In this document: positions 1 to 55,528 of the stretch, piece after piece
Position numbering within the stretch: position 1 is the first letter of the stretch
Layout: each line of letters starts with the position of its first letter
DNA from: Myxococcales bacterium
Lineage (GTDB): Bacteria > Myxococcota_A > Polyangia > Polyangiales > Houyiibacteriaceae
Length of the DNA: 55,528 bases
Assembly: GCA_019637115.1 (NCBI GenBank)
Contig: JAHBWH010000035.1
Coordinates: 1-55,528 of the forward strand
Direction of reading: 5' to 3'
Program-made: the position numbers and the translations under genes
Notes under the pieces: generated by a model
What the model was told of the DNA's origin: nothing
The model's input: the letters and a program-made list of their open reading frames with translations, nothing else
Databases searched by the model: none

Positions 1-796
1 CGTCGGCGCAAGCGGATCCACCGCCACCGCCGCCGCCGTCCTCGAAGAGGCCGGACGTGCTCCCGTTCCCGCCTGGCGCGCTCCCCGTCGCGGCGAGCAT
101 GCTCGTGGCGCCGCGCCCAGCGCCCGGCCCGCCCACGAGCCCGTCGGCGTTGGCGTCGATGGCGCCCGAGAGCGTGAAGCGCCCCGAGACGAGCGCGATC
201 AACGGGCGATCGCCGCGGATCGTCAGGGTGCCCGTCACCGTCAGATCGCCTGGAAAGCGCAGCACGCAGTACGTAGCCTCGTCGAGGGGTGCGTGGGGCA
301 GCGCGGCGCAGCTCGTCGTGTCCCAGGTCGGGCTGGCGAGGGCCTGGCTCGAGCCGTCCGGCGGCAAGAAGAGCGAAGCGTCGACGTTCGACGGGTCGAA
401 GGCGCGGCAGCCGGTGGGGAGGCAGCCGAGGCCGCAGCTCTCGACGAAGGTGAAGGCGCCGCCTTCGCAGCGCTCGAGCGTATTGCCCACGCAGCGGAGC
501 TCCGCGCCCGCGCACGCCGGCGCGTCGATCCCTGCGTCGACGCCACCGTCAGTGCCACCGTCAGTGCCACCGTCAGTGCCACCGTCAGTGCCGCCGTCGT
601 CGGTACCTGCGTCGTCAGTGCCAGTGTCCTCGCGTGGCCCGACGTCCGTCGAGGAATCGAGGCCAGCGTCGACGTCAGGTCCGCCATCGCGCACGGCGCC
701 GTCTTGCTCGCCGAGACCGGAGGGGTCCACTGAGCAGCTTGCGAACAGCGTGGCGACGCAGGCGATGGTGTGAGGAAAAAGGAAGGACCGAGTCAT
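1..796 (-). CDS. Partial lipoprotein with TDGG-repeat linker (C-terminus outside window)
   Basis: Reading from ATG at 796 to the window edge gives an open frame of about 265 codons with no stop. The N-terminus is a basic, hydrophobic signal ending in FASC, a plausible lipobox, so the protein is probably lipid-anchored. Residues about 25-70 are an Asp/Gly-rich linker that includes five tandem TDGG units (DNA about 545-605). A Cys-rich segment follows (CVGNTLERCEGG, then CGLGC), and then a beta-rich region with the phrase GDLTVTGTLTIRGDRPL, ending in a glycine run. Such architectures are common in myxobacterial secreted surface proteins. No enzymatic motif is visible, so the function is unknown. 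The frame is firm because the linker and lipobox share it; the plus-strand frame over the same DNA is a shadow. Confidence 0.72.
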   Translation of the reverse strand, partial: MTRSFLFPHTIACVATLFASCSVDPSGLGEQDGAVRDGGPDVDAGLDSSTDVGPREDTGTDDAGTDDGGTDGGTDGGTDGGTDGGVDAGIDAPACAGAELRCVGNTLERCEGGAFTFVESCGLGCLPTGCRAFDPSNVDASLFLPPDGSSQALASPTWDTTSCAALPHAPLDEATYCVLRFPGDLTVTGTLTIRGDRPLIALVSGRFTLSGAIDANADGLVGGPGAGRGATSMLAATGSAPGGNGSTSGLFEDGGGGGGGSACAD

Positions 797-860
797 ACTC
801 CGCTCAGCACCCCTGACGCTGCGACCACCCGTCGAAGGGTAGCGACCCCGTGACGTCGGG

Positions 861-938
861 GTCAACATCGCCCGGCGGTCAGCATCACCTGGCGGTCAGC
901 ATCACTTGGCGGTCAACGACGCGCGGCGGTCAACGGCG
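861..938. repeat. 17-bp tandem repeat in divergent intergenic region
   Basis: There are four units at 861-877, 878-894, 895-911 and 912-928, plus a partial fifth to 938. The two central units differ at one base and have the form GTCAGCATCACCTGGCG; the outer units are diverged. The period is not a multiple of three and the tract lies between the starts of two divergent genes (796 and 965), so it is non-coding and sits where regulator binding sites would be expected. Confidence 0.8.
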
Positions 939-964
939 CGCTCGATCCGCGGTACCCTCGCGTC

Positions 965-2272
965 ATGCACAGACCCGAACGTGGTGGGAACGGCTGCCTC
1001 TACGCGCTCGCTGCCGTCGGGGTCGTGCTCGTCTTGTTCGGCTTCTTGATCGAGAAGGTCCTCCTCGGGCCCGACGTCGGGCCTGCGCCTGTCCTCACCT
1101 TCGACGAGGTCTACCCCGAACCGTTCGACGAGCCGAAGGTCGAGCTCCCGCCGCCCGACTTCGTGCCCGAGCCGCAGCCCGTGGAGGCTTCGGAGACCGT
1201 GCGGCTCCTCTGGCACGCCGAGGCCGACGACCGCACGCCGTGTACGATCGTGCTCGAGGTCGAGCGGGTTCGCGGCGGGATCGGTCCGATGCGCGCGCGC
1301 CTTTCGTGCGCGGGCGACGTGCGCTTCGAAGGCCCGGTCCAGGGCGAGCTCCGAGAGACCCCCGAGGCGGCAGGCTCGTACGCCTATCGAGCCAGCCTCG
1401 ACGCCGCCGAGGCGGGCGTGTCCTTCTCGCTCCGATCCAGCACCCAATCCGCGACGCTGCGCGACGCGAGCGGCGTGCGAGCGTTCCACGTCGAGGATCT
1501 CTCCGTGCCGCGGCGCGGAGCGCCGTTCGCCGCGAGCAACGCGGGGCGCGAGGCCGCCGTGCGCGAGCGCTTGCGGCTGCTGGCGGTACCGACGCGGACC
1601 GACGGCGACCCGCCAGCGGCCGTGCTCGCGGCCTTTCGCGATCGGCGCGCGCCGCCGAGCGAGAGCGCCTGCGAGCTGACCGGCGCGACGGTCATCAGCG
1701 CCAGCTACCCGTGCCGGCTGATCCTGCGCTGCGGCGGCGAGACGATCTACGGCGCGAGCTCCACGGGCTACAACCGCTGCGTCGTGCACGATGGAGAGAT
1801 CGTGAGCGCCGAGGACACCGGCACGACGATCGAGAACGCCGATCCGCGGCTGCGGCTCGACGTCGCGCGTGACGAGCTGGTGATCAGCGACGACGACGGG
1901 ACGTCGACGTGGTCGGCGACCTTCGCGCTCTCCGAGGACCCACGCTGCGCGCTGGCGGGGCGGTGGGAGGGGAGCGCCGTCGACGCGGAAGGCACAGCCT
2001 TCCGGTGGCGGATCGGAGATTTCGGCGCCGAGGCGCCTTGGACCGGTCGGATCGCGTGGACCTCGGCGACGTACGACGGGCTGGACGAGACGGTCGTCGC
2101 CACGCCCGATTGCCGCCGCGGGCGCGTGGCCCTGACGACCCAGGCGGTGTCGGACGAGCGGCTCGGCAGCGGGCGCTACGAGCTCTGGTTCGGGCCCGGC
2201 TTCGGCTCGTTGGTCGGGGCGTGGGAGGGCCAAGAGGTCATCCCGGGGGAGCTCTGGGGCACGCGCCGCTGA
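965..2272 (+). CDS. Membrane-anchored hypothetical protein, 435 aa
   Basis: I do not recognise the family. The N-terminus is short and polar (MHRPERGGNG) and is followed by one transmembrane helix at about residues 11-31. A Pro/Glu-rich stretch to about residue 75 comes next, then about 360 residues with mixed charged and beta-type composition and several cysteines (for instance around residues 240-270, ACELTG, YPCRLILRCGG, NRCVV). The topology suggests a single-pass protein with a large periplasmic domain. The ATG at 965 directly precedes the helix. The gene stands alone: it is divergent from the lipoprotein gene at 796 and convergent with fadJ at 2509, with repeats on both sides. Confidence 0.75.
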   Translation: MHRPERGGNGCLYALAAVGVVLVLFGFLIEKVLLGPDVGPAPVLTFDEVYPEPFDEPKVELPPPDFVPEPQPVEASETVRLLWHAEADDRTPCTIVLEVERVRGGIGPMRARLSCAGDVRFEGPVQGELRETPEAAGSYAYRASLDAAEAGVSFSLRSSTQSATLRDASGVRAFHVEDLSVPRRGAPFAASNAGREAAVRERLRLLAVPTRTDGDPPAAVLAAFRDRRAPPSESACELTGATVISASYPCRLILRCGGETIYGASSTGYNRCVVHDGEIVSAEDTGTTIENADPRLRLDVARDELVISDDDGTSTWSATFALSEDPRCALAGRWEGSAVDAEGTAFRWRIGDFGAEAPWTGRIAWTSATYDGLDETVVATPDCRRGRVALTTQAVSDERLGSGRYELWFGPGFGSLVGAWEGQEVIPGELWGTRR

Positions 2273-2279
2273 GGGCGTT

Positions 2280-2508
2280 GGGCCTATCAGGCCCGACCCG
2301 ACGATCGTTCGCCGAGACCACGCGTGGGTACCGGGCCCTGCACGTTCGCGAGACCGTACGGGCGTCGGGCCCAGCGACCCGCCGCTCGTTCGCCGAAACA
2401 AAGCGTTGGGTACCGGGCCCTGCACGTTCGTGAGACAGCACGGGGGTCAGGCCCAACGACCCACCCGACGCTCGTTCGCGGAGACCGCGCGCGAGCGTCG
2501 GGCCACCC
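2280..2508. repeat. Diverged ~82-bp repeat tract between convergent genes
   Basis: A block beginning TGGGTACCGGGCCCTGCAC occurs at 2325 and again at 2407 and is identical over about 24 bp. A second block, TCGTTCGC(C/G)GA, occurs at 2305, 2386 and 2472. Together they define about two and a half diverged copies of an 82-bp unit. The unit contains nested palindromes (GGTACC, GGGCCC), and the left edge has a small hairpin (2280-2294, arms GGGCCT/AGGCCC). The tract fills the gap between two convergent genes, so it may act as a bidirectional terminator or a REP-like element. No gene is seen here. Confidence 0.65.
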
Positions 2509-4745
2509 TCAGCGACCGGGGCGAACGGCGCGCTCGCCGTGGAACGCCGCGCCGCTCTCGGCCATCTCGACGAGCACCCTTGCGGGCGTGAAGCGCGGGC
2601 CGAAGCTGCGCTCGTAGCCCCGCAGCCGGCGGACGATCTCGGCCGCGCCCACCGCGTCGACGAAGCGGAAGGGGCCCCCTCGGAAGGGAGGGAAGCCGAG
2701 ACCGAAGATCGCCCCGATGTCGCCGTCCCGCGCGGAGCGCAGGATGCCCTCTTCGAAGCAGAGGGCGGCCTCGTTCACCATCTGGAGCGTGCAGCGCCAG
2801 GCGATGTCCTCGGCGCTCACCTTCCCGGGGCTCGGCTTCGCGCCGAGCACGTCATAGACGGTCTCGTCGACGCCCTTGCGCTTCTTGCCCCGCTCGTCCT
2901 TGCCGTAGCGGTAGAAGCCGCGCGCGTTCTTGCGACCCTTGCGGTCGTCGGCGATCAGCTTCTCCATGCCCGCGGGCGCCGACATGCGCGCCCCGAACGC
3001 CTCGAGCATCACCTTGCCGACCTTCGCGCCGACGTCGATGCCCACCTCGTCCGTCAGCTTGATGGGACCGATCGGGTAGCCGAAGTCCAGGAGCGCGCCG
3101 TCGATCTCGTCGATCGGCGCCCCCTCGGAGAGCACGTGCGCCGCCTCGTTCATGTACGGCGCGAGGATGCGCGTCGTGTAGAAGCCGGGGCCGTCGTTGA
3201 CCACGATGACCGTCTTGCCCTGGCGCTTGCCGAGCTCGACGCAGGTCGCCGTCACCCAGGGCGCCGTCCTCTCGGTCACGATGATCTCGAGCAGCGGCAT
3301 CTTGTGGACGGGGCTGAAGTAATGCATCCCGACCACGGTCTCCGGGTGCGCGCTCGCCTCGGCGATCTTCGCGATCGGGATCGAGGACGTGTTCGACGCG
3401 AAGATCACGTCGGCGGGGCCTGCCTCCTCGACGTCGCGCAGCATCCGCTGCTTGAGCGCGAGGTCCTCGAAGACCGCCTCGATCACGACCTCGCAGCCCG
3501 AGAACCCCGAGTAGTCCGTCGTGCCCGTCGTCTGGGTCATGAGCGCGTCGGCGTCGAGGCGCGTCATGCGCTTGCGCTTCACGCGCTCGTCCACGATCTC
3601 GCGCACGTACTTCAGGCCCGCGAGCACGCCGGCGGCGTCGCGGTCCTTCAGGCGCACGGGGGTCTTGGCCACGGCGGTCGTCACGTACGCGATGCCCGCG
3701 CCCATCAGCCCCGCGCCCAGCATCCCGACGCGCGTGATGGGGCGCGGCTCGACGTCCTCGTCGGTGCCGCGATCCTTCTTCAGCGCCTGCGTCGCGAAGA
3801 AGATGCTGCGGAGCGCCTTCGACTCGGCGCTCATCACCAGCTCGCCGAAGGCCTTCGCCTCCGCGTCGAGGCCCGCGTCGAGGCCGCCCTCGAGGCCGGC
3901 CTTCACGACGTCCAGGATGCGATCTTGCGCGGGATAGTTGCCGCGCGTCTTCGCGTGAAGCGCCTTGCGCGCCTCGCGGAAGAGCAACGTGCGGCCGAGC
4001 GGGTTGCCAGCGAGCGCGAGCTCGGTGAGCGCCTCCTTGTCGCCCAGCTGCTCGCCGAGCTGTTCGAAGAAGGACGCGCGCTTCTTCGGCGCCTTCGCGA
4101 GCCGGACGGCGTGCTCGATCGCCACCTCGCGGAGGATGGCCGCTGGGACGACCTCGTCGACGAAGCCGAGCTTCTTGGCCTTCTTCGCGTCGACCTGTTT
4201 GCCGGTGAGCAGCAGATCGAGCGCCGCCTGCACGCCGATGAGCGCGGGCAGACGCTGCGTCCCGCCCGCGCCCGGCAAGAGGCCGAGCTGGCACTCTGGC
4301 AAACCGAGCTTGGTCTTCGAGGAGTCGCTCGCCACACGCGCGTGGCAGGCGAGCGCGACCTCGAGCCCGCCGCCGAGGCAGGCCCCGTGGATCGCCGCCA
4401 CGACGGGCTTGCCGGCCGCGATCCGGTTCATCGCGGCCTGACCGGCGCGCGAGAGCGCCTCGGCGTCGGCGGCCGACGCGCAAGCCTCGAGCATGTCGAT
4501 GTTGGCGCCGGCGATGAAGCCGTCCTTCTTGCCCGACGTGAAGACCACGGCCTTCACGCTCGCGTCGGCCTCGAGCTCGCCGAACGCGCGCGCGAATTCG
4601 TCCGTGAAGTCCGCGCGCAGCGTGTTCACGCTCTCTCCCGGGACGTCCATGACGAGGATCGCGATGCGTCCGGCGGAGGCGTCGTTCGCGTCGACGGGCG
4701 CGTGCTCGACGCGGAGGGCCCGGGGGCTGTCGTTCGTCTCGGTCA

Positions 4746-4746
<1 letters not shown>
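2509..4746 (-). CDS. fadJ: Fatty-acid oxidation complex alpha subunit (enoyl-CoA hydratase / 3-hydroxyacyl-CoA dehydrogenase), FadJ type
   Basis: This bifunctional beta-oxidation enzyme (745 aa) hydrates trans-2-enoyl-CoA and oxidises L-3-hydroxyacyl-CoA with NAD. The N-terminal crotonase domain (about 10-200) has the oxyanion-hole segment GFIAGANIDM and the sequence GACLGGGLEVALACHARVA. E129 and E151 sit where the two catalytic glutamates are expected. From about residue 330 the dehydrogenase domain shows the NAD-binding motif GMLGAGLMGAGIA and the signature HYFSPVHKMPLLEI, followed by two C-terminal helical domains (NDGPGFYTTRIL, then GLGFPPFRGGPFRF). Length fits FadJ/FadB. Its ATG overlaps the stop codon of the upstream thiolase gene by one base (TGATG), indicating translational coupling. 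FadJ rather than FadB is inferred from order and partner type. Confidence 0.95.
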
Positions 4747-6065
<1,319 letters not shown>

Positions 6066-6251
6066 GAGACCTCCTCGCGGGCGCCCCGCGCCCCGCGCTT
6101 GGGCGTCGTCGCGCCCCGTTCCCGTTCCCTCGCTCACGCCCCCGCACGGGTGAATGGCGATTCAGAGTCGGTCTACGGCCGATGACGCGCCGTGTCAAAC
6201 GGCAGGCGGCCCCTTGATCGGATGGGCCCGACTGCGCTACCTCGGCTCCAC

Positions 6252-6761
6252 ATGAGCAACCCCATCGCCACCTTCGAGACCTCCCTCGGCACCTTCCGCG
6301 CGGAGATCCTCGTCGACAAGATGCCCATCACGGGCGGCAACTTCGTGCGCCTGGCCAAAGAGGGCTTCTACGACGGGCTGCACTTCCACCGCGTCATCGC
6401 CGACTTCATGTGCCAGTTCGGGTGCCCGCACAGCCGCGACCCCGAGAGCCGCATGGCGGGCACGGGCAAGTCGCCCTACGGCCCGATCGCCGACGAGCAC
6501 CCGGCGGACGCGAAGATCTCGAACGACCGCGGCACGCTCTCGATGGCGAACGCCGGGCCCCAGAGCGGCAGCTCGCAGTTCTTCATCAACTTGCGCGCCA
6601 ACCCCTACCTGGACTTCTTCACGCCCGGCCAGTCGAAGCACCCCGTCTTCGGGCGCATCACCGAGGGCATGGACGTCGTCGACAAGATTGGCACGACGCG
6701 CACCGATCCGCGCGACCGCCCCGTGGTCCCCGTGCAGATGATCCGCGTCACGATCGACTGA
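6252..6761 (+). CDS. Peptidyl-prolyl cis-trans isomerase, cyclophilin type
   Basis: A 169-residue single-domain cyclophilin that catalyses proline isomerisation. The order is canonical: FETSLGTFRAEIL at the N-terminus, NFVRLAKEGFYDGLHFHRVI with the catalytic arginine, GTLSMANAGPQSGSSQFFIN, and a C-terminal HPVFGRITEGMDVVDKI. There is no signal peptide when the protein starts at ATG 6252, so it is probably cytoplasmic (PpiB-like). An upstream GTG would add about 20 residues without family similarity. The gene is monocistronic, divergent from fadI and convergent with the hydroxylase gene. Confidence 0.94.
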   Translation: MSNPIATFETSLGTFRAEILVDKMPITGGNFVRLAKEGFYDGLHFHRVIADFMCQFGCPHSRDPESRMAGTGKSPYGPIADEHPADAKISNDRGTLSMANAGPQSGSSQFFINLRANPYLDFFTPGQSKHPVFGRITEGMDVVDKIGTTRTDPRDRPVVPVQMIRVTID

Positions 6762-6815
6762 GGATGGCAGCGGTTGGGCGGGCCCACGTCGGACGGGCCC
6801 GTCTCCCTGCGCACC

Positions 6816-6922
6816 CGGTCTCGGACACGGTCTCGGACACGATCTCGGACCCGGTCTTGGACCCGGTCTCGGACACGGCCATGGACACGGCCATGGACAC
6901 GGTCTCGGACACGGTCTCGGGC
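6816..6922. repeat. 12-bp tandem repeat between convergent genes
   Basis: About nine units related to GGACACGGTCTC run head to tail between the cyclophilin stop (6761) and the hydroxylase stop (6928). Variants include GGACACGATCTC, GGACCCGGTCTT and two GGACACGGCCAT units. Each 12-mer is a pair of similar hexamers. The tract is outside both genes. It resembles the hexamer arrays at 25797 and 35494. Confidence 0.8.
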
Positions 6923-6927
6923 ACCCG

Positions 6928-7494
6928 TCAGGCGGCCTTGCGCCGCCGCAGCTGGTAGTGCGGCGTGAGATCGCCGTGGACGTCGCCCGTCTCGGGATCC
7001 GTGAGCCACGTCATCTTCAGCCGCTCGGGGACCAAGATGACGCCCGGCGCCTCGTACGTGCCGAAGACGAGGTCCCAGAGCGGGCTCGTCACGCCGTGGT
7101 TCTTCGCCGAGTTGCCGAAGTGGTGCCAGAAGTGGTGGCGGCGCGCCCAACGCCCGTAGGGGCCGACGCCTCGGTGGGTGTGCTCTCGGCGGTGGAGGAT
7201 CTCGTACGCGAGGTAGAAGCCGACGAGACCGAAGGTGTATCCGAGGCCGAGCGGGAGGCCGGCGAGCAGGACGGCGGGGACGCCGACGAGCCCGAGCACG
7301 GCGAGCGCCGCGAGGGCCTTCTTGAAGGTCGGCGCGAAGTAGTCGCCTTGGCTGTGGTGCCGCACGTGCTCCTTCGCGAAGGGGTTGGGGCGGAAGCGCG
7401 CGTCGTGTCCGAGCCAGCGGTGGATCACGTACTCGAGGAGGGTCCAGGTCAGGGCGCCGAGCAGGGCGGCGAGGGCGGCGGGGACGATGGGCAT
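6928..7494 (-). CDS. Fatty acid hydroxylase / sterol desaturase superfamily membrane protein
   Basis: A 188-aa integral membrane di-iron protein. It has the clustered histidine motifs of the superfamily: HRWLGH (about 25-30), HVRHHSQGD (about 43-51), HRREHTH (about 101-107) and HHFWHH with NSAKNHG downstream (about 119-133). Hydrophobic segments lie at the N-terminus and at about residues 60-97. These histidines would ligate the iron centre that hydroxylates or desaturates a lipid; the substrate cannot be read from sequence. It lies 48 bp downstream of a same-strand TetR gene and is probably co-transcribed with it. The neighbouring fadIJ pair makes a lipid role plausible but proves nothing. 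Confidence 0.85.
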   Translation of the reverse strand: MPIVPAALAALLGALTWTLLEYVIHRWLGHDARFRPNPFAKEHVRHHSQGDYFAPTFKKALAALAVLGLVGVPAVLLAGLPLGLGYTFGLVGFYLAYEILHRREHTHRGVGPYGRWARRHHFWHHFGNSAKNHGVTSPLWDLVFGTYEAPGVILVPERLKMTWLTDPETGDVHGDLTPHYQLRRRKAA

Positions 7495-7542
7495 GGCTTC
7501 TCCAGGGAGCGGGTCGGAGCGGGGGGGTACGGAGGCGGGGGC

Positions 7543-8202
7543 TCAACCGGCCGCGAGCGCGGCGTCGACCGACTCGGCTGAGGCGCCGAAGCCGCGGAGC
7601 AGCGCGCGGAGGGTGAGCGAGAAGAGGCGGTCGACGTCGACGAGGTGCGGCGCGCGACGCTCCTGCTTGCGCAGCTGCATGACGCCTTGGAGCGCGCCGA
7701 AGAGGGCGAGCGCTCGATCGCTCGCGAGCCCTGGCTCGAGCTGCCCGGCGCTCGCCGCCTCGGCGAGGGCCGCAGCGACTGGGCGCAGGGTCTCGACCAC
7801 GCCCTCGAGGATCGCAGCGACGCTCGCGTCGTCGTCCACGACGTTGCGCGGGTCGCCCGTCATCGCGCTCATCAGCGCGAACGCGTGCGGCTCGTCGTCG
7901 GCGAAGGCGAGGTAGACGCGGGCCTGCGCGGCGACGCGTCCGAGCGGCGAGCGACCCTGGGCGGCCGTGAGCTTCTCGGCGAGCCCGTGGAGCACGCGGG
8001 CGACCACGGCGGCGAGCAGGGCGTCCTTCGAAGGGAAGTATCGGTAGAGCGCGCCCGGCGTGTAGTCAGCGAGGTCCGCGACTTTCTTGATCGAGAGGGC
8101 GTCCACCCCCTCGTCGAAGACGATCTGCGTCGCCGCCTCGAGCAGGCGCTCGAGGTTCGCGCGGTGGCGTCGTCGTCGCGGGGCCGGAGAGGCGTGATTC
8201 AT
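7543..8202 (-). CDS. TetR-family transcriptional regulator
   Basis: A 219-aa regulator. A basic N-terminus is followed by a typical TetR DNA-binding domain at about residues 15-65: an AATQIVFDEGVDALSIKKVA helix pair, then the recognition region ADYTPGALYRYFPSKDALL. The remainder is a helical ligand-binding domain. ATG 8202 is preferred because it sits just before the basic arm; the upstream frame extension has no protein character. It precedes the hydroxylase-like gene in the same direction, so control of that gene and of itself is the simplest hypothesis. The ligand is unknown; an acyl-CoA or hydrophobic compound would fit the neighbourhood. Confidence 0.92.
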   Translation of the reverse strand: MNHASPAPRRRRHRANLERLLEAATQIVFDEGVDALSIKKVADLADYTPGALYRYFPSKDALLAAVVARVLHGLAEKLTAAQGRSPLGRVAAQARVYLAFADDEPHAFALMSAMTGDPRNVVDDDASVAAILEGVVETLRPVAAALAEAASAGQLEPGLASDRALALFGALQGVMQLRKQERRAPHLVDVDRLFSLTLRALLRGFGASAESVDAALAAG

Positions 8203-8250
8203 GGTCAAAAAATAAATCGCGTTTACGTTTCGCGCAAGTCGTTTCGTCGT
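8203..8250 (-). promoter_or_regulatory. Candidate promoter/operator of the TetR-hydroxylase unit
   Basis: This is an unusually AT-rich patch for the window, immediately upstream of the TetR start. On the minus strand TTGCGC is followed after 17 bp by TATTTT, a loose -35/-10 pair. The heptamer CGAAACG occurs twice within 20 bp in the same stretch, which could be an operator half-site. Assignment is by eye only. Confidence 0.35.
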
Positions 8251-8439
8251 CGGTGCCCTGGGGGGGCATGAAGCGCGGGGCGGGCACCCTCCCAGGAGCC
8301 TCCGCTTGTTGTGCGAGCTGCGCGCCACCCGGCAGGGCGGCCGGTGAACACGGCTGAGAGGCGGGTCGCTCGGCGAGCGAGCGCGCTCTCGAGCGAGAAA
8401 CGAGTCGAACGGCGGGTTGGGGCTGCGAGCGCGTGCTAG

Positions 8440-8931
8440 ATGCCCGCGATGCGCACCGCGGCTTTTCTTCTCGCGCTCGTCGGGAGCGTCGTCTGCGGGG
8501 CGCTCGGGCTCTTCCTCGTCGGCAGCACCTACGCGCGGCTCGAGCAGGTCGACCGCATCGAGCAGATCGAGCGCTCCGGTGCGCGGATGCGGGCGGTCGC
8601 GACGACGGGGCTCGAGGACGCGGAGGCGCGAGCGCGCGCCGCAGGCGGCCTGCTCGGCGCGATGGTCCTCGGGGGCCTCGGGGCGGGGTTCACGCGGCGC
8701 CGCCCGAAGGTCGCGATCCCGCTGCTGCTCGCCGCGGGTGCGGCGCCGCCGGTCTTCGCGCTCTGGGCGCTCTGTCCGTCGTCACCGTTCTTGCTCGGCG
8801 CGCTCCTCGCGTTCGTCGGGCGCGACGAGCCGCTCGAGGACGCCGAGGCGACGTCGTTTCGGGGCCACGACCCGCGGCTGAAGGACGCTCCCGACCCGTC
8901 GGCCTCGTCCGAGGGGTCGGACCACGCGTAG
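8440..8931 (+). CDS. Small membrane protein, 163 aa, unknown function
   Basis: Not assigned to a family. An N-terminal hydrophobic segment (about 4-27) is followed by a charged stretch (about 30-65, rich in Glu and Arg). Three further hydrophobic stretches lie at about 68-82, 90-107 and 109-125, and the tail is acidic and Pro/Ser-rich. The protein is probably multi-pass with a cytoplasmic or periplasmic charged loop. The competing plus-strand frame over this DNA runs on into the downstream kinase region and is Arg/Ala-rich nonsense. The gene ends 6 bp before the convergent kinase stop. Confidence 0.7.
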   Translation: MPAMRTAAFLLALVGSVVCGALGLFLVGSTYARLEQVDRIEQIERSGARMRAVATTGLEDAEARARAAGGLLGAMVLGGLGAGFTRRRPKVAIPLLLAAGAAPPVFALWALCPSSPFLLGALLAFVGRDEPLEDAEATSFRGHDPRLKDAPDPSASSEGSDHA

Positions 8932-8937
8932 CGCCCG

Positions 8938-10194
8938 TCAGTCTTCGTCCGCGACGTGGATGTAGAAGCCGGGCTGGGCGCCCGCCTCGCTCTCGCCGGG
9001 AGGCCGCCGGACCCGCGTCTTCGTCTCGGACGGCGGCTCCTCGGTGGGTGAAGGCGGCGGTGGTGGCGCGGCCCGCGGCGGGATGCTCGCGAGCTCGTCG
9101 GGATCGAGCTCCTCCATGTCGGGCAGCATCAGATCGCGCAGATCGGCGAGCACCTCCGCGCGCTCTTCGGGCGAGAGCAGGTTCGGGTCGGTCTCGAGGG
9201 GGACCGCGGGCAGCTCTCGTGTCTCGAGCGAGTCGGGTCGCACGCTCGGCTGGAGCAACCGGTCCTCGCGGGCGGGGAAGAGCGTCTCGGCGTAGTCGCT
9301 CACGACGCGGCCGCTCGTCGGCAGCTCGTGCGCTCTCGCGACGTCTTCGAGCGCGCGCCGCAGCTCGCGGGTGCCCGCGGGGCGCGCGTCCACGTCTCGC
9401 GCGAGCGTTCGTAGCAAGACGGCCTCGAGGTCCGCAGGGTAATCGCGGCGGTGTTCGCTCGGCGCGACAGGCTCTCGCTGCAGCACCGCGTTCACGTAGT
9501 TCAGGCCGTCGCCGGGGAAGAGCCGCTGACCGGTCGTCATCTCGTAGAGCAGCACGCCGAGCACGAAGACGTCGGCGCGTTGGTCGACGGGCTGGTCCTT
9601 CGAGATCGCCTCGGGCGCGATGTAGCCGAGCGTCCCGCGGATGCCCTTCTCGCGCTCGCGCTGCCGCTGGCGGTGCTCGACGTCACCCGCGATGCCGAAG
9701 TCGAGCAGGCGCACCTGGCCGTCGCGTCCGAGGATGACGTTCTCGGGGCTGAGATCCCCGTGCACGATCCCGAGGGGCTCGTCGGAGAGGTCGTCGCGCC
9801 GCTCGTGGACGTAGCCGAGGATGTCGCAGAGCTGGAGCGTCACCCCGATCGCGGCCTTCCAAGGCATGACGCGGCCGATGCTCTGCTCGGCGCGGCGCAC
9901 GGCGCCGAGCGTCGGGCCCCGCACGTGCTCCATCGCGATGTACCAGCGCCCCTGCTCGAAGCGGAAGTCGATGATGTGCGGGATGCCTGGATGCGTCAGC
10001 AGGCCGAGGAGCTGCGCCTCGTTGCGGAAGTCGTCGAGCTGCGCGGGTCGCTCACTCAGGTGCGGGTGCAGCCGCTTGACGACGACCTGCCGGACGAAGC
10101 CGCCGTCACCCCATTGTTTCGCGAGGTAGACGTCGCCCATCCCACCAGTGGCGAGCTTGTCGACGAGCTCGAAGCGGCCGAGGATCTCGGGCAT
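8938..10194 (-). CDS. Serine/threonine protein kinase with HGD catalytic loop
   Basis: A 418-aa eukaryote-like kinase. The glycine-rich loop is LATGGMGDVYLAK (about 14-26), the ATP-binding lysine is K40 in VVVKRLHPHL, and the catalytic loop is HGDLSPEN (145-152) with D147. DFG begins at D165 and YIAPEA marks the activation segment. The usual HRD arginine is Gly146; many bacterial kinases of this type use HRDVSPQN, so this is a notable variant. Residues beyond about 290 are a Pro/Glu-rich disordered tail with no obvious sensor or transmembrane helix, suggesting a cytoplasmic kinase. Substrate unknown. The gene is followed by a convergent membrane-protein gene and preceded by a lipoprotein gene on the same strand. 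Confidence 0.93.
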   Translation of the reverse strand: MPEILGRFELVDKLATGGMGDVYLAKQWGDGGFVRQVVVKRLHPHLSERPAQLDDFRNEAQLLGLLTHPGIPHIIDFRFEQGRWYIAMEHVRGPTLGAVRRAEQSIGRVMPWKAAIGVTLQLCDILGYVHERRDDLSDEPLGIVHGDLSPENVILGRDGQVRLLDFGIAGDVEHRQRQREREKGIRGTLGYIAPEAISKDQPVDQRADVFVLGVLLYEMTTGQRLFPGDGLNYVNAVLQREPVAPSEHRRDYPADLEAVLLRTLARDVDARPAGTRELRRALEDVARAHELPTSGRVVSDYAETLFPAREDRLLQPSVRPDSLETRELPAVPLETDPNLLSPEERAEVLADLRDLMLPDMEELDPDELASIPPRAAPPPPPSPTEEPPSETKTRVRRPPGESEAGAQPGFYIHVADED

Positions 10195-10280
10195 GAGATT
10201 GGAGGATAGCCACGTTCCACGCTCCGTTGCGAGCCTCTGCGTGAATCCGGCTCGCGACGTGCTTTTTTGGATTCGGGTCG

Positions 10281-10763
10281 TCAGTCCATGGTGGGACGCT
10301 CGAGGGCCGGGACGAGGAAGGGCTCGCGGCGACGCACCTCGAGGTCGGGGTAGGTGTCCGGCAAGGAGAGCTCGCGGACCCGCTGACCGTCGAGGCGCAG
10401 CTCGAGCCTGCCCGTGTCGAGGCGGTGCACGGTGAGGTCGTGCGCCTCGTCCCCATGGCGCAGGCGCAGGTGACCGATCTCGCCGGACGCGGGTCGGATC
10501 TCTTCGGCTTCGCCTACGTAGGCGCCGAGGTCCTCGGTGGTCTCTTCGCCGTCCATGTTCTGGTAGACGGCGATGATCCGGACGCGCTGGAGTCCGTCGT
10601 CCTCGAGCGAGACGCGGAAGCCGAGCGTCACGTGGCCGCCCGAGGTGAACCCGCTTCGGCGCACCGCCTCGCCGTCCATCGCGCCCATTCGTTCGCTCGG
10701 GCTCATGGGCGGAGGTTGCGAGCCACCGCAGGCGACGAGGGCGAGCACGACGAGGATCCTCAT
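10281..10763 (-). CDS. Small lipoprotein, 160 aa
   Basis: A signal of the form MRILVVLALVAC gives a clean lipobox (LVAC), with a GGSQPPP linker after the cysteine. The remainder is a compact beta-rich domain with many acidic residues (GHVTLGFRVSLEDD, then HLRLRHGDEAHDL). No family is recognised. ATG 10763 is chosen because the lipobox would otherwise be buried behind a non-signal leader. The gene is upstream of, and on the same strand as, the kinase at 10194, with an 86-bp gap. Confidence 0.75.
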   Translation of the reverse strand: MRILVVLALVACGGSQPPPMSPSERMGAMDGEAVRRSGFTSGGHVTLGFRVSLEDDGLQRVRIIAVYQNMDGEETTEDLGAYVGEAEEIRPASGEIGHLRLRHGDEAHDLTVHRLDTGRLELRLDGQRVRELSLPDTYPDLEVRRREPFLVPALERPTMD

Positions 10764-10845
10764 ACTCGTTTCATACGCCCGCGGGGCGTCGTCGGCCAGC
10801 GCCGCCGACGCTCGTCCGCGGGCTGGCGACGTCGCGGCCGCGCCC

Positions 10846-13413
10846 TCAGCGCGCGTCGAGCTTCGCCTCGGCGCGCTCCAGCCGCTCACTCAGCTTGCGG
10901 ACCTGGCCTTCGAGCTCTTCGATCCGCTTCTCGGCGTCGGAGAGCCCCTGCTCACCGCGGGCGAGCGCGCGAAGGCGTCGGTCGAAGCGCACCTGCTCCT
11001 GCGGCGTGAGGCGCGCGCGGTGGCGATCGAGCTCGCTGCGCGCCTCCCGGGCGCGCCCGAGCGTGAGCGCCACCGCGGCGGCGTCGCGGACCTTCGCGCT
11101 CGCGTCGCGCAAGAGGTCCACGAGCGCCTCGATCGCGCGCTCTCGCGCGCCATCCTTCGCGTAGCGCAGCAACACGCCGATGGCCTGCACCGCGTGGTGC
11201 CGCACCTTCGCGGGAGAGGCGCCCGGCCGCGAGCGCGCGAGGAGCACCTCGAGCGCGTCGGCGTGGCGCGTGTGCGCGAGGCCGCGGAGCGCGCCCGCTT
11301 GGGCGAACCCGCTCGGGTCCGCGCGATCGGCGCCCGTCACGAGGTGCGCGAAGGGCGCGCGCTCACGCTGCTGTCCGAGGCCCTCCCACGCCGCCTCGGC
11401 GGCGCGCGGAGGGAGCCCCTTGGCGAGGCGGGCGTCCAGGAGCGCTACGACGCGCGGGTCGCGGTAGCTCCCGACGGCCTTCAAGAGCGCCGCGAGGCTC
11501 TTGGGATCGTCGTGCTCCTCCGCGAGCGCGAGGAGCGCCTCGAGCGCCGGCTCGCTCTTGGCCTCGGCGAGCGCCTCCGCGAACGCGGCGCGGACCCGCC
11601 AGAGCGGCTCACGTCGATACGCCGCGAGCACCTCCTGCACGCCGGCGCGCCGGCCGTCCTTGGTGAGCGCGCGGGCGGCGAGGATGCGGCCCCAGGCGTC
11701 GTCGTCCGCGAGCTGCGCCCGCAGGCGCGCGTCGCCGACGTCGAGCTCGAGCGAGAAGAGCGACTTCAGCTCGGGGTCCACGCGCACGCGCTCCGGCTCT
11801 TTGTCCATCGCGATCGTCTGCACCAAGCGCTCGCCGTCGAAACGCACCGGGCGCACGCGCCGCTGACCGTCGATCCACCAGGTGAGGTCGAGCTCGAGGA
11901 CGAAGGGCTCGGGGTCCTTCTTGCCGCGGGAGCTGCGCTGCGTGAGCTCGAAGGTGCCCTCGCCGCGCTTCGGATCCCAGCGGAAGCGGCCCTCGACCTT
12001 CGGGTACCCGGCCCGGTGCAGCCACTGGTCGAAGAAGGACGCGAGCGAGCGCCCGGAGGCCTCCTCGAGGCAGCGACGAAAGTCGTCGGTCTCCACGAGG
12101 CCGTCGCCGTGGCGGCGCAGGTACGCGGTGACGGCCTCCCAGAAGGGGCCCTCGCCGAGCAGCCGGCGGAGCATGTGGATGCGGAACGCGGCGCCGGGGT
12201 AGAGGTGGTGGTCGTAGAGGTCCCAGCTCGAGTCGAAGCGCCGCGTCACGATCGGGCGCGCGTAGCGCTCGTCGCTCTCCCGGAAATACGCCTGCGCGTA
12301 GGTCCAGAGGTAGGCGTCCGCCGCGTCGCGGCCCTCGCGCTCCTCGAGCCAGACCGTCTCGAGGTAGGTCGCCCAGCCCTCCTTCAGCCAAGCGTGCGCG
12401 TAGTCGCGGCAGACCACGTGATCGCCGAACCAAGCGTGGGCCATCTCGTGGAGGTTGATGGCGTCGATGAGCTCACGCTCCTCGGTCTCGAGCGCCTCGT
12501 CGAGCAGGAAGCGCTCGTCCCAGGTGACGAGCGAGATGTTCTCCATCGCGCCGCCGATCGCCGGGACCGCGAGCTGGAAGTATTTGGGGTAGGGGTAGGG
12601 GACGCCCAGGCGTCGCGGGAGCCACTCGAGCATCGCGCGCGTGTGGCGGAAGCTGCGCTCGAGGTGCGCGGCGTCGTAGGGGCGCGAGGCGAAGCACGCG
12701 ATCGGCACGCCATCGACCTCGCCGCCGTCCCAGCGCGCGAAGTCGCCGACCGCGAAGCACGTGAGGTAGCTCGGGCAGCGCTGGTCGAGCCGCCACTCGG
12801 TGGTCTTCGTGCCGTCGCCGTGGTCTTCTTCACCCACGAGCGCGCCGTTCGCGAGCGCCGTGAGGTCCGCCGCCGCCCGGATCCGGAAGCGGAGGGTCGG
12901 ACGCGCCGCGGGCAGGTCGACCGTGCAGAGCCAGTGGCGCGCGCGCTCGGTCTCGTGGTCGGACGCGACGAAGCGGCCGGCGTCCGGGTCGTGCGCGCTC
13001 GGGGCACCGAAGACGAGGCCGCTCTTCGGCTCGATCACGTGGTAGCGCAAGCGCACGCGCCGCTCTTCGCCGCGCGTCAGGGGCGCGTCGAAGGTGAGCT
13101 GCAGCTCGCGGTCGTCGTAGGTCCAGCGGACCCCCTCGGCCTCCACCGCGAGGTCGCGGAGCTCGAGGCCGTGGAGCGTGAGGGCGTCGGCCCCGTCGTC
13201 ATTGGCGCGGAGGGTGTGCTCGAGCTCGACGTCGACGCGTCCTTCGTCGAGCTGGACGCGCAGGGACACGTCGAGGTGGACGGGCTCGACGCGGAGCTCG
13301 GGGGCGTAGTGCGCGTGCGCTGCGGGGGAGGCGAAGTCCCCTCCGAGGCTGGACTTCTCACGGGCGTCGAGATCGAGGAAGGCGTGGCGGCGGTCGGCGT
13401 GAAGCAAGGTCAT
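10846..13413 (-). CDS. M1-family metallo-aminopeptidase with HEAT-like C-terminal region
   Basis: An 855-aa zinc aminopeptidase. The N-terminal beta domain (about 25-215) leads to the exopeptidase motif GAMEN (about 293-297), then HEMAH-x18-E (about 328-351), supplying the zinc ligands and catalytic glutamate, with the conserved context LKEGWATYLE. A downstream tyrosine in DLYDHHLYPGA could be the transition-state residue. After about residue 560 come Ala/Leu-rich helical repeats with HEAT character (for example AGVQEVLAAYRREPLWRVR). The last 30 residues form a probable coiled coil (AEKRIEELEGQVRKLSERLE). There is no signal peptide, so it is probably cytoplasmic. It probably trims peptides; specificity is unknown. 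Confidence 0.93.
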   Translation of the reverse strand: MTLLHADRRHAFLDLDAREKSSLGGDFASPAAHAHYAPELRVEPVHLDVSLRVQLDEGRVDVELEHTLRANDDGADALTLHGLELRDLAVEAEGVRWTYDDRELQLTFDAPLTRGEERRVRLRYHVIEPKSGLVFGAPSAHDPDAGRFVASDHETERARHWLCTVDLPAARPTLRFRIRAAADLTALANGALVGEEDHGDGTKTTEWRLDQRCPSYLTCFAVGDFARWDGGEVDGVPIACFASRPYDAAHLERSFRHTRAMLEWLPRRLGVPYPYPKYFQLAVPAIGGAMENISLVTWDERFLLDEALETEERELIDAINLHEMAHAWFGDHVVCRDYAHAWLKEGWATYLETVWLEEREGRDAADAYLWTYAQAYFRESDERYARPIVTRRFDSSWDLYDHHLYPGAAFRIHMLRRLLGEGPFWEAVTAYLRRHGDGLVETDDFRRCLEEASGRSLASFFDQWLHRAGYPKVEGRFRWDPKRGEGTFELTQRSSRGKKDPEPFVLELDLTWWIDGQRRVRPVRFDGERLVQTIAMDKEPERVRVDPELKSLFSLELDVGDARLRAQLADDDAWGRILAARALTKDGRRAGVQEVLAAYRREPLWRVRAAFAEALAEAKSEPALEALLALAEEHDDPKSLAALLKAVGSYRDPRVVALLDARLAKGLPPRAAEAAWEGLGQQRERAPFAHLVTGADRADPSGFAQAGALRGLAHTRHADALEVLLARSRPGASPAKVRHHAVQAIGVLLRYAKDGARERAIEALVDLLRDASAKVRDAAAVALTLGRAREARSELDRHRARLTPQEQVRFDRRLRALARGEQGLSDAEKRIEELEGQVRKLSERLERAEAKLDAR

Positions 13414-13513
13414 GAGCGGACTTCGGTCGGAGGACGTTGGGGCGGATACGTGAGGCTGGCGCCGCGAAAGGCAACCCGGCTCCCGTCACCGCGTCGACCG
13501 ACGAAGTACGGGC

Positions 13514-14311
13514 TCAGGCGCCCTCTTCTGCCTCCTCCCGCCTCCTTCGTCGCGCGCTCGGCGTCATCTGAAGGATGGTCTCGACCAGCCCGATGACGAT
13601 GTAGCTGCCGAGGAGCCAGACGAAGGCGAGGGAGATGTGGAGGCGGAACGCGATGAAGATGGTCGACCCGAGCGCGAGCACGAGGAGGACCACGGTGCGG
13701 ACGGAGAGCTTGATGTCCTTGAAGGAGCGGAAGCGGATCGTGCTCACCATGAAGAAGGAGAGCGCGATCACGACCGCGAGGACGATGCTGGGGTGGCCGA
13801 GGACGTCGCTCATGCTGGTCTGGCGCGCGGCGGTGTTCGCGACGACGAGCGAGATGAGGATGCCGGCGGCGGCTGGGATCGGGAGCCCCAGGATGTACTT
13901 GCCGGGCTTCTTCGGGGCGCCCGACTCCTCGGTCGCGAGCACGTTGAAGCGCGCGAGCCGGATCGTCCCGCAGGCGAGGTAGCCGAAGCAGACGAGCATG
14001 CCGGCCGTGCCGAAGCTCTCGAGCGCCCAGCGGTAGACGATGACCGCCGGCGTGACGCCGAAGCTGACCACGTCTGCGAGCGAGTCGAGCTGCACGCCGA
14101 TGGCGCTCTGGGTCTTGGTCAGGCGCGCGACGCGGCCGTCGATCGTGTCGAAGAACATCGCGAAGATGACGAGGATCGACGCGCGGTAGAAGTCGTCGTT
14201 GCTGACATCGGGCTTGGTCGCCGTGAGGATGGCGTAGAACCCGCAGAGCACGCTCGAGAGCGTGAAGAGGTTCGGCAGGATGAAGAGGCTCTTGCGCAGG
14301 TCCACCTTCAC
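13514..14311 (-). CDS. pssA: CDP-diacylglycerol--serine O-phosphatidyltransferase
   Basis: A 265-aa membrane enzyme that makes phosphatidylserine from CDP-diacylglycerol and L-serine, the first committed step to phosphatidylethanolamine. The CDP-alcohol phosphotransferase signature DG-x2-AR-x8-G-x3-D-x3-D is complete at about residues 57-80. Around it are about seven hydrophobic segments, including the N-terminal LPNLFTLSSVLCGFYAI typical of the family. The C-terminus is basic and acidic (RRRREEAEEG). The start is GTG at 14311 with a GAGG element just upstream. No decarboxylase (psd) gene is adjacent. PssA rather than another CDP-alcohol transferase is inferred from length and the N-terminal motif. 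Confidence 0.92.
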   Translation of the reverse strand: MKVDLRKSLFILPNLFTLSSVLCGFYAILTATKPDVSNDDFYRASILVIFAMFFDTIDGRVARLTKTQSAIGVQLDSLADVVSFGVTPAVIVYRWALESFGTAGMLVCFGYLACGTIRLARFNVLATEESGAPKKPGKYILGLPIPAAAGILISLVVANTAARQTSMSDVLGHPSIVLAVVIALSFFMVSTIRFRSFKDIKLSVRTVVLLVLALGSTIFIAFRLHISLAFVWLLGSYIVIGLVETILQMTPSARRRRREEAEEGA

Positions 14312-14426
14312 GCGGAACCTCGCTTCGTGCGACGCGCGGAGGTCTCGAGGCCCTCGGGGCGGATCTCACGGCGGTCGTGCACGCCCGGGATGTAACCGGA
14401 GACGCACCGAGGGTCCAGCGTCGCGG

Positions 14427-16166
14427 TCATCGGGCCGCCACCGAGAGGCGGACGACGCCGCCCGCCGGCACGTCGACGGATCGCCGCTGGATGGGGCCCT
14501 CCCCGAAGGGCTGGACGCCGATCTGCTGGGTGCCGGCTGGGAGGGAGAAGCTTCCGGGCGCCTCGCCGAGGCGCGTCCGGCCTCGATAGACGATCGCCCA
14601 GCCGCCCGGTACCGCCACGTTGACGGTGCCCGCGCCACGCGCGGTCGCGCTGGCCATCGTCGCTGCGGCGCTCGGAGGGCTGGCGCTGGGCGCGGGCTCG
14701 GGCTCGGGCTCGGGGGTGGCGGGGGCGCCGAAGGCGTCCTGGGCGGGAGGGGCCGCGGCGGGCGCGGGGGCCGAGAGATCCGCCTCGACCCGAGCGGCTT
14801 CGGGGGCGGGAGGGGCGTCGGCGCCATCCGCCGAGGCCGCGCCGCGTGGCGTCGGAGGAGCGAACGCGCTCGCCGGCGCGCGGAGCACGTCGTCGCGCAG
14901 GTCGTCGCGCACGTCGTCGCGCGAGCCGCCGAGGCTCACGCCGACCCCGATGCCGACGCCCAGGAGCGCCATGAGGGCCGCGGCGCCGACGAAGGCCGCC
15001 CGACGACCAGCAGGGACGACCGCCGGGGCCGCCTGCAGGGGCGCGATCGCGGGCTCGACCGTGGGTGTGGGTGTGGGTGTGGGCGCGGCCGCGCGGGTGG
15101 GGGCTTCCTCGATCCCCGAGACCTCCGTGAGCGAGAGCACACGGCTGAGCTCGACGAGGCGCTCGACCGACCTCCGCCCCTCGGGGAAGAGCGCCTCGAG
15201 CCACTCGGCGACGTCCGCGGGGCCGAGCACGTGGTGGCGCGAGAGCGCCGCGAGGAGATCCCGGCCCATCTCTCGGGTGGTTCGGTAGCGTTGCGCCGGA
15301 TCTCTCGCGAGGGCCCGGTCGACGACCGCCTGCAGCTCCGGCGCGATGCCCGGCACGGCGTCCGCGAGGGGCGGGATCGGGTCGTGGGTGACAGCGCGCA
15401 CGACCGCCGCCATCGCCTCGCGTGCGAAGAGTCGCCGGCCCGCGATCCCCTCCCAGAGCACCACGCCGAGCGCCCAGATGTCGACCCGTCGGTCCGCGGG
15501 CTTCGCGTCGATCTGCTCGGGCGCGAGGTAGGCGAACTTGCCCTTCACCTCGCCCGTCGACGTCTGATAGTGGCGGTGCCGCGCGCTCGCGACGCCGAAG
15601 TCGAGGATGCGCGCGCTGCCGTCGTAGCCGACCATGACGTTCTGCGGGCTGACGTCGCGGTGGACGACCTCCAAGAGCCGGCCCTCCTCGTCGCGCAGCT
15701 CGTGCGCCGCGTGGAGACCTTCGCAGACGTCCGTGACGATGCGCGCCATCATCCACGGCCGCAGCGCGGCGAGCGGGCCCTCGGCGCGGCTCGCGGCGCG
15801 CAGGACGCGGTGGAGCGGCTCGCCAGCGATGTAGGGCATCGTGAGGTAGAACGTGCCCTCCTCCTCGCCGAAGTCGTGCACGCCACACACGTTCGGGTGG
15901 TGGATGCGCGCGGCGATGCGGGCCTCGTCGAGGAACATCGTCGCGAAGCGGTGGTCGCGCGCGAGGTGGGGGTGCACGCGCTTGAGCGCGACCAGCTTCT
16001 CGAAGCCCCCCGGCCCCTCGGTCTTGGCGAGGTAGACCGTGCCCATGCCGCCGCTCGCGAGCTCGTAGCAGAGCACGTGGCGGCCGAAGCGCGCCCCCGC
16101 GCGGAGGGGGACGGTCTCGGAGATGTCTTCGAAAGCCGGCGCGGACACGAGCGTGAATGGTATCAT
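14427..16166 (-). CDS. Membrane Ser/Thr protein kinase with C-terminal PEGA-like domain
   Basis: A 579-aa kinase. The glycine loop is LASGGMGTVYLAK, the ATP lysine K62 in ALKRVHPHL, the catalytic loop HRDVSPQN with D171, DFG at D189, and YLAPEQ marks the activation segment. After the kinase domain comes a TPTPTPT microsatellite linker (DNA about 15060-15090, GTGGGT units), a single transmembrane helix at about 385-410, then a long Ala/Pro-rich extracytoplasmic stretch. The last 60 residues (GTVNVAVPGGWAIVYRG, LPAGTQQIGV) form a PEGA-like beta domain. The product is a receptor kinase with a periplasmic PEGA end. ATG 16166 lies only 20 bp from the divergent ATG 16187; GTG 16148 is an alternative start. 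Confidence 0.92.
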   Translation of the reverse strand: MIPFTLVSAPAFEDISETVPLRAGARFGRHVLCYELASGGMGTVYLAKTEGPGGFEKLVALKRVHPHLARDHRFATMFLDEARIAARIHHPNVCGVHDFGEEEGTFYLTMPYIAGEPLHRVLRAASRAEGPLAALRPWMMARIVTDVCEGLHAAHELRDEEGRLLEVVHRDVSPQNVMVGYDGSARILDFGVASARHRHYQTSTGEVKGKFAYLAPEQIDAKPADRRVDIWALGVVLWEGIAGRRLFAREAMAAVVRAVTHDPIPPLADAVPGIAPELQAVVDRALARDPAQRYRTTREMGRDLLAALSRHHVLGPADVAEWLEALFPEGRRSVERLVELSRVLSLTEVSGIEEAPTRAAAPTPTPTPTVEPAIAPLQAAPAVVPAGRRAAFVGAAALMALLGVGIGVGVSLGGSRDDVRDDLRDDVLRAPASAFAPPTPRGAASADGADAPPAPEAARVEADLSAPAPAAAPPAQDAFGAPATPEPEPEPAPSASPPSAAATMASATARGAGTVNVAVPGGWAIVYRGRTRLGEAPGSFSLPAGTQQIGVQPFGEGPIQRRSVDVPAGGVVRLSVAAR

Positions 16167-16186
16167 GCGCGCGCGGCTGGCGACTG

Positions 16187-17029
16187 ATGCGCGCGCTCTC
16201 TCGTTCCGAACGTTCGTGGGCTCGAGCTGGGCTCCACCTCTCGCTCTGGCTCTCACTCGGGCTCTGGGTCGCCGGGGGTGGCCCCCTCGAGGCGCAGGAC
16301 GCCCGCGCGTCGCTCGAGCGCGCGCGGCAGCTCCTCGATCAGGCGCGCTTCGAGGACGCGCAGCGCGCCTTCGACCAGGCGCTCGAGGCGACGAGCGGCC
16401 TCGACCGGGAGGCCGTGCTCCAGGCCCTCCGTGGGCGCGCCACCGCGAGCTACGCGCGGCGCGACGCCGAGGGGGCGCGCCGCGATCTGCGCGCCTTGCT
16501 CGCGCTCGAGCCGACGCTGACCCTCGATCGGACCGCGCCACCCGGGCTCCGCCGCCTGCTCGAGGAGGCGCGCGTCGACGCCCCGGCGATCGACGTGCGC
16601 GCGAGCGCCGAGGCGTTCCCCGGAGGCGTCGAGCTGCGCGGCGTCGCGGACGGGGAGCTCGTCCGCCTCGTGCGCGTCCGGCACGACGGAGGCGAGGGGA
16701 GCTGGCGGGCCGAGGGCGCGCGCGTCCGCGTGGGCGCGATCGACGTGGTCCGGTATTACGTCGAGGCCGTCGGACCCGGCGGCGCGGTGATCGCCAGCTA
16801 CGGATCGCGGGAGCGTCCGCTCTTCGCGGAGCCGGGGCCGCCCCTGCTCGGGTCGAGCGTGGCACCGAGCCAGGGCGACGAGCGCGAAGCGCCGCGCCGT
16901 CGTCGGTGGCCCGTGGCTCTCGGCGTCATCGCCGGCGTCTTGGTCGTCGGCGCCGCGGTCTCGGTGGTCGCCATCACGCAGCGGGATCCGCGGACCCAGC
17001 TCGGGCGCCCCATCGAGGTGATCGAGTGA
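16187..17029 (+). CDS. Secreted/anchored TPR-like protein with C-terminal transmembrane helix
   Basis: A 280-aa protein. The N-terminal signal (HLSLWLSLGLWVAGGGPLEAQ) is followed by helical pairs resembling tetratricopeptide repeats (about 30-115: SLERARQLLDQARFEDAQRA, then AVLQALRGRATASYARRDAE). A beta-type domain (about 120-220) follows, then an Arg-rich patch and a transmembrane helix (about 244-268). This layout is common beside myxobacterial receptor kinases and suggests an accessory or sensor role with the divergent kinase. Its stop overlaps the next gene by GTGA, so the two are translationally coupled. ATG 16187 is chosen as the first methionine before the signal. Confidence 0.8.
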   Translation: MRALSRSERSWARAGLHLSLWLSLGLWVAGGGPLEAQDARASLERARQLLDQARFEDAQRAFDQALEATSGLDREAVLQALRGRATASYARRDAEGARRDLRALLALEPTLTLDRTAPPGLRRLLEEARVDAPAIDVRASAEAFPGGVELRGVADGELVRLVRVRHDGGEGSWRAEGARVRVGAIDVVRYYVEAVGPGGAVIASYGSRERPLFAEPGPPLLGSSVAPSQGDEREAPRRRRWPVALGVIAGVLVVGAAVSVVAITQRDPRTQLGRPIEVIE

Positions 17030-17532
17030 GCGCGCCCGAAGGACGCCTCGGTAGGGCCCTTCGATGGAGCTCGCGCCATCCGCGATGGGCTGCGCTACTT
17101 CGGACGTCGCGCCGTCTCCGATGGGCCGTGCTGCCTCGATGGGCCTCGCGTGGTGTCCTCGCCAGCGTGGCGCTCGGGGCGTCGTCCTGTGCAGACGTGC
17201 TCGAGTGGCAATATCGCTTCGCGCCGGTCTCGCTGCGCGACGACGCCGTGCTCGTCGAGGCGCGGGTCCTCGCGGGCGGCTGCGGCGGCGCCGAGCTCTC
17301 GGCGTACCGCTTCGCGCTCGGGGAGCGCACCGGCACCGAGCCCGCGCCGCTCGACGAGGGCACGTACGGTCTGTCCGTGCGCGCGCGTGATCGGAGCTGC
17401 GCGTGGTTCGCCGAAGGGTGCGTCGCGGTGCAGGTGCCGAGCGACGAGGGCGCGGTGACGGTCGTCCTCGAGGCGCGTACGCCGGAGGTCGACTGTCTGA
17501 GCTGCGTCGACGGGCGGTGCGCCGACGAGTGA
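17026..17532 (+). CDS. Putative lipoprotein, 168 aa, coupled to upstream TPR-like gene
   Basis: GTG at 17026 overlaps the TGA of the preceding gene. The first 45 residues are Arg/Trp-rich (repeated RW.. units; the DNA repeats CGATGGGC-like blocks) and lead into a hydrophobic segment ending LGASSC, a plausible lipobox. The mature part has paired cysteines (GGCGGAEL, RSCAWFAEGCVAV, and a terminal DCLSCVDGRCADE) and predicted beta structure. No family recognised. The long basic leader is odd for a lipoprotein signal, so the true start may be further downstream. Confidence 0.65.
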   Translation: MSAPEGRLGRALRWSSRHPRWAALLRTSRRLRWAVLPRWASRGVLASVALGASSCADVLEWQYRFAPVSLRDDAVLVEARVLAGGCGGAELSAYRFALGERTGTEPAPLDEGTYGLSVRARDRSCAWFAEGCVAVQVPSDEGAVTVVLEARTPEVDCLSCVDGRCADE

Positions 17533-17690
17533 GCGGGCGTGTCGCGAGCGGGCGTGTCGCGAGCGGGCGTGTCGCGAGCGGGCGTGTCGCGAGCGGGCGT
17601 GTCGCGAGCGGGCGTGTCGCGAGCGGGCGTGTCGCGAGCGGGCGTGTCGCGGGCGGGCGTGTCGCGAGCGGTGAGCGGTGTGTCGCGAAC
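17531..17690. repeat. 15-bp tandem repeat, nine units
   Basis: Nine nearly perfect copies of GAGCGGGCGTGTCGC run from 17531 to 17665, and a degenerate tenth follows. The first copy overlaps the TGA stop of the upstream lipoprotein gene. All three forward frames of the array are open (for example SRAGV repeats) but carry no start with a binding site and no conserved continuation, so I treat it as non-coding. Confidence 0.85.
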
Positions 17691-17734
17691 GGCGGTGGTG
17701 AGCTGTGTTCGCTGCGGTGGTACACTGCGCCGCG

Positions 17735-18718
17735 ATGACGCGGATCGGCTCGCTCGTGGGGATCGTGGTCACGCTTGCCAGCTGCGCGCAGGCGCGGACG
17801 GTGATGTGCACGACGGTGGCGGAGTGCGCCGCGGGTGAGCGGTGTATCGATGGGCGCTGCGCCGCGGCGCGCCGTGAGGACGCGGGGACCGACGCGGCCG
17901 CCGACGCCAGCGAGCCGACGGACGCGGGGGAGCCCGACGCGGGCTTCGACGCAGCGCTCGACGCGGGCTTCGACGCGGGCGTCGACGCCGGGCCGCCGCT
18001 CGGGCCGTGCGGCGTCTCGCCGTGCGCGATCTATCGCCTCCCCGCCGGCGCAACGAGCTGGAGCGCGTGGCCGCTGGGCGACGGCACGTTCGCGCCGCGC
18101 TCGCCGGTGCGCGCGGCGTTCGATCTGGAGACGATCGCGCTCGCGTACGTGCTGACGGACAGCACGTACCACGTGCTCCGACTCGCCGATCGTCAATGGA
18201 TCGCCGAAGGGCCTCGCGACACGCTCTTCCCGCAGGCCGCGGGTGATTCGATCCGCGCCGCCTACACCGTCCCCGCGAATCATGCCGGCGGTGACGGCGA
18301 CAACGAGAGCATCACCCTGCACTCGCCGACCGGCGCGTACCTGTACAGCATTCGCCTGTCGACCCGCGTGGTGACCTACGTCCGGACGGTCACGATGTTC
18401 AGCGACGCGTGGTCCGCCCCGCTCGCCCCGAGCCACTCGCAGCTGCGATGGACCTTCCTCGACACCGCGAACTCCCGCGGCTGGGGGAACGGGAACCCAT
18501 CGACGCTCTGCGGCGCCGCGGCGACGACCGTCGGCCCGTACTTCGCGATCGGCACGGCGACCCACACACACCTGCTCGAGGCCGGCTCCTGCTTCGAGTT
18601 CTACCGACGTGAGCCGAACGCGGCGTTCCCTCCCTTCTCGATGACCGGCGCTCCTTCACCGAGCGCCATCGGCGCGGCGTTCTGGAACCAAGGGGGGCTC
18701 TGGATGCTCACGGAGTAG
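17735..18718 (+). CDS. Lipoprotein with Cys-rich motif and Asp/Ala linker, 327 aa
   Basis: The signal MTRIGSLVGIVVTLASC has an LASC lipobox. It is followed by a small disulfide-type motif (VMCTTVAECAAGERCIDGRC) seen in many myxobacterial surface proteins, then an Asp/Ala/Gly-rich linker with DAGFDA-type repeats (about 55-100). The C-terminal domain (about 105-327) is beta-rich and aromatic and resembles a propeller-like or lectin-like fold, but I do not recognise a family. ATG 17735 is chosen over an upstream in-frame start because it directly begins the signal peptide. The gene ends 40 bp before maeB and is transcribed in the same direction. Confidence 0.78.
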   Translation: MTRIGSLVGIVVTLASCAQARTVMCTTVAECAAGERCIDGRCAAARREDAGTDAAADASEPTDAGEPDAGFDAALDAGFDAGVDAGPPLGPCGVSPCAIYRLPAGATSWSAWPLGDGTFAPRSPVRAAFDLETIALAYVLTDSTYHVLRLADRQWIAEGPRDTLFPQAAGDSIRAAYTVPANHAGGDGDNESITLHSPTGAYLYSIRLSTRVVTYVRTVTMFSDAWSAPLAPSHSQLRWTFLDTANSRGWGNGNPSTLCGAAATTVGPYFAIGTATHTHLLEAGSCFEFYRREPNAAFPPFSMTGAPSPSAIGAAFWNQGGLWMLTE

Positions 18719-18758
18719 CGCTGGCGTCGGCACGCGACGCCTGCGCATACTCGGCCGG

Positions 18759-21011
18759 ATGATCCGAAAAGACGAGGCGCTCGCCTATCACCGCGAGGGT
18801 CGGCCCGGGAAGATCGAGGTCGTCCCGACGAAGTCCGTCAGCACCCAGCGCGATCTCGCGCTCGCCTACTCACCCGGCGTGGCCGAGCCTTGCCGGGCGA
18901 TCGCGGACGATCCCTCGCAGGCCGACCTGCTCACCGCCCGTCGCAACCTCGTCGCGGTCGTGACGAACGGCACCGCCGTGCTGGGCCTCGGGGACATTGG
19001 GCCGCTCGCGTCCAAGCCGGTGATGGAAGGCAAGGCGCTGCTCTTCAAGCGCTTCGCCGACATCGACGTCTTCGATCTGGAGGTCGACGCGAGCGATCCC
19101 GAGCGCTTCATCGAGGTCGTCGCGGCGCTCGAGCCGACCTTCGGGGGCATCAACCTCGAGGACATCAAGGCGCCGGAGTGTTTCCACATCGAGACGGAGC
19201 TGCAGCGCCGGATGCGCATCCCCGTGATGCACGACGACCAGCATGGTACGGCGATCATCAGCGCCGCGGCGCTGACGAACGCGGCGGAGCTGCAGGGGAA
19301 GTCGCTCGACGCGCTGCGCGTGACCTGTGTCGGGGCGGGAGCCGCGGCGATGGGGTGCTTGCGGCTCTGGGCGCGGCTTGGGGTGCGACCCGAGAACGTG
19401 ACCTTGGTCGACCTGGACGGCGTCGTGCACGCCGATCGCGAGGGGCTGGACGAGACACGCGCGGCCTTCGCGCGGCCAGCCGACGACCCGAGGCGGACGC
19501 TCGGGGATGCCATCGAGGGCGCGGACGTGCTCCTGGGCCTCTCGGCAGGTGGGATCGTCAGCGAGGCGATGGTGCGCTCGATGGCGCCGCGCCCGATCGT
19601 CTTCGCGCTCGCCAACCCCGACCCCGAGATCGGCTACGACGCGGCGCGCCGCGCGCGGCCGGACGCGATCGTAGGCACTGGGCGGAGCGACTACCCGAAC
19701 CAGGTCAACAACGTCCTCGGCTTCCCCTACATCTTCCGCGGCGCGCTCGACGTCGGGGCGACGGCGATCACCGACGACATGAAGCTCGCGGCCTCGCGCG
19801 CGCTCGCGGCGCTCGCGCGCGAGGGCGTGACGGACGACGTGCTCGCGGCCTACGGAGGCGACGCGCTGAAGTTCGGACCGGACTACATCATCCCCAAGCC
19901 GATGGACGGACGGGTGCTGAGCTGGGTGGCGCCCGCGGTCGCCGAGGCCGCGATGAAGAGCGGCGTGGCGCGTCGCGCGGTCGACGTGGTCGCCTATCGG
20001 CAGGAGCTGCAGCGCAAGCTCAGCCCGACGCGGCGCGTGATGTGGCACGTCACGAGCCTCGCGCGCGCGAACCCGCGGCGGGTCGTCTTCCCCGAAGGCG
20101 AGGAGGACTCCATCCTCCGCGCGGCGGACATCCTCGCGCGCGATCACATCGCGTGGCCGGTGCTCATCGGGCGGCCGAACGTGATCCGGAGCCGGGCGGA
20201 GGAGCTCGGGGTCGATCTGCGCGGCGTGGAGCTCGTCGACCGAACGAACTGGCCGAACCTCGAGGCGTACGCGGAGGCCTATTGGCAGCTCCGGCAGCGC
20301 AAAGGCATCACGCGCGACCGCGCGAGGCGGCAGCTCGAGCAGAGCCGCACCTACTACGGGATGATGATGCTGCACGAGGGCGCGGTGGATGGGCTCGTCT
20401 GTGGCCTCACCTCGCCGTATCCGCGCACGATTCGCCCCGCGCTCGAGGTGGTCGGAGTCTCTCCCGGGGTGCAGCGCGCGTGCGGGTGTTATCTGGTGAT
20501 CGCGAAGGATGGGGTGAAGCTCTTCGCGGACACGACGATCAACATCGAGCCGGACGCGGAGACGCTCGCGGAGATCGCGACGCTGACCGCGGACCTCGCG
20601 AAGGAGCTGGGGCTCGCGCCGCGCGTCGCGATGCTGAGCTTCTCGAACTTCGGCGACGCGCCGCACGCGGAGTCCCGGAAGGTCGCGAAGGCGGTCGAGC
20701 TCGTGCGGCGGCGCCGGCCCGAGCTGCAGGTGGAGGGGGAGATGCAGGCGGACGTCGCGCTCCTCGAGAGCGCGCGGCGGCCCTATCCCTTCGCGCAGCT
20801 CGACGGCGCCGCGAACGTGCTCGTCTTCCCGAGCCTGAGCGCGGGCAACATCGCGTACAAGCTCGTGAGCGCGCTCGGGAACGAGGTGATCGGCCCCATC
20901 GTGCTCGGCGTGCGCCGCCCGGTGAACGTGCTGCAGCAGGGCGCGAGCGTGGCCACGATCGTCCACGTCGCGACCCTGACGGTCGCGCAGGCCATCCGGC
21001 ATCCCGCATAG
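18759..21011 (+). CDS. maeB: NADP-dependent malic enzyme with phosphotransacetylase-like C-terminal domain
   Basis: A 750-aa enzyme converting malate to pyruvate and CO2 with reduction of NADP, giving NADPH and linking the TCA cycle to pyruvate. The malic domain (about 1-160) has [31 protein letters not shown] and [12 protein letters not shown]. The NAD(P) domain (about 165-420) contains [13 protein letters not shown]. From about 430 there is a phosphate-acetyltransferase-like domain ([47 protein letters not shown]) that in MaeB homologues regulates rather than catalyses. Length fits the MaeB class. The gene is monocistronic and convergent with the PNGase-like gene. Confidence 0.96.
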
Positions 21012-21045
21012 AGCGCGCTCCGCCGCGCCCACCCGGACTCCATCG

Positions 21046-22707
21046 TCAGCGATAGAACACGAGCCACGCGCTCAGGCTGATGTCGGCGCGGTAGCCGTCG
21101 GGATCCGTCACGACGGGCACGTAGGGGATCGTCCCCGCGAGCCCAGCCTCGTACGTGAGCACGCGCTCGCCCTCGCGACCGAGCGCGGCCGAGAGGTCGG
21201 CGCGCCAAGGCGACACGTCGTGGCCGGGGCACCAGCCCGCGCGGCCGAAAGGCCAGGTGCCGAACTGGTTGGGCACGACGCCCTCGTCGAGCATGTCGAG
21301 GCAACCCCTCGGCCGGCCCGCGCGCTCGTGCGTGAGCACGATCGCTGGGTCGCCATCGAGCGAGAAGTGATGCGTGTGGTTGCAGAACTCGGCGCAGTTC
21401 GACGCCTCGGCGCCGAAGCCGTGGCCCGTGATCAGCGTGACGAGCTCCACGCGCGTCGCGCCGGCCGGTGGCGTGAAGCGGACGGGCGCCTGCGCCTCGT
21501 TGTACGCCTCGTCGAAGCGACCTCCGCGGAAGACCGGCGTCGCGGCGACCGGGCGCTCGCCCTTGCCGCGGTTCGAGAAGCGGAGGCGCAGATCGAGGAC
21601 GTAGCGGCGGTCGACCGACTCCTCCGTCGTCCGTGTCACGCTGCCGTCCCAGCGGAGCCGGCGCGCGCCGCCCTCGCCCAGCAGCGCGAGCGCGTGGGTG
21701 ATGTCCGTGACCCAGCGGCCTTCGCGTCCGTAGGTCGTGATCCACCGTGCGAGCTCGACGTCGCAGCCCTCCTCGTCGCAGAGCCGCAGCGTGGCCAACC
21801 GGTCCCACTCCCAGCAGCGGCTCTGGTCGTGGTCGTCGCAGCTCGTCGTGAGATCGACCTCGAGCGTGTCGAAGGTCGCGAGCGTGGCGGCGTCCGGCAG
21901 CGTCACCGTGGCCTCGGCGCCGGTGTCGTCGCCCCAGCCGCCGCCTGCGCGTGCGCCGTCGAAGACGACGACCTCGGTCACGCCGTGCGTCGCGTCGAGC
22001 GCCGCCAGGCGCGCGTCCCTCGCGTGCTCGGCGTTCCACGCCCGCGCCTCGAAGGCGAGATAGTAGAGTTCCGCGGCGCCGACCCCAGCGGTCGGCGCGG
22101 TGAGCAACCCCGCGTCGCGCCAGCGCTGCATGCGGTCGACCCCGAAGCCGAAGGTGCCGCGCTCGCGGATGCGCTCGCCGAGCGCCCCCTCGAGCGTCTG
22201 GGCGCGCTCGGCGACGAAGTGCAGGCGCGCGCGCCAGGGCAGCAGATCCGGGCGCGCCTCGAAGAGCGCGGCGAAGCGACCCTCGAGGACGCGGACGTGG
22301 TCGACGACGTCCGCGCCCTCACCCGCAGCCACGAAGACGAGCTGCACGTTCGGCGGGAGCTCCTCGAAGAGCCACTCGAGGTTCGAGCCGCGCCAGAGTC
22401 GTTCGGCGTAGGCGTTGCCCGGCACGAAGAGCGAGAAGAGGAAGACGTCCTCGCCCGTCCACGACGCTTCGAAGTCGAGCGCGCCGTCGAGCGTCGGGGC
22501 GACGAAGGGGCCCACGCGATCGTGGCTGCGCGGGCCGTAGGGGCCCGGGTGGAAAGCCGGGCCAGCGTCCGGTTCGGTCGCGGCGTCGAGGCCCGCGTCG
22601 AGCTCGCTCGCGTCAGGCGAGGAGCCGTCATCGTCGCCGCACCCCGAGCCGAGCGCGAGCACGGAGAGCGCGCACCCCACCATCACCCGACCCAGTCGCT
22701 TCGTCAT
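21046..22707 (-). CDS. PNGase F-like peptide-N-glycosidase domain lipoprotein
   Basis: A 553-aa protein with a lipoprotein signal (LALGSGC) and an Asp/Ala linker. The second half resembles peptide-N4-(N-acetyl-beta-glucosaminyl)asparagine amidase F. It has a Cys-bounded CDDHDQSRCWEWDRLATLRL segment, RWITTYGREGRWVTDIT, then ITGHGFGAEASNCAEFCNHT with HHFSLDG, and NQFGTWPFGRAGWCPGHDV, matching the second beta-sandwich of PNGase F. Such enzymes remove N-glycans from glycoproteins. The N-terminal 200 residues are an extra domain of unknown role. A membrane-tethered deglycosidase would suit a predatory or saprophytic myxobacterium; activity and exact catalytic residues are inferred. It is divergent from purH. 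Confidence 0.78.
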   Translation of the reverse strand: MTKRLGRVMVGCALSVLALGSGCGDDDGSSPDASELDAGLDAATEPDAGPAFHPGPYGPRSHDRVGPFVAPTLDGALDFEASWTGEDVFLFSLFVPGNAYAERLWRGSNLEWLFEELPPNVQLVFVAAGEGADVVDHVRVLEGRFAALFEARPDLLPWRARLHFVAERAQTLEGALGERIRERGTFGFGVDRMQRWRDAGLLTAPTAGVGAAELYYLAFEARAWNAEHARDARLAALDATHGVTEVVVFDGARAGGGWGDDTGAEATVTLPDAATLATFDTLEVDLTTSCDDHDQSRCWEWDRLATLRLCDEEGCDVELARWITTYGREGRWVTDITHALALLGEGGARRLRWDGSVTRTTEESVDRRYVLDLRLRFSNRGKGERPVAATPVFRGGRFDEAYNEAQAPVRFTPPAGATRVELVTLITGHGFGAEASNCAEFCNHTHHFSLDGDPAIVLTHERAGRPRGCLDMLDEGVVPNQFGTWPFGRAGWCPGHDVSPWRADLSAALGREGERVLTYEAGLAGTIPYVPVVTDPDGYRADISLSAWLVFYR

Positions 22708-22893
22708 CGAAACGTGTTCTAGTCGCGAAGCGGCCTCGCGCCAGCACCCGCGGGGCGAAGAGCGGTCTGGGCCACCGCGGCAAGCAGGTTCGCCCTCGCG
22801 TCTGGAGCGCGAGGTCGGTCGCCAGGTGAGCCGACCGCGTGATCGGCTCGACGCCCCGTGCTAGCCCCGGGCCCGTACGCGCCAGCGCGCGTC

Positions 22894-22899
22894 AGGAGG
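22894..22899 (+). promoter_or_regulatory. Shine-Dalgarno of purH
   Basis: AGGAGG ends six bases before GTG 22906. It decides the GTG start of purH against an upstream in-frame GTG at 22858 that would add 16 residues with no family similarity. Confidence 0.8.
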
Positions 22900-22905
22900 T
22901 GTGGT

Positions 22906-24471
22906 GTGGCGAAGGTAGCGCGGGCTCTCATCTCGGTCTCCGACAAGACTGGCATCGTCGACCTCGCGAGGGGACTGGCGGCCGCGGGCGTCGAGATCCT
23001 CTCGACGGGTGGCACCGCCGCCGCGATGCGCGAGGCCGGCGTGCCCGTCGTGGACGTGAGCACGTACACGGAGTCACCCGAGGTGATGGACGGCCGCGTC
23101 AAGACCCTGCACCCCCGCGTGCACGGCGGCCTCTTGATGCGCGACCTCGACTCCGACCGCGCGGAGCTCGCGTCGCTCGGGGGCAAGCCGATCGACCTCG
23201 TGGTCGTGAACCTCTACCCCTTCGAGAACACCGTCGCGCGCGGCGCGGCGCACGACGAGATCATCGAGAACATCGACATCGGCGGCCCGTCGATGGTGCG
23301 CAGCGCCGCGAAGAACCACGCGCGCGTCACGGTCGTCACCGATCCGGCGGACTACGCCGAGGTGCTCGCCGCGCTGGAGGAGGGCCCGAGCGCGGCGCTG
23401 CGCGCGCGCCTCGCCGCGAAGGCCTTCGGCCACACCGCGGCGTACGACGGCGCGATCGCCGGCTACCTCACGAGCCTCGAGCAGGACGCCGAGGGCAAGG
23501 TCCGCCGCGCGCCCTTCCCCGGCACGCTCACGCTGCAGCTCGAGAAGGCGTACGACGTCCGCTACGGGGAGAACCCGCACCAGAAGGGCGCATTCTACGT
23601 CGAGCGCGCGGCGGCGGTGGGCTCGCTCGCGCGCGCCGAGTCCGTCGGCGCGGGTGGCAAGGAGCTGAGCTTCAACAACCTCGTCGACGTCGACGCGGCG
23701 CTCGAGTGCGTGCGTGAGCTCGATCGCCCGGGCGCGGTCGTGGTCAAGCACACGAACCCCTGCGGCGTCGCGGTGGCCGACACGCTCGAGGCCGCCTACG
23801 TCGCGGCGCGCGAGGCGGACGCGTTGAGCGCCTTCGGTGGCATCGTGGCGCTCAACCGCGCGGTCGATCTCGCGACCGCCGATCGGCTCGCGGAGACCTT
23901 CCTCGAGTGCGTGATCGCGCCCTCGTACGAGCCGGACGCGCTCGAGCGCCTGCGCAAGAAGAGCCAGCTCCGCCTGCTCGCGCTCGGCGAGCTCGAGGCG
24001 GCCGACGCGCCGATGATGACCTTCAAGCGAGTCTCGGGCGGGCTGGTGGTCCAGGATCGTGACGCGACGGCGCGCGCGGAGGTCTCGAGCGGCCGCGTCG
24101 TCACGGCGCGCGCGCCCTCGGCCGAGGAGCTCGCCGCGCTCGAGCTCGCGTGGCGCGTCTGCAAGCACGTGAAGTCGAACGCGATCGTGCTCGCCAAGGG
24201 GAACGTGACGGTCGGCGTCGGCGCAGGGCAGATGTCGCGCGTGCTCGCCGTGGAGATCGCGGCCCAGAAGGCGGGCGAGCTCGCTCGCGGATCGGTCATG
24301 GCGTCGGACGCCTTCTTCCCTTTCCCCGACGGAGTCGAGGCGGCCGCGAAGGCGGGCGTGACCGCGATCGCGCAGCCGGGCGGAAGCAAGAAGGACGATG
24401 ACGTGATCGCGGCCGCCGATCGCGCGGGCATCGCAATGATCTTCACGGGCGTGCGGCACTTCCGCCACTGA
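22906..24471 (+). CDS. purH: Bifunctional AICAR formyltransferase / IMP cyclohydrolase
   Basis: A 521-aa enzyme of the last two steps of IMP synthesis: formyl transfer from 10-formyl-THF to AICAR, then ring closure to IMP. The N-terminal cyclohydrolase domain (MGS-like, about 1-195) has [41 protein letters not shown] and [16 protein letters not shown]. The transformylase domain follows with [12 protein letters not shown] and [13 protein letters not shown] (catalytic Lys-His), ending in a family-typical [12 protein letters not shown]. The GTG start is supported by AGGAGG. It sits 42 bp upstream of purD in the same direction. Confidence 0.97.
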
Positions 24472-24513
24472 CTTCCCGTTGAAGAACGGAGCGCCGAGCC
24501 GAAGGAGCGCGAG

Positions 24514-25794
24514 ATGACGAAGCGAGTGCTGATCGTGGGGGGCGGCGCGCGCGAGCACGCGCTCGCGTGGCGTTTCTCGCGCGAGGGCGCGGAGGTGCAC
24601 GCGGCGCCGGGCAACGCGGGCATCGCGGAGGTGGGCGCGGTCCACCCGGTCGCGGCGGACGACCTCGAGGGGCAGGTCGCGCTCGCCAAGCGTGTCGGCG
24701 CGACGCTCGTCGTGGTCGGGCCCGAGGCGCCGCTCGTGCTCGGCCTGGTCGACGCGCTGCAGGCCGAGGGCATCGCGGCGTTCGGACCCTCGAAGGCCGC
24801 GGCGCGGCTCGAGGGCAGCAAGGCGTTCTCGAAGGACTTCATGGCGCGCCACGGCATCCCGACCGCGGGCTACCGGGTCTTCGACGACGCCGACGCGGCG
24901 AGCGCGTATGTCCGCGACGCCGGGCGTCCGCTCGTCATCAAGGCCGACGGGCTCGCGGCCGGCAAGGGTGTCGTCGTCGCGAAGGACGCGGACGAGGCGC
25001 TCGCCGCCATCGATCGCTTCGCGCGCGACAGGGAGCTCGGCGACGCGGGCGCGAGGCTCGTCGTCGAAGAGACGCTGGTTGGCGAAGAGGTCAGCTTCCA
25101 CGTCGTCGCCGACGGGACGCGCTACGTGGCGCTCGCGCCCGCGCAGGATCACAAGCGCGCGCTCGAGGGCGATCGCGGGCCGAACACGGGAGGAATGGGC
25201 GCGTTCTCGCCGCCCCCCGTCGTCTCGCCCGCGCTGGAACGCGCGATCCTCGAGGAGATCGTCGAGCCGACCTTGCGCGGCTGCGCGGCGGAGGGCTTCC
25301 CCTTCCGCGGGGCGCTCTTCGTGGGGCTGATGATCACGGGGGAGGGCGCGGACCGGAAGGCGCAGGTGCTCGAGTACAACACCCGCTTCGGTGACCCGGA
25401 GACGGAGTGCCTGATGACCCGCTGGGGTGGCTCGGCGCTCGCGCTCTTCGACGGCTCGGCGAAGGGCGACCTACAGGGCGTCGAGACCGAGTGGGACGCG
25501 CCGGCGTCGCTCTGCGTCGTGCTGGCGAGCGAGGGCTACCCAGGGGCATACCCGAAGGGGCGAGCGATCGAGGGACTCGATCGCGCGGCCGAGGTGCCGG
25601 GCGTGACGGTCTTCCACGCGGGCACCAAGCGCGACGGAGACCGCTTCGTGACGGCCGGCGGCCGCGTGCTCACCGTGACCGCGGTCGGGGCGACCCTCCG
25701 CGAGGCGGCGGACCGCGCCTACGCCGCGGCCGATCGCATCCACTTCGAGGGCATGCACCTGCGGCGCGACATCGGCTGGCGCGCGCTGGGCTGA
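24514..25794 (+). CDS. purD: Phosphoribosylamine--glycine ligase (GAR synthetase)
   Basis: A 426-aa ATP-grasp enzyme joining phosphoribosylamine and glycine to form GAR in purine synthesis. The N-domain begins VLIVGGGAREHALAW and includes VGPEAPLVLGLVDAL. The ATP-grasp part has VIKADGLAAGKGVVVAK, PAQDHKRALEGDRGPNTGGM and EYNTRFGDPETE (metal ligands). Length and motif order are standard. It follows purH by 42 bp, a common purH-purD operon. Downstream lies a long hexamer repeat tract rather than another pur gene. Confidence 0.97.
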   Translation: MTKRVLIVGGGAREHALAWRFSREGAEVHAAPGNAGIAEVGAVHPVAADDLEGQVALAKRVGATLVVVGPEAPLVLGLVDALQAEGIAAFGPSKAAARLEGSKAFSKDFMARHGIPTAGYRVFDDADAASAYVRDAGRPLVIKADGLAAGKGVVVAKDADEALAAIDRFARDRELGDAGARLVVEETLVGEEVSFHVVADGTRYVALAPAQDHKRALEGDRGPNTGGMGAFSPPPVVSPALERAILEEIVEPTLRGCAAEGFPFRGALFVGLMITGEGADRKAQVLEYNTRFGDPETECLMTRWGGSALALFDGSAKGDLQGVETEWDAPASLCVVLASEGYPGAYPKGRAIEGLDRAAEVPGVTVFHAGTKRDGDRFVTAGGRVLTVTAVGATLREAADRAYAAADRIHFEGMHLRRDIGWRALG

Positions 25795-25796
25795 GC

Positions 25797-26057
25797 TCGG
25801 ACTCGACTCGACTCAGACGCCGACGCGGGCTCGGACTGGGCTCGGGCTGGGCTCAGACTCGGACTCGGCCTCGGCCTCGGACTCGGGCTCGGGCTCGGAC
25901 TCGGACTCGGACTCGGCCTCGGACTCGGGCTCGGACTCGGACTCGGACTCGGACTCGGACTCGGGCTCGGACTCGGACTGGGCTCGGGCTGGGCTCGGGC
26001 TGGGCCGGGCTGGACTCGGACTCGGACTCGGAGGCGGGAGGTGGACTCGGAGGTGGA
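25797..26057. repeat. Hexanucleotide tandem tract (GGACTC/GGGCTC family)
   Basis: About 260 bp is built almost wholly from six-base units GGACTC, GGGCTC, GGCCTC and GGGCTG, right after the purD stop. Because six is a multiple of three, several frames stay open (SPSPSP and SESESE on the minus strand, RTRTRT on plus), but none has a credible start or domain. The interval 25795-26237 contains only this tract and the control region of the next operon. Confidence 0.88.
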
Positions 26058-26130
26058 CTCGGGGGTCAACCCGGCCGCCTTCGCGCGACCTGCTCGTCCG
26101 CCGGCGGAGGTCGAATTCGCGCGGAAACTC

Positions 26131-26200
26131 CAAGTCGCAATGAAAACGACTTGCAACTTCGCAAGTCGCCGCTACGCTCGCGCTATCGAAAATCGTTTTC
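26131..26200 (+). promoter_or_regulatory. Control region with Fur-box-like site and inverted repeats
   Basis: This AT-richer stretch lies 40-110 bp before the DUF4856 ATG (26238). It holds (a) GAAAATCGTTTTC at 26188-26200, an inverted repeat GAAAA-N3-TTTTC whose complement TGAAAACGATTTTCG (extended to 26201) agrees with the 7-1-7 Fur consensus at 11 of 15 positions by my count; (b) the same TGAAAACGA core on the plus strand at 26141; (c) a perfect 8-bp inverted repeat CGACTTGC/GCAAGTCG with a 6-bp spacer at 26147-26168; (d) a further CAAGTCG at 26131. Iron-dependent repression of the downstream operon is the inference. Confidence 0.55.
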
Positions 26201-26237
26201 AAGAGCGCCCGTGCGCGCCAACGAGCGAACCCTACCC

Positions 26238-27776
26238 ATGCGCACATCCTTCAAGCTCACCCTCCCTCTCTTCGTGGCCCTGGCGTTGGCCGGCTGTGGT
26301 GACGACGACACCCCCGGCGTCGACGGAGGGCCTGGCCTCGACGGCGGGCCTGGCCTCGACGGCGGCCTCGACACGGACGCGAGCGTCGACGAGTGCGACG
26401 CGGAAGCCAACGAAGCCTCGTACTCGTTCGGCAGCCAGTTCGTCGAGGGCGCGAGCAGCGTGGCCTACGACGGCCAGACGCTTCGCCACGTCCTGATCCT
26501 CGAGCTGCAGCGCTTCATCCAGCGGCTGACGACGGTGATCGACGGGCCCGATGCGACCTTCGACACGGCCGAGAACATCCTGGCCGGGCTCAACTACTAC
26601 TTCGAGTTCGATGGCGACTCGGACGGTGACGAGCCGCACGGCATCGTGACGATGCCCGAGACGCTGCAGCGGACCTTCAACGACGTCTCGAGCGGCAAGC
26701 AGATCGTCGACAAGCTCGCGGGCAACGATCCCTCCACCGACCACCGGAACTGGACCACGGGTGACTTCCGGGGCTGGAGCAGCCCCGTCGGCGGCTCCAC
26801 CCCGACCACGCCCGAGACGCTCGTGCGTGCGTGGTTTGCGCTGCTCGCCGAGCGCGGGCAGGCGCGCGCCGAAGGCGCCGTCAGCATGGGGCCCGGCGGC
26901 GAGTCGCTCCCGGTGCACGTCACGCCAGAGGGCCTCGACCTCGATCAGCTCATCCAGAAGTTCCTCGTGATGGGCGTGGCGTTCAGCCAGGGCACCGACG
27001 ACTACCTCGACGACGACGTGCCGAACAAGGGCCTGCTCTCTCCCAACACCCGCGACGGCGAACGCTCCTGGACGATCCTCGCGCACCAATGGGACGAGGG
27101 CTTCGGCTACTTCGGCGCGGCGCGCGACTACGACCTCTACACCGACGACGAGATCGCCGGACGTGGCGGCCGCGAGGGCTGGAGCGCGGGTTACCACGAC
27201 ACGAACGGCGACTGCCGCATCGACCTCCTCTCGGAGATGAACTTCGCGGGCGCGGTCAACGCAGCACGACGCGATCGTGGCGCGACGTCAGGCATGGTCG
27301 ACCTCACGGGCGACGCCTACGGCGCCTTCCTCGCGGGTCGGCAGCTCATCCAGAGCGTCGAAGGGGACCTCACCCCCGCGCAGCTCGACGAGCTCCGCGG
27401 CTATCGCGACACCGCGGTCGGCGCGTGGGAGCGCGCCTACTCGGCGACCGTCGTCCACTACATCAACGACACCCTCGGCGATATGGAGGCCTTCGGCACC
27501 GACTCCTACTCGTTCCTCGACCACGCCAAGCACTGGGCCGAGATGAAGGGCTTCGCGCTCGGGCTGCAGTTCAACCCGCGCTCGCCGCTGAACGCGATGG
27601 TCGACGGAGGCACCGAGACGCTCTTCGAGCGCTTCCACGCGCTCGTCGGGGACGCGCCGGTGCTCGCGACCGCCGACGAAGCGGACATCACGGCCTATCG
27701 CGCCGCGCTCCTCGAGGCCCGCGACCTGCTCCAGGCGGCGTACGGCTTCCGCGCCGAGGACGTGGCGAGCTGGTGA
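26238..27776 (+). CDS. DUF4856-family lipoprotein
   Basis: A 512-aa secreted lipoprotein. The signal MRTSFKLTLPLFVALALAGC ends in a clean lipobox and is followed by a GDDD and DGGPGL linker. The mature domain matches my memory of the DUF4856 family: NEASYSFGSQFVEGASSVAYDGQT, LRHVLILELQRFIQ, KGLLSPNTRDGERSWTILAHQWDEGFGYFGAARDY, HTNGDCRIDLLSEMNFAGA-like, then SFLDHAKHWAEMKGFALGLQFNPRSP (each phrase quoted in part). The family commonly neighbours imelysin and TonB-dependent receptor genes, as here. An iron- or metal-related periplasmic or outer-membrane role is inferred; the biochemical function is unknown. ATG 26238 is chosen because the signal peptide starts there. The frame extends upstream through repeat DNA, which I reject. 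Confidence 0.87.
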   Translation: MRTSFKLTLPLFVALALAGCGDDDTPGVDGGPGLDGGPGLDGGLDTDASVDECDAEANEASYSFGSQFVEGASSVAYDGQTLRHVLILELQRFIQRLTTVIDGPDATFDTAENILAGLNYYFEFDGDSDGDEPHGIVTMPETLQRTFNDVSSGKQIVDKLAGNDPSTDHRNWTTGDFRGWSSPVGGSTPTTPETLVRAWFALLAERGQARAEGAVSMGPGGESLPVHVTPEGLDLDQLIQKFLVMGVAFSQGTDDYLDDDVPNKGLLSPNTRDGERSWTILAHQWDEGFGYFGAARDYDLYTDDEIAGRGGREGWSAGYHDTNGDCRIDLLSEMNFAGAVNAARRDRGATSGMVDLTGDAYGAFLAGRQLIQSVEGDLTPAQLDELRGYRDTAVGAWERAYSATVVHYINDTLGDMEAFGTDSYSFLDHAKHWAEMKGFALGLQFNPRSPLNAMVDGGTETLFERFHALVGDAPVLATADEADITAYRAALLEARDLLQAAYGFRAEDVASW

Positions 27777-27786
27777 CCGCCGGAGC

Positions 27787-27808
27787 GGGGCCGGCGAGCG
27801 CCGGCCCC
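27787..27808 (+). terminator. GC hairpin after the DUF4856 gene
   Basis: Perfect 9-bp arms GGGGCCGGC/GCCGGCCCC with a GAGC loop begin 11 bases after the stop at 27776. There is no U-tract, so it may be a partial terminator or an RNA-stabilising stem that sets the ratio of the first gene to the rest of the operon. Confidence 0.6.
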
Positions 27809-27906
27809 TCTCCGTGACGGCGCCGCCGCAGCCCGTGACCGACCCGAACCGCCCGGCCTAGCTCGCCTCCCTTTCCCTCCCTCTTCTGCTACCTCACGGC
27901 CCCGCC

Positions 27907-29082
27907 ATGTCCCTACGCCTCCTCCTCTCGCTCTGCCTGCTCTCCGCCGCATGCGGCGATGACGACCCGGCCCCGACCCCGGACGCCGGCCCGCTCGCGG
28001 CCCCTCGCGCGGCCACCGTGCAGGAGCTCGCCCGCGACGTGATCCTCCCGGCGTATCGGCAGTTCGCGGCCGAGGCGGCGGCCCTCGAGGCCGCGATCAC
28101 GGCGTGGGCGGCGAGCGGGGCCGAGGCGGATCACGAGGCCGCTCGGGTGGCCTGGCGGAGCGCGATGGGCACCTGGCAGCAGGTCGAGGTGATGCTCGTC
28201 GGACCTGCGGGCGCCATGGGGCCCGTGATCGGCGGCGAGGATATGCGCGACGCCATCTACTCCTGGCCCATCGTGAACGCTTGCCGCGTCGATCAAGAGC
28301 TCGTCTCGCAGGACTACGCGGACGTCGACGCCTTCGCGGCCAAGGCGGTGAACGTGCAGGGGCTCGACGCGCTCGAGTACCTGCTCTTCTACGAGGCCAG
28401 CGCCAACGCCTGCGCCCCGAACTCGTCGATCAACTCGATGGGCCTGTGGACGCCCATCGTCGGCGAGCTCCCGGCGCGGCGCGCGGCGATGTCGCGCACC
28501 GTCGCGACGCTGCTCGTGCGCGCGGCGAACGCGCTCGTCGCGCGCTGGGACGACTCCTTCTTCGACGCGATGACGAGCGCGGGGAGCGGCAGCGCGCTCT
28601 TCCCGACGGCCCAAGAAGCCCTGAACGCGCTGAGCGACGCGCTCTTCTACGTCGACAAAGAGGTCAAGGACATGAAGCTCGCCGACCCGATGGGGTTGAG
28701 CACGCGGTGTGTTGGCGAGACCTGCCCCGAGCTGCGCGAGTCGCTCTACGCGGCGCGGTCGATCCCGAACGTGCTCGACAACCTCCGCGGGACGCGCCTC
28801 ATCTACGCGGGCGCGGAGGGCGGCACCGGGCGCGGCTTCGACGATCTGCTCCGCGAGCTCGGCGCCGACCAGCTCGCCGACGACTTCCTCGGCGCGATCG
28901 ACGCCGCGATCGCGCTCGCCGAGGGCATCGAGGACGACGTCCCGGCGATCCTGGCGGCGGACCCTGACGGACTCGATCCGCTCTACGACGCCGTCAAGGC
29001 GATCACGGACATCCTGAAGACGCAGTTCCTCGCCGTGCTCGACCTCGAGCTCCCGCGGCGCGCCGAAGGCGACAACGACTGA
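27907..29082 (+). CDS. Imelysin-family lipoprotein
   Basis: A 391-aa lipoprotein (signal LLSLCLLSAAC, then GDDDPAPTPDAG linker). The body is a helical imelysin-like (peptidase M75/IrpA-type) domain: VILPAYRQFAAEAAALEAAI, ARVAWRSAMGTWQQVEVML, DAIYSWPIVNACRVDQELV, QGLDALEYLLFYE and, near the C-terminus, a pseudo-repeat with SLYAARSIPNVLDNLRGTRL. The family is linked to iron uptake. The usual GxHxxE motif reads GLDALE here, with Asp in place of His. It lies between the DUF4856 and HTTM genes; 9 bp separate its stop from the HTTM GTG. Confidence 0.88.
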   Translation: MSLRLLLSLCLLSAACGDDDPAPTPDAGPLAAPRAATVQELARDVILPAYRQFAAEAAALEAAITAWAASGAEADHEAARVAWRSAMGTWQQVEVMLVGPAGAMGPVIGGEDMRDAIYSWPIVNACRVDQELVSQDYADVDAFAAKAVNVQGLDALEYLLFYEASANACAPNSSINSMGLWTPIVGELPARRAAMSRTVATLLVRAANALVARWDDSFFDAMTSAGSGSALFPTAQEALNALSDALFYVDKEVKDMKLADPMGLSTRCVGETCPELRESLYAARSIPNVLDNLRGTRLIYAGAEGGTGRGFDDLLRELGADQLADDFLGAIDAAIALAEGIEDDVPAILAADPDGLDPLYDAVKAITDILKTQFLAVLDLELPRRAEGDND

Positions 29083-29091
29083 GGGGGCGTC

Positions 29092-30582
29092 GTGGTCGCG
29101 GACGAACGAAGCCACGAGCAGCCGTCGCTTGACCGAGGCTCGCGCTGGGAGGCCCTCTGGGGCCGCGCGCACGCGCCCATCGATCCGGCGTCGGTCGTCG
29201 TCTTCCGCGTGCTCTTCGGGGTGCTGGCCGCCGTCGGGGCGCTCCGCTTCCTGGCCTACGGGTGGGTCGAGCGTTTCTTCGAGGAGCCGCGCTTCTTCTT
29301 CAAATATTGGGGCTTCGAGTGGGTCGAGGTGCTCCCGCGCCCGTGGATGCACGTGGCCTTCGGTGTGCTCGCCGTGCTCGGCGTGCTGATCTCGCTCGGG
29401 CTCTTCTATCGCGTCGCGATCGTCGCCTTCTTCCTGCTCTTCACCTACGTCGAGCTCATCGACGTCACGAACTACCTCAACCACTACTACCTGCTCAGCG
29501 TCCTCGCGTTCTGGATGTGCTTCATGCCGCTCGGCCAGGTCGGCGGCGTGGACGGCTGGCTCGCGCGACGCCGCGCGGCCCGGCGCGGTGCGGCGCCGCC
29601 GGTGGCCACCCTGCCGGCGTGGATGCTCTGGGCGCTGCGCCTGCAGATCGCGGTGGTCTACGTGCACGCGGGCCTCGCGAAGGCCACGGGCGATTGGCTG
29701 CTCCACGCGCAGCCCCTCGACATCTGGCTGCACGCCCGCACCGAGGTCCCGCTGCTCGGCGCCTTCTTGGACCTCCCCTACGTGCCCTTCGTCTTCGCGT
29801 GGGCGGGCTTCCTCTACGACACGACGATCCCCTTCTGGCTGAGCTGGCGGCGCACGCGCGTGCCGGCCTACGTCGTGCTGCTCGGCTTCCACTTCGCGAC
29901 GCACCTGCTCTTCACCATCGGCATGTTCCCGCTGATCATGACGAGCGCGGCGACGATCTTCTTCGACCCGAGCTGGCCGCGTGGAGTCGTCGCAGCCCTT
30001 GCGCGGGTTCGAGCGCGCGTCGGTGGGGGCGAGGTCGAGCACCGGAGAGAGGCGCCCGCCGACGCTCGACCCCTCGAGACCGCGCCGCCGCGCCGCCCGT
30101 GGCGTGTGGTGCTCGCCGGCGCGCTCGCGCTCTTCGCGCTCGTCCAGGTCGTCGCGCCCCTCCGGGCGCACGCCTACGGAGGTGATCTGCTCTGGCACGA
30201 GCAGGGCATGCGCTGGAGCTGGCGGGTGATGTGCCGCGAGAAGGACGGCAGCGTCGCGTTCCGCGTCACCGTACCGGGCCGACGACGTGAGCTCGTGGTT
30301 CCCCCGAGCCGTTACCTCACGCCCCACCAAGAGCGCGAGATGAGCGGGCAGCCCGACCTCATCCTGCAGCTCGCCCGCCGCATCGCAGAGGACTTCCGGG
30401 CTCGCGGTCACGCCCAGGTCGAGGTGCGCGTCGACGCGTTCGCCTCGCTGAACGGCCGACCGCTCGCCCGTCTGATCGACCCCGAGGTCGACCTCGCGCA
30501 GGTGCGCGACGGGATCGGCTTCGCGTCCTGGATCCTGCCGGCGCCAGACTCCGCGCCGATCCGCCTCGCCCGAGGAAGATGA
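29092..30582 (+). CDS. HTTM-domain (vitamin K-dependent gamma-carboxylase-like) membrane protein
   Basis: A 496-aa multi-pass protein. After about 30 residues come repeated hydrophobic segments with the family's style: DPASVVVFRVLFGVLAAVGA, FFFKYWGFEWVEVLP, NYLNHYYLLSVLAFWMCFMP, IAVVYVHAGLAKATGDWLL. The C-terminal soluble part has RYLTPHQEREMSGQPDLILQ and ends near residue 496. Bacterial members often sit in iron-uptake loci, but their reaction is not established; gamma-glutamyl carboxylation is only by analogy. The start is GTG 29092 with GAGGGGG upstream. Its stop overlaps the receptor ATG by ATGA, so the two are coupled. Confidence 0.85.
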   Translation: MVADERSHEQPSLDRGSRWEALWGRAHAPIDPASVVVFRVLFGVLAAVGALRFLAYGWVERFFEEPRFFFKYWGFEWVEVLPRPWMHVAFGVLAVLGVLISLGLFYRVAIVAFFLLFTYVELIDVTNYLNHYYLLSVLAFWMCFMPLGQVGGVDGWLARRRAARRGAAPPVATLPAWMLWALRLQIAVVYVHAGLAKATGDWLLHAQPLDIWLHARTEVPLLGAFLDLPYVPFVFAWAGFLYDTTIPFWLSWRRTRVPAYVVLLGFHFATHLLFTIGMFPLIMTSAATIFFDPSWPRGVVAALARVRARVGGGEVEHRREAPADARPLETAPPRRPWRVVLAGALALFALVQVVAPLRAHAYGGDLLWHEQGMRWSWRVMCREKDGSVAFRVTVPGRRRELVVPPSRYLTPHQEREMSGQPDLILQLARRIAEDFRARGHAQVEVRVDAFASLNGRPLARLIDPEVDLAQVRDGIGFASWILPAPDSAPIRLARGR

Positions 30583-33059
30583 TGAACCCCTCGCACTCGC
30601 GCTGCGCTGCGACGAGCCGCCGGACGGCGCTCGGCGCCACGTTCCTACTCTCGTTCTTCGTCGTCTCCGTCTCGTCCGCGCAGCCGCCGCCGGTCGAAGT
30701 GGAGGACGAGCCCGAGGTGTCCGAGGATGAGCCCGCGGCGAGCGAAGAGGCGCCGGAGACGGATCTCGACGCGGCAGACGACGACGCGGTGGACGACGAC
30801 GGGCTGGACGCAGGCGACGCGCCCGATGACGAGGACCTGCTCGACGACGAGCTCGACGACGACTCGCTCTACGAGCTCGACGACGCGCTCGACGCTGGGG
30901 ACGACGAGGACGAGGCGGCGCCGACCATCCGCGACCACGACCTCCAGCTCGGCGAAATCGTGGCGACTGGGTTTCGCCCCGAGGACGCGCTCCGGGTCGG
31001 CGGTGGCGTGACCGTGCTCGACGACACGCTCCTCGAGCGCTTCGAGTACGACGACCCGCACACCATCCTGATGCAGGTGCCCGGCGTCTACGTGCGGACC
31101 GAGGATGGCTTCGGCCTCCGCCCCAACATCGGCCTCCGCGGCGCGAGCTCCGATCGCTCGAAGAAGATCACGTTGATGGAGGACGGCGTGCTCTTCGGGC
31201 CCGCGCCCTATTCGGCACCTGCGGCTTATTACTTTCCGCTCATGACGCGGATGGTCGGCGTCGAGGTCTTCAAGGGGCCGGCGGCGCTCCTCTACGGGCC
31301 CCAGACCATCGGCGGCGCGCTCAACCTGGTGAGCCGACCGATCCCGACGCGCCCCGAAGGCGGGTTCGACCTCTCCTACGGTCGCTTCAACACGCGCAAG
31401 ATCCACTTCCACTGGGGGACCTCGAACCGCTGGGGCGGCGTCCTCTTCGAGGCCCTCGACATCGGCTCCACCGGGTTCAAGGAGCTCGACCGGGTCGGCG
31501 CCGCGCAGCGGGCGGACACTGGGTTCTCGCGCAGCGACTTCGTGTTGCGAGGGTTCTTGCAGAGCAATCCGGACCGCGACCACTACCACCGCGTCGACCT
31601 GCGGCTCGGCTTCGGCCGCGAGCGCAGCAACGAGACCTACCTCGGCCTGACCGACGCGGACTTCGCCGTCGACCCCACGCGGCGCTACGCCGCCTCCGAG
31701 CTCGATCGCATGAGCTGGTGGCGGACGAGCGGCGTGCTGAGCTGGCGCGCCGAGCTCGGCGACCACGTCCAGATCGTGACGGACCTCTACCGGCACGACC
31801 TGGACCGCAACTGGCTGCGCTTCAACAACTTCGGCGACTCGGCCGTGGACCCGCGGCAGGTGCTGCTGTCGCCCACGGGCTCGCGCGCGGTCTACTACGG
31901 CTTGCTAACGGGCGCCGAGGAGACCACCTCCCCCGCGCAGGAGATCATCCTCGCAGAGAACCGTCGCCGCTTCGTCTCGCAGGGGGGGCAGACGCGCCTG
32001 CAGATCGACACGGGAAGCCGCCGGATGCGCCACCACGTCGAGGTCGGGCTCCGATTCCACCAAGACGAGCTCCGCCGCGATCACCTCGCGCACCGCTACG
32101 CGATGATCGACGGCCAGCTCACCCCGACCGGGGCGGATCCGGAGACCACGGCCGACAACCTCGGCTGGGCCTTCGCCTTCGCGGGGCACGCCGTCTACCG
32201 GCTCGACGTGGCGGGCTTCACGGTGACGCCCGGTGTGCGCACGGAGGTCATCAAGACCCGGCTCGACGATGACCTCTCGGGGACCCGGACCGACAACCTC
32301 AACGCCGCCCTCTTGCCGGGCCTCGGGCTCACGTACCGCGTGGTCGAGGGTCTGAGCGTCCTCGCCGGCGTGCACCGCGGGTTCAGCCCCGTGGCGCCCG
32401 GCCAACCCGACGAGGTCCGGCCCGAGCTCAGCGTGAACTACGAGGTCGGCGCCCGGTACGTGGACGCGGAGCGCGCGCGACACCTCGAGCTCATCGGCTT
32501 CGTCAACGACTACTCGAACCTCACGGGTACCTGCGGGTTCTCGACGGGGTGCGCGGCCGACATCGTCGACCGGCAATTCAATGGCGGAGATGTCCTCGTG
32601 TGGGGCCTCGAAGCGGTCGCGAGCTGGCGCTTCGACGTGGGCCGCTTTCAACTCCCCTTGCGGGTGACGTACACCTACACCGGGTCACGCTTCCGCAGCG
32701 CCTTCGACAGCGAGGATCCCACGTTCGGGCGTGTGTCCGAGGGGGACGAGCTGCCCTACGTGCCCCGGCACCAGGCGCAGCTCCAGGCGGGCGTCGAGCA
32801 CGCGAAGGCGGGCCTGCACGTCGTCGGCACGTTCGTGAGCGCCATGCGCGAGCAGGCGGGGCAGGGCGACGCAGGAGAGCTGACCGACATGATCGCGATG
32901 GTCGATGTCGTCGGCTACTGGCAGGTGCTCGAGCGGCTGCGGACCTACGTGCGGGTCGAGAACCTCTTCGATCAGCAGCCCATCGCGAGCCGTCGGCCCT
33001 TCGGCGCTCGACCGGTACGTCCATTCATGGTGCAGGCGGGAGTGAAGGTAGAGTTTTGA
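30579..33059 (+). CDS. TonB-dependent receptor, FecA-like
   Basis: An 826-aa outer-membrane receptor. The signal peptide runs to about residue 34. An exceptional Asp/Glu-rich stretch (about 36-115) comes before a TonB-box-like region (QLGEIVATGFRPED). The plug (about 120-240) has MQVPGVYVRTEDGFGLRPNI, LMEDGVLFGPAPYSAPAAYYF and KGPAALLYGPQTIGGALNLV, closely in the style of ferric-dicitrate FecA. The rest is a 22-strand-type barrel ending in an aromatic VKVEF. Substrate is probably a ferric chelate (inference). No TonB or ExbBD gene is in the window. ATG 30579 overlaps the HTTM stop; the next gene begins 66 bp later. Confidence 0.95.
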   Translation: MMNPSHSRCAATSRRTALGATFLLSFFVVSVSSAQPPPVEVEDEPEVSEDEPAASEEAPETDLDAADDDAVDDDGLDAGDAPDDEDLLDDELDDDSLYELDDALDAGDDEDEAAPTIRDHDLQLGEIVATGFRPEDALRVGGGVTVLDDTLLERFEYDDPHTILMQVPGVYVRTEDGFGLRPNIGLRGASSDRSKKITLMEDGVLFGPAPYSAPAAYYFPLMTRMVGVEVFKGPAALLYGPQTIGGALNLVSRPIPTRPEGGFDLSYGRFNTRKIHFHWGTSNRWGGVLFEALDIGSTGFKELDRVGAAQRADTGFSRSDFVLRGFLQSNPDRDHYHRVDLRLGFGRERSNETYLGLTDADFAVDPTRRYAASELDRMSWWRTSGVLSWRAELGDHVQIVTDLYRHDLDRNWLRFNNFGDSAVDPRQVLLSPTGSRAVYYGLLTGAEETTSPAQEIILAENRRRFVSQGGQTRLQIDTGSRRMRHHVEVGLRFHQDELRRDHLAHRYAMIDGQLTPTGADPETTADNLGWAFAFAGHAVYRLDVAGFTVTPGVRTEVIKTRLDDDLSGTRTDNLNAALLPGLGLTYRVVEGLSVLAGVHRGFSPVAPGQPDEVRPELSVNYEVGARYVDAERARHLELIGFVNDYSNLTGTCGFSTGCAADIVDRQFNGGDVLVWGLEAVASWRFDVGRFQLPLRVTYTYTGSRFRSAFDSEDPTFGRVSEGDELPYVPRHQAQLQAGVEHAKAGLHVVGTFVSAMREQAGQGDAGELTDMIAMVDVVGYWQVLERLRTYVRVENLFDQQPIASRRPFGARPVRPFMVQAGVKVEF

Positions 33060-33125
33060 ACTACTCCGATTGAGGTAGGAAGAGTGCTTGACCTCGCCGT
33101 GTGGGCATGAAACCAAGAAGCCCGC

Positions 33126-34709
33126 GTGCAGTCTGCGCTCTTCGACGCCCTCCCCGATCCCGTGCTCCTCGTTCACGAGGGCGTGATCGTCGACGCGAAC
33201 CGCGCGTTCCGCGAGCTCCTCGGGGAAGAGTGCGTGCGCGGGCTCGCGCTGGTCGCGCTCGTCCCCGACGCGCCAGAGGAGCTCGTCGAGCAGCTCACGC
33301 AGCGCGCGACCGAGGGGGGCTTCGCGGCACGGCTCGTCTTCCGCGGGCGCTCGTCGCAGCGGCGAATCGCGCTCGACGTGCGGGTCAGCCCCGCGGGCGA
33401 CCAAGGCTGGATCCTGGTCGGGCAGGACGCGACCGAGGTCGCGGACCTGCACGCGACGATCGGCCGGCTCTCGCGGCTCTACGTGACGCGCCGCAGCGCC
33501 GCGATGGTCGATCTCGACCTGCTCCTCGCCGAGAGTCGCCCGATCTTCGAGGGCCTCGGTTGGAACTTCGGCCTGTGGGCGATCGAGCCCTTGGACGAGG
33601 AAACTCCTGCCGCCGAGCGACCGGCCGCCGCGGGGAGGCTCGGGGCGCGCCTGCGCTACGCCTTCGTGACATCAGCAGACGAGGCGGCGGTCGCGACGGC
33701 TTCCGAGATGGCAGCGATGCTCCAAGGGAGGCTCTTCGCGTTCGACGACGTCCCGCACGTCGCGAAGGTCGTCGCGGACGGACGCGGGCTCTTCCTCGAC
33801 AACCTCCCGCCCATCGGCGCGGCCTTGCTGCGCTCGCTCGGCGCGCCCGGCGACGCGGAGGAGGCGATGAGGGTGGCGGGCTTCGTGCGCTGCGCGCTCG
33901 CGCCAGTCTTCGTCGACGAGCGGGTCGCCTTCGTCCTGATGTTCAGCGGGCCGCGCGTGACCGAGCGCGACTTCGCGGCGATTCAGCTCTTCGGGGCGAT
34001 GGTCTCCGCGGCGGAGCAGCTCAGCACCTTCAGCGAGGAGATGGCGCGGCAGGAGCGGCACGCGGCGCTCGGACAGATGGCGGCGCAGCTCGCCCACGAG
34101 GTGCGCAACCCGCTCGCGGTGCTCTATCAGGCGACGGCGCAGGTGCGGCGGCGCGCGCGGGATGGCCGGGACATCGAGGAGCTACTCACGATGATCGACG
34201 AGGAGTCGCGTCGCCTCGATCGCCTCGTCAACGACCTCGTGCACTACGCGGCGCCCCTGACGCCGCGGTTGCGCGAGACCGAGCTCGCGTCGATCGTGCG
34301 CTACGCGCTCGACGGGGTCCGCGCCGAGGTGCCCGAAGAACGCTTCGCCGAGCTTCAGCTCGAGCTCGACGTGCCGGAGCTCCGCGTGCGCGCCGATCCG
34401 GTTCTGCTCCGGCAGGCCCTCGCGCACCTCTTCCACAACGCGATCGGCCACGTCGGGCAGGGCGGCTCGGTGACCATCTCGGCGCGCGCGGAGCAGTCGT
34501 GGGTGCGCCTGCGGGTCACCAACGAGGGACCGCCGCTCGAGCCCTCGGTCGCTTCGCGTGTCTTCGAGCCCTTCTTCTCCACCAAGGCCACGGGCCTCGG
34601 CCTGGGCCTCGCCGTGGTGCGCCGCCTCGTCGAGGATCAAGGGGGCCGCGTGCGCCTCGAAGACGGTCAGGGTGGGGTCACCTTCGCGGTGCTCTTGCCC
34701 GCCATTTGA
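33126..34709 (+). CDS. PAS/GAF sensor histidine kinase
   Basis: A 527-aa cytoplasmic sensor kinase. A PAS-like domain is at the N-terminus (ALFDALPDPVLLVHEGVIVD, residues about 4-25, to about 105), then a GAF-like domain (about 120-290). HisKA has the H-box AAQLAHEVRNPL with the phospho-acceptor H324. The HATPase domain has an N-box HLFHNAIGHVG and a C-terminal FEPFFSTKATGLGLGLAVVR; the usual DxGxG of the G1 box reads TNEGPPL, which is typical of NtrB-like kinases. The start is GTG 33126. No response regulator is adjacent, so it is an orphan. It may sense the state of the upstream iron-uptake operon or simply be nearby. Confidence 0.92.
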   Translation: MQSALFDALPDPVLLVHEGVIVDANRAFRELLGEECVRGLALVALVPDAPEELVEQLTQRATEGGFAARLVFRGRSSQRRIALDVRVSPAGDQGWILVGQDATEVADLHATIGRLSRLYVTRRSAAMVDLDLLLAESRPIFEGLGWNFGLWAIEPLDEETPAAERPAAAGRLGARLRYAFVTSADEAAVATASEMAAMLQGRLFAFDDVPHVAKVVADGRGLFLDNLPPIGAALLRSLGAPGDAEEAMRVAGFVRCALAPVFVDERVAFVLMFSGPRVTERDFAAIQLFGAMVSAAEQLSTFSEEMARQERHAALGQMAAQLAHEVRNPLAVLYQATAQVRRRARDGRDIEELLTMIDEESRRLDRLVNDLVHYAAPLTPRLRETELASIVRYALDGVRAEVPEERFAELQLELDVPELRVRADPVLLRQALAHLFHNAIGHVGQGGSVTISARAEQSWVRLRVTNEGPPLEPSVASRVFEPFFSTKATGLGLGLAVVRRLVEDQGGRVRLEDGQGGVTFAVLLPAI

Positions 34710-34825
34710 AAAGAAGCTCAGCCGATTTCGCTGGCGACCTGGCGACAGCCCCTCTTGGGAAGCTGACGAGCTGGCTCCGCACGCCGCACGCGCCGTCGTC
34801 CTTGCAGGGCAGCCGCGCCAGGCCC

Positions 34826-35278
34826 ATGATCCTGTCACGGCTCATGCGCGTCGTGCTCGCGTCGCTGCTCGTGCTCGGCTCCTTCTTCGGGGGCGTCGCG
34901 GCAGCGTCTGCTCAGTTGCCGAGCGCGGGCGCGCCGGCCGCTGAGACGCTGGACACGACGGAACGGCTCGCGTGCACCGCCACGACCGAGGCCGACGGCG
35001 CCCACCTCGCGCTGCTCGACGCCGACGAGTCCGAGGCGAGTGACGAGCTCACCACGATCGAGGCGCCGTCCGCGAGCGACCCGGTCCCCGGCGTGCTCTG
35101 GTCCGAGCGCGACCCGGAGGACGAGCGCGACGGCAACGATCTCTCCAGCCACGCGAGCGGCACCACCGACCCGTCGATCCTGCGGGGAGAGCGCCTGCGA
35201 CCGTCTGGGGCGCGGGCCGCCTCCGACACCCTCCGGCCGGAGACGTTGCGGTCGAGGGGACCTCCGGCGCGCCACTGA
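34826..35278 (+). CDS. Small secreted protein, 150 aa
   Basis: A signal peptide (VVLASLLVLGSFFGG, cleavage near AASAQ) is followed by an acidic, Ser/Thr-rich, low-complexity mature chain with two cysteine-free halves (TERLACTATTEADGAHLALL, then SDELTTIEAPSASDPV). No family recognised; it looks disordered. ATG 34826 and in-frame ATG 34844 are both possible starts. A weak hairpin (35293-35308, arms GGCGCC) lies 14 bases after the stop. It stands between the histidine kinase and the SulP operon with no overlap. Confidence 0.6.
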   Translation: MILSRLMRVVLASLLVLGSFFGGVAAASAQLPSAGAPAAETLDTTERLACTATTEADGAHLALLDADESEASDELTTIEAPSASDPVPGVLWSERDPEDERDGNDLSSHASGTTDPSILRGERLRPSGARAASDTLRPETLRSRGPPARH

Positions 35279-35493
35279 ACGTGCCGCCTCATGGCGCCCC
35301 GCGGCGCCTCGCGTGCACCCAACGGCAGCGCGCCGTGCCGCACCGCGCCGCCGCACCGCGCAGAAGCCGGGTCCCGGCCCCGTCTCCAAGAGCCCGCTGA
35401 CCGAGCGAGGTTAGGGGTGTCGCGATGACTGGCCGTCGGCCGCGCAGACCCGCGCATGGACCCGAACGCACCAGCAAGGGCCCCGAACGAGGC

Positions 35494-35550
35494 CCGGACG
35501 CGGACGCGGACTCGGACGCGGACGCGGACTCGGACGCGGACGCGGACTCG
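35494..35550. repeat. Hexamer/dodecamer tract GGACGC-GGACTC
   Basis: Alternating six-base units GGACGC and GGACTC lie in the 405-bp gap before the SulP gene. The same hexamer family makes up the tract at 25797-26057. The rest of the gap (35279-35683) shows no gene. The SulP frame is open through this tract (RTRTRT) but lacks a credible start there. Confidence 0.75.
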
Positions 35551-35683
35551 GCGGAGCCGACCCGGGCCTGACCCGGACTCGCTGACCGACCCAGGGGCGA
35601 CCCCGGCCCACGGCGTCGAGTCCCTTCTCCTCAACCCCTCCCCCTCTCCTGGGCTCGGAGTCGAGCTCGAAGGTTCGGTTGCG

Positions 35684-37459
35684 ATGTCTCCTCTTCGTTT
35701 CCTCCCCGACGCTCGGGCGCATACGCGCGACGCCCTCGCCGGCTTCCTCGTCTTCCTCGTGGCGCTGCCGCTCTCGCTCGGCGTCGCGATGGCCAGCGGC
35801 TTCCCGCCCGTCGCGGGCGTGGTGACGGCCGCCGTCGGCGGGCTCGTCACGCCGCTCCTCGGGGGGGCGCGGCTCACCATCAAGGGCCCCGCGGCGGGCC
35901 TGATCGTCCTCGTCCTCGGCGCGGTCACCGAGCTCGGCGCCGGCGACGCCGCGCTCGGCTATCGCAGGGCCCTCGCCGTCGGCGTCGTCGCCGCGGTCCT
36001 GCAGATCGCGCTGGCGATGGCGCGCGTCGCGCGGTTCGGCGCGGCGGCGCCGACCACGGCGGTGCACGGCATGTTGGCGGCCATCGGCGTCATCATCGTC
36101 GCCAAGCAGGCGCACGTGCTGATGGGCGTGTCGCCGGCGTCGATGAGCCCGCTCGCGCTGCTCGCCGAGCTGCCGCGGAGCCTCGCGCGCGACAACCCGG
36201 AGGTGCTGCTGATCGGCGGCGTCTCGCTCGCGCTCTTGTTCGCGTGGCCTCGGCTCGGCGCGCGCGTGTCGGCCCTCGCCCGCGTCCCCGGGCCGCTCGT
36301 CGCCCTCGCGGTGGCGATCCCGCTCGGCGTGCTCTTCCGCTTCGACACGCCTCACGACTACGCGCTCTTCGGGCGGACCTTCCACCTCGGGCCGGAGCTC
36401 CTCGTCACCTTGCCCGAGCACCTCGCGGACGTGCTCGTCGCGCCGGACTTCGACGTCGTCTGGAGCGCCGCCTCGCTGAAGTACGTGCTGATGTTCGCGA
36501 TCGTCGGCTCCCTCGAGTCGACCCTCAGCGTCATCGCGGTCGACTCGCTCGACCCCGCGCGCCGTGCGTCGGACGTCGACCGCGACCTCCTCTCCGTCGG
36601 GGTCGGGAACCTGCTCGCGGCGCTGCTCGGTGGGCTGCCGATGATCAGCGAGATCATCCGCTCCAAAGCGAACGTGGACGCCGGAGCGACGAGCGGTCGG
36701 GCGAACCTCTACCACGGCCTCTTCTTGCTCGTCTTCGTCGCGGCGGTCCCCGGGCTGCTCCACCTCGTCCCGCTCGCGGCGCTCGCCGCCATGCTCGTCT
36801 ACACGGGGCTGCGGCTCGCCTCCCCTCACGAGCTCGCGCACGTCCGGCGCCTCGGCGTCGACCAGGTCGCGATCTTCGCCGCGGCCTTCGTCGGCACCCT
36901 CGCGATCGACCTCCTGGCGGGGCTCGCGCTCGGGATCGCGACGAAGCTCGTGCTCCACGCGCTGCGCGCGCGTGGTCTTGGAGCGCTCCTCTCCACGAGG
37001 GTGCACGTCCAGGAGAGCGCGGGAGTCCTCGAGGTCCGCGTCACCGGGGCCGCGACCTTCCTCGCGTTGCCGCGGGTGCAAGCGGCCCTCAGGCGCGGCG
37101 ACGCGCCGAGCGTCCGGCGGGTGGTGGTCGATCTCTGGGGAGCAGATCTCGTCGACCACTCCTTCCTCACGCGCGTGAGAGCCCTCGCGGACGAGCTCCC
37201 GGAGGCGACCTTCGAGCTGCGGGGGCTCGACCGCCTGACCCCCGTCGCGCCGCACCCCGACGCGACGCGGCGCCTGCTCGCGTCACGCTCCACGTCGAGC
37301 GCGATCCGATCTGCGCCGGACCTCGCCCCGCCGCGCGACGCGATACGCCGACGCGACGCGACGCACGCGCGCGACGCGATGCACGCGCGCGAGGCCCTCG
37401 ATGCCGCGGCGCCCGAGCCCGACGAACGAGGGTTGGGGGCACGAGGAGCACGGCGATGA
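35684..37459 (+). CDS. SulP-family anion transporter with STAS domain
   Basis: A 591-aa inner-membrane transporter. About a dozen hydrophobic segments begin with DALAGFLVFLVALPLSLGVA and include GARLTIKGPAAGLIVLVLG and GLPMISEIIRSKANVDAGA, family hallmarks. A STAS domain follows (about 435-545, VHVQESAGVLEVRVTGAATF). The C-terminus is a low-complexity Arg/Asp/Ala tail. SulP members carry sulfate, bicarbonate or other anions; the operon with DabA makes bicarbonate the best guess, not proven. ATG 35684 has GAAGG upstream. Its stop overlaps the dabA ATG by four bases (ATGA), so it is translationally coupled. Confidence 0.92.
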   Translation: MSPLRFLPDARAHTRDALAGFLVFLVALPLSLGVAMASGFPPVAGVVTAAVGGLVTPLLGGARLTIKGPAAGLIVLVLGAVTELGAGDAALGYRRALAVGVVAAVLQIALAMARVARFGAAAPTTAVHGMLAAIGVIIVAKQAHVLMGVSPASMSPLALLAELPRSLARDNPEVLLIGGVSLALLFAWPRLGARVSALARVPGPLVALAVAIPLGVLFRFDTPHDYALFGRTFHLGPELLVTLPEHLADVLVAPDFDVVWSAASLKYVLMFAIVGSLESTLSVIAVDSLDPARRASDVDRDLLSVGVGNLLAALLGGLPMISEIIRSKANVDAGATSGRANLYHGLFLLVFVAAVPGLLHLVPLAALAAMLVYTGLRLASPHELAHVRRLGVDQVAIFAAAFVGTLAIDLLAGLALGIATKLVLHALRARGLGALLSTRVHVQESAGVLEVRVTGAATFLALPRVQAALRRGDAPSVRRVVVDLWGADLVDHSFLTRVRALADELPEATFELRGLDRLTPVAPHPDATRRLLASRSTSSAIRSAPDLAPPRDAIRRRDATHARDAMHAREALDAAAPEPDERGLGARGARR

Positions 37460-40400
37460 CCCAGCATGACACCGAGCGCCTCGAGCGGGCGATCGAGCAG
37501 GCAGCTCACCTCCTGCCCACGCAAGCGCCCCTCGCGCGCTTCGTGCATCACAACCCGTTGCACACACTCGAGTCGTCGCCCTTCGACGAGGCGATGGTCG
37601 AGGCCGCCGCTCGGCTCGGCGTGGAGACCTACCTCGACGAGGGATCGTACCAGCGCGCGCTGCGGAGCGGGCGGCTGCTCCCCGCCGACATCGACGCGAC
37701 GCTCGACGACGTGGGGGGCGACGACCGCCCGATCGCGGCGGGTCTCCCGGGGCGCCGAACGCTCCGGCGGGCCCGGCTGCTCGACGTCGACGTGCCCGAG
37801 GCGCGCGGCGAGGGCGTCGAGTGGCTCCTCTCCGAGGGCGATGCGTTGCGTGCGCTCCCGCGCTCGATCCCCGCGCCGACGCGCGGCCAGCTCGAGGCGC
37901 GGGCGCGTCGGTTCGGGGGCGTCGACACGATGCTCCCCAGGCTCTTCGAGGTCTGCCGCGCGCTCGCGTCGGCCCACGCGCCACCTCGCCATGTCGGCGG
38001 GAGGCTCCGCGACCGGATCCTCGACCGCCTCGGGGTCGACCCGGACGCCCTCGTCCATCCGATGCTCATCCGTCACCTCGCGGCCTACCTCGACCAAGGG
38101 GTGGCGTACTGGCCGATGCCGGACCGCGACGGCCTCTGGTCGACCTTCCAGCGCTTGCACGGCGCGGGACCGCAGCCTGCGTGGGCCGTCTCCCTCCCGG
38201 ATGAGCTCCACGCCGTCCGCGGCCGGAGCGCCGGCGAACAAGTGCTTCACGAGCTCGCGTTGCGGGGGATCCCGCCCGGGGCCTGGGCGGATTGGCTCAC
38301 CGGCCCGCTCCACGCGCTGCCTGGTTGGGCGGGGATGGTGCATCAGCTCGAGCGGCACCCGGAGCTCGCGCCGGAGCTCCCGCCTACGCGGCTCGTCGAC
38401 TACCTCGCGATCCGGCTCTTGCTCGATCGCCTCGCCGCCTCCTACGTCGCGCGCGAGGCCGGAGTCCATGTCTCGTCGTATGACGCCACGCCACGTGGGG
38501 CGGGCGACCGAGAGGACCCTCGCGGGCTCGCGCTGGAGCTCTACTTCACCGCGCTTCGGAGCGGCCTCGGGCCCGCCGAGCTCGAGCGCGACGAGCTCGG
38601 CGCCGCCCTCGCGCGAGAGGTGCGCGCCTTCGACTCGATCACGCGGCGGGGGATCTATCACCTCGCGTACGAGCGTCGCTTCCGGGTGCGCGTGCTCGAC
38701 GCGCTCCTCGGGCACGCGCGCGCCGAGCGCGCCGAGCGCGCCGAAAACACCGAGCGCGCCGATGGTCGCTCCGCGCCGCGGCACGATGGTCGCCACGGTG
38801 GACGCCAAGGTGGACGCCAAGGTGGTCGCGACGCGCCGCCGCTCGCGCAGGTCCTCTGTTGCATCGATGAGCGCGAGGAGTCGTTTCGCCGGCACCTCGA
38901 GGAGCTCGAGCCGCGCGTCGAGACGTTCGGGTACCTCGGACACTTCGGCGTCCTCATGCGGTACGAGGGCCTCACCGCGCCGCGCGCCGAGCTCCTCTGC
39001 CCCCCGGACGTCACGCCGCGGCACCGGGTCCGCGAGGTCCCCGGTCGCTCCACGAGGGAGGAACGCGACGAGCCGACGGCGCGTGGAGAGACGCGCGCCC
39101 GCGTGGCCTCCGCCCGCGCCGTCGCCAAGCGCCACCGCCACCTCGCGCGTCAGACCCTCGTGCGCGGAGGGCTCGTCGCCCTGACCGGCGCCGCGAGCGC
39201 GGTGCCCCTCGTCCTGCGCACCCTCTTCCCAGGGGTCGCGGATCGGCTGGCGCGCGTGTCGCGGACGGGTGGCGCCGCGTCGGGTGCGCAGGCCCCGACG
39301 CGGCTGCACGTGCATCGCGAGCACGACGAGCCGGACGCCTCGGGGCACCTCGACGGCTACTCGTGGGACGAGCAGGCCGAGATCGTCGGCGACGTGCTTG
39401 GAACGATCGGCCTCGTCTCGCGCTTCGCCAACGTCGTGTGCGTCGTCGGCCACGGGAGCTCGACCGTCAACAACCCCCACGCGGCGGCCTACCAATGCGG
39501 CGCGTGCGCGGGCGCGCCGGGCGGACCGAACGCACGGGCCTTCGCCGTGATGGCGAACGCGCCCGAGGTCCGCGCGCGGCTCGCCGCTCGGGGGATCGAG
39601 ATCCCGAGCGCGACGGTCTTCGTCGGCGCCTACCACGACACCACCTCCGACGAGCTCACGTACTTCGATGACGACCTGGTCCCCGCCAGCGCGCGCGAGG
39701 CCTTCGCGGCGACCCGGCGAGCGCTCGCGCGGGCGTGCGCGCGCAACGCCCACGAGCGCTGTCGACGGTTCCCCGACGCCGGGCCTCGGAGGGCAGCCCG
39801 CGCGTCGCTGCGACACGTCCGAGCGCGCAGCGTCGACCTCGCGCAGCCTCGCCCGGAGTACAACCACGCGACGAACGCCGTCGCGGTCATCGGCCGCCGG
39901 TCCAGGACCCGCGGGCTCTTCCTCGATCGGCGCGCCTTCCTCGCGTCCTACGACCCCTCCCTCGACGACGCCGAGGGGCACGTGCTCGAGCGCGTCCTCG
40001 CGCGGGTCGCGCCGGTCGGCGCTGGCATCAACCTCGAGTACTACTTCAGCCGGGTCGATCAGGCGCGCCTCGGCTGCGGGACCAAGCTCCCCCACAACAT
40101 CACCGGGCTCATCGGCGTGATGGACGGGCACGGGAGTGACCTGCGTACGGGGCTGCACTGGCAGACCGTCGAGATCCACGAGCCGATGCGTCTGCTCGTC
40201 GTCGTCGAGAGCACGCCCGAGCTCGTCGCGCGGATCCTCGAGCGCAATCCGCGGCTTCGCGCGCTCGTCGAGCACCGCTGGGTGTTGCTCGCGACCATCG
40301 ACCCGGACCGCGACGTCGCGCACTTCCTCGAGCGCACGGGGTTCTGCGAGCACGTCGTCGAGGCCACGGTCCCCGAGGTCGGTGGCTCGAGGGCGTGGTA

Positions 40401-40566
40401 CGAAGGCCACGAAGAGCACCTCGCGTTCGCGCGTGTCACCGCTGGTCGAGCGGAAGAAGAGCCCGGCCGATTTCGCGAGCCGCCCTATCGGACGGCGCGC
40501 AGTGAGCGCGGCGAGGAAGCTGACCGGAAGGACGCACGCCAACCGCGGCGGGAGGCCGTCCGATGA
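37456..40566 (+). CDS. dabA: DabA (DUF2309/UPF0753) inorganic-carbon transporter subunit
   Basis: A 1036-aa protein of the DabA family, the beta-carbonic-anhydrase-like subunit that works with a NuoL-type DabB to accumulate inorganic carbon. Known zinc-site residues are all visible: C469-x-D471 in LCCIDEREESFR, H666 in VVGHGSSTVNNPH and C681 in YQCGACAG, with the correct 15-residue H-to-C spacing. N-terminal FVHHNPLHTLE and later NLEYYFSRVDQARLGCGTKL also fit. A repetitive Arg/Gly/Glu-rich insert (about residues 418-462) lies just before the C-x-D motif. The start overlaps the SulP stop and the end overlaps the dabB start. Confidence 0.95.
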   Translation: MTQHDTERLERAIEQAAHLLPTQAPLARFVHHNPLHTLESSPFDEAMVEAAARLGVETYLDEGSYQRALRSGRLLPADIDATLDDVGGDDRPIAAGLPGRRTLRRARLLDVDVPEARGEGVEWLLSEGDALRALPRSIPAPTRGQLEARARRFGGVDTMLPRLFEVCRALASAHAPPRHVGGRLRDRILDRLGVDPDALVHPMLIRHLAAYLDQGVAYWPMPDRDGLWSTFQRLHGAGPQPAWAVSLPDELHAVRGRSAGEQVLHELALRGIPPGAWADWLTGPLHALPGWAGMVHQLERHPELAPELPPTRLVDYLAIRLLLDRLAASYVAREAGVHVSSYDATPRGAGDREDPRGLALELYFTALRSGLGPAELERDELGAALAREVRAFDSITRRGIYHLAYERRFRVRVLDALLGHARAERAERAENTERADGRSAPRHDGRHGGRQGGRQGGRDAPPLAQVLCCIDEREESFRRHLEELEPRVETFGYLGHFGVLMRYEGLTAPRAELLCPPDVTPRHRVREVPGRSTREERDEPTARGETRARVASARAVAKRHRHLARQTLVRGGLVALTGAASAVPLVLRTLFPGVADRLARVSRTGGAASGAQAPTRLHVHREHDEPDASGHLDGYSWDEQAEIVGDVLGTIGLVSRFANVVCVVGHGSSTVNNPHAAAYQCGACAGAPGGPNARAFAVMANAPEVRARLAARGIEIPSATVFVGAYHDTTSDELTYFDDDLVPASAREAFAATRRALARACARNAHERCRRFPDAGPRRAARASLRHVRARSVDLAQPRPEYNHATNAVAVIGRRSRTRGLFLDRRAFLASYDPSLDDAEGHVLERVLARVAPVGAGINLEYYFSRVDQARLGCGTKLPHNITGLIGVMDGHGSDLRTGLHWQTVEIHEPMRLLVVVESTPELVARILERNPRLRALVEHRWVLLATIDPDRDVAHFLERTGFCEHVVEATVPEVGGSRAWYEGHEEHLAFARVTAGRAEEEPGRFREPPYRTARSERGEEADRKDARQPRREAVR

Positions 40567-42062
40567 CGAGCGAGCTCATCGGGGTCGCGGTGTCCGTCGA
40601 TCTGGCCATCGCGTGGCTCGCCACGTCGATGGTGCTGCTCCCGCTCGGCGCGTTCGCACTGGCCGGCCTCGCCGAGATCGTCGGCGCCGGCTGGCGCGAC
40701 GAGGTGCTCGCGGCCGTCTCGCGCGCGCTCTTCACGCTCACCACGATCGCCGGGCTCACCGCTGCGGCGCTCTTCGGCCTCGAGGGTGGGCGGCCCGTGC
40801 ACCACGTCTTCGGCCGGTGGTTCTCGGCCGACGGGGCCGGCGCGCACCAAGCGTACGAGGTCGGCGTCCTGGTCGACGCGACCTCGCTGACCTACCTCGT
40901 CCTCACGTCCTTGCTGGCCGGCACGGTCGGCGCGTTCAGCTTGCGCTACCTCGAGGGGGAAGAAGGCGCGGGCCGCTTCTTTCGCGCGATGATGCTCTTC
41001 ACCGCCGGGCTCTCGCTCGTCGTCGTAGCGGAGAGCCTCGGCCTGCTCTTCGTCGGCTGGGAGCTCGTGGGCGTGAGCTCGGCCCTGCTCATCGCGTTCT
41101 ACCGGCACCGAGAGGGGCCCGTGAGGCACGCCCTGCTCGCGTTCGCGATCTACCGCATCTGTGACGCGGCCCTCTTGGCGTCGCTCGTCGTGCTCCACCA
41201 CGCGTCGGGGACCACGTCCCTCCCTGCGGCGTTCGAGGCGCCATTGTCGCCGACGGTGGCGGCGCTCTTCGGCGGCCTCGTCCTCTTCGCGTCGCTCGGC
41301 AAGAGCGCGCAGCTCCCGTTCTCGGGGTGGTTGCCGCGCGCGATGGAGGGTCCGACGCCTTCGTCTGCGATCTTCTACGGAGCCCTCTCCGTGCATGCGG
41401 GCGCGTACCTCTTGTTGCGCACCGCGCCCCTGTGGGAGGGGTCGACGCCGCTGAGGGTGACGATCGTGATGATCGGCGCGCTCACCGCGCTCCTTGGCAC
41501 GCTCACGGGGCGGGCGCAGACCGACGTCAAGAGCGGCCTCGCCTACGCGGCGTCGGCGCAGGTGGGCCTCATCTTCGTCGAGATCGGCCTGGGCCTCCAC
41601 ACGCTCGCGCTCGTTCACGTCGTCGGCCACGCGCTCGTGCGCACGCTCGAGCTCCTACGCGCGCCGTCTCTCTTGCAGGATGTTCAGCGCCTCGAGGCGG
41701 AGCTCGGCCGTGCGCTGCCGCGCGCGGGGGCGCGCTACGAGCGCGTGGTCCCTCGACGGATCCGTACGTGGCTCTATCGCTTCGCGCTCGAGCGCGCCTT
41801 CCTGGACACGCTCGCCTCACGGCTCATCGCCGCGCTGCGACGGGCCACGCGCGCGCTCGACGCGTTCGACCGGCGCGTCGTCGGCGCCGCCACCAGCCGC
41901 GCCTCCACGCCGGGTCGTGGGGTCGGGGCCTCCGCGGGCGTGGCACATGGGTCGACCTCGGAGCCTCCTCCCGCCGCCACGAAACGCGAAGGGGTCACCA
42001 TGAAACGCGGAGGGGAAGGGGCCGAAGCCGACTGGCCCGAGACCGTGGAGGGGCGCCGATGA
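40563..42062 (+). CDS. dabB: DabB-type NuoL-like proton-channel subunit (proton-conducting transporter)
   Basis: A 499-aa membrane protein of the NuoL/MnhA family. It has the channel motifs VGWELVGVSSALLIAFY (the conserved Glu of helix 5), GKSAQLPFSGWLPRAMEGPTP (helix 7 Lys) and VKSGLAYAASAQVGLIFV (helix 8 Lys). After about residue 355 there is no NuoL-like second half; instead it has an Arg-rich helical segment and a disordered tail to the end. It would supply proton-driven coupling to DabA. ATG 40563 overlaps the dabA stop by ATGA, and its own stop overlaps the next start likewise. Confidence 0.88.
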   Translation: MTSELIGVAVSVDLAIAWLATSMVLLPLGAFALAGLAEIVGAGWRDEVLAAVSRALFTLTTIAGLTAAALFGLEGGRPVHHVFGRWFSADGAGAHQAYEVGVLVDATSLTYLVLTSLLAGTVGAFSLRYLEGEEGAGRFFRAMMLFTAGLSLVVVAESLGLLFVGWELVGVSSALLIAFYRHREGPVRHALLAFAIYRICDAALLASLVVLHHASGTTSLPAAFEAPLSPTVAALFGGLVLFASLGKSAQLPFSGWLPRAMEGPTPSSAIFYGALSVHAGAYLLLRTAPLWEGSTPLRVTIVMIGALTALLGTLTGRAQTDVKSGLAYAASAQVGLIFVEIGLGLHTLALVHVVGHALVRTLELLRAPSLLQDVQRLEAELGRALPRAGARYERVVPRRIRTWLYRFALERAFLDTLASRLIAALRRATRALDAFDRRVVGAATSRASTPGRGVGASAGVAHGSTSEPPPAATKREGVTMKRGGEGAEADWPETVEGRR

Positions 42063-43531
42063 GCTCGACCGATCCTTGGATCGCCATCGGTCCCGCCCTG
42101 GGTCCCGCCGCGACGTTCGGGGCGATCGTCACCCTCGCCCTGACCGCGGGCGTCGTGGCTCGCGCCGCGAGCACGCGCTCGGCCCGCTGGTGGGGCCTCC
42201 TCGGCGCGATGCTCTCGTTGCTCCTCGCGATCTTGGCAGCGCGTCGCCGCAGCACGTCGAGCGTCGACGCGCTGGGCGCCGACGCGCTGGGCGCCGACGC
42301 GCTCGGCATGGACGCCCTCTGGGGGCTCGACGCGCTGTCCGCGCCAATCTTTCCCTTCGTCGTCGCGCTCTTCGCCGTGATCACCCTGGCGGCCCCGACG
42401 CGCTTCGCGTCACCCACGCTCCTCGCGCGCTTGGCGCTCGCCAGCGCGCTCGCGCTCGTCGTGATCGGCGCGCGTCACCCGCTCCTCGTGGCGCTCGCCT
42501 GGGCGGGCTCATCGGTCCCCACCGCGATCGAGCTGCGGGGGCGCCCCGGAGCGCGGGCTTTCGTCGTCCACCACGTCGTGAGCGCGCTCTTCGTCGTCGC
42601 GGGGCTCTTCGCGGCGCACGTCGCGTCGCCACGGCTGGCGGGCGCTCTGCTCGTGCTCGGCGTCCTCATCCGCGAGGGCGTCGTGCCATTTCACGCCTGG
42701 GTCCCGAGCCTCTACGAGCGAGCGCCGCTCGGCTCGGCGCTGCTCTTCTCGCGGGCACAGGTCGGCGCGTACCTGCTGGCGCGCGTGCTCGTCGCGAGCC
42801 CCCTCGGCAGCTCCGCGACGTGGGGCCTCGACCTGCTCGGCGCGATGACCATGCTCTACGGGGCAGCCCTCGCGCTCGGACAACCCGGCGTGCGGCGCGC
42901 GCTCGGCTACCTCGCGACGAGCCAGACCGCGATCGTGCTCCTCGGTCTCGCCGACGGCGGGCCGATCGGCGCGCGCGGCGCGGTGCTCGCCATCGTCTCC
43001 GTCGGGCTCGCGCAGACGGGGCTGGGGCTCGCGCTCTGGGTCACGGAGGCGCGCCGCGGCGAGCTCCGTCTCGACGGGGCGGGGGAGGGCGTGGCCGCGA
43101 CGCCCGCGTTGGCGGGCGCGACGCTCTTCCTCGGCCTCGCGTGCGTGGGGCTTCCCGGGACGCTCGCGTTCGTCGCCGAGGAGCTGGTCTTCCACGCCAC
43201 GCTCGAGGCGCGGCCCTGGATCGGCGTCGCGATGGTGACCGCCACCGCGATCAACGGGGTGCTGGTGCTGCGGATCGCGCTGCGCATCTTCGCAGGCGGC
43301 GTCATCGGCGGCGCGTTCGGAGCTCGTCGACCGCGGGGGGGCGCGGACCTGCTCGCGCGCGAGCGCGTGGCGTTCGGCCTGCTGGGTGCATCGCTCGTCA
43401 CCTTCGGGGTCGCGCCACAACGACTGTTGAGCGTTGGCGCCGAAGACCCCGCGGAGATCCGAGCCGACGTCCACGTGAGCGCCGACATGAGCCGCGACGC
43501 GCACCGGAGGGAGATCCATGACGACCGGTGA
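42059..43531 (+). CDS. Second NuoL/NuoM-like membrane subunit in the dab operon
   Basis: A 490-aa multi-pass protein. It resembles NuoM/NuoN: VPFHAWVPSLYERAPLGSAL, RRALGYLATSQTAIVLLGL, and GLPGTLAFVAEELVFHATLE. However the helix-5 glutamate motif reads AWAGSSVPTAIE (no WE), and the two channel lysines are arginine (REGVVPF, GVRRALGY), unlike the preceding subunit. A short DALGAD repeat (three copies) is near residue 70-80. It may be a structural partner of the first subunit rather than an independent channel. ATG 42059 overlaps the preceding stop, and its end overlaps the next gene by 14 bp. Confidence 0.82.
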   Translation: MSSTDPWIAIGPALGPAATFGAIVTLALTAGVVARAASTRSARWWGLLGAMLSLLLAILAARRRSTSSVDALGADALGADALGMDALWGLDALSAPIFPFVVALFAVITLAAPTRFASPTLLARLALASALALVVIGARHPLLVALAWAGSSVPTAIELRGRPGARAFVVHHVVSALFVVAGLFAAHVASPRLAGALLVLGVLIREGVVPFHAWVPSLYERAPLGSALLFSRAQVGAYLLARVLVASPLGSSATWGLDLLGAMTMLYGAALALGQPGVRRALGYLATSQTAIVLLGLADGGPIGARGAVLAIVSVGLAQTGLGLALWVTEARRGELRLDGAGEGVAATPALAGATLFLGLACVGLPGTLAFVAEELVFHATLEARPWIGVAMVTATAINGVLVLRIALRIFAGGVIGGAFGARRPRGGADLLARERVAFGLLGASLVTFGVAPQRLLSVGAEDPAEIRADVHVSADMSRDAHRREIHDDR

Positions 43532-44504
43532 GCTCGAGGGCGGGCACGCGTCGTGGGCGGCGTCATCCAAGAAGCCAACGGAGACGTCCGCGTCCGCGAC
43601 CGCGGCCTCCGCGCGGGTCGTGCACGCTTGGAACGCGCTGCGGGTCGTGGCGATGTTCGACATCGCGAGCTTCCATCTCACGCATCGGTACTTCCTGGGA
43701 GGGATCGGGCTCCCCGTGTTCCTGCTGCTGTCGACCGGGCTGACGGTGATGGGCCCGCGCGTCGCGCCACGCGCGACGATGCTTCGGCGTCGTCTGGCGC
43801 GGCTCACGGGACCTTGGGCTTTCTGGACGCTCGTGCTCTCGGGGGTCCACGTGGTGCGCGCCCTGCGGGACGGGCTCCCACCCTTCGGCTGGTTCGAGGT
43901 GGAGATGCTGCTCGAGGGCGTCGAGACCCACTTCTGGTACCTCCCCTTCGTCACCGTCGCGGGGTGGCTCCTCTACGAGGTCGATCGCGTCACTCGGGGG
44001 CTCCCACCCGTCGCCATCGCGGGCGCGAGTCTCGTCGTGGCGTTGCTCGCGACCTCGGCCGACGGCGCCTTCGTCTATCACGACCCCTTCTCGCAGTGGG
44101 CCTTCGCCTTGCCCTCGCTCCCGCTCGGCCTCGGCCTCGGCGTGCTCGTCCGATGCCGGCGCCAAACGCTGGCGGTCGCCTACGTGGCGGCTTTCGGCGT
44201 CGGCGCGGCCTCGCTCCAGGCGACCGGCTTCGCGACGGGAGACGCCGCGGTCCGCTTCGGCGCCGCGGCCTCCGTGCTCGTCGGCCTCTGGCTGCTGCCC
44301 AATCGCGAGCTCCCCCTCGTCCGTCGGGTCGAGCCCCTGATGCTCGGCATCTTCCTCCTCCACGTGACGGTCGGCTACGTCCTCCTCGATCATTGGATCC
44401 CGCACGGGACCATCCCCGCCGTGCCCTACGTCGCCTTGGTGGTCGTGCTGACCGGGGCAGGGGTTTGGGTCATGCGACGGACTCCGCTGCGGCGCTTCCT
44501 CTGA
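43518..44504 (+). CDS. Acyltransferase-3-like integral membrane protein
   Basis: A 328-aa multi-pass protein. The first 35 residues are polar. Then NALRVVAMFDIASFHLTHRYF with IGLPVFLLLSTGLTVMG, RLARLTGPWAFWTLVLSG and THFWYLPFVTVAGWLLYEV match the acyltransferase-3 (OafA-type) membrane fold, with about nine to ten helices. Members O-acylate sugars or lipids; no substrate can be read here. Its start (ATG 43518, GGAGGGAG upstream) lies inside the end of the previous gene, so it is the last member of the coupled operon. Why an acyltransferase would belong with carbon uptake is unclear. Confidence 0.75.
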   Translation: MTTGELEGGHASWAASSKKPTETSASATAASARVVHAWNALRVVAMFDIASFHLTHRYFLGGIGLPVFLLLSTGLTVMGPRVAPRATMLRRRLARLTGPWAFWTLVLSGVHVVRALRDGLPPFGWFEVEMLLEGVETHFWYLPFVTVAGWLLYEVDRVTRGLPPVAIAGASLVVALLATSADGAFVYHDPFSQWAFALPSLPLGLGLGVLVRCRRQTLAVAYVAAFGVGAASLQATGFATGDAAVRFGAAASVLVGLWLLPNRELPLVRRVEPLMLGIFLLHVTVGYVLLDHWIPHGTIPAVPYVALVVVLTGAGVWVMRRTPLRRFL

Positions 44505-44529
44505 AACGCGCCAGCGATTGAGGAACGAT

Positions 44530-44561
44530 AAGCCCGAAGCCGGGGCAGCCGGCTTCGGACT
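44530..44561. terminator. Bidirectional hairpin terminator between convergent genes
   Basis: Perfect arms CCGAAGCCGG/CCGGCTTCGG (44534-44543, 44549-44558) with a 5-base loop extend by AAG/CTT after one mismatch. It sits between the stop of the dab operon (44504) and the stop of the beta-propeller gene (44586), as expected for a shared terminator. The T-tract is short. Confidence 0.75.
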
Positions 44562-44585
44562 TCTCACGGCCGCGCGTTGCACGGG

Positions 44586-47500
44586 TCAGAGGTCGATCGT
44601 CAGCACTCCGTAGGGACCCATCGCGCAGAACGCACGCTGGTTCCGCACCTCGAGCGATCCGCAGTACCAACCTGGCATGTCGATCTTTCGCACCTGGGGC
44701 GCGGCGCTGCCGCTCGCGTCGATCACGACGAGGCGATTGGACCCGGGGATGAAGGCGTGCTCGCCGCGCGCGGTGAGACCACCGCCGCCCCAGTAGTAGC
44801 TCGAGTCCGTGTCCAGCGAGACGCTCGGCCGCGCGTCGAGGGTCGCGTCCTCACGGAGCGCGAACACGGTCAGCCGCGCCTCGGGAACGGTGGGCGAGTG
44901 CCATCCGTAGAGGCTGCCCGACTGGCTTCGCACGAAGACCCGCGAGTCGGTGACCGCAACCGAGGTCCCGAAGAAGCCGTCGCGGTCGAGACTCTCGCGG
45001 CTCACGAGTCGCGCGCGCTCACCGTTCAAGCGCAGCGTGTTGACGCGGCGATCCCAGGTCTGGCAGACGTTCGTTCCCCAATCGAACGACACACGACCGT
45101 GGGAGGTGCGGCAAGTCTCCCAATCGCTCGTGCGCTCGTCCTGGAGGACGTCTTCGAGCGTGACGACGACACCGGCGCGATGATCGTAGTGCACGACCTG
45201 CCCCGGAATGTTCACCGGTGCGAGCATGCGTGGTGACGTCGGGGCGCTGAGGTCGAGGCGATCGAGGTAGTAGCGCACGCGGCCGCTCCCGTCGGTCAGG
45301 CGCTCTGCGTGTTGGCTCGCGATGATGTCGCCGCTCACGAGGCCGCCGCTCGAGCCGCTGCCGCCGTACCACCAGCCATAGCCATAGTCGATGGCGCAGC
45401 CCCACGGGAAGTAGCCCCAGCCACCACGCGCGACGTCGGCCGGCAGCTCGAAGCGAGCCGTGAAGGTCGGCGACGCGGGATCCTCTAGGCTGTAGACGTC
45501 GTAGCGAACCTGCTGCTCATCGCGCGAGCCGGTGTCGGGATCGTAGGTGTAGCTGCCACGGATCCGGCTCACGACGAGTGCCGTGTCGGTCTTCAAGACC
45601 GCGCCGAAGTGCTCGTACCCGCCGTCCGTGCTGATCGCAGCCTCGACGTCGACGTGACCGGTCACCATCGGCTGTTCGCCGCGCGTGTCGACGACGTAGA
45701 ACCGCAGGGTGCTCTCGTAGCGACCCGAGCGGTAGTCGTGGCGTTGATGCGGCGCGTAGACGAAGTCTCCGTGCGGGTAGATCGCGCTGCCCCACGTCGA
45801 GTAGCTCCCGCACGAATCGGAGCCTTCGTGGGTGTCCGTCAGGTCCAGCGAGGAGCTCGGCGCGGCGGTCGAAGCCTCCGCGGCGCTGGCGACGTCGATC
45901 GTGGTGCGACCCGTCCACCAGTCGTTGCCGAAGCGGAGCACCTCTTCGTCCGAGATGGCGTGGACGGATGTCACGTGGCGCGCGACCTCGAGCGTGTCGA
46001 GGGCAGCGGGCGCGTCGCGATTGGCGATGTCGAAGCTCTGCACCGCATGATCGGAGATGCCGAAGAGCGTGTCCGCGCGAAGGATCGAGCGACGCGCGGT
46101 GCCGATCTGCGGAGCGACGCCCCGCAGCGTCAGATCGTCGCCCGCGAGGTCGATGATCTGGATGCCGCTCTGGTGCTCCCAACCGCAGTCATCACCCTCG
46201 GCCCGACCGTAGCCCGCGAAGGGCACGAGGATGAGGCCACGATCGAGGAGGAGGTTGAAGGCCTTGTGGATGCGATCCTGATCTTCGACCGCCCAAGACC
46301 AGTCGCTGCCGAAGTGCACGCGGTCGAGCATCGTCGGCGCGGCCATGTCGGAGACATCGAAGATGGAGACGGTCATCGCGCCTTCGTCGAAGCCGAGCCC
46401 GTACACACGATCGCCGCGCGGCTCCATGTGATAGACCCAGCCGGGGATCTCGAGCTCACCGAGTTGCTGCGGCGCTGACGGATCGGAGAGGTCGAAGGTA
46501 AACAGCGGATCGATCTGCTCGAACGTGATCGCGTACGCGCGGTCGCCGTCGAAGCGCGCCGACTGCAGCGTCTCCGGTCGGGGCAGTCGCAACGTCAGGC
46601 TCGCCAGCGGCGTGATCTCACTCGAGCTGACGATCGTGAAGGTCTCGAGCACCGGCTCTTCTCCAGAGCCCCAGCCACCCGCTTGGCTGATGACGCGGAG
46701 CACGCCTTCGTACTCGTCCATCTGCCAGCGGCTCTGGATGCGGCCGTGAACGTTCACCGTTGCACCGACCTCCATCGCTCCGTTGGGGTCCGAGATGTCG
46801 ATCGTGAAGACGCGTGTGTCCTCGCTACCGCCCGGCTCCCACCAACGGCTCCAGTCGTTGCTGGCGACGTAGATGCGCTCGGCGGTCACGCTGACGCTCT
46901 GCGGTCCCCAGTCCGCCCCCGACGCGAGCTCGACTTGATCGACGAGGTCGAAGCCGGACGGACTCACGGTGAACGACGCCACGCGCGTCTTGGGCTGGGT
47001 GTCGCAGCGCCAGCAGTAGCCGTTCTCGTAGGTCACGAGATAGAGGACGTCGCCCACCATGCGGGAGTCGCTGATCGCGCCGTGGACCTCTTGGTCGGCG
47101 AGCACCTCGATGTTTGCCGGATCGGCGACGTCGAGCGCCTGAACGCGCGCGGTCGTCTGCCATGAGGCGTTTCCGGTCGCTTCGTCGATTTCGTACGTCC
47201 AGAAGCCGTTGTACATGACGTACGCCACATCATCGCGGAGGTACATCTCGAACGGCACCGCGGAGAAGCGATGGCTGCCGAGCACGTGGAGGTCGCTCGG
47301 GTTCTCGAGATCGATCACGGTGAGGCCCGCGAAGCGCGAGAGCGCGTAGAGGTGATTGCCGTCGAGCTGGATGATATCGGCTTCGGCGACGAGACGTCCG
47401 GGATCGTCGCTCCCCTCGCCGTCGAGTCCCGGAGCCGCGGCGCCGGCGTCCGCTCCCGCGCCCGCATCGGCACCACCGGTCGACTGGCCGTAGATGTCCG

Positions 47501-47606
47501 AGATGAAATCGCCGGATGAATGATCGGAAGCGTCACGACATCCGAACGAGCCGAAGGACGCGAGGAGCGCCACTGCGACCGAGAGGCGAGCTGAACGTGT
47601 CGGCAT
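44586..47606 (-). CDS. Large beta-propeller-domain lipoprotein, 1006 aa
   Basis: A secreted lipoprotein. The signal SVAVALLASFGSFGC ends in a plausible lipobox, followed by a Gly/Ala/Asp linker. The body is a long series of beta-propeller blades of the type in the beta-propeller family PF09826: IIQLDGNHLYALSRFAGLTVIDLE, MVGDVLYLVTYENGYC, PLFTFDLSDPSAPQQLGELE, GYGLGFDE-like segments, and a terminal MGPYGVLTIDL. Paired cysteines (CWRCDTQ; ETCRTSHG; NVCQTW) suggest disulfides. Codon use is slightly less GC-extreme than neighbours. The role is unknown; large propellers bind ligands or substrates at the surface. ATG 47606 starts the signal; an upstream in-frame leader is rejected. Confidence 0.88.
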   Translation of the reverse strand: MPTRSARLSVAVALLASFGSFGCRDASDHSSGDFISDIYGQSTGGADAGAGADAGAAAPGLDGEGSDDPGRLVAEADIIQLDGNHLYALSRFAGLTVIDLENPSDLHVLGSHRFSAVPFEMYLRDDVAYVMYNGFWTYEIDEATGNASWQTTARVQALDVADPANIEVLADQEVHGAISDSRMVGDVLYLVTYENGYCWRCDTQPKTRVASFTVSPSGFDLVDQVELASGADWGPQSVSVTAERIYVASNDWSRWWEPGGSEDTRVFTIDISDPNGAMEVGATVNVHGRIQSRWQMDEYEGVLRVISQAGGWGSGEEPVLETFTIVSSSEITPLASLTLRLPRPETLQSARFDGDRAYAITFEQIDPLFTFDLSDPSAPQQLGELEIPGWVYHMEPRGDRVYGLGFDEGAMTVSIFDVSDMAAPTMLDRVHFGSDWSWAVEDQDRIHKAFNLLLDRGLILVPFAGYGRAEGDDCGWEHQSGIQIIDLAGDDLTLRGVAPQIGTARRSILRADTLFGISDHAVQSFDIANRDAPAALDTLEVARHVTSVHAISDEEVLRFGNDWWTGRTTIDVASAAEASTAAPSSSLDLTDTHEGSDSCGSYSTWGSAIYPHGDFVYAPHQRHDYRSGRYESTLRFYVVDTRGEQPMVTGHVDVEAAISTDGGYEHFGAVLKTDTALVVSRIRGSYTYDPDTGSRDEQQVRYDVYSLEDPASPTFTARFELPADVARGGWGYFPWGCAIDYGYGWWYGGSGSSGGLVSGDIIASQHAERLTDGSGRVRYYLDRLDLSAPTSPRMLAPVNIPGQVVHYDHRAGVVVTLEDVLQDERTSDWETCRTSHGRVSFDWGTNVCQTWDRRVNTLRLNGERARLVSRESLDRDGFFGTSVAVTDSRVFVRSQSGSLYGWHSPTVPEARLTVFALREDATLDARPSVSLDTDSSYYWGGGGLTARGEHAFIPGSNRLVVIDASGSAAPQVRKIDMPGWYCGSLEVRNQRAFCAMGPYGVLTIDL

Positions 47607-47838
47607 GCCGGAAGCCAAGAGCAAGGCGCGTGCCCAGGCGTTTCTACACGCAAAAGAGCGAAGAAACGTCTCGAACGTGCGCAGGAAGGGAACGATCACG
47701 ACGGCCAGCTCACGTGCTGCGGCACAGGGTGACTCACCGCACTTCGTGACCGCTCCTTTCCCTGCTCAGCACCGACTACCTCGCCACCCTCGAGTCGCTC
47801 GCGAGCGTGACGCAGCGAAGTGGACCGCTCTGGGCCCT

Positions 47839-47864
47839 GCTCTGTCGACAGAGCTGTGTCGACA
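47839..47864. promoter_or_regulatory. 16-bp perfect palindrome plus half repeat
   Basis: GCTCTGTCGACAGAGC (47839-47854) is a perfect palindrome, and its core TGTCGACA recurs at 47857-47864, 14 bp along. It lies in the 595-bp gap between the propeller gene start (47606) and the phosphatase gene (48202). It could be an operator; no gene is seen in 47607-47880. Confidence 0.4.
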
Positions 47865-47889
47865 CTGCTCGGTCGCCAGCGCGGGTGGC

Positions 47890-48205
47890 TTGCCAGCTCC
47901 AGATCTCCGAGTGACCATCGGCTGTGGGGGCACGTTGGTCGATGGTCTGTTCCACTTCGCGGTGCGCTACACCGGCGGCATCCGTCACCCCGGCGGGTCG
48001 TTCGCGATGCGCGGGAACGACGACCTCGAAGACGTGCTCTGGTCCTTCGACGGGCAGCTCCCGGGTGGAGGTGCACGACCGGTCGAACCCGAACGTGACC
48101 CCGGACACGGTGACGACGAGCTTCCCCGAGCCCACCGGAGCTCTTTCCGCCCGTGCCCTGAGGCCTCGGTTCCCATTGCGCGAGAAGGCCGAGCGGGACG
48201 CGTGA
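47890..48205 (+). pseudogene. Possible frameshifted gene remnant upstream of the phosphatase
   Basis: One frame from about 47890 to 48070 has protein-like composition (TIGCGGTLVDGLFHFAVRY, then GGIRHPGGSFAMRGNDDLED, then VLWSFDGQL). From about 48068 the protein-like frame switches (VEVHDRSNPNVTPDTVTTSF, then PEPTGALSARALRPRF) and ends at TGA 48205, which overlaps the phosphatase GTG at 48202. A single frame switch near 48065-48070 would join them. It may be a real gene with a sequencing or natural frameshift. No start codon or family is clear. Confidence 0.35.
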
Positions 48206-48546
48206 CCGAGCCGCTCCGGGTGCTCTTCGTCTGCAGCCGCAACCGATGGCGGAGTCCCACCGCGGAGCGGATCTTCGCGCGGATGCCCGAACTCGCGGTT
48301 CGGTCGGCGGGGACGAGCTCGAGTGCGCGTCGCACCGTCAGCCCGCAGGACCTGCAGTGGGCCGACGTCGTCCTCGTGATGGAGTCGAAGCACCGCGCCC
48401 GGCTCGTGGAGCGCTTCGGGCGCGACCTCCCGCCGATCGTGGTGCTCGAGGTGCCGGACGACTACCGTTTCATGGATCCGGAGCTCGTAGCGTTCCTCGA
48501 GGCGCGGGTCCCCGATGTGCTCGCGTCGTTTTGGGTCCCAAAATGA
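48202..48546 (+). CDS. Low-molecular-weight protein tyrosine phosphatase-like protein
   Basis: A 114-aa protein with the phosphatase loop VCSRNRWRSPTAE, a C-x5-R-S motif near the N-terminus. It is followed by the family layout (FARMPELAVRSAGTSSSA, WADVVLVMESKHRARLVERF) and ending VPDDYRFMDPELVAFLEARV. It is of the short subclass (about 110 aa). Cytoplasmic; the substrate is unknown and could be a phosphoprotein or small molecule. The start is GTG 48202, which overlaps the TGA of the possible gene remnant upstream. Confidence 0.85.
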   Translation: MTEPLRVLFVCSRNRWRSPTAERIFARMPELAVRSAGTSSSARRTVSPQDLQWADVVLVMESKHRARLVERFGRDLPPIVVLEVPDDYRFMDPELVAFLEARVPDVLASFWVPK

Positions 48547-48684
48547 GCGGACTGAGACCGAGTGGGAGTCGGTCTCCCGAACACGAAGTGGGCTCCGCGC
48601 CGGAACCCCCGCCTACCCCGAGCTGCACGTCTCGGCGTACGGAGAGCGCGTCGCACTGGTGAACAGCCCGCGGTGGTCAAGAAA

Positions 48685-48714
48685 ATCCTCGCGCAGTGTG
48701 CGCGCGAGGATCTC
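48685..48714 (-). terminator. Hairpin with T-run, minus-strand reading
   Basis: Arms ATCCTCGCGC (48685-48694) and GCGCGAGGAT (48702-48711) enclose AGTGTGC. Read on the minus strand the stem is followed by TTTCTTG, a modest U-run, so it can terminate transcripts from the HNH gene that begins upstream on that strand. Confidence 0.6.
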
Positions 48715-48762
48715 CCGCGCGATACGCGGTGTTCCGGGGAGGCCACCGCGCGCGCTGGCCTC

Positions 48763-48793
48763 CGAAGATGACGCTGGGTCAGCGTCATCTTCG
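48763..48793 (-). terminator. 14-bp-arm hairpin overlapping HNH stop codon
   Basis: Perfect arms CGAAGATGACGCTG/CAGCGTCATCTTCG with a 3-base loop span 48763-48793 and include the TGA (48785-48787) that ends the HNH gene. Two hairpins in a row follow the gene (see 48685). Confidence 0.7.
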
Positions 48794-51406
48794 CGCGCCT
48801 TCCTCGGTGTCCGCGGGTGTCGGCGGTCGACACGCCCGTTGGGCGTTACGCGGCGGCTCGCGGCGCTCGCGCCCTTCGACGATGAGGATCGGTGTCCGCC
48901 CGAGCTCCCACCTCAGGTTCGGGGCCTCGCCGCGGATGCGCAGGCGCCCCTCGTGCTCGCCCTCGAGGTGGCAGAAGTCGCACGGGCTCGTGAGGTTCTC
49001 GGGGGCGTCGTCGCCCTGGTGCGCGCGGTACTTCACGTGGTGGCAGGTCACGTTGCGGCTCGTGCAGACGGGGCTCGTGCAGCACATCCGGTCGCGGACG
49101 TGGATGTCGTGGTACTTCCGCTCGCGCGAGATCTGCGGCAGCGCCACGTGGAAGAGGGCGGTCGCCGCGAAGCGCAGAAAGCCGCTGGAGCCGCCGGGCA
49201 GGCCCGCGCGCTCGTAGCTCACCTCGAGCTGCCGGAAGTGCAGCGCGACGTCCTCGCGGCAGCGGATGCGAAGCGTCGCGTAGCCGAGGCGCCGTCGACG
49301 GCCCGACGTCGCTGCCCACGCTCCCACGAGGCGGTCTGCGTCGGAGCCTCCGAAGGTCGACGCGCGCGTCGCTGAGCGATTGGCGTTGATGAGGGGGTCG
49401 TCGTTGATGAGGGGCTCGTCGTGGTCGCCGTCGCGCGGCGGAGCCGGAAGCGCCACGGATGGGGTCGAGCGAGACGCTGCCCCGAATGTCGGAGCATTTG
49501 CCTGCGCCGTCGGGAGCACCGCGTCGAGGAGCTCGTCGCGCGTTCGAGTTGGAAGCGCCGAGTGGAACGTTTCGATGCATCCGTAGATCCCGTCGACGCA
49601 CCCATCATCGGCGGAGGAGTCGTCGTCGGAAGTCCCGAACATCTGAGACGCACCTGTAGAACGCGGGGAAATTCCGAGCTCGGCGTCGAGGAGCTTGTCC
49701 TCCGCCGCGTCGCGAGGGGTCCGGAGCATGTGGGCGACGAGGGCGAGGCCCGACGGTCGCTCCGCGTCAGCCAGCGCGAGCCGGGCGTCGTCGCCCGAAG
49801 TCCCGAACATCTGAGACGACTCGGTGAAAACCGAGAAATCTGCGCGCGGGGCGCGGACACGCTCGTTGGGCGAGCCACCGTTCGCGAGCTGTCGCGAGTG
49901 CTCAGGCACCACGTCGGTGACGCGAAGTGGAGGCGTCAGCAGCTCGGCGCGATCGGGCCGCGCCGGCTCGCTGAGCCGGGCCCATCGTGCCTCGTCGTTG
50001 GCTCCATCGCGCGCCGTCGTCCATCCCTCGGCGCCATCGAGCCTCCGTCCATCGGCGCCATCGGGCGCGTCATCTGCTGCCACGCCGGCTCGCCGCGCGG
50101 CCTCGACGCCCGAGACCACCGCGACGACCGCCTCGGCGTGTGGCGCGTCGGCGAGCCGGCCGATCAAGGCGCGCAGCGAGGCGCCCGAGAGCGTGTCGCG
50201 CTCCACCCGCCAGAGCTCCTCGAGCAGGTCGGGGTCGGGGGGTGTGAGCGGCCCGCGCCGGCCGAAGAGCCGCGCCGAGAGCTCGACGACCTCGATCTCC
50301 TCGCGCAGGTGTTTGTACGTCCGCTGACGGGCGCGCTCGATCCACGCCACGACCGTCGAAGGCCGCGCGACCCGCGCGATGAGCTGCGCCACGCTGCTGC
50401 CGATGCGACCGCTGCGCACCGCGGCGTCGAGCGCGGGAAGCCGCCGCCCCTCGCGCGCGAGCATCATCCAGCCCTTCACCGCGGCCGCCGAGGTGCCGAG
50501 CCGCTCGCGGCAATATTGCTCTTCGCTCGCGTAGCCGAGCCGCGCCCAGCCGCGACCGCCGAGCACGCGCTCGGCCAGCTCGCCGAGGAAGAGCTCGCGC
50601 GTGTCGAGCGCCGCGCCGAGCCCGCGCAGCCGCTCGTCGAGCGCCTCGATCGTCCGCGGGAGCGGCTCGAGCTCTGGCGCGTCGCCCGCTTCGATGGGCG
50701 CGGCGCCGCCGATGGGGAGGTGCGGCGCCGCGCGCTCTTCCTGCCGCGCGCGCTCCTCTTCGGCCTGCTGTCGCGCCGCCAGCCAGCGCCGCTGCAACGC
50801 CACCACGTCGTCGGGCGAGAGGTCCCTGCTCGGATCGTCACCCGCGACCTCGAGCAGCGAGCTGCTGCCCTCGGCCAACAAGAGCTCGAACCAGCCCGTG
50901 GCGCCGACGCCCTCCATCGCCTCGATCAACCAGCGGGCGCGCTGCACGAGCAGCGCGTCCTCGCTCGGGAGCGAGATCTGCAGCGTGACCAGCCGCTCGG
51001 ACTCCTCCTCGGCGCCTCCCCGCTCGCGCAGCACCTCGACCGCCGCGCGCACCGTCATCCCCTCGGTCGCCTCGAGCAGCTCCGCCTCGTCCTCGGCCGT
51101 GGCGTGGCGGCTCAGCAGCTCGGCCATGCTCCACGAGAGCTCGCCCGACCAGAGCGCCGCGAAGATGCGCGGCAGCGCCGCGATCCGCGCTGCGGCCGAG
51201 CGCAGGTCGCCCGCCCAGCGCCCCGAACGTGAAACGCGCTCCTTGGCGTAGGCGTCGAGCGTCCGGAACCCGAGCTCGCGGTGCTGACGCCCGAGCGCCG
51301 CAAGCGCGAGGCCAACCTGCAGGCGCAGCCGCCCGAGCCCACGCGAGAGCCGGAAGAGCTCTTCATCCGCGCCCTCGAGATCGTCGAGCGTCAGGTCGGC
51401 GCTCAT
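48785..51406 (-). CDS. HNH endonuclease-domain protein with long linker, 873 aa
   Basis: The N-terminal half is helical (LEGADEELFRLSRGLGRLRL, then ELGFRTLDAYAKERVSRSGR) with two Arg/Leu-rich DNA-binding-like blocks (YASEEQYCRERLGTSAAAVK). Residues about 430-690 are a disordered Asp/Ala/Ser-rich linker. The C-terminal nuclease has CCTSPVCTSRNVTCHHVKYR and, further on, NLTSPCDFCHLEGEH, giving CxxxxC, HH, N and CxxCH-x3-H, a zinc-bound HNH fold. Such proteins are multi-copy in myxobacteria and their role is not settled. The linker carries two copies of a 22-bp DNA repeat. ATG 51406 is used; in-frame ATG 51442 is possible. Confidence 0.85.
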   Translation of the reverse strand: MSADLTLDDLEGADEELFRLSRGLGRLRLQVGLALAALGRQHRELGFRTLDAYAKERVSRSGRWAGDLRSAAARIAALPRIFAALWSGELSWSMAELLSRHATAEDEAELLEATEGMTVRAAVEVLRERGGAEEESERLVTLQISLPSEDALLVQRARWLIEAMEGVGATGWFELLLAEGSSSLLEVAGDDPSRDLSPDDVVALQRRWLAARQQAEEERARQEERAAPHLPIGGAAPIEAGDAPELEPLPRTIEALDERLRGLGAALDTRELFLGELAERVLGGRGWARLGYASEEQYCRERLGTSAAAVKGWMMLAREGRRLPALDAAVRSGRIGSSVAQLIARVARPSTVVAWIERARQRTYKHLREEIEVVELSARLFGRRGPLTPPDPDLLEELWRVERDTLSGASLRALIGRLADAPHAEAVVAVVSGVEAARRAGVAADDAPDGADGRRLDGAEGWTTARDGANDEARWARLSEPARPDRAELLTPPLRVTDVVPEHSRQLANGGSPNERVRAPRADFSVFTESSQMFGTSGDDARLALADAERPSGLALVAHMLRTPRDAAEDKLLDAELGISPRSTGASQMFGTSDDDSSADDGCVDGIYGCIETFHSALPTRTRDELLDAVLPTAQANAPTFGAASRSTPSVALPAPPRDGDHDEPLINDDPLINANRSATRASTFGGSDADRLVGAWAATSGRRRRLGYATLRIRCREDVALHFRQLEVSYERAGLPGGSSGFLRFAATALFHVALPQISRERKYHDIHVRDRMCCTSPVCTSRNVTCHHVKYRAHQGDDAPENLTSPCDFCHLEGEHEGRLRIRGEAPNLRWELGRTPILIVEGRERREPPRNAQRACRPPTPADTEEGARR
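49629..49818. repeat. 22-bp direct repeat inside the HNH linker
   Basis: An identical 22-base sequence starting GAAGTCCCGAACATCTG occurs at 49629-49650 and 49797-49818 in the same frame, encoding the repeated SQMFGTS. A weaker relative lies near 49483-49500. The repeats are 168 bp apart and could recombine to delete or duplicate linker. Confidence 0.7.
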
Positions 51407-51442
51407 CCGGTGGGTGAGCTGCTGGTCGTGGTGTCCCCTCAT

Positions 51443-51634
51443 CGAATCCAGCCCATGTCGTTCTTAGCGCGACACTGAACATGCGTCAAGTGCCACTGCG
51501 GGTGCTCGGGAGGGTCACGAACCAGAGGTGGGCGATCCCCACCGCAAGGACGAGGTCGACCGGCGGGGCGGCGAGCCACGTGAGGTGAGCCACGTGAGGA
51601 GCATGTCGAGCTTCGCGAGCCCGCTCACGATACG
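51443..51634. other. Intergenic stretch with possible gene-end fragment
   Basis: On the minus strand a short hydrophobic run (VAHLTWLAAPPVDLVLAVGI, then AHLWFVTL) ends at a stop near 51486 and resembles the end of a membrane protein, without any visible start or body. An ACGTGGCTCACC-like duplication is inside it. Otherwise nothing clear. Confidence 0.25.
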
Positions 51635-52720
51635 TCAGCGCATACAGCCGATGCGGCGCGTGGCGACGACCATCTGGTCGAACGTGAGCGTGCCTTGGTT
51701 GTCGGCCGTGATGTAGTTCTGGGGCCAAAAGGCGTTCAGGCGGAGCGCGGTCGTGCTCCGGAACTGGAGGTCGAGGACCTCGGTGGCGGGGGCCGGGTAG
51801 TCGGTGCACTCGCTCCCGTCGGAGTCATCTGGGCAGAACTTGTCGCGGATCCACCAGCCCCGCGGTCCGCTCCCGTCGAAGCGCTGGATGAGCCGGTCGT
51901 TCTTCCAGATCTCCAGGATGGCGCCCTCGCTCGACGACGGGCTCGTGTTGAGCCGCACGTGAACCTCGAGGCACACCCAAGCGTCCTCGTCGAGTGTGAA
52001 GTCGTTCCGGTGCACGAGGCCGTTGCCGTAGTACGCGGTCCCGTTGTCGTTCACGGGCTCTGCCATCCACGAGCGCATGCGCATCCAGTAATTGTAGAAG
52101 TCGAAGCGCGGACCCGACGGGCCGTCGTAGACTGGCTCGACCGCGATCGAGAATCGGTCGTCACCATTCGGGCGCCGACCGGCGCTCGGGCTCGGCCAAC
52201 GCATCGAGGGGTTGTACCCGCCGACCCACATGCCAGAGTGGTGCCACCGCACGCCGCCCTCGTAGCGCGCGTACCACCGTACGTACCACTCGTCGGCGTC
52301 GGGGAGCTGCTTGAAGAGGTCGACGGCTTCGCGGCCTTGGCCTGCGCGCATCGCAAGCGCGGTACCTGAGCCGTTGGGCGTATCGGTGACCAGCGAAAAG
52401 CGGCCCTCATCGCGCACCTGATCGTAGCGCGCCGAGATCGCGGCGATGGAGCCCGCCTCGAAGTCCTCGAACCAGATGACGTCCGAGTCTCCGCCCATGC
52501 CCACGTCGCCGGGGTGCTCGTCGGAGAGGGTCATCACGCCGCCGTCGCCGCCGTCGCCGCCGTCGCCGCCGTCGCCGCCGTCACCGCCGTCGCGTCGACC
52601 GCCGTCGGCCTCGCCGCCGCCGCCGCCGTCGATGCTCCCTCCACCATCGTCGTCGCCCCCGCACGCGGAGGTCCAGGAGGCCAACGCGAAGAGGCATGAG
52701 AGGAACGCGCGCGGAATCAT
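51635..52720 (-). CDS. Lipoprotein with polysaccharide-lyase/lectin-like domain
   Basis: A 361-aa lipoprotein. Signal FLSCLFALASWTSAC, then a Gly/Asp-rich linker with repeated GGD units (DNA about 52540-52600). The mature part has features of concanavalin-like polysaccharide lyases (IWFEDFEAGSIAAI, EWYVRWYARYEGG, DAWVCLEVHVRLN, GAILEIWKNDRLIQRF, and a terminal DQMVVATRRIGC). An extracellular glycan-binding or lyase function is inferred; I cannot name the substrate or confirm the active site. ATG 52720 begins the signal. It is followed (on the minus strand) by the intergenic stretch before the HNH gene. Confidence 0.78.
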   Translation of the reverse strand: MIPRAFLSCLFALASWTSACGGDDDGGGSIDGGGGGEADGGRRDGGDGGDGGDGGDGGDGGVMTLSDEHPGDVGMGGDSDVIWFEDFEAGSIAAISARYDQVRDEGRFSLVTDTPNGSGTALAMRAGQGREAVDLFKQLPDADEWYVRWYARYEGGVRWHHSGMWVGGYNPSMRWPSPSAGRRPNGDDRFSIAVEPVYDGPSGPRFDFYNYWMRMRSWMAEPVNDNGTAYYGNGLVHRNDFTLDEDAWVCLEVHVRLNTSPSSSEGAILEIWKNDRLIQRFDGSGPRGWWIRDKFCPDDSDGSECTDYPAPATEVLDLQFRSTTALRLNAFWPQNYITADNQGTLTFDQMVVATRRIGCMR

Positions 52721-52966
52721 GGTTGGGAGACTATCATGTGTCGGTTCGACCGACTGAGACCCGCTCCAACCCGAGTGGTCCGTTGGAGGTTCCCTGCCGC
52801 TCGTTCGAACCCTCGCGGCGCGCCCGCTGTCGGACGCGCGACGAGCCTCGCGCAGCGGGTTCCAGGGCGGGGCAGGCGGGGCACGAGGTTCCGCCATTCT
52901 TGGATTCGGCACGTCGCGATCCCGTACCTCCGCGCGCGGCACTTGGATCCGGAGCGAGGGGTCGAG

Positions 52967-53287
52967 TCACCGTGCGCGCTCGGCGAGCGCGACGCGGAGC
53001 GCTACGAGGAGCTCCGTGTCGGTCGAGCCGTCAGGGGCCCCCTGCGCGACGCTGGCCACGTGCTCCGTGGTACCGGCGCGCAAGAGCTGCCCGTCGTCGC
53101 CGCAGAAAAGGTGCAGGTCGTAGACGTGGTGGCCGGCGTCGTCGAAGACCGAGAACAACTCGATCAGCGCCTCGCCCCCTTCGCCGTCTTCCTCGGCTTG
53201 CTCGAGGAGCGGCCCGAGCTGTTCCCGCAAGAGCTCGTCCATGGCTTCGAACGTGGGCGTCGGTCGCCGACGAAAAATGAGCCGCAT
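52967..53287 (-). CDS. Small acidic protein, 106 aa, unknown
   Basis: A compact soluble protein: basic start (MRLIFRRRPTPTF), then an acidic helical segment (MDELLREQLGPLLEQAEE) and a beta-type segment (LIELFSVFDDAGHHVYDLHL). No signal or membrane helix. The size and charge resemble immunity-type proteins, but no family match is evident. Its start is 29 bp from the divergent leucine-rich-repeat gene, so they share a short control region. This pair uses noticeably less GC-extreme codons than most of the window. Confidence 0.7.
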   Translation of the reverse strand: MRLIFRRRPTPTFEAMDELLREQLGPLLEQAEEDGEGGEALIELFSVFDDAGHHVYDLHLFCGDDGQLLRAGTTEHVASVAQGAPDGSTDTELLVALRVALAERAR

Positions 53288-53316
53288 GATTGGAGGATCT
53301 CATAGTCTCAGGGTCG

Positions 53317-54246
53317 ATGAAATCCGAGTTGCCACGTCTGTCGACGACGGGAGACAAGCCGGTCTTCGTGGTCGGCAGGAAGCCCGACGCGAAGGCCAAG
53401 GGAGGGCTCGTCGCGCTCATGAGCGAGCCGTCCGCGCGCGATCTCGAGGAGCTCGCGGCTTTCTTGCGCGAGCACGGGCCTCGCACGATCGTGCGCGTTG
53501 GCGCGAAGGTGCCGCTCGTGGTGTTGGACCACGTCACTGGAGCGCCCGTCGTGATGCTCGAGGGCGGAAGGAAGACGTTCGACGGGCTCGGCGCGTTGCC
53601 CGAGTCCGTCCGGCGCCTCTCGGTGGGCAAACAACCCAAGCCGTTCTCGTTGGCGGACCTGCCCCCCGACCACCTCGAAGAGCTCGAGCTCGATGTGGCC
53701 TCCGTGACGGAGTTCGGGCCCCTTCCGAAGCTTCGCACGCTCGGCTGGACCCGCATGGCCGATGCCGGCGCGGCCTTCGTGACCAGGCAGCCGACACTCC
53801 ACGAGCTCGGGCTGCGTGCGTCCGCGATCACGCGCCTGCCGGCCTCTGCGGTGCTACAGCGCCTGATTCTGCTTCAGCCCACGGAGCTCACGTCGCTGTT
53901 CGGGATCGACGCGCTGCCCGCGCTGACGTTCCTTCGCGTCGACGCCCCGAAGGGGATGGAGCGGCTCGGCTCACTCTCCGCCGCAAGCGCATTGGAGACC
54001 CTCTTGCTGGTCTCCGCACACCGAATCGCGGATCTTTCCGACATCGGATCGGCGCCGAAGCTCGAAATGCTCGGAGTCCTTGGAACGAAGCTCGACGAGA
54101 CGCCTTTTCTGAATCTCGAAGGCAAGCTCTCCGGAGGTAGCTTTCAGCTCCAAACTCACGCGGCGAGCAAGCGGCTCTTCGCGCACCTCGGGATTCCGTA
54201 CCGAAAGGCGGAGCTCATCGAGAACCGCTTCTTCGATGAGCCGTGA
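53317..54246 (+). CDS. Leucine-rich-repeat protein, 309 aa
   Basis: After about 115 residues of mixed sequence, repeats appear about every 22 residues: HLEELELDVASVTEFGPLPK, LRTLGWTRMADAG, LHELGLRASAITRLPASAV, LTSLFGIDALPALTFLRVDA, ALETLLLVSAHRIADLSDIG, LEMLGVLGTKLDET. This resembles an internalin-like LRR scaffold, a protein-binding fold. There is no signal peptide. ATG 53317 is used; a strong GGAGGA at 53292 is too far from it, so the true start may differ slightly. It is divergent from a small acidic protein gene. Confidence 0.8.
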   Translation: MKSELPRLSTTGDKPVFVVGRKPDAKAKGGLVALMSEPSARDLEELAAFLREHGPRTIVRVGAKVPLVVLDHVTGAPVVMLEGGRKTFDGLGALPESVRRLSVGKQPKPFSLADLPPDHLEELELDVASVTEFGPLPKLRTLGWTRMADAGAAFVTRQPTLHELGLRASAITRLPASAVLQRLILLQPTELTSLFGIDALPALTFLRVDAPKGMERLGSLSAASALETLLLVSAHRIADLSDIGSAPKLEMLGVLGTKLDETPFLNLEGKLSGGSFQLQTHAASKRLFAHLGIPYRKAELIENRFFDEP

Positions 54247-54451
54247 TCGCGTGCTCGAGGCGGGCGTTCCAAGGCTATCGGCGGCGGAGGTTGTCACGGC
54301 GTCCATAGCTCTCCCTCGTTCTCTCGAACGCATTTACACCGCCCCCGAGACTCTTCGACGTCGCATGGAGCATCTGCTGCCCTTCCTCGTCGCCGCAGTT
54401 GACGCGCGGCGCCACGGACGTCGCGCGCCTTCACAGCTTCCGGACTACTGA
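54236..54451 (+). CDS. Possible 71-aa ORF overlapping the LRR gene end
   Basis: ATG 54236 lies 11 bp inside the LRR gene and the frame runs to TGA 54451 (SLERIYTAPETLRRRMEHLL in the middle). Coupling to the LRR gene is possible, but composition is not decisive and I recognise no family. The 277-bp gap between the LRR gene and dprA otherwise shows nothing. Confidence 0.25.
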   Translation: MSRDRVLEAGVPRLSAAEVVTASIALPRSLERIYTAPETLRRRMEHLLPFLVAAVDARRHGRRAPSQLPDY

Positions 54452-54523
54452 GGCTCGCATCACCACGATCGGCAGGCATCGAATGGGCCCCGGTTGCGAC
54501 GCGAAGCGTCACGACGCGCCACT

Positions 54524-55405
54524 TCAACGCGTGACGAACCCGCCGTCTCTTCGCTCGACCACTTCGCCCGCGAGCAAGAGCTCGAGGAGCGCGAGCTGCA
54601 GTCGCGGCAGGTCGAGGCCGGTGGCGTCCGCGAGCGCGTCGCGGTCGCGAGGCACGGCGCTCATCGCCGCGAGCGCGCACGCGGCGTCGGCGCTGAGATG
54701 CCGGCTTCCATGACGGCGGTGATGGACCGCCTCCCGCGCGACCGGCAGATCGAGCGTGGCGAGCACGTCGTTCGGGTGGCTGCATGGGAGCGCGGTGCCG
54801 CGCAGCAGCGCCGCGCAGCCTGCTCCGCGGCGATCCCACGGCGATGCGGGGACCGCGAAGACGAAGCGCCCGAGGCGGCGCGCCGCCGCTGCGGTCGAGA
54901 GCGCCCCCGAGCGCGCGGGCGCCTGCACCACGATCGTCGCCTCGGCGAGGGCGGCGATGATCCGGTTGCGGCCGACGAAGCGCGCCGCGGTGGGCGCCGC
55001 ATGCCGCACCTCCGCGGCGAGCGCGCCCTGCGCCGCGATCTCGGCGAAGAGCGGCGCGTGCTCGGGCGGGTAGGCGCGCTCGACGCCGTTCGCCAGCACG
55101 GCGACGGTCCGTCCCCCCGCCGAGAGCGCGCCGCGGTGCGCCGCCGCGTCGATCCCGAGCGCCCCGCCCGAGACGACGACGACGCCCTCGCGCGCGAGCG
55201 CGGCCGCGAGCGTGTGCGCGAAGTCGCGGGCCTGGGGGTCGGGGGCGCGCGTGCCGACGATGGCGACCGCTCGCCCCGTAGGGAGCGTGCCCCGCACGTG
55301 GAGCTCGGCGGGCGCCTGCGAGAGGTCGTCGAGGGCTCGCGGCCAGCCAGGGGCGTCCGGCGTGAGGCACGCGGGCGCAGCGGAAGAAGCGATGAGCGGC
55401 AGCAC
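54524..55405 (-). CDS. dprA: DNA-processing protein DprA
   Basis: A 293-aa protein. The Rossmann-like DprA domain is complete: AVAIVGTRAPDPQARDFA, GVVVVSGGALGIDAAAHRGA, TVAVLANGVERAYPPEHAPL, FVGRNRIIAALAEATIVVQA, SGALSTAAAARRLGRFVFAV. The C-terminal part (about 230-293) is a winged-helix DML1-type domain. There is little N-terminal sequence before the Rossmann fold, so the SAM domain found in some DprA proteins is absent. It binds incoming single-stranded DNA and loads RecA in transformation, cytoplasmic. The start is GTG 55405 with an AAGAG element upstream. No competence partner gene is in the window. Confidence 0.92.
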   Translation of the reverse strand: MLPLIASSAAPACLTPDAPGWPRALDDLSQAPAELHVRGTLPTGRAVAIVGTRAPDPQARDFAHTLAAALAREGVVVVSGGALGIDAAAHRGALSAGGRTVAVLANGVERAYPPEHAPLFAEIAAQGALAAEVRHAAPTAARFVGRNRIIAALAEATIVVQAPARSGALSTAAAARRLGRFVFAVPASPWDRRGAGCAALLRGTALPCSHPNDVLATLDLPVAREAVHHRRHGSRHLSADAACALAAMSAVPRDRDALADATGLDLPRLQLALLELLLAGEVVERRDGGFVTR

Positions 55406-55466
55406 GTTCGCTCTTCGCGCAGAGGAGCCCCGAGTTGCGCCTCACGTCGACCCCAGATGCACGCGG

Positions 55467-55528
55467 GCCGATGATGCTGGAGCCGATGATGCTGGAGCCG
55501 ATGATGCTGGGGCCGACGACGCTGGGGC
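55467..55528. repeat. 15-bp tandem repeat at window end
   Basis: Units GCCGATGATGCTGGA at 55467 and 55482, then variants at 55497 and 55512, run into the window edge. Forward frame would read ADDAG; the minus frame reads APASS and ends at a stop at 55442-55444 just upstream of dprA. So it is either intergenic or the C-terminus of a minus-strand gene that begins outside the window. Confidence 0.75.

Follow-up and report, generated by a model that had tools for sequence, protein, structure and literature searches.

The first four genes of a five-gene cluster in a Myxococcales genome probably encode a DAB/DAC-type pump with two antiporter-like subunits, in which a single proton path would be split between the NuoL-like subunit DabB and a NuoM-like partner. 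We hold this reading with moderate confidence, since the split channel and a function in inorganic-carbon uptake are what we infer from the gene and residue patterns in the sequence. The cluster lies in a stretch of 55,528 nucleotides (the window) from an 8.9-Mb assembly of 434 contigs that holds one DabA. Its five open reading frames are all on the forward strand and overlap by 4, 4, 4 and 14 bp (Table 1), just as an earlier reading of this DNA from its letters alone (the sequence-only reading) had stated, and from these overlaps all five genes would be expected to be co-transcribed. A pattern scan of the cluster for promoters and terminators found none. The order of the first four genes is not due to chance, because their homologues keep that order in other genomes.

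Table 1. Genes of the cluster, with positions in the window and main matches.
Product	Length (aa)	Coordinates	Strand	Matches
SulP-family anion transporter	591	35684..37459	+	PF00916 (Sulfate_transp) 3.5e-48
DabA, long type	1036	37456..40566	+	PF10070 2.8e-224 over full profile; 9rd0_A 3.8e-62
DabB, NuoL-like	499	40563..42062	+	Proton_antipo_M 8.8e-39; PF00361 positions 1-222 of 294
NuoM-like partner	490	42059..43531	+	PF00361 (Proton_antipo_M) 5.1e-24
Acyltransferase-3 membrane protein	328	43518..44504	+	PF01757 (Acyl_transf_3) 1.1e-13

Several features lie upstream. The 405-bp gap before SulP contains an 18-bp tandem repeat, CGGACGCGGACGCGGACT, in 3.2 perfect copies (35495-35551), and a PAS-type sensor histidine kinase is encoded at 33126-34709. 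At four other loci (L061, L063, L064, L065), SulP or DabA is immediately preceded by two genes, one belonging to the kinase cluster (c4) and the other regulator-like (c3). Farther from the operon, about 5 kb on its upstream side, a gene at 29092-30582 combines an HTTM domain with a vitamin-K-dependent gamma-carboxylase lumenal domain (PF05090, PF22777) and is possibly a CO2-using carboxylase; it is flanked by genes for an imelysin and a TonB receptor.

DabA, which comes in two types, was found in 73 genomes out of 379 for the phylum and in 74 out of 184 for the order. The short type (about 800 aa) is preceded by the DabB gene and has neither a SulP nor a NuoM-like gene nearby, whereas the long type (about 1000 aa), to which the DabA of the window belongs, is followed by a NuoL-like and a NuoM-like gene; two thirds of the long-type loci also have SulP, either upstream or downstream. 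Among loci with adequate flanks, a NuoM-like gene is present at 79 of 81 long-type loci and at none of 15 short-type loci, SulP lies within 6 kb of DabA at 54/81 versus 0/15 (Fisher test, 1e-15 and 8e-7, respectively, with shared ancestry ignored), and a NuoL-like gene is found at 78 of the 81. Because the loci share ancestry, neither these counts nor the residue counts given below represent independent events. They nevertheless tie SulP and the second PF00361 subunit to this type of DabA, as the sequence-only reading had supposed. Long-type loci occur in at least five phyla (Planctomycetota, Verrucomicrobiota, Acidobacteriota, Actinomycetota and Myxococcota), in a cross-phylum set that was retrieved with long-DabA patterns and is thus unfit for frequency estimates. 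The arrangement SulP-DabA-NuoL-NuoM has been known since 2017: SulP and NuoM beside this type of DabA characterize 'clade C' of COG3002 in the available text of the Biol Direct paper (PMC5700660), and at our locus, too, ybcC lies upstream of nuoL, together with COG0659 and COG1008 genes. At two Schlesneria loci (L134, L141), neither NuoL nor NuoM nor SulP was found within 8 kb on either side of a long DabA. At a locus from the genus of the window (L074), DabA matches as two pieces (profile positions 7-637 and 630-978), possibly reflecting a frameshift or an assembly error.

The DabB of the window retains the complex-I ion-pair residues, including the TM5 glutamate, and according to its hydropathy has no TM-like segment past TM11, where an amphipathic tail follows. 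In 107 of 123 long-type DabBs there are zero TM-like segments after TM11, as opposed to four in 38 of 41 short-type DabBs. These counts come from simple hydropathy, a method that misses some helices (it finds 9 and 11 in the two antiporter-like subunits of the window). All 126 long-type DabBs have the TM5 glutamate, which none of 41 short-type DabBs has; other changes fixed in the long type are His254 to Tyr and Lys342 to Arg (NuoL numbering; 125/126 each). At three loci (L061, L064, L086), representing at least two separate genera, NuoL and NuoM form a single open reading frame, which supports contact between both subunits.

The partner has the fold of complex-I NuoM (AlphaFold2 pLDDT 89.6; best Foldseek match 8e9g_M, 2.1e-17), but the residues of a NuoM pumping subunit are not all there: in the window, the TM5 Glu, TM7 Lys and TM8 Lys are lost, and the TM12 acids E374 and E375 are kept. 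This pattern extends across 111 partners: arginine replaces the TM7 lysine in 104, the TM8 lysine is lost in 106, the alignment column of the TM5 glutamate lacks that residue in 106, and 109 retain an acid in TM12, either at the position of Glu407 or at the next residue. A glutamate exactly at Glu407 was considered as a universal feature and rejected, given that only 57 of 111 have it in the wider set. Since the partner lacks the charges of an independent channel, the term 'second proton-channel subunit', chosen from the sequence alone, probably does not describe it correctly. The operon represents a modified version of the DAB core, not just DAB2 with additional genes.

DabA itself, the cytoplasmic beta-CA-like subunit, combines a conserved active site with an altered finger. 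Its zinc site (C469, H666 and C681) and Asp-Arg dyad (D471/R473) correspond to ligands and a dyad that do not vary among 141 long and 44 short DabAs and are essential in DAB2 (PMC13144422), and the conserved ligands suggest carbonic-anhydrase-type activity for the long DabA as well. The only solved relative recognizable by sequence is DabA2 (9rd0_A), and a model of DabA (pLDDT 79) gave no significant Foldseek match in a structure library extending to April 2026; the beta-CA fold is therefore assigned by sequence homology to 9rd0. The finger (approximately residues 565-605) is without the glutamate of DAB2 in the window. An acid at this position (Glu444 in DAB2) is found in 40 of 44 short and 10 of 141 long DabAs, and a 26-column finger stretch is free of any Asp or Glu in 124/141 long versus 0/44 short DabAs, in an alignment of this divergent region that is anchored mainly on one conserved glycine. 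In the tree, the long DabAs form one clade (support 0.994), within which the loss of the finger acid defines a single subclade of 131 members (support 0.996). The ten basal long DabAs retain the acid, and wherever the flanking sequence suffices, additional NuoM genes accompany them. Four of these basal loci (L053, L089, L092, L093) have a NuoM-like gene upstream of DabA in addition to two others, and their NuoM subunits retain more of the canonical lysines.

One could argue that the complex works as an ordinary DAB pump whose exit half-channel has been rebuilt from other DabA or DabB residues. The NuoM-like subunit would then play no more than a structural or regulatory part beside it, and SulP would carry bicarbonate separately. 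In favour of this, the partner has lost most charges of a working channel, the active-site residues of DabA are unchanged, and roughly half of the partners carry their acid one residue off the Glu407 position. However, a TM12 acid has persisted almost throughout despite the other charge losses, and the presence of the partner coincides with the loss of the C-terminal helices in DabB and of the acid in the DabA finger, so that we consider this explanation unlikely, if still a serious one.

In the split-channel mechanism that we favour, DabA would bind CO2 and hydrate it at its beta-CA-like zinc site, while the membrane potential would drive protons inward through the NuoL-like DabB. DabB would provide the retained complex-I gate (TM5 Glu, Arg, Asp and Lys) together with the majority of channel residues as far as TM11, without the C-terminal helices that help to build the exit half-channel, and the partner, its entry charges gone, would offer the retained TM12 acid as the exit acid. 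The partner may thus replace both the DabB helices and the finger glutamate of DabA, so that two proteins would form one proton path; structure prediction covered the single chains. Proton passage would be coupled to one-way CO2 hydration, with the bicarbonate staying in the cell for the carboxylases of a heterotroph, and SulP, where present, would probably move bicarbonate as a second route.

The genomic context is consistent with such a role. The genome encodes two beta-CAs, and a RuBisCO search of it gave no match, so the idea of a heterotroph, put forward in the sequence-only reading together with an inorganic-carbon function, holds. A beta-CA gene lies near DabA at 13 of 144 long loci (14 matches, some partial), where roughly one such locus would be expected from an estimated two or so CA genes per genome, and at seven of these 13 it is within about 3 kb upstream of SulP; this excess fits the proposed carbon function. 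In Firmicutes, DAB and beta-CA have been reported to exclude each other; no such pattern was seen in this order, in which 65/74 DabA-positive and 90/110 DabA-negative genomes have a beta-CA (p 0.31). Given that heterotrophs with carbonic anhydrase also carry this machinery, its role probably goes beyond standing in for that enzyme.

The same observation could be taken to mean that bicarbonate supply is not the only need, and hence that the pump is reversible or runs in reverse, so that the chemistry of CO2 and bicarbonate would power ion translocation or pH control instead of carbon uptake. An ion-exporting role was proposed by Dibrova and colleagues in 2017 (PMC5700660), and the universal TM5 glutamate of the long DabBs points the same way: in DabB2 this residue of NuoL is replaced by Ile151, and its reintroduction (I151E) halves DAB2-dependent growth (PMC13144422). 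Yet the relatives that have been tested, DAB2 and MpsAB, support the acquisition of CO2 or bicarbonate, and the beta-CA and SulP neighbours fit carbon acquisition, which makes a reverse pump quite improbable in our view. Because the complex-I gate glutamate is kept, the split-channel machinery may nonetheless be reversible, as a CO2/bicarbonate-coupled proton pump. It is conceivable, though we advance it tentatively, that the long-type loci make up a large, cross-phylum class of DAB systems in which CO2 hydration is coupled to the proton gradient through a complex-I-like two-subunit module, its one channel being shared by a NuoL-like protein that is truncated and a NuoM-like protein that is half inactivated.

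SulP is an optional member of the cluster and, by its relationships, probably a bicarbonate carrier. Its structural matches are BicA (6ki1) and the SLC26-type transporter 5da0. Its description as a SulP/STAS protein stands in part, as it aligns through the C-terminal part of 5da0 to residue 517, but Pfam calls no STAS domain. With 113 bits against the curated NCBIfam cut-off of 880 bits for BicA, it belongs to the same superfamily only, and it is below the curated cut-off for DauA as well. The beta-CA genes upstream of SulP favour bicarbonate over sulfate as its cargo, without proving it. Among SulP relatives on plasmids, the annotated best match has no DAB or CA gene beside it.

The inclusion of the acyltransferase in the machine, as proposed in the sequence-only reading, is not supported. 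Within the order, 8 of 184 genomes have a relative, and none but the copy in the window adjoins DabA; a second copy lies elsewhere in the same genome, and another genome of the genus (G389) has no relative at that place. In a genome from another family (G150), an acyltransferase of a different protein family (HGSNAT_cat) begins 28 bp after NuoM (locus L055, 4221-5324). A role as a core part was therefore rejected, and the gene is most likely a lineage-specific passenger unconnected with the mechanism. A purine-rich, ribosome-binding-type stretch precedes its start codon (ATG 43518). The failure of both SulP scores to reach a curated cut-off, the absence of SulP near 27 of 81 long loci and an acyltransferase unique to this locus would all suit a loose cluster of membrane proteins, in which SulP and the acyltransferase handle other compounds (sulfate, organic acids or lipids) and only the DabA-DabB core serves carbon. 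We regard this as very unlikely, as the near-constant NuoM-like subunit, sometimes fused to DabB, and the seven loci with a beta-CA upstream of SulP argue against it.

The 2026 structure of DAB2 from Halothiobacillus neapolitanus (DabA2-DabB2, PDB 9rd0; roles and mutants from PMC13144422) leaves the question of what links proton flow to the carbonic-anhydrase-like subunit. The locus described here shares with DAB2 the DabA family with its zinc ligands and Asp-Arg dyad, and an adjoining NuoL-like PF00361 DabB with the TM7 lysine and most channel residues up to TM11, and thus has the traits of a DAB/DAC complex. In DAB2, the exit half-channel consists of a 15-TM DabB and the DabA finger carrying Glu444, an isoleucine occupies the TM5 Glu position, and there is no second antiporter subunit. 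In contrast, our locus combines a DabB without TM-like segments after TM11, where the two-subunit type has four by hydropathy, with a finger that lacks the acid, an intact TM5 glutamate and the added NuoM-like partner. A natural class of this kind offers a ready contrast to DAB2 and exact residues to mutate. That these coupling parts are altered together in long DABs seems to be new relative to the open-access literature: clade C of COG3002, of which this locus is a member with the same gene content for genes 1-4, was described without a residue-level analysis of the added subunits and without mention of an acyltransferase in the available text (PMC5700660). MpsAB(C) of Staphylococcus aureus, likewise a pair of DabA/DabB homologues in a heterotroph, is needed for growth at air CO2; the available text (PMC6689103, PMC8552792) describes no SulP or NuoM-like gene and reports that the system rarely coexists with CA, as opposed to the two beta-CAs here. 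DAB1 of H. neapolitanus (DabA1, a small membrane protein and DabB1; PMC13144422), compared by description only, is also a three-subunit DAC, but has a small hypothetical membrane protein as the third member. Finally, a NuoL/NuoM-like pair is shared with the antiporter subunits of complex I and Mrp, as are the TM5 Glu and the TM7 Lys/Asp ion pair in the NuoL-like member; here, the pair has no redox arm and is joined to a carbonic-anhydrase-like subunit.
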